Assembly: GCA_022575985.1 (NCBI GenBank)
Contig: JAKSXM010000007.1
Location: forward strand, 57,938,501 to 58,002,500
Length of the DNA: 64,000 bases
Direction: 5' to 3'
From: Anagrus nilaparvatae
Lineage: Eukaryota > Arthropoda > Insecta > Hymenoptera > Mymaridae
Part shown: piece after piece, positions 1 through 64,000 of the stretch
Position numbering within the stretch: position 1 is the stretch's first letter
Layout of the letters: each line of letters starts with the position of its first letter
Translations under genes and position numbers: made by a program
Notes under the pieces: generated by a model
What the model was told of the DNA's origin: nothing
Seen by the model: only the letters and a program-made list of their open reading frames with translations
Database searches by the model: none

Positions 1-3000
1 AATTTTTTTATGCTACAACATTGCTTCACAAAATAGATTTCGGCTTATACTATTTTTTAAGAATTTCTCAAAAATTCGTTAAATTGAAACGATTTTCAAA
101 AGACGCCTTAGCTCATATAAGTACGTGAAATTTTCTGCTACATCTAAATTATTGGTCAGATTTTCATTTGGTCACCTGACTTTGAAATACATGAAAAGTG
201 ATTTTAGAGGCCTATTTTATAGATTAGAATCTAAAATGCAAGGGAACATTGTCACCTTGAAGTGTACAGTTCGGAAACCCCTTCAGAGAATTTTGGAGCT
301 TCTATACAGAGATATTCAAATTATTCGAATGGTTAGTGTTGTTAGCTAAATAGTAGTTTTAACTTTTAAAAGGAGTTAAAATTTCGAAAATCTAATGATA
401 GATTTTAATTTATCGGAAAATTTTACTTCGAAATTTGTCTTGAAACAATTTTCTTTTTTTTCTAATTGGTTAGATAAATTAATTTCTAAAAATGAAAAAA
501 GAAAGTAAAAAATAGCCAAAAAGATTATTTTGGGTCCCATTAGGACAGTATTTTTCCTAAAGGGCTAAAAAATATCCCCAAAATGAACCAAATCTTTATT
601 GTCCCAACACAGTAAAATTATTTTTACCTCAGTTTTCATAAATTGTGGCAAACAACGAATATTTTTTTCTTTATGCAATTTTTAAGTATCGACTATAAAT
701 ATTTACTTAATACACGCATAAAAAAAATTAAACAGGTACCAAAAATATAAAATTAAGCATGAGAAAATTTAAATTAAAAGTGAAAAATATAGCCGTCGCG
801 TGCATAAAGCGTGACTATAATAATATTTTGAGCATATAATAAATATTTTTGCGTGAATTGAGTATATTAGTGTTGTATATGGTTGGTTGATTTTTTAATA
901 ATTTAAGAAAATTATTATTATATCAATATAGTAAATAATAATAATAATAATAACCTTATTACAGGAATATATATAACAAATATATTCAATCGAATTTAAA
1001 TTGAACTGACCATGAAAATTTTTTACCACAATTACACCATTTTAAATTCCGACTTTAATCTTATGTAAATAAAAAATAATGATTATTACACGTACTTATA
1101 TTTTATATTCTAAAATACTTTGTATTCGATTTTATTGTAAGGTGTATGTATGCATCATTAAGGGTTGACTGTAAGTACCTACTACTAGGATTTGATTTTA
1201 ATTTTTGCGAAAGGGTTTTGAGAAAGTCTATCATTTTTTGAGTTATTATATAAAATTAAGCCATTCAGGATAAATAAAAAGTGGAACAAGCAACCCTTAA
1301 TAAAATCTATAAGCAAATACATCAGGTAAAAAGGATTATCATTGCACCCTTTCGCAACTTTAGAACTACATAAAAAATGGAAATTCCTGTATAATATATT
1401 TAGCAAAAACCAACAAAAAAAATTAAAATTTTTCCGAAGATTACACCTTATGAGGATTGTACCTTACCCAGTACTTTAATATTTATAAAATAAAACTGAA
1501 AATTGGAAAAAGAATCAAATCTCTTGATAAAAGCTTGTATCTTCTAATAAATACATAAAATTTATGCATAAATAATGACATGAAAAATTTTCTAGTCATT
1601 CCTCGTACATTATACGTTTGTCGAATTCACATATTCTGAAAATGTATGTATAATAGCCTCTGGGTATTTTTGAAATTCCTAGCATTAAGAGGGAGTTAAA
1701 TTCATTTTACTTGAAAAAGTATTAGTACATAAAGTATAAAGTTGTAGTAGTAAATACTGATGATATAGTTTTTTTTTTGCGATGGTTAAGATTTTTTTGT
1801 TTAGTTTTCTATCCTTTTCTATCTTTTCTAAGAGAGGGTGAATGATATATGACCGCCCCTTAGAGACACTGGACGCCCCAAGTGCAAAAGAGAAAAATAA
1901 ATATATTAAATAAAGATAGAAAATGACAACGTGATTCTACCGGAAGAATTCCTTACATACGTTTCAGGGGATGATACGTTCGTTAACTTTGATTTTGAAC
2001 GACGATTTTTCTTTTCTTTTTTTTATAAATTTTTCTTATCAGTTTTAACTTGTTTGATCAATTTCACAGGTTGGTTAAGTTTTTTGTTTCTGTTTTTTAG
2101 CAAAAAACTTTTTAGAATTTATTCAATATCGATGAATTTTCTTTTTGTTGGAAATTTGTTGCTTCTTTGAGAAATATTTTATATAAATTTTCCGGATTAA
2201 AAAAACCATTTTTTTTTTTTGTATCTTGAAAAAAATACATTATTTAATCAAAAATATAATTAGTACTCATTAATATAAAAATTTTACTACCCAGATAGAG
2301 CCTAATTATTGCATCTTTAAAAATATTTACCATCAGAATATTTGACTGTTGAAAAATAATTGGAAATAGTTCATGAATTACACAGAGTATCAAAAATAAA
2401 TATATCTCGCTACTTCAAAAATACAAAAGTGTGAATTTTAGGTAAATTCGCATTTTAGAATTACAAAGTAGGGATGTACGGTTTCTAAAATATCAGGTAT
2501 TGAAAATCCAAATTTTTTAAGGGGTTTTTCGAAATTTCAATCAAAGAAATTTTTAGATTCATTTTGGGTAGCTGCAGTCCTTTTTTGAAAAACTTCGGAC
2601 TTTATTTGAAACTTGAACGGACCCAACCCTATCTAGAAAGAAAATTCGAAGTTAATGGTATACCCCACCTGAAATTCGGATAATTACACACCCTTGTTAC
2701 AAAGTGTTAAATTTAAATTGCTAAATTTGTATATACTTAAATCTAATTGTAATAATTTAAGCAGTCTTATCTTTACAATGATTTTAGTTTCTAAAAAGGA
2801 TCTAACTTTTCAAAGACAAAGCTTACAAATATTCGTTTTGAAAATAATAAATGTTCTAACAATAGTATCCTAAGAATGGTCACTACTTTCATTCAAAAAT
2901 GTACAAAAAATATATGAATTTGTTTTTAATTGGTTGAAAAAAAAAAGATATAAAGATATATATATTTAAAAAAAAAAAAATATAAATATTTTTACACAAA

Positions 3001-5990
3001 ATTTTTGATTAGTACTCTCTAGTGGTTCATAAATTAAATCCAACATTTAAAATTAATACCTTAAACAATTACAAAACAATTAAAACCGTTAACAAAAAAA
3101 TTTTAACAATAAATTCACCAAACTTAAAAAAATCAGCATTTCAAAAAAAAAGTTTTTAAATCCCATAAAAGCATAAAAAATAATTTAATGTAAAAAAAAA
3201 AGAAAAAAAAAAGAGAGGGTAAAAAATAGGATGATATTCTTTTCTTAAGCTTTTACATATAACATTTAAAGCTCGATAGATAGATAAACGTTTTCAACAG
3301 GGTATTTAACATCCTGTGTTTATGGAGAGAAAGCGAAAAAGCCTTAAATCTCTGTATGTAAGCAATTTATTATCACAAAACTAGATGACCAACCTAAAAT
3401 ATTTTTCTAACCAAGAAACCTTCTTCATAAATACTATTGTACCCAAGAGGGCTTTTGTCTTAAACAGTGATTAATTTTTTTCAAACTTTTATGAAAAATT
3501 CTTTGTTCCATTTTTTTTCTTTTTAGCCTATTTTTTATGCACACATACTTAAAATAATACGCGAATTTTCAAACGATTATATCTGAAAAAAAGGGAAGGT
3601 TTTGAATTTGGCATGAGAGAATTCAGTATAGAAAACAAATGGTCGCGAAAGTAAAAAAAAAAAGGATCATCTCAATTTGCTTATGTATTTTAGTACAAAT
3701 ACACACGTATATTTAAATAAAAAACGTCTCTTCTATTTTCTTTTAACCAATCAGTCAATGTCGGATGAATGGATTTCAAAAAGGATTAGACATTAGCATA
3801 GACGATCGCTCAACATCGTAAAACCGCGACTTCTTCCTTATCATCATCATTATCTTCATTTTTAAAAAAAAAGTATCTTTTTATCCGGATTTAATGTAAA
3901 TAAAATTAGCCTAAACCCAAAAAAAAAATAATTTATCTCAAAAAATGTCTATATTTTTGAAAAAATTAAATAATTATTAATGAGAAAATTTTTGATACAA
4001 TAAAGACTTTGATGGTGTTGACACTTGTATAGATTGTATAAAATTTAATACAATAGGGATAACAATACATTCTCTCTCGATATCTCAATTTAGCCATAGA
4101 AATGAGTAAGAGTGAGTAAGATATAAAAGATAATTAATAACGTAGAATTGATTAAGGTGTCAAATAAGTCTATGCTCTTATAACTATAATACGTATTATA
4201 TTCTCCTTATCAAAATTACACCCTTTTCAAAATTTCTTTCTTTTTATATATGATTAATAATTAAAGATAACCTTTTCTTGGAGGTTAACCCTGATGAAAC
4301 CCACTTACGGTTTTAATAAAATGACTAATTATTTTAAGATACATTTCGATTACCTTTTATTCTTATCAGGGATAATCGTTTGTCTCTAATTTAAATATTA
4401 TTATCCCTTTTGTGAGCGAACCTTTTTAAAATTTACATAATTAAGACATAACCTAATTTTTTCATAAGTAATTTTACAAATTGATCGATGCTTTTAGAAA
4501 AATTAAATTGATAATATTTTTTACGTCATCAATTTTACGTAAATATGAAATAGCAACGAGAAAACAAGTAAATTCAAAGTATTTTGCGTACATATAGAAA
4601 TTTGTGAAAATTAAGGGGGGTTCAAGTAAAATAGAAGCCGGAAGGTTTGAGAAAAGAGAGATAGATTATTTTTCTTTTCCTTTAAAAAATAGTATTAGTA
4701 TAGTTAAAAAAAAAATAGAAGAGAAGAAGAAGTGAGTTAGCTTATAGAGGCTAACTATAACTAGTTTTGTGTCGAGGTGACTTTGGAAAGAAAACTATAA
4801 ATCATTTGGAGGAAACAACTCTCTAACACAAATGTATTAAAATTCTTATGTCGGTGAAGTAAAAAAAAAATATATATACTTTACTGGCGCGTCTGAAAAT
4901 TGTCGACACGACTGTCGTATGCATCGAAACGCGAAAATCCAACTACCCTTAAATAACTTGATTCATCGTAAATTTACTTACTAGTTTTCTATATTTTCTA
5001 GTTTTTGATATTTTACTTTTTTTTTAATTCTTCTTTAACGTTATAAATATGCGAATAGTATACTTTTTTTTGTTCTTTTACTGCATTTATAATCTCTTAA
5101 TTTAAGAGAAAAAATATGATATATTGACTGGTAAAAGTTCATTTTTTATTTTTTTGAAATTTTCGTATTGTACAATATTTTTTTAGTTTATGTTTTCAAA
5201 ATCAAATATATATACGTTTTTTTTATTAATAAAAGTTGTCCTGTAGGGAGACGTTAAGGTTTGACACTGATATTAAATATATTATCAAAAGGGAGACAAA
5301 TATAATCTTTTACAGATATTTTATCAATAAAAATTCATTTTTTATACAAAATACATACTGAAATGAATAAGATTTATTGTTAAAATCAAAAAATATTTAA
5401 TATGTGCCGAGAAATGCGTTTAAATGAAAATGTTTTATAATATAAGGATTTGATACTAATAGTATATTTACGGCTCGTGTCCAGAAAAGTAAAGAATGGC
5501 CAAGTGCCGCATACGATTTTTCTGCATCGGTAGCGAGAAAATTCAATTTCTTTGGCCGTGAAGCGGCCAGGAAATCCTACTTTCGTGTTCACTGCCCAGA
5601 ATAATTATTTTTAAATAATTTAAGAATTTTAGTTATTTTCCTAACGTTAGTGTAAGGTAAGTAATTTTCACCGGACTGATTTATAGTTATGCTTGATTTA
5701 AGGTAATGTGATACCTTGGACGCTCAAAACACAGCAATTTTGTATACCAGGGCAAGAAAGCTAAGATCTCGAAAAAAAAGTAGTGGTTGCTGAAATTTCT
5801 CCGGATAGTCCAAAACACGAAAGTAAAAAAAACTCTTAACCAACCTGAGTTTGATTATGAACTAGGATCTAAATTTTTCACAATAAATCAAAAATCGGCA
5901 AAGATTTTAAAAAGAATCTAAAAAAAATCTTTTATTTAAATCTTTGTTAATTTGATATTTTTTGAGCAGATTCTTATACTTTTGTGAATC
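1..5990. other. AT-rich gene-free stretch
   Basis: No convincing exon is seen. Open frames here are short and low in complexity. Two items stand out. Around 150-180 there is a fragment related to the inverted-repeat family in the transporter intron (the TTTTCATTTGGTCAC block, also at about 39000 and, reversed, at 37480). At 5480-5600 there is a small island of clearly higher GC content, listed separately. The remainder is homopolymer-rich A/T sequence. Confidence 0.6.
5480..5600. other. GC-richer island, possible coding relic
   Basis: This block of about 120 bp has a base composition unlike the very AT-rich flanks. On the + strand it reads openly to a TAA as ...EWPSAAYDFSASVARKF... and could be a terminal exon behind the AG at about 5484. 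Two minus-strand frames are also open over most of it, so frame cannot be decided by openness. I do not recognise any of the translations. It may be a terminal exon of a gene outside the window or a transposon fossil. Confidence 0.25.
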
Positions 5991-6011
5991 TTGATAAACT
6001 TTTTTTAACAG

Positions 6012-6425
6012 GGGGGGTCAAATGTACCATATTTGGGGGGGGGGCAAATGGACTTAGAATAATTTCGATTTAGGGTCTTAAAATATTTTTGATTTAGGGA
6101 CTTAAAATGTTTTGAGTTTAGGGACTTAGAAAAATTTGGGTTTAGGGACTTAGAATAATACAGGTTTATTAAACCTGGTTTAAGGACTTAGAATAATTTA
6201 GATTTAGGGACTTAAAATAATCCGGATTTGGGGACCTAGAATAATTTGAATTTAGGGACTTAGAATAATTCGGGTTTAGGGACCTAGAATAATTTGATGT
6301 TAGGGGCTTAGAATGATTCATATTTAGGGACTTATAATAATTCGAGTTTAGGGACCTAAAATAATTTGAGGTTAGGGTCTTAAAATAATTCGGGTTTAGA
6401 GACTTATAATATTTTTGATAAAAGA
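6012..6425 (+). repeat. 24-bp minisatellite, about 15 units
   Basis: A G-run-containing leader (6011-6054) is followed by about 15 degenerate copies of a 24-bp unit close to ACTTAGAATAATTCGGGTTT plus AGGG. Variation is mostly at one or two positions per unit, and one unit (about 6150-6185) carries a longer palindromic insertion. The first unit and its G-run leader reappear in reverse orientation at about 47850-47890, so the array belongs to a family found elsewhere in the window. Confidence 0.85.
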
Positions 6426-6599
6426 GTACAGAATAATAAGGATTTTAGAAGCTAAATTTTTTTTTTGGCTTAAAATTACAAAGGCTTCAAGATTCAAAAT
6501 ATAAATTTAAACATAAAAATGATTTATGGTTTAAATTATTTTTAAATTTAAACATGATTTATGGTCGTTGGTTATGAGTTCCCAAACCGGTTGTATGTT

Positions 6600-6670
6600 T
6601 TTTTTTACTAGCGAGCAATAATGCCTACATTCCAATTTTGAGAGGTCGTCAATATTGTCCTTTGAAAAGA
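6600..6670. repeat. Interspersed repeat copy (also at 8950-9015)
   Basis: The block containing TTTTGAGAGGTCGTCA together with 'caataatg...cattcca' recurs at about 8955-9010 in the same orientation with moderate divergence. It is non-coding and is interpreted as a fragment of an interspersed element. Confidence 0.5.
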
Positions 6671-8197
6671 AAAAAACAGTCATTAACCTCATCTTGAGGC
6701 TAAACTAAAAAATCTAAAAAATGGCACTTTGACCACTACTTTTCCTTTGAGACCCGTAGTTTGACAACTGTTATCAGCCAAATGCAACTTTAAAATCCAC
6801 ATAGAGTTACAATGGAGTTCCAACTCTTTGCAACTCTTTGCGACTCCATTACAACTCCATTGCAACTACATGCAACTCGTATTGCAATTTCATGTGGAGT
6901 TTTCAGTTGGTTGAGGGTTGGCCAATTGAAAAAATTGTCTGAAATTATATTTATAAATTTTTTTCAAAAAAAAATCTCATTAAAAGTACTTATTTTTTAA
7001 AATTCCTAGTTTTTATAAATATTTTATGCAAATGTTTTAAATTCAGGAAAAAATTATTTTCAACTTTTACTATACCAAAATAACTTTATCTTTATACTAA
7101 TTAAATTTTCAAAAATTACAGAGCAAAAAAATATATCTAATTCATTAAAAACGCGTTAAAAATTAATTTAGCAAAAAATAATTGAAAAAAAGTAAAAAAT
7201 TTTAAAAATCTTATTTTTGTCAATGTTTGAAAGTAGCGCTAAAAAATAAACTGAGCCCCATAGCGCCTCCATACGGTAAACCTTCATTGATTATTTCCTG
7301 GAATTTATTTGCAAAGGAGAAGATTTTATCTTTAATATATATTTTCTCTATGGTCCGGCATAAAAATAAAACAGTGTCTTTGATTCTGCATTATTAATTA
7401 CGTAGTTTTTTAACAGTTTATTAAATACAAGAAATATTTTATTAATTTAAACATTTTTAATATTTATTAGCCAAAAATTAATTGAATTTTTATTTTAAAG
7501 CACAGTTTTGGATAAAAAAAATAACAAGGTGTTTTAATTCAAGAAAGTATAAACAAGTGCCATAAGATTTTAATAAAAGATTGTATTGTCTCCTAAAAAG
7601 GACTTTAATCCTTTAAAAAAAAAACTCAGGTGAAAGAAAAAACATTTTTACTAAAAAAAAAATGAAATATTAGTCAATAAAATGACTTAAAAAATGAAAA
7701 ACATTAAGAAAATGACAAAGTATATGAAAATAATAATAATAATAATTTAATCATAAGTGAATGACCCATAAAAGAAAATATAATATTGTGAATATTAATT
7801 CTTTTATAATCTGATGCTTATGTAGTAGTAAAAAAAAAAAAAGAAAAAAATATTTTAAAGTGTCAAAGAAGAAAAAAGATATCAAGGAAGATTAAATAAA
7901 GTTATAATAAAAAGACTACTTTAGTATGAAAGAAAATTTTTGAACGATAGTTTATATCAGTTGTTAAAATGAAATTTATTCATAACTTTAGTGCTTTAGC
8001 ACAACATGATAATTCAATAAGTAATTAAATTAATATTTGTGTTAATATAATTTTTATTGTAACTTTTTTTTTTAAAGAAAAATTTTGTGTTTTTTTTTTT
8101 TTTAGTTTGACAATTTTAAAAGAAGAAGTATAAACAGATAAATTAGATAATTAGTTCCTATATTCAACGTAACATATCGTTTTGTTTTAATCAAATT

Positions 8198-10911
8198 ATG
8201 AGTAAAGTAATATTAATATTATTTATTGGTATTTTAGTTCTGATTAATCCAAACACTGTAAGTAATAATTATCAATTTTAATTTTTAAGTTATTTATATT
8301 TACCGCCTTTTTTTTTTAATAATTAAATCGTTATTTTTAATTTATTAATTTCTATCTCGGACTTAATGTTTAGCATGAAACTATGCTGTTTTGCTATTTT
8401 AACTTAATTTTTAAAACGAAATATTTTATCTATAGAAATTTATTTAAACACTAATTTGCAGTCTTTTGAAGTCTCTTTATTTGTTATTTTATTGGCTGTA
8501 ATAAGTTTATTAGTCATGCGCAGAAAGATGTGTGGAAAGAATTTAACCTAGTAAAATCTAACCTTAAAATTTTTAAATATATAATTTGCTTCTTCAAAAT
8601 AGATACTGCATACCCATTTAGAGACAGTAGAGACAGTGGGTACTTATTTAAAAAAGCAATTACTATGAATTTTTTTGTTTTTTTGCACAGATTCTACGCC
8701 CAAGCAGGCAAAAATATTTTTTGGCCTTCTAGGCGTTAAATTTAGCGTGGAATTTTATGCATCAGTTTTACACATCAGTAGGCAAAAAATATTTTTTGAC
8801 CTCCCATACGTAAGACTTTACACAAAATTTTCTGCACTCTTTCTACGTCTAGGTAGGCAAAAAATTTTGTAAGTACCATGGGCGAAATACTTTAGAAACT
8901 AGCGTGAACACATCGAAACTTTTGCGCCCATCATATACATAATATTTTATTCTCTACTTGCGGACAATAATGACTATATTCCAGTTTTGAGAGGTCGTCA
9001 TTATTGCCCTAAATAGAGAAAAAACATTCTGAAACTCGTGTTAAAAATTTTTATTGTACTAAATGTGACTACAGTCTCGGCGCTACGCGCCTCGGGCCTA
9101 TAATCCGTCGCATTTACCAAAATAAACTTTTCTAAAACCCGTTTAAGAATGTAGTATTACATATGTAGGGCAAAAAAGCCATTATATATAAAACTATCTT
9201 TTAAATCACGGGACAAAATATGAGGTTCAACTTTTGTATGCTGTCTGCATGCATACAACTGCATGCAAAGTCAAAACCAATATTTTATCCCTTGTTTAAA
9301 AAAAGTAATTATTTAGCAAACAAATTTTTAATTTAACAGTTAAAATAGTAGTATATCATGCGTAATGTATGTGAAATTTTGAAACAAACAAATTAACAGA
9401 TCACGAAATTAGTATATTAAGTGTCAAGGGCGCAAAAGTCTTGACATTAGCGCATAGCACGAGAGCCCCTGGTGCTTCATAGCTATTTATTAAACAAGGG
9501 ATGAAATATTGGTTTCGGCTTTGCATGCAGTTGTATGCACGAGCGAGTGCAGACAGCATGCAAAAGTCGAACCTTATATTTTTTCCCGTGTTCTTAAACA
9601 TAGTTTTACATATAATGGGCAAAAAAGCAGTCTCCCCAGGGCAGAAAATAGGCTTTTTTTGCCCTAGATATGTAATAGCTATTTCTTTTTTTTTCACTTG
9701 AAAAAATTACTCCAAATATTTTGTAACCACAAACGAATTTAGCTGCATCAAAATCAACATTTTTTACATATTTATTAATTTCTAACTTTAATATTTTCAA
9801 AAAGCAACGACGATACTTAAAGTATATTCGTTGGTATTATGCATTAAGGGCGCGAAAGCTTTGATACTTGCGGGATCACTAATCACAAGCACGAGCACAA
9901 ATCTTACCCGTGGTGCTTACGATATTTTTTGTTTGCCTATCCATGGCCTAACATGCGTAGCACAAGTTTTACGCTCTGGCGGAAAAACAATAATTTTTTT
10001 AAATTTCAGCCTATCATAAATTAATTTTATAGGAATATAAAAAATTTTTTAATGTTTAGGCAACAGATAAAACAGATAATTTACCACAACAAGTTTTTGA
10101 AGAATTCGAAGAACTTTTAGATTATGCAAATGATGTATATGATATTCATTTAAAAGATCTTGATATTTTGAAAGAAAAAATATTTAAACATTCAAGAATG
10201 AATTTAGACACTTGTCAACCGTTTTTAATGTTAAAAACACCAGAAGTAAGCAAACATTTGGTTGCTTTGCTTGAATTCTACTTGTTTTTGAAAATTCAGC
10301 TTCTTTTTATTTTGAGTTCTTTTTTAAATTTTTTAACAGAATTTTAAGCAAAACTTTTAGATTTTTTCTAATTCTATCACAGAAACCAAATAGTATTTTA
10401 TAAAAACGATATAACTTAAATTTCAAACTATATTTTTTATTTCAGCTAAAAAATCCACATTTAAAAGTATGTGCACAAGAAACAGACGACTTATTTAAAT
10501 TAACAAATATGGCATCATCAAAAGGATCATCGTTATGTAAAAGATACCAACAATTAAATGATACATACTTTGTAAGTATTAAAAACTAATCAAAAATCTT
10601 AAATAATTAAACTAAAAACAAACTTTTTGTAAATTCAGGAAATTTTAGAAAAAGAAAAAGAATATCGTGAAGAAAAAAATTACATGAAAGATGCTAATAA
10701 ATTAAACAATTGGTTAACTAAAATAAAAATATTAAAAAATTTATCAGAAGATATTTTATTAAAATTAAATTTAGATTATCAAGATTTATTAACTGTAAAT
10801 GATTTATATCCAAAAGTAGAAAATTTATTAATTGATTGTATGGCACCAGGTTTTGTTAAAATTATTTCTGAAGATAGAGATGCAGAAAACAAGAAGACTA
10901 ATGATGATTAA
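8198..10911 (+). CDS. Small secreted protein of unknown function (4 exons)
   Basis: Exons are 8198-8257, 10060-10245, 10446-10571 and 10639-10911. All junctions are GT-AG and every intron is phase 0, giving a 214-residue protein. Exon 1 encodes almost only a hydrophobic signal peptide (MSKVILILFIGILVLINPNT), so the product should enter the secretory pathway. No membrane segment follows. The mature part is acidic and lysine-rich, probably helical, with four cysteines (in TCQPF, VCAQ, LCKRY and DCMAP) that could form two disulfides. I recognise no family. The signal exon is separated from the mature protein by a 1.8 kb repeat-filled intron, an arrangement that allows signal-exon shuffling. Secretion is inferred from the signal peptide; the biological role (for example venom, saliva or haemolymph) cannot be told from sequence. 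Confidence 0.8.
8675..8880 (+). repeat. Short tandem repeat, ~75-bp unit
   Basis: About three degenerate copies of a unit with GTAGGCAAAAAATATTTTT-like text and a preceding 'tctacgc / acacatcag / tctacgtc' segment lie in intron 1 of the secreted-protein gene. Two overlapping open frames here are products of the repeat, not genes. Confidence 0.5.
9140..9800. repeat. Inverted pair of an interspersed repeat
   Basis: The segment at about 9150-9300 and the segment at about 9480-9680 are imperfect reverse complements. They share the GGGCAAAAAAGC block, the GCATGCA-rich block and the CAAGGGAT-type block. A third copy lies at 51640-51850 in the same orientation as the first. The pair sits in intron 1 of the secreted-protein gene. 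The copies are non-coding and probably belong to a MITE or foldback family. Confidence 0.6.
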
Positions 10912-11053
10912 AATTAATTATTGAAAAATTGAAGTTAATTAAGAAAAAAATTTTTTGATGTGTAAAAAAAGCAAAATTTGAAAAAAAGTAAAATACTTAA
11001 ATTTTAATAGAAAAAAAAAAAATAGCTTGTAATGTAATATTTTTTTATAATTA

Positions 11054-11431
11054 GGGGAGAACAGGGCAATTTGGTGAATATTTAAAATTTTTAATTATTG
11101 AAAACATATCAAATATTGAATATCTATAAAAAATCCGATAATAAAAACATTTCGGTGGAGTTTGAGATACAACTAACCCGTGACGTTTCAAAAATCCTTT
11201 TCTTCTAGAGAAGGCATTCTAACCTCGCTAATCTAAAAATGATTTTTAGGTCTGAAAAATCACAAACAAATTAAGACCTAGTTTTAGGTTCTGTAACCCA
11301 CTAATAATTTTTTGTATATTAAAAAAAAATTAACATGAGCTTTGAAAGTAACTCTAATATCACCTCGACTATCACCAAATTTCAGTAAAAAATTTGATGC
11401 AAAAAAATCACTAACTTGCCCTGTTCTCTCC
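11054..11431. mobile_element. MITE with TA target duplication
   Basis: This 378-bp element has terminal inverted repeats GGGGAGAACAGGGCAA on the left and the complement of GGAGAGAACAGGGCAA on the right, flanked on both sides by TA. No coding capacity is seen. TA duplication and GGGGAG ends are typical of Tc1/mariner-pogo type elements, and the ends resemble those of the pogo-like element at 56830-58845, which may have supplied transposase to this family. Confidence 0.75.
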
Positions 11432-11434
11432 TAT

Positions 11435-14344
11435 CATTAAAATGCATAAAAAAAAAGAAAAAAAAGCCAAAAAAAATATTTATGTAATATTTTTATACCT
11501 ATATTAAAAAAAATTTTATACCAATAATCTTTTTACATTAATTTATTAGCTTATTTATATTTGTTACTATAATATATTCAAATAATAGTTATTAATTGTT
11601 AAATATCATTAAAGCATAAAGAAAAAAAAAAGCCTTAAAAAAAAATTTTTTTTTTTCTAAAAAAATATATATTTATATTTAATAAGCCTAATATATATGT
11701 AAAATTTGTATATTTAATTTGATAATGATAATAATAAAAATTACTTTTTACAACCGTAAAACCACAGCTAAAAAAATTTTTCCTTTTTTAAAAATTTTTT
11801 AGATTTCATATCCAATAAAAATATTAGATTTTTAAAAAGGGTAAGACAGATCTTTTACATTTTTATCAGCATAACAATTATAAACGATTTTAATCTCATT
11901 TTGATAAGATCTTATTTAAAGCTTTTCTATACTTCACCCCTTTTTTTTCATTTTTCGCATGTATAATCGTGAAAATCATGTATGACACATGAAATAAAAC
12001 GTATTATCTAAAATAATCCACACACGTTATATTTTAATGTAAAGACTTGATCCCGATTTCATACTTAAACTTGTCTGTCGTAATTTGAAAACAAAATTTT
12101 TTGGATTAAATTCAGATTTTATTATTAATGAATTTTTATTTTACGATATTTTTGGTAAAAATTTTTACTTTCAATAAATAAATACATATAAGTTATTGAT
12201 TATCAGTCAAGCGTAGAGGGAGAAAAAAAATAAGGAAATTTAAGACATTTAATGAAAAAGAGTGATGAGTATCTAAGTTAAGCTGTAGTTCTCATGTGTG
12301 TTTTCTCTTTGAAATGAGCAAATTGCATTTTTACTTAGGTAGTTAAGTTTTACTAGAAAATTCATTTTGTCGTGAAAATATATGTTTACGAAAAATGTTA
12401 TTAAGACTTTTAGGGTCTTTTCTCTCTTGCTTCTTACGTACAAAAGGTCAATGCATCATTTACTTTTTTTTTTAGATCGTTAGGCGTTTTTCAATTAGTT
12501 TTACTTTATTTTCGACTTTGTTCTTTTCTCTTACTCTCGCTCTTATCTTCAAAAACTGACATTTTTTACGGGTAATTAGGAAACGCTTGATTACTTACTA
12601 TATGGACGTAGGGTTTGTAGTATCGTTTTAAAATATTTTTAAAAGTATTTTAGTGTGTTTTATTTCGTTTCTATAATTATTTTTTATTCATATTTTTTAG
12701 TTTAAGAAATTAGTATAACATTTGTTTCAAATTTCAATTTTCTAAATATTATAAATCATTGAAATTTTTATTTTATTTTATTTTATTTTCTTATTTAATG
12801 GATTTTAGTGCAAGTAACGCCGATGAAAATTGTTAATATAGTTTCAAAAATTAATTAAAGACTATAATGTTTACATATATTTATTTTTTCAAATTTTCTT
12901 TCTGTGGAGTCTGGAAGGCTTTTTAGAGCAGGGCTTTGTTTCTCACTGAAAAGTCGTGTTTTCTTCATTCTTTTTGATTTTCAATTTTATTTTTTCTTAC
13001 TGTTTATAAAATAAATATTTAAATATATTTTAATTTCTTTAAAATAATGGACCATTTTTAATATAATCCAATGACTGAAATTAACTGATCAAGGTGATTC
13101 AATGCGGCAGTGCGACCATGATTCAATGTTTTTTAAATTACTTTTAAACCCATTAACTGTCGCAGGAAATTTGAATAGGAAAATTTTTCTGAATCGTTAG
13201 TCATTCTTTATAGAATGTAGATATAGAATATAACCTTTTCGAGCACGATCACTCTAGATATAACTGAAGATAAAATCGCGTTTTCGCCTCAGATGGTTAT
13301 TTACGTGAAATTTGGGAAATTCTTTATTTTCACGCCCTTTATTAAAATAAAAATTTACTATTTTCTAGTTCTTCAAATATTTTGTCTTATCATTAGGTAT
13401 GTTCCACGGGATTCTTATCTCAAGTAAAAGAATTTTATTTTTTGCCACATATCTATTTTTTTCTGGCTTTAAAGTTTAATAAACGGGAAAAAACGCTAAC
13501 AATTAAAATTAGCGTATTTTGTTTGAAACTTGATTGATTTAAATCAATTTGAAATGAGTCTTTTTATATAAACAACAAAATATGTTATTTTTGAATGTTG
13601 TAAATTTTTATAGATTATTTTCTTTTAATTTTCTTTTAAGCTTTCTATTGTTAAAGAAAATTTTTAAGTTGGCTGTAAAATTAATATTTTTTGTCAATGT
13701 TTATTTTAAAAACTAGCACATTTAAAAAAATTTCAAAAATTCATTATTTTTAAAATTGTAATTATCTTTTGATTCTTTGAATTTTATTAATCTAATACAA
13801 TCCGTAACTAAAATATTTGTTGCAGTTTTTCATTTTTTAATGTTCTATGAAAAGCCATAAAATTATTTTTCATCGCATACTTAATTCAGAGTGATAAACT
13901 AGTTTTAAAATTAGTGTAAAATAAGAAACTTAAATTAATTTTTAAACTTTCAGATTGAATATATTTTGTTCTAGATCAAACAAGTAAAAGGCATCCAAAT
14001 ACTTAAAATACCGAAAAGTTCTAGTATTATAATTCTAGTAATATAAAAAAAAAAAAAATTACATTTTATGGAAGATCATTTAAGATATTTCAAAAAAATG
14101 TACAATTTGTTTTTATATGCTATTTTAAAATTAAATATTAAATTCAATCCAAATTTGATTTTAATGTTATCATTTAATTTTTAGGGTATAGAAGTATAAT
14201 TTATTTGAGGTAGTGATCGAGCCAGAAATAAATAAACAATTTTAAAGATTTTCAAAGTTCTCACTTCAGCACCATTTTTTAAAATTAACTTGCAATATTT
14301 TAATATTTTAAATAAAAAAAAATAAAAATTATATTTATAAAAAC
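11435..14344. other. Gene-free interval downstream of USP48
   Basis: The sequence is AT-rich. It was scanned for the missing C-terminal exons of USP48 on the minus strand (a CPHGG-type DUSP segment and a ubiquitin-like domain), and none was seen. A modestly GC-richer patch at about 13080-13320 contains no readable gene. Confidence 0.5.
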
Positions 14345-17300
14345 TTACTTAATAAATGCTTTCCAATTTTCAACAAAACCTTTTTCTATTATGTAACAAC
14401 ACTGATGTGGATTCAGAGAATCTAAAATTTTATTCCTATTTTTATCTGTATAAAATTCTAAAAACACATCCTTTTGTATTTTAGCTTTTTCTTTCACATT
14501 CTCTTTTTCTGTTTTTGCAGCCTCTAAATCTTCCTATAAAATTTTTATAAATTTATTAATATTTAAATTATTAATTTACACAAAACAAAATTAAAAACAA
14601 AATTTTTTAAATCTTACAGCGCATGCAAAGCAGGTTTGAGCATCAGAACGATATTCAGTACAATTAGGAAAATATTCTTTTAATATAATCCATGCTTCCG
14701 TTGGTACAATTTTTGTTTTTGAATCAAGCATTCTGAGTGTATTGTGTTCACATAGTAAATCTTCATTGAATTTTAAATCCTCTTCATCTTCATCCATAGG
14801 CTCTTCTAAGTCTTCTATTTTTACAGCATTATTATCAATGATTTGAAGAAAATTATTCAAAGCTTTTTTCTTCCAACACCTGAATGATTCTGCTCCAACA
14901 ATGTAGCCCTCTGACATATGACTGAAAAATTAAACATTTTAATTTAAAAAATTTTTTCTTAAAAGTAATAAATATTTTTTTAATGAAATGTAAAAAAAAT
15001 ATTAAACTTACAGCTGCTTAAAATTCTTCATAATTTCACTCAATTCTTTAGCATGTTTTTCTAATGTTTCTTTAAATTGTAATATTTTACATTGTTTTTG
15101 CACACAAGGAGAACATAAAGAATTTTCTGTTAATTCATTTTTACCACCATATTTAGTATATAACGTAACTGCTGCATCATGCGGAAGACATTTAGCCTTA
15201 TTAACTTTTAATGGATCCATTTTACCATGTGGACACATTAAAATTCTGCAATCAATCGGTGGTATTTTTTTTGGAGAATCTTGATCGGTTTTACGAGATC
15301 CTTTTAGCCAATTGCTCAACCATTCAGTTGGAATCCAGTAAAATTTTTCTGGTGTATTATTATTTAAAATCTTACTGTACAGAGCTCTGACAAGGTTTCG
15401 CTTATCATTTTGTTCTTCTAATTCTTTTTCCTAGAAGATATCAGAAAATAATGTATTCTCATTGTTTGAACAACTTTTTGAGTCATTGGAATTGGGTAGA
15501 CAATGGGTTATTTGCAACCTTTAAGCAACTTTGTAAGTTGAATAAAATGTGCTATGAAATTTTGTATATTTATAGGGTAAATATTTTTTTATTTAATTAA
15601 AATAAAAATTATTTTTTAAAGAAAAAAATTTTGTTATCCGTAGATTCACCAGTGAATAACTGGTTAAAATTTAGTATTTATTTTTATAAGGATAAGTCGA
15701 TATTGGTTATTCACTGGTGAATTTATATTAGTACAAACTTTATTTGTGAATTGACTCTTACTGCAGAAAACTCACATTTAGTTGTACTATGAGGTCCTCT
15801 TCCCTCATATTATTAAATAAAAAATTAATAAAAGAAAATTTAATAAAGGATATGAGTACATATGGATATTGATACAATAGTAAATGTATATAGATACTGA
15901 TATAATGGTGACTGACCGAAAAATAATTTTTTAAATATTTTAAGGTTTTCTTTTTTTACTCTCTAAGAAACAGCAGGTGGCAAAACTTTAATCAATAACA
16001 ATAATTCCATTACCAACCTCATTAACTTTTTTATAGGCTTAGATTTGAAGATTAGTAAAATAACAATAGATATCTTTTTCTTCAATAAAAATATGATAAA
16101 AAAATGATTTTTAATTCAAATTTACAATGTAAGTATTGATTGATTGAGTATTAAATTAAATTTAATTGTATCAATTTGGTTAAGTATAATAACTTTAATT
16201 GAAGGGTAATGTTAAATTATTTTTTACCTTTCCTTGTTGTTGTGCTATCAAATGTAATTCATGAGCTGCATTATCTCGGTTAACTAAATATTGCATTTTT
16301 GACGTTAAACCCCATTTTTCAAATTCAACCTAAAAATTTAACATTAACTAATAAATGCTTTTTTACAAAATAACATTTAAATAAAATGTATTTTATGTTA
16401 CCTGATGAAATTTTTCTCGCTGATTACAACTTACAGCAATATATTTTTGATGATTAGTATCTTTTTCAACTTTTATCATTGAATTTTCTTTGATATTTCT
16501 TTTCACGCTTAAATTTGTAGAATTACTTTCATTATTTAAAGAAATTGAATCATTTTCATATTTACATGGTACAATTTCTTCTGTACAATCTAACATATCA
16601 ACATCTTTATCATCGTAGCTATGATTTTGATTAATTTTATCGATTGTACTATTTGCACTATTTGTATTTTCACTATTAAAACAATTGTGATTGTCTTTTT
16701 GTTGTTGATGGTTAATATCAAATTTTGTTTTCTTTTCAACTATCATAACATCTTGTTCTAATGAATTTTCTTTTAAATTTCTTTTTCCTTTTAAAGCTAC
16801 TGAATTATCTCTTATTAAATTTACTGATGGATCTATGACTTGATGATCATAAATATTATTATGCATTCCTTTCTTAATACCTCTTTTATTATCTGAACCT
16901 GGTGATATCCTTTTATACACAAGCATATAAGCAGTATTGGATGAAAAATACCCTTTTGGTATTCTTGCTCTTTTCTGATTTTTACCATTTTCTAAAAATT
17001 TATTTACTTTTAAAATGATATCAATTATGAATAACATAATAGGTATTATTTACCTTGGATAGTATCATCTTCCATTCTATTGCTTTGCATTTTCTCAACT
17101 TTATCATCACTAAACTCATACCATTCCCCACTGTTATTATTACAAATATTTGCACTAAAATGCCCAGAATGTGCTGAATTACCCTTATGATTTAACATTG
17201 CAACTAAACGAAACATATGTGTCTTTGGAGCACACTGTAAAAATTCAGACATATCTAAGATTTCAGGAAATTGCATCGAAGCTGATAATTTCTTTTTCTT

Positions 17301-18499
17301 TACAGAAATTCTAAATTTATGATAATTATGAAATTTATTTATATATTTTTTATTTATATATTTAAACTATAAAAAATCATACCTTTGAAACACAAATCGT
17401 AAAAGCTGAATATTTAAAGTATCTGGTAAAGAATGAAGACGTATAAATCTTCTGGCATCTTGTTTACTGTTACATACTCTGCAATGGTATTGATTTGCAC
17501 CAGTTAGTTGCTCTTCTCCTAAAAATTTTTCTATTGCTTCATTTAGAGTAGGAGCAAGTTGAAGATCTAATTCATAAAATGTTGATAAAGTTTTATGTTC
17601 TGTTCCGCAAGCTTTACAACTAAAAAAGTTATTTGAAATTTAAAAAAACTAGGATTTAAAATAAATATAATATATTATAATATTCTTAACAAACCAATTG
17701 ATGTAATTATATCTGCCTTGTGTTAATTTTTGAAGCATGTGTGTTAAAACAGCATTTTGTTGAAATTTGCCTTCAATATGATTTAACAATAATTTAGAGA
17801 ATTCTTGTGCATCTTGTTGAGTTGTTAATTCTAAACCTAACGCTACTGCTAAATTTATTGGATCCAAATATTTGTGATTTCCAAACTGCATCATTGCAAA
17901 TATATATTGCAATTGTCCAACCGCACTAACTGGACTATAAGTTTCATCACTTTCTTTAGACATTTTTTCTTTTTCATCGGCATCATTTTCTATGTTCCAC
18001 TTATAAATTATTTTCCTAAAATTTTTGATTATTTTAAATTTTAATTAAAAGAAAATTGACAAGTTAAGTTTTACCTCATGTCTTCATTATGAAACCAAAC
18101 TTGAATTAAACTATTTACATAACATGTGGCACCTAAATTAACAAGGCCAACATACTCCGAGGGTTCTCTTAAATCGTCTAAAGAGTTTTCGATTGAATCG
18201 ACTTTCAGAGGTTGTGATTTAAAATAACTATCTTCACCTAATCCTGTTAGGCATCGAGGATTACTCGGACAATTTTTTCTAAAAACAATAATTTTACTTT
18301 TTTTAGATTCTGTATACTAATTCAAATTTTAAGAATTGAATTTAAAATCAGTTTCTTACTTGCAATTTTTACATCTTTTAAGTACTCGACCTATTCTGTA
18401 GGCTAATTCCAAATGTTGTTGTTTAACATCCTCTGGTAAAGTATTTGTAATCCAAGCCCATGCTTGCTTTTCCAAATCAGCTTTTTTGTCATAAGGCAT
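14345..18499 (-). CDS. USP48: Ubiquitin carboxyl-terminal hydrolase 48
   Basis: Ten exons: 18499-18360, 18278-18075, 18015-17695, 17619-17383, 17310-17054, 16991-16402, 16329-16228, 15430-15012, 14921-14618 and 14533-14345, giving 920 residues. The peptidase C19 (USP) fold is clear. The Cys box is NLGATCYVNS with catalytic Cys at about residue 99. A C-x2-C finger pair is seen (CKAC and CRVC). The His box is AHSGHF with His at about 351, followed by GEWYEFSDDKV carrying the acidic third residue. Residues after the catalytic domain match the USP48 DUSP-type repeats (PPIDCRILMCPHGK, FNEDLLCEH). Known family role: a mainly nuclear deubiquitinase acting on histone and NF-kB pathway substrates. The model ends at a TAA that overlaps a good splice donor (AAGTAAGT), and the last DUSP and ubiquitin-like domain of the family are not found. 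A low-complexity Asn/Lys-rich insert occupies exon 6. Exon 8 and 9 boundaries are inferred from frame. Confidence 0.93.
15647..15725. repeat. Short hairpin in a USP48 intron
   Basis: TTCACCAGTGAATAAC at 15647 is matched by its reverse complement GTTATTCACTGGTGAA ending about 15722, with a loop of roughly 45 bases. It has the shape of a very small MITE or palindromic relic in the intron between exons 7 and 8. Confidence 0.6.
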
Positions 18500-19431
18500 T
18501 ATTATAACTATTGATAAAACAACAAAAATTGAAATTATAAATTTCACTTATTTATATTTAAATTTTATGGTTATAAAAACAAATATAAATATTTTTAATT
18601 AATTACATTATTTTGTAAAGTAAATTTATATTATTTTTTCATAGATTATTTTTGTGTTTTAATTTACCTTATAATACTTCTAGCCTTAATAATGACAAAC
18701 ATACGAGAAGAGTGTAAATAAACAATGAAACTTTTTTTATAGTCAATTTTTTTAACAGTGTAGGTTACCTAAAAAAAAATTAAATAATTTAAATTAAAAT
18801 AAAAAAATAAACATTATTTTTTTTTTAAATTAGAAACTTACGAAAATATAATTTTTAGATTTTTATTTTTAAATTATAAAATCAGCAGTTTTTTTCGAGG
18901 CATACAAGATTTCTTTACAAAAGCGAAAAATATATACATACACATATAAACAAAACAGACGCAACAATATTTATTACCACATAAAGACCGATTTTCAAAC
19001 TATATATTAGGATGAAACTGAACAACGAGAATTTTAACCAATGATCAAAAGACTACAGAAATTTATTGTATTGATTGGTTATATTATATTATCGCCGAGT
19101 TTTCAAGTATTTTTAATAACCAATCATGAGCGAGCTAAAATGCGAATCAAAAACTTCAAGTTTAGGTACTTTTATCTTTTGTCGCGCGTGGTTTTGCGCA
19201 AGCCATATACCCTCTGTATCCTCTTTGTAAAAACCATAGGTTAAAACACTGTATATATAGATATACAAAAAACAAAGTGCATAGGTTCTATGTATTTTTA
19301 TTTTATCAATTATTATCAGTGGGTCACTGACTGTAATTATTCAAAATATTGTTTTAGAAAAATTTATTCTGTAATGAAATATAGTTTATTTGCAAACATA
19401 TAATTAATGAGTTAAATAAAAGAGGCCTGGT
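18500..19431. promoter_or_regulatory. Divergent USP48 / MAD2L2 intergenic region
   Basis: The two start codons point away from each other across about 0.93 kb with no gene between them, so promoters for both genes must lie here or overlap. Slightly GC-richer sequence with short palindromes lies at 18880-19220. No defined promoter motif is claimed. The first 48 bases upstream of the USP48 ATG are also open in the USP48 frame (see the N-terminal extension finding). Confidence 0.5.
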
Positions 19432-20312
19432 ATGTCACAAAATCAAATAGGTAAATAATTTTAAAATTTAACTTTTAAAAATTTTATACTGTGTAAAATT
19501 TTTAATAAATAACAATTTTTATATTTTAATTAGTTGGCTCAGATATATTTCTCGAATTTTTAGAAGTTTCAATTCATAATATTCTATATTTTAGAAAATT
19601 ATATCCTGATGAAGTTTTTACAAAAAAAAAAATTTATGGTACCGCTGTTAATGTATCACAGCATCCAGAATTAAATGAATATATTAAACAAATTTTAACT
19701 TGTGCTAAAAATTTAATTGATTTAGATCAAGGAAATATAAAATCAATTAATTTATTGTTTTTAAACTCAAATAAAAAACCAATAGAACAGTACGTTTTTA
19801 GACTTGAGCAATTTAAAAATAATAAAAATGAGTAAGTTTTAATACGTATATGTATAGTCTATATCTTTATATTAAATATATAATTTTAAATTATTTAATT
19901 ATTATAGAACAGATCCATATTTTATGAAAATAGAAGAAGCTTTAAGAACGACTTGTCTAAAGCTGTCAATGAGTGAAAAATATTTGAAGCCTCTACCAGA
20001 AGATTCATCATTTATTATTAACATTGTAACAAATCATTCAGCTCATGTTGCTTTAACAGAAAATGCAGATTCATTAGATTTTCCTTGGATTGTTAATGAA
20101 GATTTTAAAGAAGTTGAAAACGGTGATATTTTACCTGTGAAAGATATTAATACTGATTATTTAAATTTGCAATTGTACGTTATTGAAAACAAGAAACTAA
20201 AAAATGTAAGTAAAGCTTAATTATTTATTCAATTTCTAATTATTGTACAAAAAATGTGAAATAAAAAACTTAAATTCTATAATAATTAAATAAATTTTAG
20301 AAAAGACAGTAA
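19432..20312 (+). CDS. MAD2L2: MAD2L2 / Rev7 HORMA-domain protein
   Basis: Exons 19432-19450, 19534-19831, 19908-20205 and 20301-20312 give 208 residues; family members are about 211. The protein is one HORMA domain from end to end. Diagnostic matches are FLEVSIHNILYFRKLYP near the N terminus, HPELNEYIKQILTC, the DFPWIV segment and the C-terminal LQLYVIE strand of the mobile safety belt. Known role: the adaptor subunit of translesion polymerase zeta that bridges Rev3 and Rev1, also part of shieldin in vertebrates. If the last intron is retained, the protein would end four codons later in VSKA instead of KRQ. Exon 4 continues straight into the pallidin reading frame, so the two genes probably share a transcript. 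It diverges from USP48. Confidence 0.93.
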
Positions 20313-20362
20313 TATAAGACAAATTGAGTTTTCAAAAAGCATTCCTGAAATTGAAATTAAAA

Positions 20363-21115
20363 ATGATGACTGATATGGAAGAAGAAGCCATTAAAATTGA
20401 ATTAGATTCAAAATCAAAGTCTTTAACTAAGTAAGTAAAAAAATTTGTCCTTTGGATTATATAAATAATTTTCAAATATTTTTTTTTTAGGGAACCATGT
20501 GTCAATTTATCTCAATCATCAGAAAAATTAGCAAAAGGACTTTTGTCTATTTATCAAAAACCTTTAGAAAGTCTTCAAAAAGAACTTTCAGATTTAACGT
20601 AAATATTTACAGAAATATGCACTATAAAAAATTATAATTAATAGAAATTTAATTTTCTTGATAGGTCTAAGCAAGGAAATTGTATAAGGCAAATGAAACT
20701 TGAAAATAAAAAATTATGTGATGTTATAGAAGACATAGAAATTAGTGATTTAGTAAGTAAAAATACTTTATATTTTCTAATGTTTAAATTTTATACTTAT
20801 AAAAATTTACAGTTTTTCACAATAGATATTTATCAGAAAAAATTAGTAAATATAAAAAAAGAAATAATGATAATCCATGAAAGAACATCAAAACTTAAAG
20901 TAATTTAATTTTTTTATATCTATATTTTAAATTATTATATAAAAATTCAAGATTTCAAATTTTTATTATATAATATTATAATATTACAGAAAAGAGCACT
21001 GAAAATGCAACAAACAAAAGAAAAAGAAGCACTTTACAGAGAGCAACGACGTGAACAAGAATTGCGAAGAGAAGAACAACTTATTGGTAAATTAGATAGC
21101 TCTGTAAACAAGTAA
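20363..21115 (+). CDS. BLOC1S6: BLOC-1 subunit 6 (pallidin)
   Basis: Exons 20363-20430, 20491-20598, 20665-20752, 20813-20899 and 20990-21115 give 158 residues. Family-specific segments are LAKGLLSIYQKPLESLQKEL in the N-terminal half, then KLVNIKKEIMIIHERTSKLK and KRALKMQQTKEKEALYREQR, matching the coiled-coil body and basic/acidic tail of pallidin. Known role: a small coiled-coil subunit of BLOC-1, which sorts cargo to lysosome-related organelles such as insect pigment granules. The start was chosen as the first ATG of a tandem MM after the MAD2L2 stop, at position 20363. The upstream exon sequence carries the last three MAD2L2 codons, so either translation is bicistronic or a separate promoter lies in the last MAD2L2 intron. 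An AATAAA at 21237-21242 could end the transcript. Confidence 0.92.
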
Positions 21116-21236
21116 GGTAAAAATATTTAAAATTGTTGAAAATAATTTACCTTTATAATTTAGCTAATAATATTTATGGTACTTAAAAAATATAATTATA
21201 TGCAAAGTAATATTGAAATTTTAAAATAATGTTACA

Positions 21237-21242
21237 ATAAAA
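21237..21242 (+). terminator. Candidate poly(A) signal for pallidin
   Basis: AATAAA lies about 120 bases after the pallidin stop and is followed by an A-rich stretch. It is the first canonical hexamer after the stop. AT-rich background makes chance occurrence possible. Confidence 0.4.
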
Positions 21243-21306
21243 AAAATATTTTATTGAAATAATGTTAATTATATTTTTACACTATAAATTTATATAAAAT
21301 AACATA

Positions 21307-21325
21307 TTTTATTTATTTATTTAAA
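21307..21325 (-). terminator. Candidate poly(A) signal for POFUT2
   Basis: On the minus strand AATAAATAAATAAAAT starts about 40 bases after the POFUT2 TAG. With the pallidin hexamer on the other strand, the two convergent transcripts would end within about 80 bp of each other and might overlap. Confidence 0.4.
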
Positions 21326-21365
21326 AATATCACATTTATATATGGCTTGCAATTTTTAAAATTGC

Positions 21366-23331
21366 CTAATTCCATACTATCTCCCATCGACTTCCTTTAG
21401 AACATTTATCTTTTCCGCATAAAGTATTAAAAGTAGAATCAACTGGAAAACCAAGAATTTCTCTATCTTCTTGAATTCGAAAAGTAAACGTTGATTCTGA
21501 AGTTCCTATGAAAAACCTGTGCATTTAAAAAATGTTTTTAAGTTTTAAGCTATTTATTTAACATATACATATAATATATAGATTAATAAGTACCTTGCAT
21601 GAGAGCATATTATTTGATCAATTATTGCAATACCACCATCTTTAAATTGTTTTTTTTTTATAACTGATGGCAAATATCGTAAAACTATGTAATTTGAAAG
21701 ATGATTTTTAAGTAATGCATACTCTGTAATTTTATAAAATTTTCAATTTTAACAAATCAAACAATATTCATTCATTTAAAAAACTAATTATTGAAGAAAA
21801 TATTTTAAATGTCTACAAAAATAAATTTAAATATTAATAATATAAATATTTATACCTTTATCATCTGCATCAGATGCAACAAAAACAGTATTCAAACGTA
21901 ATTTTTTTAGATATTTTGTTATTTCTACTGCAGCATTTTCAACTGATGGTGTTGATGATGCATGTCCAGTAACAAAGTCTTGTCTCCTAAAATGTACAGC
22001 TAAATAAGGACCACCAATAGCATCTCTTTTTCTCTATTAACAAAAGTTTACATATTCAGTGATTAAGAGTAAATAAAATAGTAGTTCTTATAAAAAAAAA
22101 AAAAACAACTTTTTGCAAGGTCCAATCTGCAGGTCTTTGAACGTTATCAACTGTATTACTTGAATTCAAGTAAATTTTTCTGAAGTAATCAGCTTCTTCA
22201 TACAACTCAGAACTATAACGCATACTTCTTCTAGCTTTCCAAAATTCTACTGACCCATACTCGTTATGCAAAGGAATTTCCATATGATCAAACATAATAC
22301 TTCTAAATATAAAATTAAAAAAAATTATAAATTCTATTGTTAATTTTGAAAACTAAAAATAAATTACATATATTTTTGAGGTCTTAGATTTTGTTCCAAC
22401 CCATGTGTGGTTCCATGGAAAATAATGCAATCCAAACTATGAGCAGATATATTATTGTATCCCCAAAAATAACCAAATATTCTCTTTGATTGTGCTTCTT
22501 TATATGGAATTTGAAATTTTGAACATTTACTTATAACATTTTTATCCTTAAATTTTCCAGTCTTAAACATCTCTTCATCATTCATAAGATAAAATACTTT
22601 GTCTATAATTATTTCTTTATCTCCTTTACAGCAATCTGCAGAATTATTTGAGTAAATTATTAAAATCATATGAATCTACTAAAAGTTGACTTTAATTCAT
22701 AATATTACCTTCCATAAATTCATACATTTCTATAACATTTACATATTTCTGAAGACTTTTTAAGTCAAAAAATAAACCCCATGGTAATAACTTCTGTGAT
22801 CCAACATCACTACTTCGCCAATGATATAGATTTCCTAAAAATTACTAGTTTTAATGTATTTTAATAATCTTTATTTGAATAAGATTTTTGTAAAATAACT
22901 TGTAATGTATACCCCAAGGTGGTAAAACAATATACCAGTCGTATATTTTATCATTTTTGGCTAAATAATTAGCAAATGTTGCAACTCTGATATATACATC
23001 TCTTCTAAGATTAAATCCTTCTGGTGGATTAACATCGTATAAAATATATCTATAAGTTAAATTAAATTTTTAGAAAAGGGTAAGCAACTTTATACTTTAT
23101 ACTTTAACAACATCCTGTCATAATTTTATGCAGATTGCAGATTTTTAATGAATAAAAATTTATTAAAATAGATTATAGACCCAATTGAATATACCTTTTT
23201 TTAGAATATATGGATGATCTTTTATTTTCACATTCTTCAATTAATTCTCCATTTTTCTTAGATTCCTTACAGTATTCTTGATTCAAAGATGTATTAAGTA
23301 AGGTAAATAATAAGATTATTTTAAGTAACAT
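21366..23331 (-). CDS. POFUT2: GDP-fucose protein O-fucosyltransferase 2
   Basis: Eight exons: 23331-23195, 23049-22913, 22834-22709, 22635-22368, 22302-22110, 22033-21856, 21723-21594 and 21516-21366, giving 439 residues. Known role: an ER-lumen GT68 enzyme that transfers fucose to Ser/Thr of folded thrombospondin type-1 repeats. Visible support includes an N-terminal signal (MLLKIILLFTLLNTSLNQ), the donor-site motif YDVNPPEGFNLRRDVYIRVA, LPPWGNLYHWRS, then GGPYLAVHFRRQDF with the family's HxRRxDF residues, DGGIAIIDQIICSHA, and FFIGTSESTFTFRIQEDREI near the C terminus. An in-frame ATG lies 48 nt upstream (MFTKHGG...), but starting at MLLK gives the better signal peptide. The exon 5 donor is unusual (GTTGTT followed by a T-run). 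Part of exons 4-5 is duplicated inside a transposon at 24338-24591. Confidence 0.93.
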
Positions 23332-23410
23332 AATATTAAATTTTTCATTTGTTAGCTTGCCTCCATGTTTTGTAAACAAAAATAATTAAGAAAGCACAAA
23401 ACACGCAGAG

Positions 23411-23717
23411 TTTCTTAAATCTCATAGCATTTTTGGGGGCTACGCTTAGTTAAGGTTAGATGCAGTTAAATATATGGCGCCCCTATTTCAAATTTATAAA
23501 TCTTATTTTAAAATTTATATTAATTACATAAATAATTGGGCCGGGTAACATTTATTTTCCATTTCAAATAGCGAAATAAAACTTTTGCACATAATAATTT
23601 TAATCAGTTACTAAAATTAAGTAATCATAAATTTGAAATAGGTGCATATATTTAACAGTACCTAACCTTACCCAAGCGTAGCCCCCAAAAATGCTATAAG
23701 ATTTAAGAAACTCTGAA
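23411..23717. mobile_element. Hairpin MITE just upstream of POFUT2
   Basis: Arms at about 23411-23510 and 23625-23717 are reverse complements. Both carry AGAGTTTCTTAAATCT and TAGCATTTTTGGGGGCTACG, and a CTATTTCAAATTTAT block toward the loop. No coding sequence is present. It begins about 80 bp upstream of the POFUT2 start codon, so it may lie in or next to the promoter or 5' leader. Confidence 0.75.
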
Positions 23718-23866
23718 AACACGCCTAGCCCTAGAAGAGTTGAGGGCGCTACTGAGCTAAGGTAAGTTTTAGTGGAAATTCAAAAACAAAAAAACAAATT
23801 TCAAGCAAAGAAATTTCAAAAAAATTTCAAGCCTGAACGTGTATAGCTGGAAGCGAGTTTAATAAA

Positions 23867-25138
23867 TTAACCATTAACGCCTAATCGACACATTCAAGCC
23901 ATTTGAATTTTTTTAAATGAAAAAATCGATATTTTGAGCTAAAAATGTTACCTAGTAGGTAATCGGGTTGCTCTTTTCATTTCCGAAGTCCGTTTTAACG
24001 TGCTACCCCTAGAAAATGTTATATAATCCCCTAAAAGTGGGGTAATTTTTTTATAATATTTACATGTTATTTAAATTAATATAATGGGCACAAAAAATAT
24101 TTCATGGTATTAAAAACTTAATATGGGGCTATCAGGAACATAAAAAAAACGAATTTATGCCAATTTTTTATCTTCAACCCCTTGAATGGGGTAAGGGGTG
24201 GATTTGTAGCATAAAAGAAAAAATGAATATTTTGGGTTAAAATTGTCATCCAGTAGGTATTTTGCCCTCAATTTCATTTCTGAAGTCTGTTTTTACGTAC
24301 GACCCCTAGAAAATAAGATATCACCCCCTTTCGCATCATAAAAATGTTATAAGTAAATGTTCAAAATTTCAAATTCCATATAAAGAAGCACAATCAAAGA
24401 GAATATTTGGTTATTTTTGGGGATACAATAATATATCTGCTCATAGTTTGGATTGCATTATTTTCCATGGAACCACACATGGGTTGGAACAAAATCTAAG
24501 ACCTCAAAAATATATGTAATTTATTTTTAGTTTTCAAAATTAACAATAGAATTTATAATTTTTTTTAATTTTATATTTAGAAGTATTATGTAATTATTAT
24601 GATTATGATATTATTATGAAAATAAGATATCACCCCCTTTCGCATCGAAAAAAAATAATGTAATATTTACCTTACCTTTAAGGGATGATATCTTATTTTT
24701 TAGGTGTGTCGTAGGTAAAAGCAGACTTCAGAAATGAAAATGGTGGGCAAAAATACCTACTGGATGACAATTTTAGCCCAAAATATTCATTTTTTCTTTT
24801 ATGCTACAAATCCACCCCTTACCCCATTCAAGGGGTTGAAGATAAAAAATGGGCATAAATTCGTTTTTTTTATGTTCCTGATAGCCCCATATTAAGTTTT
24901 TAATGCCATAAAAGTGCCCATTATATTAATTCAAATAACATGAAAAAATTATAAAAAAATTACCCCACTTTTAGGGGATTATATAACATTTTCTAGGGGT
25001 TGCACGTTAAAACGGACTTTGGAAATGAAAAGAGCAACCCGATTACCTACTAGGTAACATTTTTAGCTCAAAATATCGATTTTTCATTAAAAATAATTCA
25101 AATGGCTTGAATGTGTCGATTAAACGTTAATGGGTTAA
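23867..25138. mobile_element. TTAA-flanked inverted-repeat element with captured POFUT2
   Basis: Two long inverted arms (about 23867-24335 and 24675-25138) start with TTAACCATTAACG on the left and end with the complement of TTAACCCATTAACG on the right. TTAA at both edges and CCC-type ends suggest the piggyBac superfamily, but no transposase is present, so it is non-autonomous. Shared internal blocks include CCTAGTAGGTAATCGGGTTG and CCCCTTGAATGGGGTAAGG. The loop contains 24338-24591, a 254-bp copy of POFUT2, bracketed by a 29-bp direct repeat of element sequence at 24309-24337 and 24618-24646. Family assignment is inference; the arms and the capture are read directly. Confidence 0.85.
24338..24591 (+). 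pseudogene. POFUT2 gene fragment (exon 4, intron 4, exon 5 start)
   Basis: This segment is the reverse complement of 22292-22545: the 3' part of POFUT2 exon 4, all of intron 4 with its donor and acceptor, and the first bases of exon 5. Both copies are 254 bp, and I saw no difference on direct reading, including an 8-base homopolymer in the intron. Because the intron is present, the copy was made from DNA and not from mRNA. It cannot encode an enzyme on its own. A low-complexity linker (24592-24617) separates it from the right-hand direct repeat. Confidence 0.93.
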
Positions 25139-25239
25139 GATACCTTATTTTCAATAAATTATATAATGATTTTTTAATCATTAGCGTAATAGCTTTTAGA
25201 AAATTAACTTAAAAGCTCGTAAATTTAAAATTTAAAAAA

Positions 25240-25760
25240 GGATTGTGCCCAAAAACCAGTATAGGAGCTAGAAATTTTATATTACACGCTGCAAAAAAGA
25301 TCTATTTTTTATTTTTACGATCTTTTTTTCGCTATTATGCTATTAATGAAAAACTATGCGTTAGACACGGGAGAAAATTAAAAAATTTTACTTTTAATGC
25401 TGTCTATATCAATTGCATTGAAAGTCAAATCTTATTTTTTCCCCTTGTTTAATAAATATGGATATTACTTTTGTGATAATGATTTTTTTAATTTTCAGCC
25501 TACATTAATAAAACTTTTAAATATCTCTTTTTCATTTCTGTCCATAAATAATTTATATCAAAAAAAATTTTGCTTGCAAGTGACAAGTGGGAAATACTGT
25601 TTGTGGGAAGTGGAGTTTTTTCGCATTCAATCGATTGCGAATATTATAATAAAGCTGCTAATGAAAAAAGAAAAGAATTAGGTATACAAATTTTTTCACT
25701 TATTATACCGTTGCACGAGTACCCCAATTATCAAAAAAGTTTATTTATTTAATTTTCTTC
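25240..25760 (+). other. Unresolved open stretch, possible exon fragment
   Basis: Three overlapping plus-strand frames are open here. The segment from about 25570 to 25681 reads DKWEILFVGSGVFSHSIDCE then YYNKAANEKRKELG, which looks more protein-like than its surroundings and ends at a possible donor (AG/GTATAC). I do not recognise it, and no partner exons were found. It could be a gene relic or part of an older transposon. Confidence 0.2.
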
Positions 25761-25829
25761 CACTTTCAACTACTTTAAAATCGTTAAAATTAAAAAAAAA
25801 ATCTGCGGTTATTTTTGTTATTTTTTTGC

Positions 25830-26745
25830 CTAGGAATGGGAGAGACCTCTACGATAGAAAACCCTCCTCCTTCTTCATCAAAGGGTGGCTCTTAGGTAAT
25901 CAGTTACTTTGTGAGGAAAAAGTCCACCTCCTTATGCTGTCGGGGCGTCCATGCCTGCAGATCTGAAATCAGTGTGTGCATCCACCGGGTCTTTTGGTCA
26001 CAATTCGATCTTCTCTACCATTTGAACATAGAGCTGTAGCGGGCGCGAGTGGTAGCGCAAGTGGCAGGTTGATAGGTATGACTGATGATACCACCTGGAT
26101 CGCCTCTAGGGATATTGTATGGTATGCGCTGGCGATCCTCAGAGCCACTTGCCGTTGTACAGACGATATTTTCTGTCTATACTTGGCTTTTTTGGTGGTA
26201 TCCGCTCAGTTTTCCGATCCGTAAAGCAGGACAGAGTTAACCAAGGACATGAAGAGTCTTTGCTTCCCTGGTTTGGGCCCAACAAGGAGGATGCGACCGA
26301 CGCGTCCTTTTCATACGTTCTCTAAAATTGTACCCAGAAGTTCAGCTTTGGCTCTGTTTTGGCTCGGATCGTGTAAGGACTTCCACCATCGTCCACATTT
26401 ACGTCGATGTCGGTAGAAATCATTTGACGGGTCAGCAGTACGATCCCCGTGTTTGGGTTCCCATTCAGGAGCCCGTGCTCACCCATCCAGAGGTTGATCT
26501 GTCTCATGAATAGATTCAACCTTTCCTGGGTCACTTGCATGTCCCTCCCTGCCAGTTATGTTTAGGGCCATATCGTCAGAGTACCCGATCAGGGAGACTC
26601 CTTTCAGGAGGTGAACGCGCAGCAGGCCGAGAACCGAACCTTGCGTGATGCCCGCGCTCAAACCCTCTGCCGCCTGCCATCGAGCGTGTTGTAGAGCAGT
26701 CTCCGGTCCCGTAATTAGTCCTTCAGGACGTTTCCCAGGTTTCTA
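25830..26745 (-). pseudogene. Decayed LINE reverse transcriptase fragment
   Basis: A sharply GC-richer block reads on the minus strand as a non-LTR reverse transcriptase: AGITQGSVLG (the QGSVLGP motif) and LIGYSDDMAL (the YADD active site with Ala replaced by Ser), followed by RLNLFMRQINLWMGEHGL of the thumb region. Frames are broken by stops, and downstream parts are only legible in pieces. The style resembles R1/LOA-type insect LINEs, but the clade is not certain. Both ends are truncated. Confidence 0.8.
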
Positions 26746-26879
26746 TATTTATATATGTTATTTTTGACTAAATTAATTTTTATTTTATTTTACTTAAATT
26801 ATATTTGTATTTAATTGTTGTTAAATTTTTAATTTTTATATTGTAATCTTGTTTCTTGCTTTTTTTTTTTAATTTTTAA

Positions 26880-26995
26880 ATCCTAGCTCACAAGCAGATA
26901 ATATTTTATCTCCGTGAGTTACATACTTATATGCATAAACCTTCGAGTTTACTGGTAAAATAAAATAAATAAATAAATAAATAAATTTTATTTCT
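26880..26995 (+). mobile_element. LINE 3' tail with (AAAT)n
   Basis: A non-coding 3' tail ends in AATAAATAAATAAATAAAT at about 26962-26990. The sequence before it (GTTACATACTTATATG) resembles the tail region of the minus-strand LINE at 62880-63960. It is likely a heavily 5'-truncated insertion. Confidence 0.45.
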
Positions 26996-27539
26996 ATGTA
27001 AAAGAATTATTTAAATCTTAAATAAACTCTTAAAAAATTTTTTTTAATTAAGAATTGAAATTTATCTAAAGTAAAGTCTGTATTTTTTAAAAATAAATCA
27101 TAAATAAAATAAATGCATAAAAGTTATTCATTTCTTATTAAATAGGTACCTACCACAATAAAATTCAAGATAATAAAGTGGATTATAATCATATAATACG
27201 AATCTTGATTTTTAAATTAAATTTTATTGTAGAGATTCTGAAGAGGTTTATCGAAAAATTTCCCACGATACCTCCACCTAGAATTGAATGATCTTCAATA
27301 TGAGCCAAGCAGAATTTTGATCCAAGTAGCCCAGATCTGGGAACTCAGGCTTTTATGACCCAAAAATTTCAAAAATTTAACAGGTCGTATTTGTTTAAAC
27401 AAATAAACATTTTTAATTTTTTTTTTTATATTCTTGTACTAAATGCTGAAAAGCATTGATTCTTTCATTAAAAAATTATTATAAATAAATATATGGTTAA
27501 AATATTTTAGTTACAAATATGCTGCGCAAAAAACACCCA

Positions 27540-28360
27540 GTGGTGGACAGAGCGCCCTGCTCTACCGATAAAGTTAACATTAACCAGTCAAAGTTAACTT
27601 TAGCGAAGCGTTTTCGTTAAAGTCCACGAAGACGATTCAAATGAATAAAAATACAACATTAACGGGTGTGCATACGATAAAGTTAACTTTAACCAATCCT
27701 TATCAGTTAAAGTCCATGAAAGCGGTTTCGCATACTAAAAAAAATTTGTATAGTAATATTCTATACGACTCTCGCTATAAGGCACCCCAAGGGATTAGGT
27801 TATGCTACTCTTTTAAAAATGCATTTCTTGGGACTAGTAACCAATCCTAGTTATAACACACCCCAAGGGTTAGGTTAGGCTATTTTTTTTTAAAGGCATT
27901 ATCACGCAGTAAGGCATTCCCTATAATTAGGGCAAGGTGTGCTTAAGAATCCATGCGCAAGTTTGTAAGCAATACTGTGACAATGCCTTTTAAAAAAAAT
28001 AGCCTAAGCTAACCCTTGGGGTGCCTTATAACTAGGATTGGTTACTAGTCCTAAGAAATGCATTTTTAAAAGAGTAGCCTAACCGTAGAGATATTTCACA
28101 ATGTCTCTATGAGGCTAACCTAAGCCCTGAGAGTACCTTATAGCGAGAGTCGTATATAATATATAATACAAACTCGAACTCTTATATGAAACCGCTTTCA
28201 TGGACTTAAAACTGTTAGTTAAAACTAACAAGGATTTGTTAAAGTTAACTTTAACTGACATAAACCCGTTAAAGGTATATTTTTATTCATTTTAATCGAC
28301 TTCGTGGTTTCGCTAAAGTTAACTTTAACTGGTTAATGTTAACTTTATCAGGAGAGCGGA
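27540..28360. mobile_element. 0.8-kb foldback element
   Basis: Left and right halves are imperfect reverse complements meeting at about 27930. Outer arms carry repeated AAAGTTAACTTTAAC-type palindromes next to CGTTAAAGTCCACGAAG. Inner arms carry GACTCTCGCTATAAGG, ACCCCAAGGGTTAGG and AAAAATGCATTTCTTGGGAC. The right arm holds an extra segment (about 28084-28112) that is itself a small hairpin. No coding capacity is seen. The outer palindromes could be transposase-binding subrepeats. Confidence 0.85.
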
Positions 28361-28829
28361 CTCTAACGGTAACATATCCATATTTTCTTTGAATATATTC
28401 AAAATTTTCGAAATTGTAGGCCTGTTATTACTATTACAGTAAACAATCTTTACATCTATAATTTTTTGATAAAAATAAAAATTAGCTAAACTTAGGAGGA
28501 TGATTTTTATGAATTTAAAAATATTCTTCCCTTTTCTCTTAATTGCGAAGGGTATATTCTGCATCAAGTCTTAGACTCCACTCAAGTTGATTGACATCGG
28601 GATGCTATTTTTTGCAATTACTAAAAAATTCAGTTATAAAAAAATCATAATTTTTCCTGGATAAGTTTAAGTTTTCACATTTTAGTCTTTTAAAAAATGC
28701 GTTTTCTAATAAATCTTTTCGTACATGCCACCCACATTAAGTAATAATTCGCATTCAAAATGTTTTTCGAGAGTAAATTCATTTATGATGTTTAATATGT
28801 CTTTAAAAAATATAACAAAAATGTAACAA

Positions 28830-29200
28830 TTACAATTTTGGTAGCAATTTTAAAATTGGTCATTTTTGGGAAAAAATGGACGTTTCATTTAACAATAGCG
28901 ATGAGAGAATCGGTGATAAAAAAATTGCGGTTTGCAGGGAATAAAGGTAAAACTTACACACACAAAATGAGACCAAATGGTAGTATTTTGGTATATAGAA
29001 TTGCAATATGACAGCGTTATTTGGAAAATCGCCTAGAAACCCTATCTTATAACATTGATATAGAGTTGAGCCCTACATTTATCGGCCCCAAAAGGCGCGT
29101 TGGAATAAACAAAAGGAGTTTTGGTATTTTTCCAATATCTTTAAGTTTTCTATAACTATACATTTTTATTTACGATCCAGATGTTCCGAATATATACGAT
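28830..29200 (+). repeat. Interspersed repeat family copy 1
   Basis: The order of short blocks here (a TTGGTAGCAATTTTAAAATTGG segment, GGTGATAAAAA, a 'gagcc..cggcccc' block and a 'ttggaataaac' block) recurs at 41380-41700 and, in part and partly reversed, at 45180-45620. The copies are old and non-coding, and I cannot assign a superfamily. Confidence 0.5.
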
Positions 29201-29509
29201 TTTTGCTATTTAATCCAAAAATTGTTAGTAAAAAAGGAGTGTTTTGTGTGTTTTAAGGGTTTTTAAGGCACTTTCGGACACTGAGATGCTCATTTTCGAG
29301 TTTAACGACACCGAAAACATATAAGGAAGTATAAAAAACGTAATTTGAAAAAAATTTTCGTCGTTCACACTAATTATCGGTGTTAGCTAACTACTTGAGA
29401 GCTACCCTGGGTTTGTAGGACCCCTAAAACGTACTCAAATGAGTATAAAATTGGGATGGGATCATTTTATAACCTAAACTTCAACATATTTCAGGAAGAA
29501 CATTTTTGG

Positions 29510-29930
29510 GCTGAAAACTTGTTAAAACCGATTTCAATTGAAAGATTTTTGATTTTTATGTAAATTTAATGCATAAAATTTTTGCATATAAGTCCTCATT
29601 ATATAAAGAAAGTTATTTCTTTTTAGAAACTCTGGATATCTGCAAAAAAATGCTAAAAATCAATAGTTTATCTGTATTTTTGAGTTCTGAAATATTGGGA
29701 TCCTGTTGAAACCGGTGCTAATAGAAAATTTTTAAGTTTTTATATTATTTACAATCATAAAATTTGCATATAAAAGTATATGTTTAGAGTTAAATAAAAA
29801 TTTGAGCTTAAAAATCCAGAAAATCAGTTAAAAAATGAAAAAACCATCGGTTTTTCGGCTTTTATAAAAAATTGTACGTTGGAATCTCGTTAAAACCGGT
29901 TTCATTCTGCAACTTCATGTGTGACAAAAA
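29510..29930 (+). repeat. Degenerate tandem repeat, ~185-bp unit
   Basis: GTTAAAACCGATTTCA (about 29520), GTTGAAACCGGTGCTAA (about 29704) and GTTAAAACCGGTTTCATT (about 29889) head three successive diverged units, each followed by a 'gcataaaattttgcatataa' type segment. No gene is seen. Confidence 0.55.
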
Positions 29931-30399
29931 ACATATAAATTTTTTAGGGATGAGTAAATCTTTGTGGCAGAGAAAATTAGCTTCAAAGATAAAATTTGAA
30001 CTAAAGTTTTTCGTTTTTTTATATTTTAAGGTGGGTTACGTGTCTCAAAAAATTTTTTTACATCTTTAAAATTAAAGTGCATAGAAAGCCCAATTTTTTG
30101 AGACCTTGTAGACCACTTTTCGTTTTCAGGATCCAGAGATATGAATTTTTGAAAATAAAAAAATTTTTTTAAACACTTTTGCCCCCCTAGCCCAACAGAG
30201 GGCAGCTGGGATAAAAATTCCAACGGGAAAAATGTTTTTTTTATGAGTACTTTCAAGTGTAAAAAGGTTTTTTTGATTTCATGCCGGGGCCGAAATCGCT
30301 TCTTATTCCGGGATGCTCTTTTCTTAGGAGTGCGCCATTTTTTTGGCACACACGAGGTGCACCCGTGGCGCACTCGCTTGGACCAAATATTTGTCCTCT

Positions 30400-31242
30400 A
30401 AGCATATAAAATTTTTGAATAAGATTTACAAGTCAGGGATCAAAATTTAAATGTTTGAAAATTTTTTCATGTAAAAGAAATAAAATAAATTGATTGAAAA
30501 ATTAAATCATAACTGTAAGAATTCTTATCTATAATAACTTTCAATAATTTGTCAAAAAAAAAAAAAAATTAATATAAAAATTTTTTTTTTAATTTTTTAT
30601 TTAAAATACAAATGTTATACAATAAGAATTAAAAAATGAGTATACAGATGCAATGTATTATATAAAATTAAGTTAATCTAATTAAATTTTAACTACTCTA
30701 ATAAATGATATGATCTATAAAGTACAATTATTGCATTATAAAATTGATCAATGATAAATAAATTAAGTTATGTAAATAATTTTATAAGACTACCCGGAAT
30801 CTACACATTTCGATGTTTCACATCTATTTTTTTACACGTATAAGTATAAGATTGAAAATTTTACTGAAATACAGAAAAAATGAAAATACATTTGTAAAAA
30901 TGATTCAAAATGTAAGATTTTTAAGGATGTTAACAACCTTTTTTGTTTTAGTACAGATTTTAATAAAAATAGGTATATAACAACAAGTCGTATTAAAAAA
31001 TATATATTTAAAATTTGAAGATCCTAGGGTGACTGCTTCTTTGTTAAATAATTATAAATAATTTTGCTTTTTCGAGCATTTTATACACGTAACTGTTATT
31101 GGACGACAGAGTTGAGTACAGTTTTTGATAAAAAAATTATAAAATATAAAAAAAGTATCGTGAAATATAATTATTCAATTTATTTTAGACTAGGATGATT
31201 TTTTTATGACAAAAATTTTATTTATTTAACAATTCTACCGTA

Positions 31243-31273
<31 letters not shown>

Positions 31274-32048
31274 CCAGCTGCTTATGTCTGTTATACCCAG
31301 ATTCGTAGTTAACATCCTTAATTTTCAAGTTTTTAAAGTACTTAAAAAATATTTTATATCCGCAGTTAAAATTTCATAAATATTATAAAATAATTTTTTA
31401 TAAAATTCAAGCAACATTTTTTCTTAATTTATTTCAAAAAATTCTTAAAATAACTTATTTTAATTTACAAATAGTAAGCAATTAATAAAATAAAAAATTA
31501 TGAAATTAATATTTAAAAAATTTACCTTACACTTTAGGATTTCTCTGTCTGAATTTAAAAGTTGATTTAAATTTTCAGACAAATTGAATTCAATCAGAGC
31601 AATGACACAGAAATCGATAAAATTAAATTAAAACCCTATTGAAGTAAAATAAAAATTCTAAATTTCATATTATAAAATGAATTCACTTAATATTATATTG
31701 TATTTAAATCCTTTAAATTATATAAATTTTTTATCTAAAAAAGTCAAAATATTCTATTTTTACATTTCAAGTTTTTAAGTACGTAGGTGTAATAATATAT
31801 TTATATTTAATTTAAAATAATAATAATAAATTTATAAAAATATCACGTAATAAAAAAAAAATTTTTTAAATTTCTAAATTAAAAAATTTTATGAATGGTA
31901 TAATTCTTAGAAAAAAAAAATTAATATATTTATTTAAATAATTTGCATAAAATTAAAAGTTTTTAATAAAGAAATCATATTCATTCATGGAAATAATTAT
32001 TTTGATTAAAAAAAAAATTTTTTAAATACGTAATTAAAAAAATTATTC
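30400..32048. other. AT-rich interval with a (GA)n microsatellite
   Basis: No gene is seen downstream of the transporter stop. A pure GA run occupies about 31246-31273. The rest is A/T homopolymer-rich sequence that may contain the transporter 3' UTR. Confidence 0.6.
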
Positions 32049-35000
32049 TTAAAATTGCTTTTCGATTTCAGATTTTGATTTACCGAGTGTTTCTGGTAAG
32101 AAAAGCGTAATAAATATCGTTGATAAAATACAAACAAAAGTATAAAAATATAAAGTTTCAATATTTCCAAAATTAATTAATGTTGGATATAATTGAACAG
32201 TCATAAAATTATAAAAACCACACATTAAAGTTGTAATTGGTCCTAAATAATTAACAAATTTCGTTGGATAAACTTCACCACACATTGCCCATGGCAACGT
32301 CCAATATCCAAATGTACCAGTGATCTAATAAAAATATGCAAATGTTAATTAAAATTTTATTACATTAAGTATAGTTTAATTTAAAATACCTCATAAATGA
32401 TAATACATGCTAATGGTAACCATTCTTGAAAACATTGATTATAAAATTGTTGATGAAGAGTAAGTATTAAAAATGAAAATGACATTCCAACACCGGATAT
32501 TATTGCTATAGGCCTTCTTCCTATTCTATAAATTTATATTTTCTTTAATAATTTAATTAGTATTCAAGTATTTTATTATTATTTGTTCTTTGCAGTAAGT
32601 TAAAGATATAATTTAATGTAAGGTAAAGACCATAGACTCAGACGTTTCTTCATTAAAAGAATCCTATAAATTAATAAAATTTTGATTTTACCCAAATTGA
32701 CTACCAATGCTTTTTAGGTATTTTGAATCTTGTAAGATCGTTTTTATAAGTCGATATCAATTAATAATATCTAAAACCCTTTCCAATTAAAAAATTTAAT
32801 AAAGAATATGTTTAAGGTGCATTTATTCTAACCATTGAAATTTTAATTTTGAGCTTTTAAATTTTAATCTAGCCTAGTTCAAATTAAATAAGACACTTAA
32901 GTCTCGAAATATAAACCTGGCCCAAAAGCAACCAAATACCTCAAGAAGTTCAACGTTCAAAATAACCTTTACCTTAAAAATTTAAAAGAACAAATAATAT
33001 TTGATAAAAAAAAAGAGCTAAAACTTACTTATCACCACAAAATATTAAAATAATGCATGACAACATTTGTAATAATGCAATAACAACAGATATAATATTT
33101 GGATCTTGTTTAATACCATATCTAGTTAAAAAATCAATGGAATATGCAATAATAACATATAAACCACAAAATTGTTGTGATATAAAAAATATATTTATTA
33201 TAATAAATGGTTTCCATACTTGTGGTATTCTTAATGTTCTGTAACACGATCTTAATTTATTTTTTAATATATTTATTATTGATAATTCATCAGTTTTTAT
33301 TTTACTATTACTATTATTATTATCGTTATTTGTTTCTATTGTTGATATTGTACTTATTTTTAATGATGAATTATTTTTACTGTTGTCGTTATATTTTGAT
33401 TCGCTGTAGATTATCATTGCTTGAAATTCATCTAAAAATCTATCGTTTTCCTCTTTTAAACCACGTAATTTTAATAAACTCAATTTTGCATCCTCTTTTA
33501 AACCTTTACTTAATAAGTAACGTGGACTTTCTGGTAAGTATAAATATATTAATACTGATGATAATAATGGTATGAATATTGATATTATTGCTACGGTACG
33601 CCATGTCTAGAAAGAATAAATTAAAATTTAAAAAAAAATTTTGCATTTAAGAAATTTCATGGTAATAGGGGGCTTGCAATAAGGAGAATTTTTATAATTT
33701 TTTTACATAATCTTTCTACTAACTAGATACAAAAAAGAAACGTATTTTTTTTTTTTTTGATTTCGTTAATCTATAGGAGCAAAGCGAACGCAGTTGCAAC
33801 TAGTGAGTCCGCAGTTTACTATATCTTTATAATGTAAAAATGTGACGTAATCAATTTTTTAATTTATTTATTTTTTTTGAAAAACAAAAAAATACGTGTC
33901 TAATATTTTTCATATAATTTCATATTATGCAAAAAAATTACTAAATTTTGACCTATATAAATCTCCTATTGGGGATGGGCTGGACTAAGAGGCTGCCGAA
34001 TTTAGTTCCAAATATTTATGAAAATAAAACTGAAAGTACGTTATTAAGTATTCTAATTTACAGTTCTTTAGGTCCTTTTTTATTGTTTTGACTGTTTCTT
34101 TAACCCAAAGTCCAAATTTGACCCTAGGATACAAATAATATCTAACAATACAACCACCCCCCACCCCCGTATTTTTACTGAAGTAATGCGGAGAAAGTCA
34201 AAATTTACAATTTTCAGAGATATTTTGCAGTAAACTTTAGCGAATTACTTATTAAACTTTGCAGCAAGACTTTAGCGAATATTGTAGAAAGTACCTTCAA
34301 AATCTCAAAATGTCGTACGCTTTTTTCTTTCTAATTTGTTTTAAATTTAATGTATTCTAAACTTTCACTCTATGAAAATTTAAATGATAAAAAAGCATTA
34401 GAATAAAAAATAAAATTTTTGTAAAATTTAAATTTGAGACTAGAGATTAACCACGTGATAGCTAGAGCGATGTCGACTTTTTATTTAGCATTGGGTAAGC
34501 TATCTCTGTAAACCTTATCTCTGCCTATACGTACTCGGAAGTTAAAAATAAATTACTAATAGAAAAAATCAGAAAATATTCAAAAAAACAAAAAGTGCAC
34601 TTCCATGGAACCAAAAATAAAATATTAGACTCAATGAGCTAAAAATAATTTTAAGGACATGTTTTAGATTGTACTTCAGAGAAAAGCATTTTTAAATTGA
34701 ATTCGACGACTCTTCAGCCCAACTTGGATCCAGATAGTATAAAATCCGTCATTTACATTTTTTATTTATTTGTTTTTACCTGAATGAGAAGAGCTAAAAG
34801 AAAAATTAACATTGACCCTAGTGATATAAATAAACTTGTTGATGGCGTCAATACAGTACTTAATCTTACAGATGATATTTCAGCTAAGTATACTGATCCT
34901 GGTGTTGATATCATTCCAGCTGATAAGCCTTAATTTAAAATATAATATTGAATTAATATTTACTATTATTTAAGTTTTTTTTATTTTTTTTTATTCAATT

Positions 35001-38000
35001 AAAATTATAAAAAATTATTGGCCTACATATTTCTCGGTATTCATGTAAAATAATCAATTTAAACAACATTATCTCATTGTAAATAAAACATTTTTTTTTT
35101 TTTTTAATTTTCTTAGAATTTTTATGAAAGAATATTTTTTAATTCAAAATATTATTTTAATACCATGATCAAAAATTATCTTTATTAATAAAAAAAATTC
35201 ATTCATTAAGGAGTAGTCTATATAGATAAAATTTTATTTTAATTTAAATTATGAAAAAATTTAGAGCCAAAAAGCAAAGATTTTAGTTGGATTTTTTATG
35301 TGCTTGAAAAAATTATATGCAAACTAAATTTTACTCATGATTTTATTGTAAATTGCAAAATCAATAAGTATTTGCTTTTAAAATTTTAAGGCTCTCAAGG
35401 TTACCATGAATAGATCATCCAAGAATTTTATAAACTGTTGGATTTATGGGCATTGAAATACTAGATGTAACTTTTCTAATGGGTCTCGTAAATTTAATGT
35501 AAAGCGTTTGCACCAGGAGAATTTTGTCTTGCTATATTTAATATCTTTCCGAATGTAAAAATTTTTTTAAAATTATGCATAAAAATTGATCTTCATATAT
35601 AACGATAAAAAACTAAAGTTCAATTTGATAACCAACTCTTTGCATACAATCAAAGCCAGTCCAAATTTTTGGAATAATAAAAGCCTGTAGCACCTTTTCT
35701 CTTTTTTGAAATTCGTATTTTAAAACAGAACGATATTTCTTACTGAATAAATTTCGAACTACATCTACTTTACATTACACCAAAAAATTTTCTAAAAAGA
35801 GCGAAAAAATGTATTCAGAAAAAATTCGTTAAGAAAAAAAAAACGCAGATTTTAGTTTACCATTATTGGCGTGAAATTTGAGGGATTCTTTATTTTTCTA
35901 GCCGGGTTTGTAGCATACTACTGATTTTTGAAATGGATTATAAACATTTTATAGATTTTTGATATTTTAATCAAAATCATACAGTTTAAGAAAATTTCAG
36001 AAAAGTAGCAAGATTTCACAAAAACAAAATTATTCGCAATCATCTATAAAAAATTTAAACTACTTGTTCGAAAATTATGAAATCACCCGATTTTTTATGA
36101 AAGAACTGCATTTTCTGCCAAAGCAGCATATATTTAAGATGTAATATTTTTCTCATACTTCTTAAAAAAAAAATTTTTAAACAATTTTAAAATGAATAAT
36201 ATTTATTTAAAAAAACCTTGTCGATAGATTCAGACAACTTCGTAGACAGTTTGTATTGGTTCCTGTTAATTTAATTTTTTCTAAGAACTTATGTTATTTG
36301 AATTAATTCTATAATAATTTAAATATTTGCTCTTAATATATATTTTTTTCTTAACTTAAATAATTTTTTATTTTCATCAAAAATTAAATTAAAAATATTA
36401 TTTAATTAAATTAAATTTAATTAAATAAATTAACAAGGCTAAAATATAAAATTTGTATTTTAAGATTGCAAAATAGCGAATTTAAAAAAATTCTTTATGC
36501 AAGCTGAATCTGTAATATGATTGTGTAGAATCTATGGAGAAATCGCTCTTGAAAGTTAACAGTTAACAGGATGGGCAACCGAACAGAGATAAAACTAGTG
36601 CATTCACCGACTCATTGACGCTTTTTAGCAAATGGATAAAGAATCGAACACTGTGAAGAAAATAAAAATTTTATTCTGACAAGACCTTAAGGTTCAATCG
36701 ATTTTGTTGATATGAAAATATGTTGTTGCTCTCAAAAAAGGGTCACATATTTTTTTTATAGGCGAAAAACCACTTTTAAGAGTGAAATAGCCCTTAAAAA
36801 TTAAGGATGAAATTCATATTATTTCATTATTTAACATAAAAGGGTCGTTAAAAAAAAAACGTAACGCTGATAAGATGGGTGAGTATTAAAGAAAAGTACT
36901 ATTTACTTAAAATGAGGTGTGTGGGTATTTAACAGAAAGCTTTAGGTACGTAACGGGTAACTCCATGGATAAATAGCACAAAATGATATCCGAGGTCTCA
37001 AAAATACGAAATTTGTTTTTTTTTCAATAAAACAACTTAAAAATAGATGATTCCCCAATTTTGAAGGTTTTCTATAAATTTTGAAGGGTGCTATGCTGAT
37101 TTAAAGTTTTTTGATCAAATTTCTCTCCTCAGCCACCATTTTTGTAAGTCCCGTAAAAAAGCTCTAAATAACGTTAAAAAAAGAAAAAAAGTAGGCTTTC
37201 GATGTAAAATTTGATGAAATATTCAAATTTTCAGTCAGATTTTTCCTACTCTATGTCAATTTGCAGGAAAATTCAAATTTGTGTTAAACTTTAAGTGAAA
37301 ATAACTCAAAAGTTTCCCTCTAAAAAAAAATTTTTTTTGTCTCAAAATTTTCCAAAATTGCATATATTTTACTGAAAAAAATTTCCCGAGAGTAATTTTT
37401 GTTTTAAGCGAGTAATACCGATTTTCGTTTTTTTCAATTTTGACTTGTTATTTATTTTGCTGATTTCCCGCGCTAAGTCACGTGACCAAATGAAAATCTG
37501 ACCAAAAATTTGAATTCAGCGGGAAATTTTACAAAGGTATAGTAATTTTTGTATCCTTTGAATGATACATCTCAATTTGACAATTTAATTAAAATGGCTT
37601 ATTAAAATATAGAAAAAATGAAAATTTATAAAATGGGATTTTATTGATTTTTGGGTAAAAAGTAAAAATAACTCAAAAGTTTCCCGCTAAAAAAAAAAAT
37701 TTTTTGTCTTAAAATTTTCCAAAATTGCATATATTTTACTGAAAAAAATTTCTCGAGAATAATTTTTGTTTTAAGCGAGTAATACCGATTTTAGTTTTTT
37801 TCAATTTTGACTTGTTATTATTATTATTATTATTCAGTTTATTTGTCGTAACAAAATTAGTACACTCTTTTACAATCATAAATAAGTTAATACAATGTAG
37901 AAAAAATAATGAAAGTTTATAAAGTCTATACAATTGATATAAATGATAAAATATTGAAAATATTAAAATATATTAAAATTATTAAAATATTAAAGTCAAC

Positions 38001-41000
38001 AACAATCTGTCAGTAGTAAATAATTAAAATTAAAATAGATAGATATATTATATATATAACAATTGCTATAACGTCAATAGAATTATAAGTAAATAACAAG
38101 TCAAAAAAGAAAATTAAAGTTATATTAGTAGTCAACAATATAAAGTTAATATATATGTCATTTATTTATTATCCAAGCTAAATAAATAAGATTTTATACT
38201 TTTCTTGAATAGATTGAATGAGGGGAGATCACGTATGCACGGTGGAATTTTGTTCCAAAATTTGGCATACTTTACTTGAAATGATTGCACACCCCAATTA
38301 TTTGTAACAGGAGGTATTTCCAGATCTTTACGAGGTCCCCGAGTTGGTCTGTCTCTTATGTATGGCTTGAATAGTGGTAATAGAAACGGGGGTTGTTTCA
38401 TACGTATTATTTTATACATAGTCAAAGATGCAAAGTAGTCCATTCGTGTAGTTATTTGCATCCAGTTAAGTTACTTGTTAACTTGTTACTTATTTTGCTG
38501 ATTTCCCGCGCTAAGTCACGTGACCAAATGAAAATCTGACCAAAAATTTGAATTCTGCGGTAAATTTTACAAGGGTATAGTAATTTTGGTATCCTTTGAA
38601 TGATACATCTTAATTTGATAATTTAATGAAAATAGATTATTAAAATATAGAAAAAATGAAAATTTATAAAATGGGAGTTTCTTGATTTTTTTACATTTTT
38701 AGCTTAAAAATCATGTAAAATCTAAAAATAAAAATACTTCTTTTGGAAAAACAAAAGTTATGTCTATTATTATTTAAAATCAAGTTTTTTTTAAGTTTAG
38801 ATTTTATTTTCTATAACAATGTTTATAAATAGTTAGAAATGTACCCAAAAATCAATAAAATCCCATTTTATAAATTTTCATTTTTTCTATATTTTAATAA
38901 GCCATTTTAATTAAATTGTCAAATTGAGATGTATCATTCAAAGGATACAAAAATTACTATACCTTTGTAAAATTTCCCGCTGAATTCAAATTTTTGGTCA
39001 GATTTTCATTTGGTCACGTGACTTAGCGCGGGAAATCAGCAAAATAAATAACAAGTCAAAATTGAAAAAAACGAAAATCGGTATTACTCGCTTAAAACAA
39101 AAATTACTCTCGGGAAATTTTTTTCAGTAAAATATATGCAATTTTGGAAAATTTTGAGACAAAAAAAATTTTTTTTAGAGGGAAACTTTTGAGTTATTTT
39201 CACTTAAAGTTTAACACAAATTTGAATTTTCCTGCAAATTGACATAGAGTAGGAAAAATCTGACTGAAAATTTGAATATTTCATCAAATTTTACATCGAA
39301 AACCTACTTTTTTTCATTTTTTAACGTTATTTAGAGCTTTTTTACGGGACTTTCAAAAATGGTGGCTGAGGAGAGAAATTTGACCAAAAAACTTTAAATC
39401 AGCATAGCACCCTTCACAATTTATAGAAAACCTTCAAATTCAGGGAATCATCTATTTTTAAGTTGTTTTATCAAAAAAAAACCAAATTTCGTATTTTTGA
39501 GACCTCGCATATCATTTTGTGCTATTTATTCAATGAATTACCCTATACTATTAGCGTTTTTTTATCTTGTCATACTTGTTCTAAAACAATAAAATGAATT
39601 CTTACCAGTAATAATTCGGCCAATCAGCAATAACGTCACGGAATAACTTCTTGCAATTAAAAACCATCCAAAAGCACAAACAATACCAGCTAAATACAAT
39701 GCAAAACGTCTACCGTAACCCATAGTACTAAGACTTATAAGACAACCAAATGGTACGGATATTGTAAAAATTGATGCTATAAATAAAAATTATAAAACTT
39801 AATTATATATTTATATTAATTTGAAAGAAAATTTAAAACAAAAATTTACCAAACCATGTTGATTGTGTTGGTGTTAAGGTAACTTCATCTGATGTTGTTT
39901 CATTTAATAATAATGGTATTGCAACACCTGAATAACCTATACTCATTCCTGGACCAACTAAAGCTGTTACTGTTAATAAACAGTAAAGGATCTGAAATTA
40001 AAATATAAGTTGAAAAAGAAAAATATTTTTTTTATTGGTATTAATTTTTGTACTGATTTTTTAATCAATTATTTACATTTGATATAGATTAAAAATGAAT
40101 TTGGGAAAATTTTATATTTATTTATTTTTACAAGTTTGTTTATTTTAATAAATTTATTTACTTTTCGATTGATAGATATCAAAATGTTATATCTCTATAT
40201 CACGTAGGTTTTATTTCATCGAAAATAAAAAAATAAAAAATGACTAACCGAATTTCTAGAAACAAATCTTCACAAAGTTTTTTAGCTTTCAACTCTTAAG
40301 CTATACATTGAAAAAAAAAACGTTGCCAAATTATTGACACTACGGCTCCTTAAATAATTAGAAAATATTCGTAATCATCTATTTTACACAATAAAGTATA
40401 ATATGGCAGAAGAAAAACTATAAATGATTTTTTCCTTGATATAAATGTCATTTTAAATTCATTTGTAAGTTCAGATAAAAAAAAAACGCTGCCAAGTAAT
40501 TGTACTATGGTTCCTCATTAACAATAAGAAAATATTATTAATGGTCTTTATTTTACCTAGTAAAAACGATAATTCTAGATATTAGTACTTTCATAGAAAA
40601 AAATTAAGTATTACGTTCAAAAAGAAAAAATCGTCACGTCTTTTAAAAAATTATCGAAAAATTAGGTAACAGATTCGAGATATCGAGTAAAAACCATATT
40701 TTCAGATATAAGTACTTTCATAGAATTAAATGAGGTATTTCATAAAAAAAAAAAAAAAAAAAATTTTACAGTATTTTTTATTTATTTTTTTTTAAATTTA
40801 GTAAAAAAAATTTTGAAAATTTTAAGAATCAGATTATTTTACCAAAAAAATAAATTTATACCAAAAAATTATTATAAACGAGGTTCCTAAAACTAGTATC
40901 TTCCATAGAAATAAATTAGGTAATACTTAGATTCTTTGATAAAAAAATTTTTGAAAAAAAAATTACGTTTCAATTTTTCAGTTCAATTAAACATGCACAC

Positions 41001-42714
41001 ATACAAACTTTTTTTAAAAATTGGTTTTTTAGCTTCCTGGGATCTCAAAACGTGCTTATATGCCAAAAAATCAAAAAGAATAAAGAATTACGATTAAACT
41101 AATGGTAATTTTTGGTCCAAAAACACCAATTCTTGAATTGATACCAAAATTGCAATTTTCGATGAAAAAAGATTTTATAGATCTCAAAAATTTTTCATAA
41201 GCACCAAAAATTCTTTACTCTTCTCATTTCACTAAGTCCTTTTTGGGAAATGGCTCTTCAAAGTTAATTCAAATTATCATACCTGGTTAGCATATAATTG
41301 AAAAAGGTAGAATAAAAAATTTTTGAAAATTCGCTTGTAAGAATTTTTAGAAATTTATAAAACCCATTTTCGTCAGAAATTACAAATTTGGCAGCAATTT
41401 AAAAATTGGTTAATTGACTATAGTGGTGAAAGAATTAGTGATAAAAATTTCGGTTTAAGGCGTTTGAAAGGTGGCACTTACATAAAAAAAATTAGACCAA
41501 CCAGAAGTATTATGGATAACCTGTGAAGTTTTAGCTTTACATTAAAAATTACCAAACAACCCTATTTTGTAACATTGAGCCTAACGTTTCCAGGCCCCAT
41601 AGGCCCATTGGCATGGACGGAGAGAAGCCGCATGTTCTTTCAACATAATAAACTCACCCATAACTATTTAATGTAATTTGGTGTTTCAATGTAAATGAAC
41701 TCCCCATGTAAGTATCCGAAACGAGGATTCAAGAATATTTAATTTATATTTATAAACGATGTTTAAAAATAAAGTACTTCCATAATAATTAGGTACTACG
41801 CCCAAAAATAAAAAAATTTATTATGTTTTTTTCATATTTTGACGCCAAAAATATTGATATCAATATTTTCAAAAAGATTTGAAAAATCGTGATATAATAC
41901 AGAGCAGTGTTTGAAAGTATATTTTAAAATTTTTTAGCGTTTGGCAAAGAACTTTTTAGAAATTCTTGGCATATCTAATATAATAACTAGCAGCTTTGTA
42001 TGTAAAAGACAAAAATTTCTGGATATATCCCTGTATTATCATTTTAACAAAAATGTAATCAGTAAGTTTTAAGGCGTATTTAAAAACCAAACGAAATTAA
42101 AATTAATCTAATAAAGTTTCCTAGTTAAATTTCCTTATATTGAATTGACATAAGAGCAAAAATAGTAACACATTTTAAAATTACTTGGCTACAGAAAAAG
42201 ATTATAAATAAATCTATAAAGGATTAATATTTTTGTAACCAAAGGTCTAACAATAAAGGTTGTAATTAATTTTAAATTCTCAAATATTTTTTAATTAAAA
42301 TATATATAAAATTGATATACTGACTCATATACTAATTAGAAATAAAACTTAAATAAATAATAAAAATTAAATTAATTGCAAATGTAATCTAATAATTAAC
42401 ATTGACCTTCGTCATTATAAAACACTTAAATTAATAAATGATCTATAATGTTTATTCAATTGATTATATCAATTTGCTAAAGTTTACTCTATAAAAAAAA
42501 AGAAATTAATTTTTTTTTACTAAAATTCAAAGAATTAATCAAATTTCTAATAAAAAATTAAAATTTGCAAAATTACTACAAAATAAATATAATTGTACAT
42601 TTATAATTAATTTTATTTAAATTTTATGTATTTTATTTAATTACAACTCTAATACTTTGATTATTAAATTAAAACATTAATTACCTGTATAAAAATTTCT
42701 TCTTTTTCTGTCAT
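32049..42714 (-). CDS. MFS sugar transporter (Tret1/GLUT-like)
   Basis: Seven exons: 42714-42685, 39991-39850, 39776-39606, 34928-34780, 33606-33029, 32525-32390 and 32324-32049, giving 493 residues. It is a 12-helix facilitator of the SLC2 type that should move a hexose or trehalose across the plasma membrane. Signature motifs occur in order: MGYGRR after helix 2, YLPESPRYLL after helix 6, ISQQFCGLY in helix 7, KIGRRP after helix 8, and FLPETLGKS at the end of helix 12. The N-terminal cytoplasmic tail is very short (MTEKEEIFIQ in exon 1). The central loop carries an Asn/Ser-rich, low-complexity insert (about residues 230-255). Introns 1 and 3 are 2.7 and 4.7 kb; the latter is enlarged by a 2.6-kb transposon. 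The substrate is not readable from sequence. Confidence 0.92.
36955..39543. mobile_element. 2.6-kb inverted-repeat element in transporter intron 3
   Basis: The outer ends are reverse complements: GGGTAACTCCATGGATAAAT on the left and the complement of GGGTAATTCATTGAATAAAT on the right. Extensive matching arms follow, including AATAGCACAAAATGATAT and TTTCCCGCGCTAAGTCACGT. The left arm contains a tandem duplication of about 380 bp (units starting near 37300 and 37670), and the second unit is split by a LINE at 37818-38480. No transposase is recognised. A related fragment is present at 150-180 of the window. Confidence 0.8.
37818..38480 (-). mobile_element. 5'-truncated LINE nested in the inverted-repeat element
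   Basis: The minus strand encodes the C-terminal end of a LINE polyprotein (residues such as VKYAKFWNKIPPCIRDLPSF and LFKKSIKSYL), then a short 3' UTR and an (AAT)n tail at 37818-37835. The target site duplication ACTTGTTA lies at 37810-37817 and 38481-38488. The uninterrupted sequence survives in the opposite arm of the host element (about 39050), so the insertion point is independently confirmed. FWN-x-PP style C termini are common in CR1/L2/RTE-like and Jockey-like LINEs. Confidence 0.85.
40180..41000 (-). repeat. Interspersed subrepeat cluster
   Basis: Several diverged units contain GATATCGAGTAAAAACCAT, TACTTTCATAGAA and a 'ggttcctcattaac' block. The same units recur in the opposite orientation at 47290-47460 and 48040-48500. 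They are interpreted as two inverted copies of one repeat-rich element, one of them inside intron 1 of the sugar transporter. Confidence 0.6.
41380..41700 (+). repeat. Interspersed repeat family copy 2
   Basis: This copy is collinear with 28830-29200 and lies in intron 1 of the transporter. Shared blocks are GGCAGCAATTTAAAAATTGG, GTGATAAAAATTTCGGTTT and a 'gagcctaacgtttccaggcccc' block. Confidence 0.5.
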
Positions 42715-43470
42715 TTTTTAAATGTTAATTAAAATTATGCAAAAAATATAAAATATATATATATATAAATGAAAAAAAAACAATGTTATATATGAAACAT
42801 GTATGAGTATAGAACTGAAATCTTATTTACAGCTCTAGAAGTGCATAGCCCCTTGTTGCACTAACATATATGAAGTATAGATTTAATGTGATTTAAAGAT
42901 GCGCGGTTAGATTGATAATTTTTTTTTTTTAACAGATAAAATTATATATTTATAAATTTTAAACTAAAATATTGCAGTTTATTAATAAATTTGTCATAAC
43001 TAAGTTATAAAATTTTATCTTAAGATTATCATAAATAAATTAAAACGAAATAAATTATATTTTATAACTGGGTTATTCAAATAATATCTTATTAGTGTTA
43101 ATTAATTGGAGCCTAATCGATCATTTTTGGACAGATGAATTTTTGGAATAAGATGTCTCCTATTTGATGTTTATGTCGCTCTATTCATTCCCTAAGTCAG
43201 CTTTTACCGTAACCCCTATCAACTCCTAATGTAGAGTGAATTCCGAAATATTTATATGTCCAAGAATGGTCGAATAGGCGTTAAGGTATTACTAAAGTCT
43301 GGGAAGGAATTTTTTTGTGTATTTAAAAAAAATTTATTTCTCAGTTTCTTTATTACTTATCTATTTGAATTTTTTTTTTATTTTAATTAAAATTTAAAGA
43401 AAGTATAAAAATAAAAAATGTAACTATCGCTTTTTAGCTAATTCATAGATGGCGCCAAAGTTGAGCCTCC

Positions 43471-43665
43471 TGTGGGGACACAGATGGCAACTACCATAAG
43501 TCGCTCCCGCAAGCGATAAGTCGACCCCTTGGTCCATATATAAGAAGCCTGTTAACAAGGCCCAACCAACCGTCTAAGGCAGAGGTTACCATCATTGCCT
43601 TACTGAAGAGTCCAGATGGTAACCTCGGGACGAAACGGCATAGTAGGAATCTACTCGATCCTACA
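43471..43665 (+). mobile_element. Candidate solo LTR, 195 bp
   Basis: A compact GC-richer unit begins TGTGGGGACACA and ends GATCCTACA, giving TG...CA ends with a short inverted repeat (TGTGGG / CCTACA). CTCC flanks it at 43467-43470 and 43666-43669, a 4-bp target duplication as left by Ty3/Gypsy-type integrases. A TATA box (TATATAAG, 43537-43544) sits in the right place for an LTR promoter on the + strand. No internal retroelement sequence remains, which suggests recombination between two LTRs. It is 0.75 kb upstream of the transporter start codon. Confidence 0.65.
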
Positions 43666-43684
43666 CTCCAAAAAAGTTACATCT

Positions 43685-43770
43685 CTGTTGTATGGGCTAT
43701 AGTCAAAGAGGTTATAATACCCAAACCTTGTAACTTACTTCTTTTTCTTAATAAAAAAAAAAAAAAAAAA
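43685..43770 (+). mobile_element. Tiny poly(A) retro-insert beside the LTR
   Basis: About 65 bp of unique sequence ends in AATAAA and an A-run. It is flanked by the 15-bp direct repeat AAAAAAGTTACATCT at 43670-43684 and 43771-43785. Poly(A) plus a long target duplication are the marks of LINE-machinery retrotransposition. The source transcript is not recognised. Confidence 0.7.
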
Positions 43771-43794
43771 AAAAAAGTTACATCTACGTGGTGT

Positions 43795-43824
43795 AATGTA
43801 ATGTAATGTAATGTAATGTAATGA
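43795..43824 (+). repeat. (TAATG)n microsatellite
   Basis: Six tandem TAATG units follow the retro-insert. Confidence 0.9.
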
Positions 43825-43989
43825 AATCTCATCTATCCGAATTAATAAGCCTAAAACAAAAAAAAATAAAAAAGGGTTTTATAAAGGAAGGTTTCAGATG
43901 TAATTTACCACAATTAATCAAAAATAGGAAAAAATGAGAAAACTTTTAAAAAAAAATTTACCTACGTTTTTGGTCACATTTTACTTGCT

Positions 43990-46900
43990 AATACTTTATT
44001 ATTGACAATTTTTTTTTATATTGTGGTGAAATCTCGCGTGGGATATTTCAACTATAGTAAAATGAGCCAAGTTTCAACAAAATCGGTATACTCAATCCAG
44101 AGATTTCTATCTCTGCCATGCAAAAAAGTAGGTTTTAAGTAAAAGAGGCAATTAAAATTTTTTAAGAGTAATAACGATTTTGAGCGCGAAAATGATTGAA
44201 TTAAAAAAAATCCTTTTTCTTGAGGGTATAAGGATTTAAATACGAAAAAAAAAATTTCAAAATTTTGATTCACTAGACCTAAGTATTACGAAAATTATTT
44301 TACATAAAATAAAACCTACACTTAAAATTAGAAATACATGAGGTTGATTTAACTTATCCTAACTTATTACTCTTTATCGGTGACTTTTTAATAATTCCAA
44401 CAAAATTTTATTAGCCATGATATTAAACAAAAATTAAGATTCTTTGATCCGATTCAGATTTTTAAGTAAAATCTTATCGTATATCGACGCTACTAGCGAA
44501 AACTACGCCATCTCATATGCTTATACATAGGGCGATATAACCTTGGTATTTTTATACACTTGATGATAAATTTAAAATATTTACAAACTGAATGAGAAAA
44601 CTTGGTAAGAAAATTATTTTTTTTTTGCTGTTGCCTAAAAGGAAAACTTAGTTAAAATAAAAAACTCATTGCTAAACTTTTCAACATATTGCGTTCAAAA
44701 TAAAACTGAAAAAAAAAAAAATTGTGTTCACACAAACATTTCTAGTTAAAAAATTCATTTTACCGTACTAGGCAGTATTTAAATCAAAATTTTATTTTGA
44801 ATACCTAAATTTTTAATTAGAAAATTCAGGAAAAAATTTTTTTCAATAAAATTTTGCATTTCAAGATAAGTTTGTATGACTAAAAAATATGTAATATTAA
44901 AATTTTAATAAAATTTTATAAAATAAATGATACGTGGCATAAAATAATTAAAATATTCCATATTAAAATACCAACAAGGGGAGATTAGAATATTTGGGAC
45001 ACTAAATTACAAAATAGAATTTATTTTGTTGAAAAAATATCTCAGATAGCCTCCGCTTATTCCTTGGGCCTCATAGGCCTAGAAAAAAACTTTTAACTAG
45101 TTTGTGAATTCACATAACCACCGAGCATGGAACATGTTTTCTTACCGCTATAAACAATTAACCAAATAGCTATTTTGCCCTAAAACGATCATTTTTTAAA
45201 TTGCTGCCCAAAATTACAAATGTTGACTAAAATAGGTTTTATAGGTATCAACAATTTTAGACAAGCTCTAAGTTTCTAAAAATTCTTCACCCAGCTTTTT
45301 TGACTTAGTTGTTTCCGATGGGTAATGGCTTGAGATAATAAAATATGATTTTTTGAAAAAAAACTTTAAATTTTAAATTAATATATCATGCAAAAATATA
45401 ATCAAAAAGAGATAAAATGAAAGTTACTTGGTAAAGTTCCTGGGTAGCAACATTTTTTAGAAGTTAGCCTAAGAACCCTATCTTATAAGATAAAGCATAA
45501 CACGGAGTCCTGTTTTTCTAGGCCCAGCAGGTCCGTTGGAATAAACGTTGGGATGTTTTTTTCAAAAAAATAAACTCATCTATAAATATAGCTTGTAATT
45601 TGGAGTCATAAATGTTCGGATATCCCCTTACAAGTAATTTTGAATAAAAATATATTTAAAATAATTTTAAATTGATTATTTTTTAAGTAATAAAATTTAG
45701 TACTTAAAATTATAATTATTTTTAAACAAATATTTAATTTGATTAGTCATGCGTTAATAATAATAATTTGTCTCATTAAAAATTTTGTTTTTTCTATGAA
45801 TAATTATAGAAATTTCAAAGAATATGAACTCACTATTAGATATAAAACGGTGCTATTTCATGATATTTTCATACTAAAAACGTATATTCGCCTTAAAAGT
45901 GATAAAAAATTTTGGATTCCAATGGTATAGGATGGATACCCTTCCTGAATTGCTTTCGAGATTCTATACACAGATCTCAGACAACTTTTCAAACTTAATC
46001 CTTCAAGATCTCGTTCAAGACCCACAATTCTCATTATAAGCTATATAGTGCATTGTAAAGATGAAGGAAGATGATATTTGTTCTATAAATATAAGTCAGT
46101 ATTTTATATCCTAAAGAAGAAATATCTCGGACAGAAACATACAGCTTTAACACGATATTGTAGGCAGGTGTCTATGTAGGCCTTCGTGGCATTTTCGTTA
46201 ACCGTTTATCTTGGATAATCATACAAATCAAGCAACTGATTCTTTACAACTGATTCAGAATATTACCACAGCATAATTTATTAGCTATTTGTTAAGTAAG
46301 TAAAAAATTTAGGTTCTTCAAAAATGAAAATAATAATCGTCCAAGGTTAAAAGGTAGATCATTGTTTAAGTGTATAATGAAAATATTATATTGCAGCCAA
46401 TAACCAGAAAAATGAAGAATGACAAAATTGCAGTTCTGATTAGGAGCAAAATTCTTTATGGCCAAGAATGGCATACAATTTTTCTTCGTAGGTACTTCTC
46501 CATTAAACCCCCAATACCCTGTTTAAATACCCTATAATGCATGCTCTATTTCTCCAATAACAATAACAAATAAAAATAAATAAGTAATTCAAAAAAAAAA
46601 AGAAGTTAAAAAATCAATAACATGCTCTAACTAAAAAAAGAAAGTGTATATTTTTTTATTATTATTAGTAATGTAAATAAAGTAGTTTTTTTAAACTATA
46701 TATATATGTAGAGTATTTCCGTATTTGACCGGGAAGTGTTTTTAACTCTTTTTGCCATAAAGAAACCTTTAAAAAACTATTGTAGATACATTACTAACAT
46801 ATAAGTTTTCTAAGTTTTCATCTGTATACTTTGTAAAGTAATTTTTTTTTTATTACATAGATAATAAAAAAATTATTTATTTATTAAATTGAATTTTTAA

Positions 46901-47160
46901 AAATTACTTATAATTAATTACTTATAATTAATTTACTTATAATTAATAATCTATTATTAAAACTAAAGGTATGAAATAAAATTTCAAAAATTTACTTTAA
47001 TTTATATAATTTTATTTGGTAAATTTTTGAATTGGTTCCTCATAGAGGATACCATTAATTGTTTTAGGTGAAATTTTGATTTTTAATTTTTTGGCATATA
47101 AGCAATTGCTTAAAACTTAAGTTTTGAGACCCCAGGAAACTAAAAAACCGGTTTTTAAAA
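43990..47160. other. Gene-free repeat-rich interval
   Basis: No exon is supported. Interspersed repeat fragments at about 45000-45620 share blocks with 28830-29200 and 41380-41700 (GGACCTGCTGGGCC-like and 'ttggaataaac' text). The motif GCATGGAACATGTT at about 45127 recurs at about 47485 and, reversed, near 48018. Short open frames at 44052, 45739 and 46292 have no recognisable content. Confidence 0.5.
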
Positions 47161-47179
47161 AAAGTTTGTATATGTGTTG

Positions 47180-47181
<2 letters not shown>

Positions 47182-47275
<94 letters not shown>

Positions 47276-47278
47276 ATG
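47182..47278 (+). repeat. (GT)n followed by (GTAT)n microsatellite
   Basis: About 38 GT units run to 47258 and grade into about five GTAT units. The minus-strand open frame of His-Thr repeats across this site is a by-product. Confidence 0.95.
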
Positions 47279-47705
47279 ACTGTAAATTTTTTTATCACAA
47301 AATCTCAAACTTTTTTTTTTTAATTTGGATGTAATACCTCATTTATTTTCATGAAAGTACTTATGTTGTTTAATCGATATCTCGAATCTGATTACTAATT
47401 TTTTTAAAATTTTTTTCCCAAAATTTTTGTTACAAAAAAATACAAAAAAAATTTATAACCGGTTTGTGTAACTACACAACCAACGAGCATGGAACATGTT
47501 CACTTGTAACACTGATAATAATGTATCTATTGTGTTCATAATATAAATATTTATATTCAAATATTTATATTTAAATTTTTATTATAGAAATCATGCTGCT
47601 TAGACATCAAAGTGAACAAAATTAATTACATTTTCAAATTATTATTGTTTTTTAAATAATATGAATTTATTTTTTATTAATTTTTACAGTAAATTCTTTA
47701 AAAAT

Positions 47706-47860
47706 TCTGCACCAATGGTCCCTTGGTACTTCTGCACCAAAGGTCCCTAGGGACTTCTGCACCAAAGGTCTTTATGTACTTCTGCACCATAGGTCCCTAG
47801 GGACTTCTGCACCAATGGTCCCTAGGTACTTCTGCACCCTAAAAGGTCCCGAAATCGAAA
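47706..47860 (+). repeat. 25-bp minisatellite, about 5.5 units
   Basis: Tandem units of TTCTGCACCAAAGGTCCCTA plus GGGAC, each 25 bp, with few changes. The 3' end of each unit is the near-palindrome GGTCCCTAGGGACC. The array runs directly into a segment shared in reverse orientation with 6035-6075. Confidence 0.9.
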
Positions 47861-47875
47861 ATATTCTAAGTCCAT

Positions 47876-47985
47876 TTCACCCCCCCCCCCTAAAAACGGC
47901 ACTTTTTCACCCCCCCTAAAAACGTCAATTTTTGACCCCCCCCCCTAAAAAACGTCACTTTTTCACCCCCCCCCCCCCTGACGAG
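47876..47985 (+). repeat. Poly(C)-containing ~33-bp tandem repeat
   Basis: Four runs of 6-13 C residues are separated by CTAAAAACGTCACTTTTTCA-like spacers. C-runs of this length could form i-motif or, on the other strand, G-quadruplex structures. Confidence 0.85.
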
Positions 47986-48919
47986 CCGGAATTTTTCAAA
48001 TACCCCATCCAATGATCATGTTCCATGTTAACACCAAATTTTTTTTCTCTTTGGACGTAGTACCTTATTTATTTCTATGGGAGTACTAGTTTTAGGAACC
48101 TAGTTTATAGTAATTTTTGGATCTGATACTTAATTTTTTCAAAATTTTTTTCTAAAAATTAAAAAAATTAAAAAAACTGCAATATTTTCTTTTTTTGGGT
48201 GCAATACCTCATTTAATTCTATGAAAGTACCAACATCTGAAAATATGTTTTTTACTCGATATCTCGAATCAGAAACTTAATTTTTTGTAATTTTTTTCTC
48301 AACATTTTTTGCATAAAAAAATAAAAAAAACAGAAATATTTTTTTTCTTTTTGGACTTAGTACCTAATTTTTTCCTATGAAACTACTTATATCTAGAATT
48401 ATTGTTTTTACCAGGTAAAATAGACCATTAAGAACATTTTGTTTTTGTTAATGAGGAACCATAATGCTAATTACTTGGAAGTATTTTTTTTATCTATATT
48501 TAAAATACACTGTTTTTTTTTTAAATATGATAATAATTTTAAATTAATATTCCAAAGTAATAAAATTAAAAAATTTCTTAGTATTGTAATACAGTAAGGG
48601 TTTTGTATGTATGTAAAAATCGGTTTATAGGTTAAAAAGATCAAATATCACTTTTCTATATTATGATGTAATTATATGATTTCTTTATCTTTATATAAAA
48701 AGTAAAACTTATATTTTCATAACAAATAAATATTTTTTTTTTTTTAAATAATTATATTTTTATAAATTTGTATAATTATTTGGTGATTTTCATATTTTTT
48801 TTTTTTTTATTAATAAGATTATCGTACAAGATTGTACAAAATATTGAAGTACATTAATGATATAGATAAATTTCTTGCTACACGCTAATTAAATTTGATA
48901 TAATAAAATATTTACAATA

Positions 48920-49732
48920 TAATAAAGTTATAAAAATACAATATAATAATATAATAATACAATATATAATAATAATAATGATCTAGAAAACAGAGGAAGA
49001 GGGAAGGAAGAGGCTTGTGAGATTTTAAAGTGTAAAGAATGTAGGAATAAATGTGAGTTAAGGGAGGTTTGATTCATGTCTGTCAATCTCTAGGAGATGT
49101 TGGTAAAGACTAGATTTGAAAACTTCCACTGAGCTTGACAGACGAATTTCTTCAGGGAGGGAGTTCCAGAAGGAGATCATAAATACGAGTGAGAAATTGT
49201 TGTAAATAGGGTTAGTGGATGTTTCTAATACTAGGCGAGGGCGATTTTTAGGACGAAGGGTTCTTGTGGGAATATAAATTTTGATTTTTCCTTGAGATAT
49301 GCTGGTATCCCATTGTTTAGTATGTTGTAGATGTGGACAGCACTAAGGTATTTCGCTCTAAGTTTAACATTTAGCCAGCCAAGCTTTAATCTGTCAGGGG
49401 AAGTACGAAGCTGGTATCTAATATCACAGACATATCTGACAGAGGCATTTAATAATTTTTGTAGTCGTTTATATTGATGGTCAGGCAAGTTGCCCATAGG
49501 AAAGACACCAGAGTCAAGGATGGGAAAAACAAGAGCAGTAACAAGCTGCTTTCGGAGATTCGAGTTGATTAGGTGCTTGAAGTGTCTTAACCTATAAAGG
49601 ACATTATTGGCCAATTTTACTATATGGTTTATATGGGATCGCCATTTCATGTCCTGATCAATGAATAATCCAAGGTTTTTTACTGTTTTTGAGAGCTGGA
49701 TTCTAGTACGACTAAAATAGAAAGAGGTACTA
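48920..49732 (-). pseudogene. LINE C-terminal region (3' part of split copy)
   Basis: The minus strand reads GLFIDQDMKWRSHINHIVKL, LYRLRHFKHLINSNLRKQLV and RYVCDIRYQL, the conserved region after the reverse transcriptase in CR1/Jockey-like LINEs. The segment FWNSLPEEIRLSSSVEVFKS continues in another frame at about 49070-49170, so there is at least one frameshift. An (AATAAT)-rich tail at 48930-48980 marks the 3' end. The 5' part continues beyond the MITE at 50466. Confidence 0.8.
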
Positions 49733-50465
49733 AGGTAATGTCGTACTTCGGAAATTTTTCGTTTTTCAAAAAATTTTTTTTTTTTATTTTCTGAAAGTAT
49801 AACTATTTAAAAATATGGAAAAAAAATTTTAGAAAAATCGGAGCATTATAAGTACTATTTTTAAGCCTACTTTCAATAATTATTATTAAGTCTTTTATGT
49901 GAAAAAATAACTTTAAACGAGTTTATCTCAAAAACATTTTATTGTACCTCACTGACACGATTTCTCGGAATTCCGTGGACCGATTCTCTTAAAAAATTAA
50001 CTGCATGTTTAAAATATGTATATTTATAATGTGAAGTAGGATCTAGTGAAAATTTTTAATTTTACTATATTTTTTATGTGAAAAACTTTAAAAAAAAAGT
50101 GTTTTTTTGCAAAAATTTTTTCAAGTGCTCGCCAATTATTTATTTTTTATGCAAATTCTTAGATCCTACTTCACATTATAACATAACTCATAAATTTTAA
50201 GAATTTTCTGTGTTTTTGTGTTTCAGACCATTTAGTCGGGAAAAATTATGTCAGTAATCAGCAAACTTTTTTTTTAAACGTGAACTTTAACACCTGTTAT
50301 CCATTCTTTATAATTTAAAATATTAATAAAAAAAAATTTTTTTATAAACTATTAATGTGTATTATCTAGACCTAAAAAAAATTTTTTTTAAATGTTTAAT
50401 AGTTTATCCACAAAAAAATCTCAAAAAACTGCTTTTTTTCGAGCGTCTGAAGTACCACATTACCT
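49733..50465. mobile_element. Mariner-like MITE inserted in the LINE
   Basis: A 733-bp element has ends AGGTAATGTCGTACTTC and the complement of AGGTAATGTGGTACTTC, flanked by TA on both sides. It contains A/T-rich internal sequence with two copies of a TAGATCCTACTTCACATTATAA-type block in opposite orientation (about 50030 and 50160) and no transposase. Removing it and one TA rejoins the LINE reading frame exactly. Confidence 0.85.
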
Positions 50466-50585
50466 TAATGTCAAAAGTACTTGATTTTTTGCTGAAGATC
50501 ATGAAGTTTGACTTGTCGATGTTTAATTTAAAATTGTTGGTAGAACAATAGTTTTCAATCTCATGAAGATCATTTTGAAGTATAT
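50466..50585 (-). pseudogene. LINE fragment (5' part of split copy)
   Basis: The minus strand reads LQNDLHEIENYCSTNNFKLN and IDKSNFMIFSKKS, the post-YADD thumb segment (typical 'W...N.LK.N..K') of a LINE reverse transcriptase. It is in the same frame as the first codons beyond the MITE at 49731. The catalytic part is absent, so the insertion is 5'-truncated. Confidence 0.8.
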
Positions 50586-50734
50586 ATTTGAGACTTACAG
50601 AGGATTTTTTTTAAATATTCAATATATAAACTTAAATATTGGCAATAAAAGTTTCCATATTTTAAAGACTTCGAGAAGGAATAGATTTCGAAATTGCTGT
50701 AGGTTTGATGTGAGTCAGAAGTCAATGAATAAAC

Positions 50735-51420
50735 TTGGCTAATTCTTTGGTGTGCCAAAGGCAGGCGGCACTTAGGATTGCCAGCGTTTATCATACAGTA
50801 TCGTTAGTGGTGATCCAGGTGTCATACCCATCGAATTGTTGGCTTTAGAGAGGAAAGCCATTTACGAAAGCGTAGAGGCACGCGAGGTGGCCTTCACTCA
50901 TGTCAACTTCAACGTTATGAACAAATGGTAGTAGCGATGGAGGACTGATAAAGAGGGCTGTTAAATGCACAGACTAGTTCCTGATCTGAAGGCATGGATC
51001 ATACGCCAACATGGGGAGGTGGATTTTTACCTGATCTAGTTTTTTACATGTTAAGGTTGTTTCCGTGATAACTTGCACCAATGGAAGAAGGTACAAACAA
51101 AACAGTGCCTACTCTGTTTAGGTGAGGTGGATATTGTGGAACACACATTCTTCAAGTGTGTGCGCTACTAAAAAAAGCGCCCGCCCTTCCCAAATTGGAG
51201 GCCTGAGGGAGTGGTCCCAGGGTCCTGAAAATTGGAACAAAGCAGCAGAGTACGTAAAAGCCACTCTGTTGATAAAAAAAGGGGGGGGGCTTTCTATCAA
51301 TGAGATCCTTCCTCTTAGGCAGTGCAGAAGACTTTACACCTAGACTGCGCTCTTTAAACTGAAGTTATACCGGGAAAGGTGGTTGGGGGTCATAAGGCAA
51401 TGTTTTGTGTAATGGTCCGA
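50735..51420 (+). pseudogene. R1-type LINE C-terminal fragment
   Basis: On the plus strand QRQAALRIASVYHTVS, then, in another frame, IPIELLALERKAIYE, and finally CLLCLGEVDIVEHTFFKC match the C-terminal region of R1/LOA-type LINEs, ending in the Cys-x2-Cys...His...Cys zinc-binding motif. Several frameshifts and stops are present. The closely related minus-strand copy at 54010-54960 confirms the reading. Confidence 0.75.
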
Positions 51421-51639
51421 TATAACCTGGGGTACGGATTTTCACATATACATACTCATTTACTTATATACCCTGTTTGCATGCAAAAAAAATCCTTTAG
51501 TGTGTAAGCATATATGTACTATTTCTGAATTAGACGAAAAGACCAATTTTGAGAACTATTTACATAATATAATCTCCCTTTTTTGAGAAAATTTACATTT
51601 CATTCGTTTTCTTGGAACACTTTGAATACCCAAGTCCAC

Positions 51640-51860
51640 GTGTAAAAAATATTTTACATATCTAGGGCAAAACAGCCTATTTTCTGCCGGAGGGAGACGG
51701 CTTTTTTGCCCATTATATGTAAAACTATTGTTTAGAACACGGGACAAAATATGGGGTTTGACTTTTACATGCTGTCTGCACTCGCTCGTGCAAACAACTG
51801 CATGCAAAGCCGAAACCAATATTTTATCCCTTGTTTAATAAATAGCTATTATTCTATATG
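51640..51860 (-). repeat. Interspersed repeat (third copy of the 9.1-9.8 kb family)
   Basis: This copy shares the GGCTTTTTTGCCCATTATAT block, the GCATGCAAAGCCGAAACCAATA block and the TTTATCCCTTGTTTAATAAA block with the inverted pair at 9140-9800. Its best match is to the reverse complement of 9480-9680. Confidence 0.7.
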
Positions 51861-52079
51861 TAATAAGAACAATATAATTAAAATGGTTAATGAAGTTTAA
51901 AAAAATTTGTTTAACTGTTAAATTAGTGAATAAAAAATTTTTTATATAATTTTACAAATTATACATGTAATAATGAAATATACGTATATTATTTTACAAT
52001 GTAATATTATTACTACGCTTCAGTTTTGCTTAAAATTATAAGTAATTTTTATTTACGCTAGTGAAAAATTTTTACTTAA

Positions 52080-53165
52080 GGGGGATCATTGGGTAATTTT
52101 TTTTCTGTAATCGAAATTTTTTTTATTCTTTTAATGTATTCATATATGTTTCAAGAATATGGAAAAAAAATTTTGTTTTGAAATTTGCTTTATTTTTGAT
52201 TCTATGAGGCATAATAGCGCGCGCCGCAGACGTATATTTTTAAAATTTGAACGCAGTTGCTGCTTGAATACCGTTAATAGGTCTAAAATTTAATTATTTT
52301 TGTTATATTATCATATTATATTGATATTATACATATATACAAACACATATACTGTGTATTAGTGTTAAAAATATTCAAAATAAAGCATCAGACAGCATTT
52401 AAGTAATTTTCAACTCATATTTTTGTTTTTTTCGACGTTTAAAATTTTTGCTCATTTTTTAAAAACGCGTTTTTTAATCTTTTGAATGAGATAACTCCAC
52501 AACTACTGAACCGATTTTCAATTTTCGTATTTTATTCTCTTCCTAATAACTTATACAAACAGAAAAAAAATAAAAATAAAAAAAAAATTAATTTTATGTA
52601 TGGAAAAACTTGTTTTCAAACTTTAAACGCGTTTTTCTCGAAACGTGTTTTTTCAAATCGCCGTGCACGATAACGGAAAAACTACTCAACCGATTAATTT
52701 GCCCTTTTCACAAGTCACTTTTCACAGTATTTACCAGGGAATAACGTATCGTTTTTTTTTATAACTGCCCGAGAAAATTTTTAGGACCGATTACAAAAAA
52801 AAAACAGGGGGCTTTTTTGACTTTTTTTTTTCCGCCACAGCGTGAAAAATGAAAATTTTTGAAAAAACTTTACGTTGTTCCCTGGCTTTAAGCTTTAAGA
52901 AAAATAATATATATTTTTTTTTTTTCCAGATGATTCTAAATTGGGTTATGCTGCACGGCGCAAGTCACCTTTTTTTTTAGTGCCTCTCAATAATATATCA
53001 TACACTGGCATGACGTCATAGAAACAAAAAAAAAAAATTATTTTTGTATTCTTAAAGACATTATTAGTTAATAAAAAAAATTTCATTAAATTACCTCTAA
53101 CCGTTCTTTTTTTATATCCACTAAAAAATCACTCGAAATTCGAGCGCCGTACCCAATGATCCCCC
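52080..53165. mobile_element. 1.1-kb TIR element
   Basis: The ends are GGGGGATCATTGGGTA and its exact reverse complement TACCCAATGATCCCCC. Flanks are TTAA on the left and TAAA on the right, so the target duplication is either TA with one change or degraded TTAA. The interior holds direct repeats around the ACTACTGAACCGATTTTCA and ACTACTCAACCGATTAATTT blocks and no recognisable transposase. It looks non-autonomous. Confidence 0.75.
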
Positions 53166-53559
53166 TAAAATATATCTACTTTAATCTTGTTAGATTTCTT
53201 TGAATTTTGAGTAACGGGGAAAAAAATATTTAAGCAGAGCAAACTGATCATGTAATCGTAGGTGATTGAGTTTATTGTATTTTAAAAAAAAATTTTTATC
53301 TTTTATTTTTTGTCTGATATTTTTTCATAATATTAAAATTTTTCATGTTAGACTTAAATTTTTCAATTTTAAAAAAATTACTTTTGTAATATTTGAATAC
53401 CTAATGAGTCGACTTGAATCGACACAGGAAGGGGGGGGGGGCAAGGGAGTTATGGCATCTCTTAAAATGAAAGTTTTTAGTAAAAATAGAATTATTTTTA
53501 TCCCTATTTTTTCAAAAATTTTTAATTGTTTATTTTTTTTTTATTTTTTTTTTGCGTAG

Positions 53560-53960
53560 GAAGTGGAGAAATGCGTTACGCATACTATTCAGCATCTGGA
53601 CTGACAGTTATGTGGGACTCGCTTGCCTTTACCCAATAAAATCCCTACCTACTAATCCTTAAATCCTTACCCACTACTCCCTTCCTACCTTATGCGAGCC
53701 TATCCCGGGACCGTTTTCACATTACTTCAGGACAGGTTCAAGGCCATTTAGTTCTAGTCGTGAACTCCATCTTTTGACTTGCGGCCAATGACTCGCCAGT
53801 CTGGTTGAGGACTCCGTCGTTCCATCTGATTAAAATTCCGTCTTTTGTGCTGTCATTTTCAATAAAATATATGTAAGCTGAAGTCATTCCCTATCATCGT
53901 CAAAATAGAAGGTAATAAATAAATATATAAATAGATAAATAAATAAATAAATAAATAATT
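53560..53960 (+). mobile_element. Retroelement 3' end with (AAAT)n tail
   Basis: A GC-rich, non-coding block ends in AATAAAATATATGTAAGCTG and then an (ATAA)n run to about 53958. It looks like the 3' UTR of a LINE or a SINE. No terminal duplication was identified. Confidence 0.5.
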
Positions 53961-54009
53961 ATTATCCTACCATCTTCGAATGATTGCGGTATTAAGAGTA
54001 AGTGCAGGA

Positions 54010-54960
54010 ATGATTGTATGTTAGTGCAATACCTGCAGTCATCTGGATAACCGCAGTACATCTCAATATTAGCCTATACCTTGGACTTCAGGTTTTTTGG
54101 CGTGCAGTATGTACTCCACATACTGGCTGATTTCACCATACTTCTTCATTTCGAAGCATCAGGCCAACCACATTCTCAGGTGTGATTTAACCGATGTTAG
54201 CTTCTAATTGAAACTTTTTAACAGCCCATCTATCGCATTTGAAGAAAGTGTGTTCCGACGTGTCTTATTTACCAGGACAGTATATACATTCAGAACTATT
54301 CATCTTCTGGATCCGAAAGAGGTAGGAGCAAAAAAATCCATGTCCGCTTAAGAATTTGGTAACAAAATAATTAATGTCCCCATGCCCTATATTTATCCAA
54401 GGTGATATCTCTTCAATCAATCTCTTGGTCCATTTGCTCTCCGAGTAGTCGGTCCAACGTTTCTGCCAATCGCTAAGGCTGATTTGGCGCGAAGTAGCCT
54501 TTGCGCGGTCAATGCCTTCCCTTTCTTTGTTCAGATAGGTATACTGCCTCTCAATAGCCAGCAGATCTATAGGGATTACCCCGGCGATAACTAGAGCAGC
54601 CTCCAAGGACACTGTGCGATAGGCACATGAGATTCTCAGGGCTCCTTGCCTCTGGACGCTCGTAAGCTTAGACGCACAACTGGCCTTCTTTATGCAACCA
54701 GCCCATACTTCTGCACCATACAGGAGTATGTAGTGGGTGACCGACATAAAAAGCCTGTGCTTTCCAGTCTTAGGTCCGCATGTATTTCTTATGAGCCTGC
54801 TTAACGCAGCAGTAAGCCTGGCAGCCTTCTCCGTGCTTCAGAATCTGCGCCTTAAAGAACAGCTTCGTATCCAAAAGCACTCCAAAGTACTTTAAGTAAT
54901 CCTTCGTTTCTATCCTATCCTCCTCAATACATATTGAGATGATGGTCTCAATATGTTTTT
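54010..54960 (-). pseudogene. R1/LOA-type LINE C-terminal region
   Basis: The minus strand contains ILLYGAEVWAGCIKKA, SVQRQGALRISCAYRTVSLE, VIPIDLLAIERQYTYLNKER, TKFLSGHGFFCSYLFRI and the zinc-binding ECIYCPGKDTSEHTFFKC. This is the standard C-terminal region of insect R1/LOA-type non-LTR retrotransposons. About 160 residues are open in one frame (54747-54265), and frame changes occur on both sides. Upstream reverse transcriptase residues are only partly legible up to about 54960, after which the element stops, so it is 5'-truncated. Confidence 0.85.
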
Positions 54961-55122
54961 AATTGTTTATTAACAAATGTAAACCTTAAACAATTTAAAA
55001 TATAATGATTAAATTTTTATTCTTAGCAAATAAATTAAACCATAATTATTAATATTAGGTTCTGCCCCTACAGCAAAAATTTTTTGCCCCCCCCCCCCGA
55101 AAAAAATTTCTTGATGCGTGCC

Positions 55123-56192
55123 AGTTGACAGTGTCTATTTACACTTACCGTTTCAACACGGTTGTTCCATTCTTCAGATAAAATTCACGGTTTTTCATCT
55201 TTTCCGTATGTAACCGTACAAAATTACCGTATATATAACCGTATGACTCGCAGGTTTAATTATATATCTACCGTAAAAAACCGCGTGAAAAAAATTCAAA
55301 TACTTCAACCGTGTATAACCGTGTCATTATAAATAAATAAAAAAGAATGCCGTGTCCAACCGTATGAAAAATTTATATAAAGAATCAACCGTGTTTAACC
55401 GTGTCAATATAATAAGGAAAAGCTCAGCCGTGTGTAACCGTATAAAAAATGAATTTATAACTACTGCCGTGTTTAACCGTATAAATATTAACAAAAAAGA
55501 AGTAAACCGTAAGTAGCCGTATAACAATTAATTTGAAGCATCAACCGTGTTTAACCGTGTCTTTATAAGCATATATTTTAAAGAATCCACCGTGTTTAAC
55601 CGTTTTAATACAATAAATAACAGCTCAACCGTTTATGACTTTATGAAAAATGAATTTATAGCTTCTGCCGTTTTTAACCGTACGTACTCTATATATTAGC
55701 TCACTCACGGGGCCTTCGGCCCCCTTTCGTAAAAATAAATTTTAACTAAATTAAATTATTGACAGAAATATTGAATGACAGCTCATAAGGGGGCCGAAGG
55801 CCCCGTGCGCCAATATTATGTACTTTTAATAATTCTTTTTTTTTAACGGCCGTATTTATACATTAAATTTTTATACGGTTACACACAGCAAGCATTTTTC
55901 ATACGGTTGTTCACGGTTGATCGATTGTATGCTTATAAATCCACGGTTAAAAACGGTTGATCCTTGAAATTCATTTTTCATACACTTACACACGGCTGAG
56001 CTCATTTTATTATATTGACACGGCTAAAAACGGCGGAAACTGTAAAACAAATTTTTATACGGCTAGACACGGCAGAAGTTTGGCTTATTTGTAAGTCACA
56101 CGGATATACACGGAAAAGATGAAAACCAGTGGATTTTATCTGAGAAACGAAATGCCGTGTGGAAACGGTAAGTGTAAATAGACACCGTCCAG
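55123..56192. mobile_element. Foldback element with CCGTGT dyad array
   Basis: Terminal inverted repeats (GTGTCTATTTACACTTACCG on the left and its complement on the right) enclose two opposed arrays. The left half holds about 14 copies of a dyad close to CCGTGTTTAACCGTGT, spaced about 36-47 bp apart from 55146 to 55685. The right half holds about nine copies in the opposite orientation (ACGGTTAAAAACGG type, 55848-56170). A perfect GC-rich inverted repeat, CACGGGGCCTTCGGCCCCC, flanks the centre at 55706 and 55789. No protein gene is present. The minus-strand open frame with repeated RLNTA is a translation of the array. Confidence 0.85.
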
Positions 56193-56829
56193 TTTTTACA
56201 CTAATGTATGCCCGTATACTAGTTGAAGTAATCACGCTAGTACCGAAACTTTTACGAACTTGATACTTAATATATTATTTCTATGGAACCAAAATTTGCA
56301 TTATACTATTATTGTAGAATACTTCAGAGTTACTAAATAATCTGCAGTATTAAAAAATTGAAATCAAAAATTGTAAAATTATAATTTGTTTTATTAATTA
56401 TTTATTTTTATGTGCACGTTGCAAAAAAGTAATGGTTGTTTAAATAAAATTGTTATTTTATTACAACTTAAGCAAATTTATTAATTAATAAAAATTTTAT
56501 TTATTATCCATAAAGATAATTACTACTGAATAATAAGCAAACAAATTATCATAAATTGATATTTTTTTATCATGTTTATTTAAATAATAAAATAAATATT
56601 TTTATACATAAATAAGAATTAATTAATTGTAAATTATTGAAATAAATTTTATTTTAAGTATCTTTATTAAATCTATATGGGGTAACAAAGAAAATATTAA
56701 TGTTATTTTTCATAAACATCATCAGTATTGATGATTTATCGTTTTATTATTGTCATTTGAGAATTAATACAAATTTTTTTTGTTAGTCACGTTATATCAG
56801 CCACAAAAACTTCGCGAATTTCATTACTA

Positions 56830-58845
56830 GGGGAGGGTACTATAATTCTGCGCAGTTTTTACACATTTGTTGATATTTTAATTCTTAGTTGGTTTAGGTG
56901 TGATGTTTTTTTTAAAATTTATTCATTAATCCCTTAGCTATAAATAATATCCTTAAAAGCTTTTATTTTTTACCACATTAAAGAGTTATTTAAAAAAAAA
57001 GTCTTCTAAAATGCGCAGAATTAGATTTCAAATTTCCTAATTCTGCGCTTCACCTTCCTAAATTTGCGCAGGGTATTTAACATACAAAATATTGAAGTTG
57101 ACGTATAAAAGAAATTGTATAAGGTAATTAAGGTGGCTCACGGTCTTAGGTCCGTATATTTTAGGGTGACATCAGAGGGGGGCATAACTAATTAATTAAA
57201 TTTTATTGTTTATGCATTTTCTTATATAATGAGTACGGTGTAAAAAAATTTTTTTTAATACAATACTTCTCATATTTTTCAATTTTCATTGTTCTATCCA
57301 TAGCAACTTCATTTCTTTTAGATGGTAAAGTTAGAATTTCTGAACTTTGTGAAGGTCTATCAGCTTTTATTTACAATTTTTTTTCTTCATTTAATTTGTT
57401 CACTGGAATACATGCTGTTAAAAAATCATCAATGCTTTTAATAATAATAAAATAAAAAACTCTGTATTAACTCTTTTATTATTTTAAATTATCCATGACC
57501 AATAGAACTGGTTCTAAGACTGTATCTTTGCTTGGAAATTTTCCTTGCAGCTGTGGATGCATGTATGCAGCGGCCCAATCATTTTTACTAACTTCTATTA
57601 ATGAACCATGAGGAGCATGAGTCCCAAGATTTTTTGACCAACGCTTTTTGCAAAATATGGAAATAGGTGGTATACAATTACCACTACCAGTTATGCAGCA
57701 TATCACTGTTGTTATTTTTCCTCTTTCTCCAGATGTAGCTACTGTACATTTTTTTACAACTTTGGAAGAAATTACAGACATTGGTCTATGAAAAGTAGTG
57801 AACCCAGTTTCATTGATGTTCAGTATTCTAAATGGGTTAAAATTATGCTTGCCCATCCTGTTTTGCAAAAACTCAAACTTTTATTTCTATTCAAAAATAA
57901 TTTTAACCAATTTTTACCAGCCATTTTATTTTCATCGTGAAAGTTTTGCTTAATATTCTCTTCTTTAGCTAATTGATAAACAACTCTTTACACTCTTTTG
58001 GAGTTACCCCATAATAACTTGCTGATGCTTCTTTTAGACGATCAGCCATTTTAGATTCCTACTCCTTGTTGAAGATTGTTTTCCTACCTCGTTTTGGAGA
58101 ATTCAGTATATTATTTTTCATCCTGCACTTAAATGTACTTTCTGAAACACCAAAAGCAAAATTTAAATCACTGTGGTACAACAATATTTTTTGTTCACAT
58201 TTCTTTTATTTACCCATTATACCGATAACTAAGTAAAAGAAATTATTTTTAACAAACAAAATAAAAAAATAACAAAAATCTTTGTACGTTATTTAAAAAA
58301 AATTATACGTTATAATAATTACGTTTTAGGCGTTGTTTGTTGTTTATAACACAAACAAAATAATGTTTTATGTATATTAATAATTACTTTAACTTCATCT
58401 TTTTATTTTAAAAAAAAATTTTTTTAATTAAATTCAAAACATTTTAAATATTGAAAAAATAAGCATTATAACACGAGTGTAATCCAATAGTTACATAAAT
58501 TTGTCCTATACGGGGTGCGTAATAACAATTAGCATTTTTGTCATTTTAACTTGTAAGGATTTGAAAATTAATGTTTATAGAGTAATTAAAAAAAAAATAT
58601 TTGTTTAAATAATTGAAATTTTTAAGCTTAAATTGCATGAAGCAGATACAACAGTAAATGAGGTTACAATTTAGTTTATTTTATTTTTAATAAATTAATG
58701 TAAAATTAAAAAAAAATTTTTTTTAAGTTACTTACAATTATTATTTTAATTAATTTTTTTAATTCTCAAATTTAAAAAAATTAGTTTTTAATTAAAATAT
58801 AAGGGTTTAGGGACTGCGCAGAATTACGGGACCCTCCGCCTCCCC
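56830..58845 (-). mobile_element. Decayed pogo/jerky-type DNA transposon
   Basis: The ends GGGGAGGG...AATTCTGCGCAG and the complement of GGGGAGGCGGAGGGTCCC...AATTCTGCGCAG are flanked by TA. Sub-terminal GCGCAGAATTA copies lie at about 57010-57070. The 2.0-kb body carries a broken transposase on the minus strand (57479 to about 58215). The element appears complete at both ends but inactive. Its left part overlaps a separate inverted repeat at 57130-57176. Confidence 0.8.
57479..58215 (-). pseudogene. Pogo-like (CENP-B/jerky type) transposase remnant
   Basis: The N-terminal psq-type helix-turn-helix is legible in pieces (FAFGVSESTFKCRMKNN, SPKRGRKT). The DDE region is open for 129 residues: ILNINETGFTTFHRP, TVATSGERGKITTVICCITG, IPPISIFCKKRW, KDTVLEPVLLVMDN. 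The family usually has D-E-T-G at the first catalytic site; here the Asp is replaced by Asn, so the enzyme would be dead even if intact. The frame stops right after VMDNLK, before the usual NHESH-type context and third acid, and several stops interrupt the N-terminal part. Pogo-type proteins cut at TA, matching the flanks of the host element. Confidence 0.85.
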
Positions 58846-58869
58846 TACTCCGTGTCTGTTCAGGGAGAC

Positions 58870-60840
58870 TATGTTAATGAAACGTGTTTTATGATTTTGT
58901 CAAACTTTTACTGATTGAAACACACGTGAATGCGAATGAGGCCTGATATATCGCATCTTTGAATAATCAAGTTGGGAAAATAGAATTTTTTAGCAGGCTT
59001 ATTTGGCAAAACTGTCGGGTCAGACATGCTTTAGAAAGATTATTTTCTCAGTGTAGCAGCATGCTTATTCAAAAATCTTAAAAAACCACCTGAACTTTGA
59101 TGTCCTCAATTGGAACTTCATGTTCGAGGTGTAACTCCGTTTTAAGAAAATCATTTTTCTTTCTTAAAGTAATCCCCAAGTACTCTTATATTTTGTGCAA
59201 GTATTTGGTTCTCCACAGCATTTCAGAGAACACTTCATTTTACCTCAAATTAATTTTGAAATCAGAATGATTCTATCATCAACAAAATTAAATCACATTG
59301 ACTCTTGAAAATTCAGATTTCATAAGAAAAATAATTTTAATAGCTTCCAAAGGAATTTTTAAGAGTTAAAAAGTTAGTTAGTATATTTATACATTTGCCT
59401 TTTATATTTTTTTACCTCCCAATATTGCTCTCTATTACAATTTTTCTTATAAGTCTTCTAAAATTTCCAGTATCTTGATTTGACGACTTCAATAAAATCT
59501 TGTTGCGTATCTTGCTCATTTAAGATATTGAACGCCTCCCATTTTTTTCAGAAATTTCATTCATGCCTGCTTCCAAGTACTTTTAAGTTCTATTCCCCCA
59601 TTTAGTTGGTTCCCCATTTTCTATTGCTCTTATTTCCTTTATTAAGCATATTTCAACAACCTCTCCTTTTCCATGTCTAAAATATTCCTAATATAATTGA
59701 ATGCTCTTTGTCATTTATAAACAACTAAACTTTTAATACCCGCTTCTAATTTCCATATATAGTCTGGTGTATTGCTATTTAAGCCCATTATCATTTCTGC
59801 ATATTTTTCTGGCATTTTTTCAACTATTTCTGGTATTTTAAAGCCCCAGATTTTATACTCCATATAAATACCTTGCTCTTGCTAGTGTCTGCAGTAAGTT
59901 CATCTTTTTACTTAGTCTTTCTAGCCCAATTCTTCTCAGCAGCCCCACTCTGCATTTATTGCTTTCCTTGTCTTGCCCTCGGTACAAGCAATATATTTTT
60001 TCATGGTTCCAGTTACTACGAAAGTATATCCAAAATTAAAAATATGATTTTAACGTTCCTTATTGTACAAATAATCTCAAGTTGAAGAAAATGTCAAAAT
60101 AAAGTCGGTGGATTTGCCCTTAGAAGGCTAAAAGCGATTTAACTAGATATGAATGAATCGTGGGTTCGAAACCCACTGGCTCTGGCATATTTTTTAACTC
60201 GTGAAATATTTATTAAAGTCACTTTTTTCAATTAATTTGTCTTTATAACAACATTACACAATTTTCGGATAAAAAAAAATTCTTGGAAAATTGATTTAAA
60301 AAATTTTTAATAATTTTCTATCAAAAATGTTGATATTTGCTATGTAAGTATTTAAAGGTATACCAAGTTTAGTAATATAATAATAAAATGAATATTTTTC
60401 AGCTAACATCCTTCGTGTACGAACAGACCATTTACCATCAATTAATTATATATCCAAAATATTTAAATTCCTGCATTACTTGTAACGAGTCCCCTTTGTA
60501 ACTCCATTTATCTTTTTTCCTCTATTTTTCACCTCTCCTGAAAATCATTACTTCAGCTTTCTTTGTATTAACGGTTAATTTATTTTTGTCACAATATTTT
60601 GCTAATCTACTCAAAATTTCTTGTAGCCCTTCTGTATTATCGGCAGTTAGTATAAGGTCATCAGCAAATATGCAACAAATTTTCTTGACACCTATAACTG
60701 TGCCTCCAATATTTCCCTTTGTCCAAGTATCATTTATATCTTCAATGAAGAGAATAAACAATGTTGGGCTAAGTGAGTAACCTTGACTCACCCCTACATC
60801 TGTCCTTGAAATCCCTTCCTCTGCAACAACTTAGCACTTC
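58870..60840 (-). pseudogene. Decayed LINE with reverse transcriptase
   Basis: Open on the minus strand at 60791-60522: SQGYSLSPTLFILFIEDIND, then CCIFADDLILTADNTEGLQE with the intact FADD active site, then YCDKNKLTVNTKKAEVMIF. Further downstream, broken frames still show NKCRVGLLRRIGLERLSKKM, LQTLARARYLYGV and CGEPNTCTKY, in the expected order of a LINE C-terminal region. Stops are frequent. The clade is uncertain. It lies between the pogo-like element and an inverted repeat at 60839. Confidence 0.75.
60105..60190 (+). other. tRNA-like / SINE-like pol III segment
   Basis: GTGGGTTCGAAACCCAC is a perfect T-stem-loop with a consensus B box (GGTTCGAANCC). It is followed by TGGCTCTGGCA. Upstream, TTTGCCCTTAGAAGG resembles an A box only weakly, and no matching 5' acceptor strand is found. 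It is best read as a tRNA pseudogene or the head of a tRNA-derived SINE, not a functional tRNA. Confidence 0.35.
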
Positions 60841-60899
60841 TGATGTCACCTTAAAATAAACGGACCTAAAACCGTGAGCCATTTTAAGGGTAATAAATT

Positions 60900-62870
60900 A
60901 TAATAACTGATTTTTGGTTATATTGTGAGCTTTCATTGGTATATACCACGAACCTCAAAAATAACTTAATTTTATCGGGATTTTTATGAAAGAGATACAA
61001 AGATGTACATAAATATTTATGCATAAACTATTTCCTAATTATTTTTGAAATTTAATTTAAATAAATTGATCATTTGTTTGATTGTGGTTAATCATTTAAT
61101 TTATTTTAATATTTAATCATTTTTTTATTAAAGAAAAATAAAACTGCAAGAATATTTTCCATAATAAACAAAAATTATCTTAAAAGTAATAAAAACAAGA
61201 CATAAATTATATTAAAAGACATGAATTAATTTGACAGATGTAAAATGGATAAAAATATTCATAAAGAATTATTGAAAGATATCAAAAACATTTATGTTAT
61301 GTATCAAAGAATCATGCAAATAAATCGTGAAAGTAAAAAGAGTTGCTATGTCATAAAATAATTTTAAGCACATATATATCAAAAAAGAAAAATCAAGAAT
61401 TTCTAATGCAAACTAACAATAAAAGGTTAATGACTTTAGATAAATTTGAAGGCTATTTAGTTTATTATTTACAAGAAAGTTAAAATAAACTTTTTGCAGA
61501 ATACTTTCTTCACATACTCCCTTGAATATTCGAAACATTTTTTTAATTATTAGGGTCATATCGTATTTTTATTCGTATTTTTAGCAGTGAGAAATTAATT
61601 AATTTTGCTTTTATGAGAAATGCAATTTTACTTGGCTTAAGCTATTTAATATTTAATAACTATTGAGAAGTAGACAAAATGTATGGAAATATATTAAAAT
61701 TTTTTAAGTCCTAATTCAGTTAAGTCTTTGGCGTTGCTTCTTAAAAACAGATATTTGGAAGATAATTTTATAACCTGACGAATCATATTCAAGCCAGTAT
61801 TTTTCTCCACGGTCAATTTGGGAAATAAGAAAATAATTTAAAATATTGATTATAAGTTTTTTTGGATCACTAATTACGGAAATCATATTTTTCTCGTAGG
61901 AACTTAGTAGAACACCCTTAAATTAGTAAATTCCACCCTTTTTTAGGAGAATTTTAACTAATTAAGAATATTCTGGGAATTTTCTGCGTATAGGACCCCA
62001 AAATTTGTAATCAGCAGCCACAAAAATTTATAATAAAGGCTAAATCTCCCTACGGTTTGTAAAAAAATCCTAAACAGTCCATAAAATGAGTTTTATTAAA
62101 ATATGTAATTTAATTGCGTTCCCCCAGTTTCCCAATAGTAAAACCACAGTTTTCGTAATCAGCGACCCAAAACCCGTAGTAGAATGTCTCTATCTGTTTT
62201 CAAGAAACAACCCCTAAATTACAATTACACTAACAAAAAAAAACCGCTTGCAGCATGGAGGTAGGAGAATTTTTTTTTCTTCAAATTTTTTAAAAATTTT
62301 TAATGGTTCTAAGTCATTTGCAATCGTTTGAGCAAGAAAAAAAATCCCGCTTGCTACAAGCGAAATATTTTTTTTTCAGTATGTGAGTGAACAATTCTGT
62401 ACTTAAAAGATTATTTCTATTACACGGGATAGCTAGAGTTACAGAATAAAATATATTATTTTTTTACTCAAATATATATGTTTAAATAATTATAATAATT
62501 AATGTAAGCTAAATAATTAATTGATTATACAATAATATTGATAAAAATAGAAAATTAAATATATAAGTAAATAAATAAATAATTTTATAACTAATAAAAA
62601 TCTTTAAAAGATTTTAAAAATAAAACGTGAAATGTAAGAATGCAAATTGAGGTATTTAAAAGCGATATTAATGATAATTTTTATGTAATATCTATTATAA
62701 AAACAAAGTATATAATTAATCATTAATAATATTGCATATGTTTTTAACTATTACGATTTATTTTCGAGAAAAACCTTCGAAATTCGATATTTTCAATGCA
62801 GAAGATAATTGGCTGAATCTGCAGAATGGGGCATGCTAAAATTTTGATAACCAAATTATTAAACTAAATA
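60900..62870. other. Gene-free AT-rich interval
   Basis: No exon or recognisable element was found. Short direct repeats and A/T homopolymers dominate. Confidence 0.6.
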
Positions 62871-62879
62871 AATCAAAAT

Positions 62880-63960
62880 TATTATTTTTTTATTTATTTA
62901 TTTTTATCCATATTACAGATGAGTTACATATAATTATAAAGTTCAAACATAAAATATTCATACACTTAAATTACAAAATATATAAATCATCTCATAATCC
63001 CTAGAGTCTGATCAAGTCTGTCTATACAGGGATGGAGGCTAGTTAATGTGTTAAACTATTAATTAAATATATAAATTCAAGAAATTTTTAATAACTATAT
63101 AATAAAAATTTTTTTATAATTTTAATATAATTTTTTGTAATTAGATAAATTTGTTTATTTAACTTAACATACTGAACGTTTAGTCAGAGTAATAAATATA
63201 TATAAAATTTTAGTATTTACATAAATACAGTTAAGATAACAGGTACATTTTTTTTTTATATTATAAGAATTCACATAGATTATATAAAAAGTCTAAAAGT
63301 TTATTCTTTAGAGCTTTAGTGGTAGAGAAATTCAGTTTTTTAGAACTCATAGGTAAAGAATTGTATAATTTCAATGATACTAGATAAGGGCTTTTTTGAA
63401 AAATACTCTTACGTATAGGTGGTAACTTTAATCGCCCAGTTCTGTCACTATGCGAGGAGTTTGAATAATTGCTTTTTATTTTGTGAAATTGTGTGTTACC
63501 AATATTAATGATTTTGATAATCCTGTTTTGAAAGGTCTGTAAAATCCTTAGAGCATTGTCATATACACATCCCCATGTGGAGATGGTGAGGCAATTCCAA
63601 GGAATAAGGAATAATAAATAATTTTAAGAATTTTTTTATTAATATGTTTAAGTATATAAAAAATGAATAACAGGTATTTGACCCATTTTATTACATAATG
63701 AATTTGTATACCCCAGCGCACATGCTGGGCAAAGTGAATTCCCATGTACTTGCAGGAGGATACTTTTGCCAGCTTATTTTTTCTCTTGCCAGGTTTGCTA
63801 TTTCAATGGAAAAATTATTGTCCGGTAAATTATTGCTGTAAATACCAAAAGTAATAAACATTGATTTATTCAAATTCAGGGTGAATTTATTTTTAAAGAA
63901 CCAAAGATTAATCAATTGAAGTGAGTCTCTCATTGTTCGCCGCTGTCCAGTGTTTTTTTA
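62880..63960 (-). pseudogene. LINE C-terminal region and 3' tail
   Basis: Minus-strand pieces read INLWFFKNKFTLNLNKSMFI (thumb region), then HVRWGIQIHYVIKW, then in another frame GRLKLPPIRKSIFQKSPYLV and KLYNSLPMSSKKLNFSTTKA, the usual C-terminal order of CR1/Jockey-like LINEs. An A/T tail with AAATAAATAAATAA on the minus strand sits at about 62885-62905. At least two frameshifts are present. The upstream end is close to the window edge. Confidence 0.7.
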
Positions 63961-64000
63961 CAGTAATGTATGTTTCAATAAATGCAAGAATCCGCCTCCC

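Follow-up and report, generated by a model that had tools for sequence, protein, structure and literature searches.

Structure of the element upstream of POFUT2

The window, a stretch of 64,000 nucleotides from the genome of Anagrus nilaparvatae (Hymenoptera, Mymaridae), lies within a 74.1-Mb contig of the host assembly, which comprises 488.7 Mb in 393 contigs. The assembly gave 147 matches to PF02949, the odorant-receptor family specific to insects, for which none of 14 control genomes gave a match, in keeping with an insect host. It contains the host gene POFUT2 on the minus strand and, upstream of it, a palindromic element whose loop holds a copy of a POFUT2 segment. The features of the locus are as follows:

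22292–22545, minus strand: donor segment in POFUT2, comprising a portion of exon 4, the whole of intron 4, and 11 nt at the start of exon 5
23867–25138, no strand: entire element including both TTAA target copies, 1,272 bp (element proper, 23871–25134)
23871–24327, plus strand: left arm of the palindrome, which starts CCATTAACG and is 92.7% alike to the right arm
24309–24337, plus strand: first copy of the 29-nt palindrome-tip element sequence, running on from the left arm; present once in aligned siblings
24338–24591, plus strand: POFUT2 copy, 254 nt, 254/254 identity, with the POFUT2 sense on the plus strand (exon 4 part, 24338–24515; intron 4, 24516–24580; exon 5 part, 24581–24591)
24592–24617, plus strand: AT-rich filler, 26 nt, which differs from the continuation of the donor
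24618–24646, plus strand: second copy of the 29-nt element sequence, 29/29 identical to 24309–24337
24647–24681, plus strand: rest of the original loop, which in siblings is aligned straight after GCATC
24682–25134, minus strand: right arm of the palindrome, which finishes CGTTAATGGG; limits based on the arm alignment

The first-pass annotation had described a TTAA-flanked inverted-repeat element, in agreement with the TTAA tetranucleotides at 23867–23870 and 25135–25138 and with the similarity of the arms (92.7% over 466 alignment columns). The aligned arms are separated by 354 nt (24328–24681), and the element as one DNA strand is predicted to fold into a single long hairpin. The left arm contains a 77% direct repeat, formed by 23914–24032 and 24212–24329. 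A search with the left arm (471 bases) gave no match in phage records, and one exact 24-nt arm pattern gave none in viral contigs.

The window is rich in palindromic elements. A large nested palindrome at 36955–39543 has 703-bp arms that are 97.6% alike, with 38478–39059 inside it, and the stretches 27559–28357 and 55389–56113 are self-complementary at 70% and 64%, respectively. A second small inverted-repeat element (23406–23715; 71-bp arms, 92% complementary) is located 75 bp upstream of the POFUT2 start codon (23331).

Donor gene and captured piece

Judged by sequence similarity, the host gene is POFUT2, as the first-pass annotation had named it. Its first six exons, joined by eye, gave the solved POFUT2 chain 4ap5 as the best match (E = 6.1e-71) and also matched the Pfam family O-FucT (E = 4.9e-29). 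The exons, with limits taken from splice sites read by eye, occupy 23331–23195, 23049–22913, 22834–22709, and 22635–22368 of the minus strand, and the next exon starts at 22302. Intron 4 (22367–22303) is 65 nt long and is unchanged in the copy.

The piece at 24338–24591 had been called identical to the gene by eye, and alignment to the reverse complement of 22292–22545 showed that 254 of 254 bases are equal. The copy is inverted relative to its donor, and the gap between them is 1,792 nt, in line with the earlier figure of 1.8 kb. The piece was also said to span exon 4, intron 4, and exon 5, of which intron 4 is present in full but the exons are not: exon 4 (268 nt) contributes its 3' 178 nt, and exon 5 contributes its first 11 nt. 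The retained intron rules out a retrocopy and upholds the proposal that the piece was copied from DNA. A whole-genome search with the captured piece, which skips very common words, found it in two places, the POFUT2 gene and the focal element. Since the search returned the gene and the element alone, the captured piece is no chance match. In the simplest view, the capture in the neighborhood of POFUT2 is a putative silent repair scar.

Duplication, filler, and junctions at the palindrome tip

The captured piece and the 26-nt filler are bracketed by two identical 29-nt copies of element sequence (24309–24337 and 24618–24646). The duplication and the filler are additions to the previous description, which had noted the POFUT2 copy. 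The 29-nt stretch is single in aligned siblings, where it is placed at the palindrome tip. Omitting 24338–24646 from the focal element results in a 963-bp empty form, with the insertion point at 0.489 of the element length. The fold predicted for the empty form has a small hairpin, TTTCG-CAT-CGAAA, near the palindrome apex, and the insertion point is 1 nt beyond the 3-nt tip of this hairpin. The chance of a single insertion hitting the 45-nt loop of the 963-bp element is 0.047 on its own.

The left junction has no microhomology, and the join of the filler to the element contains at most one ambiguous base. The filler together with two bases had no other match in the window at up to three mismatches. 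Copying of the filler from the end of the insert is unsupported, because the longest word common to them is 7 nt, a length attained by 84% of 5,000 shuffles. A short 17-nt tandem, identified by TRF, extends across the insert end and the filler. The combination of the 29-nt duplication, filler, and copied DNA is what a break-repair scar would look like. The A run at 24647–24655, after the second 29-nt copy, has eight A residues, compared to six in all 16 aligned siblings, and the difference is perhaps a repair error beside the junction.

Sibling elements and the empty form

A search of the genome for the element, in which 40 of 1,784 candidates were scored and copy numbers are lower bounds, gave at least 155 matches; among the matches listed, the focal one alone covers the whole query. 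The 20 regions that were fetched contained 16 near-full-length copies of 931–974 bp and four half copies (L033, L048, L049, and L050), which were left out of the dating. In all, 17 loci lacked an 880-column match, and several of these were one and the same place. The captured piece is present in none of the 16 near-full-length siblings. In 13 of them, the alignment to the 963-bp empty form spans the whole of that form, and in the other three nearly all of it; TTAA is found at both aligned ends in 13 of the 16. The siblings, which are without the insert and contain a single 29-nt stretch, thus correspond to the empty form predicted by the scar.

A 26-nt loop motif was found 57 times, including two occurrences in the focal element. 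From the 55 non-focal matches, 52 were kept, and three were filtered out owing to identical context or less than 600 nt of downstream sequence. None of these 52 loop copies contains the captured piece; GCATC is followed directly by the usual loop sequence or by one closely resembling it. The first-pass annotation had considered that the POFUT2-like block might be an old shared part of the transposon family, which is ruled out by its absence from all 16 siblings and all 52 other loop copies.

Some of the copies have features of their own. L031 and L032, both among the 16 siblings, have the same flanking bases and may be one duplicated locus, and the pairs L065/L078 and L070/L071, among the 52 loop copies, share left flanks and appear to be duplicated loci. 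These three pairs may reflect either segmental duplication or haplotypes left uncollapsed in the assembly. In L064, the right arm is interrupted by a nested insertion of about 255 bp, and the two edges of this insertion overlap by 5 nt ending in TTAA. L005, L008, L013, L014, L019, and others are half palindromes or have internal deletions; they end shortly after the loop and continue into differing sequences.

Relative age of the capture

Compared to the 16 siblings, which are part of a larger family, the focal element shows 24 private substitutions over 959 nt, and its nearest sibling differs from it by 5.69%. The captured piece has no changes in 254 nt relative to the POFUT2 gene (Fisher p = 0.0047 against 24/959), and its divergence has an upper 95% bound of 1.17%. 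If the insert were equal in age to the element, the probability of zero changes would be 0.0017. Comparison of the insert to the arms, which have 22 mismatches in 458 positions, gave p = 6e-5, but much of the arm divergence may predate the insertion, as 14 arm mismatches are already present in the majority sequence of the siblings. Because the element has accumulated private substitutions (24/959) and the piece has none (0/254), the capture probably occurred later than the insertion of the element. The dating is suggestive rather than a proof, because the identity of the two 254-bp copies could also result from gene conversion that erased their differences.

Breaks at the tip in the element family

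Breaks were counted in the right half of the 52 loop copies, and the motif by which the copies were found sits in the left half. Twenty-six copies reach the right end without a break; in 25, the position of a break in the right half could be measured, and L090, which has no measurable break position, is outside the 25. Thirteen of the 25 breaks fall within the first 75 nt of this 490-nt half (p = 2.1e-5), a cut-off that was picked after the positions had been seen. L070 and L071 share both flanks and represent one locus, and the recount with this pair merged gave 12 of 24 (p = 7.3e-5). The sequences past the tip breaks do not match each other, except for the L070/L071 pair and element sequence. 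Because they mostly differ, the sequences past the breaks speak for separate events. The counts, with the cut-off chosen afterwards, are a sign that palindrome tips break often in this element family.

The siblings broken near the same tip provide a way to study the breakage and healing of long palindromes in the animal germline. We speculate, with considerable doubt, that palindromic TTAA elements are recurrent break sites, whose hairpin tips open with ends staggered by a few tens of bases, and that each copy traps nearby DNA. If this were true, the numerous copies of the insect family and their often rearranged tips would preserve a natural record of how hairpin tips break and what their repair produces.

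Proposed mechanism of the capture

Based on the structure of the focal element and its comparison to the siblings, a mechanism of the capture can be proposed. We estimate a probability of approximately 0.85 that the element is a single-copy Pack-TIR formed by transposition-independent gap filling, in which a break of the tip after landing was repaired from POFUT2. A non-autonomous long-palindrome TTAA element would have inserted upstream of POFUT2, and a double-strand break would have occurred later at the tip of the hairpin. Repair synthesis may then have copied 254 nt of POFUT2, located 1.8 kb away in the opposite orientation, followed by the addition of the 26-nt AT-rich filler. The joining to the element would have duplicated 29 nt at the break. 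The 29-nt repeat may have originated either from a staggered break with 29-nt ends, both of which were filled in, or from a backward template switch of 29 nt. The donor, the junctions, the duplication, the absence from the siblings examined, the smaller number of changes in the piece than in the element, and the frequent right-side tip breaks of the family are observed, and the break itself, the order of template switching, and the enzymes are inferred. The junctions, without microhomology on the left and with at most one ambiguous base at the join of the filler to the element, count against gap filling, since microhomology at one or both ends was reported for 67.6% of the published cases (PMC8277862).

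The first-pass annotation had attributed the locus to a transposon that captured a piece of a host gene. The DNA-level copy of the neighboring gene is borne out. Break repair after landing explains the capture better than transposition does, and no second captured copy was found. It is improbable that POFUT2 DNA was taken up while the element was mobile, during transposition or by replication fork switching (FoSTeST-like), and that the element then landed beside its donor. The family is dispersed in many copies and the ends of the focal element are intact with TTAA, as such uptake would allow, but the insert has fewer changes than the element, the genome search gave a single captured copy, and the published multicopy cases are far from their donors (PMC8277862), not within 1.8 kb. 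Still less probable is a chimeric join made during assembly or library preparation. Long palindromes are difficult to assemble; however, the site is inside a 74.1-Mb contig, the copy has the opposite orientation to the donor, its borders are marked by the filler and a 29-nt duplication that is exact, and an assembly error would not be expected exactly at the tip. The perfect direct repeat on both sides of the POFUT2-like block would fit a mobile element in the loop with a 29-nt target-site duplication, an explanation that we dismiss as almost certainly wrong, since the block starts and stops within exons, the genome search found it in the gene and the element only, and, to our knowledge, 29 nt fits no known target duplication.

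Comparison to known systems

According to its ends, the element family is probably piggyBac-like. The ends of piggyBac-like elements have the form CCC/CCY...GGG. The ends given for the family are CCCATTAACG; the left end is TTAACCCATTAACG in 10 of the 16 siblings and the right end is CGTTAATGGGTTAA in 12 of the 16, and most of the others deviate by a single base or are truncated. In the focal copy, the left end has CC, one C fewer. The TTAA target duplication characteristic of piggyBac is present at both ends of the focal copy and of 13 of the 16 siblings. Pack-MULEs of plants have Mutator-type target duplications of 8–11 bp and are more often multicopy. The focal element resembles them in being a non-autonomous inverted-repeat element with a gene fragment, but it belongs to another superfamily and is not a Pack-MULE, as its target duplication is the 4-bp TTAA.

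Pack-MULEs are also mentioned in the survey of Tan et al. 2021 (PMC8277862). The survey reported 370 Pack-TIRs from 100 animal genomes, mostly single-copy, and ascribed most of the single-copy ones to transposition-independent gap filling. The donor was within 15 kb in 160 of 281 cases, in the majority of those within 5 kb, and 323 of the 370 were in hAT and Tc/mariner elements. The statement of the first-pass annotation that capture is much less often described in animals than in plants is thus tempered by these 370 cases, yet the survey lists none for its reference genomes of insects; from fly populations it describes one multicopy family, Ssk-FB4. The literature searched contained no other paper using the term Pack-TIR. 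Insect gene capture by Helitrons has been published (PMC6544945), and no insect capture by a TTAA element was recognized among the matches listed from the insect, piggyBac, MITE, and foldback literature, a negative result of little weight. Published work also treats long inverted repeats as a source of breaks and rearrangements.

A Pack-TIR has an internal sequence of 100–5,000 bp flanked by the ends of one TIR element, which is 354 nt here, and a unique parent with at least 90% identity and a length ratio of 80–120%, here 100% over 254/254. The intron is kept, so that the copy is no retrocopy. The definition also includes that no transposon is located within 100 bp of the parental copy (PMC8277862), and the window self-matches listed contained no repeat match within 100 bp of the POFUT2 donor copy. 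Multicopy Pack-TIRs have spread by transposition; the focal capture has not, with one element copy in the genome search and none in the 52 loop copies.

At this locus, a DNA transposon of an insect has captured a gene fragment in a recent and readable event; the survey reports no such case from its insect reference genomes (PMC8277862). The route can be inferred rather than guessed, because the donor, the scar, and the empty form are all available, together with an estimate of the relative date. In yeast, templated insertions at double-strand breaks include very short inverted duplications, most of about 5–34 bp (PMC11724301); repair likewise copies DNA into the break, but the yeast insertions have no tie to a transposon. 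Ssk-FB4 of Drosophila melanogaster is also a long inverted-repeat element with a host gene in an insect and has de novo bases at one junction, but it is multicopy, polymorphic, and distant from its donor, has target duplications of 9–10 bp, and contains almost the whole gene (PMC8277862). The gap-filling single-copy Pack-TIRs share with the focal element the TIR ends, host fragment, retained intron, single copy, donor within 5 kb on the same chromosome and, probably, the interior break and an element older than the capture (PMC8277862). What sets the focal element apart from the published Pack-TIRs is its insect host, its palindromic TTAA structure, and the filler and 29-nt duplication at the tip of its hairpin. 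It is best read as a further example of a published, rarely documented kind of gene-piece shuffling in animal genomes.
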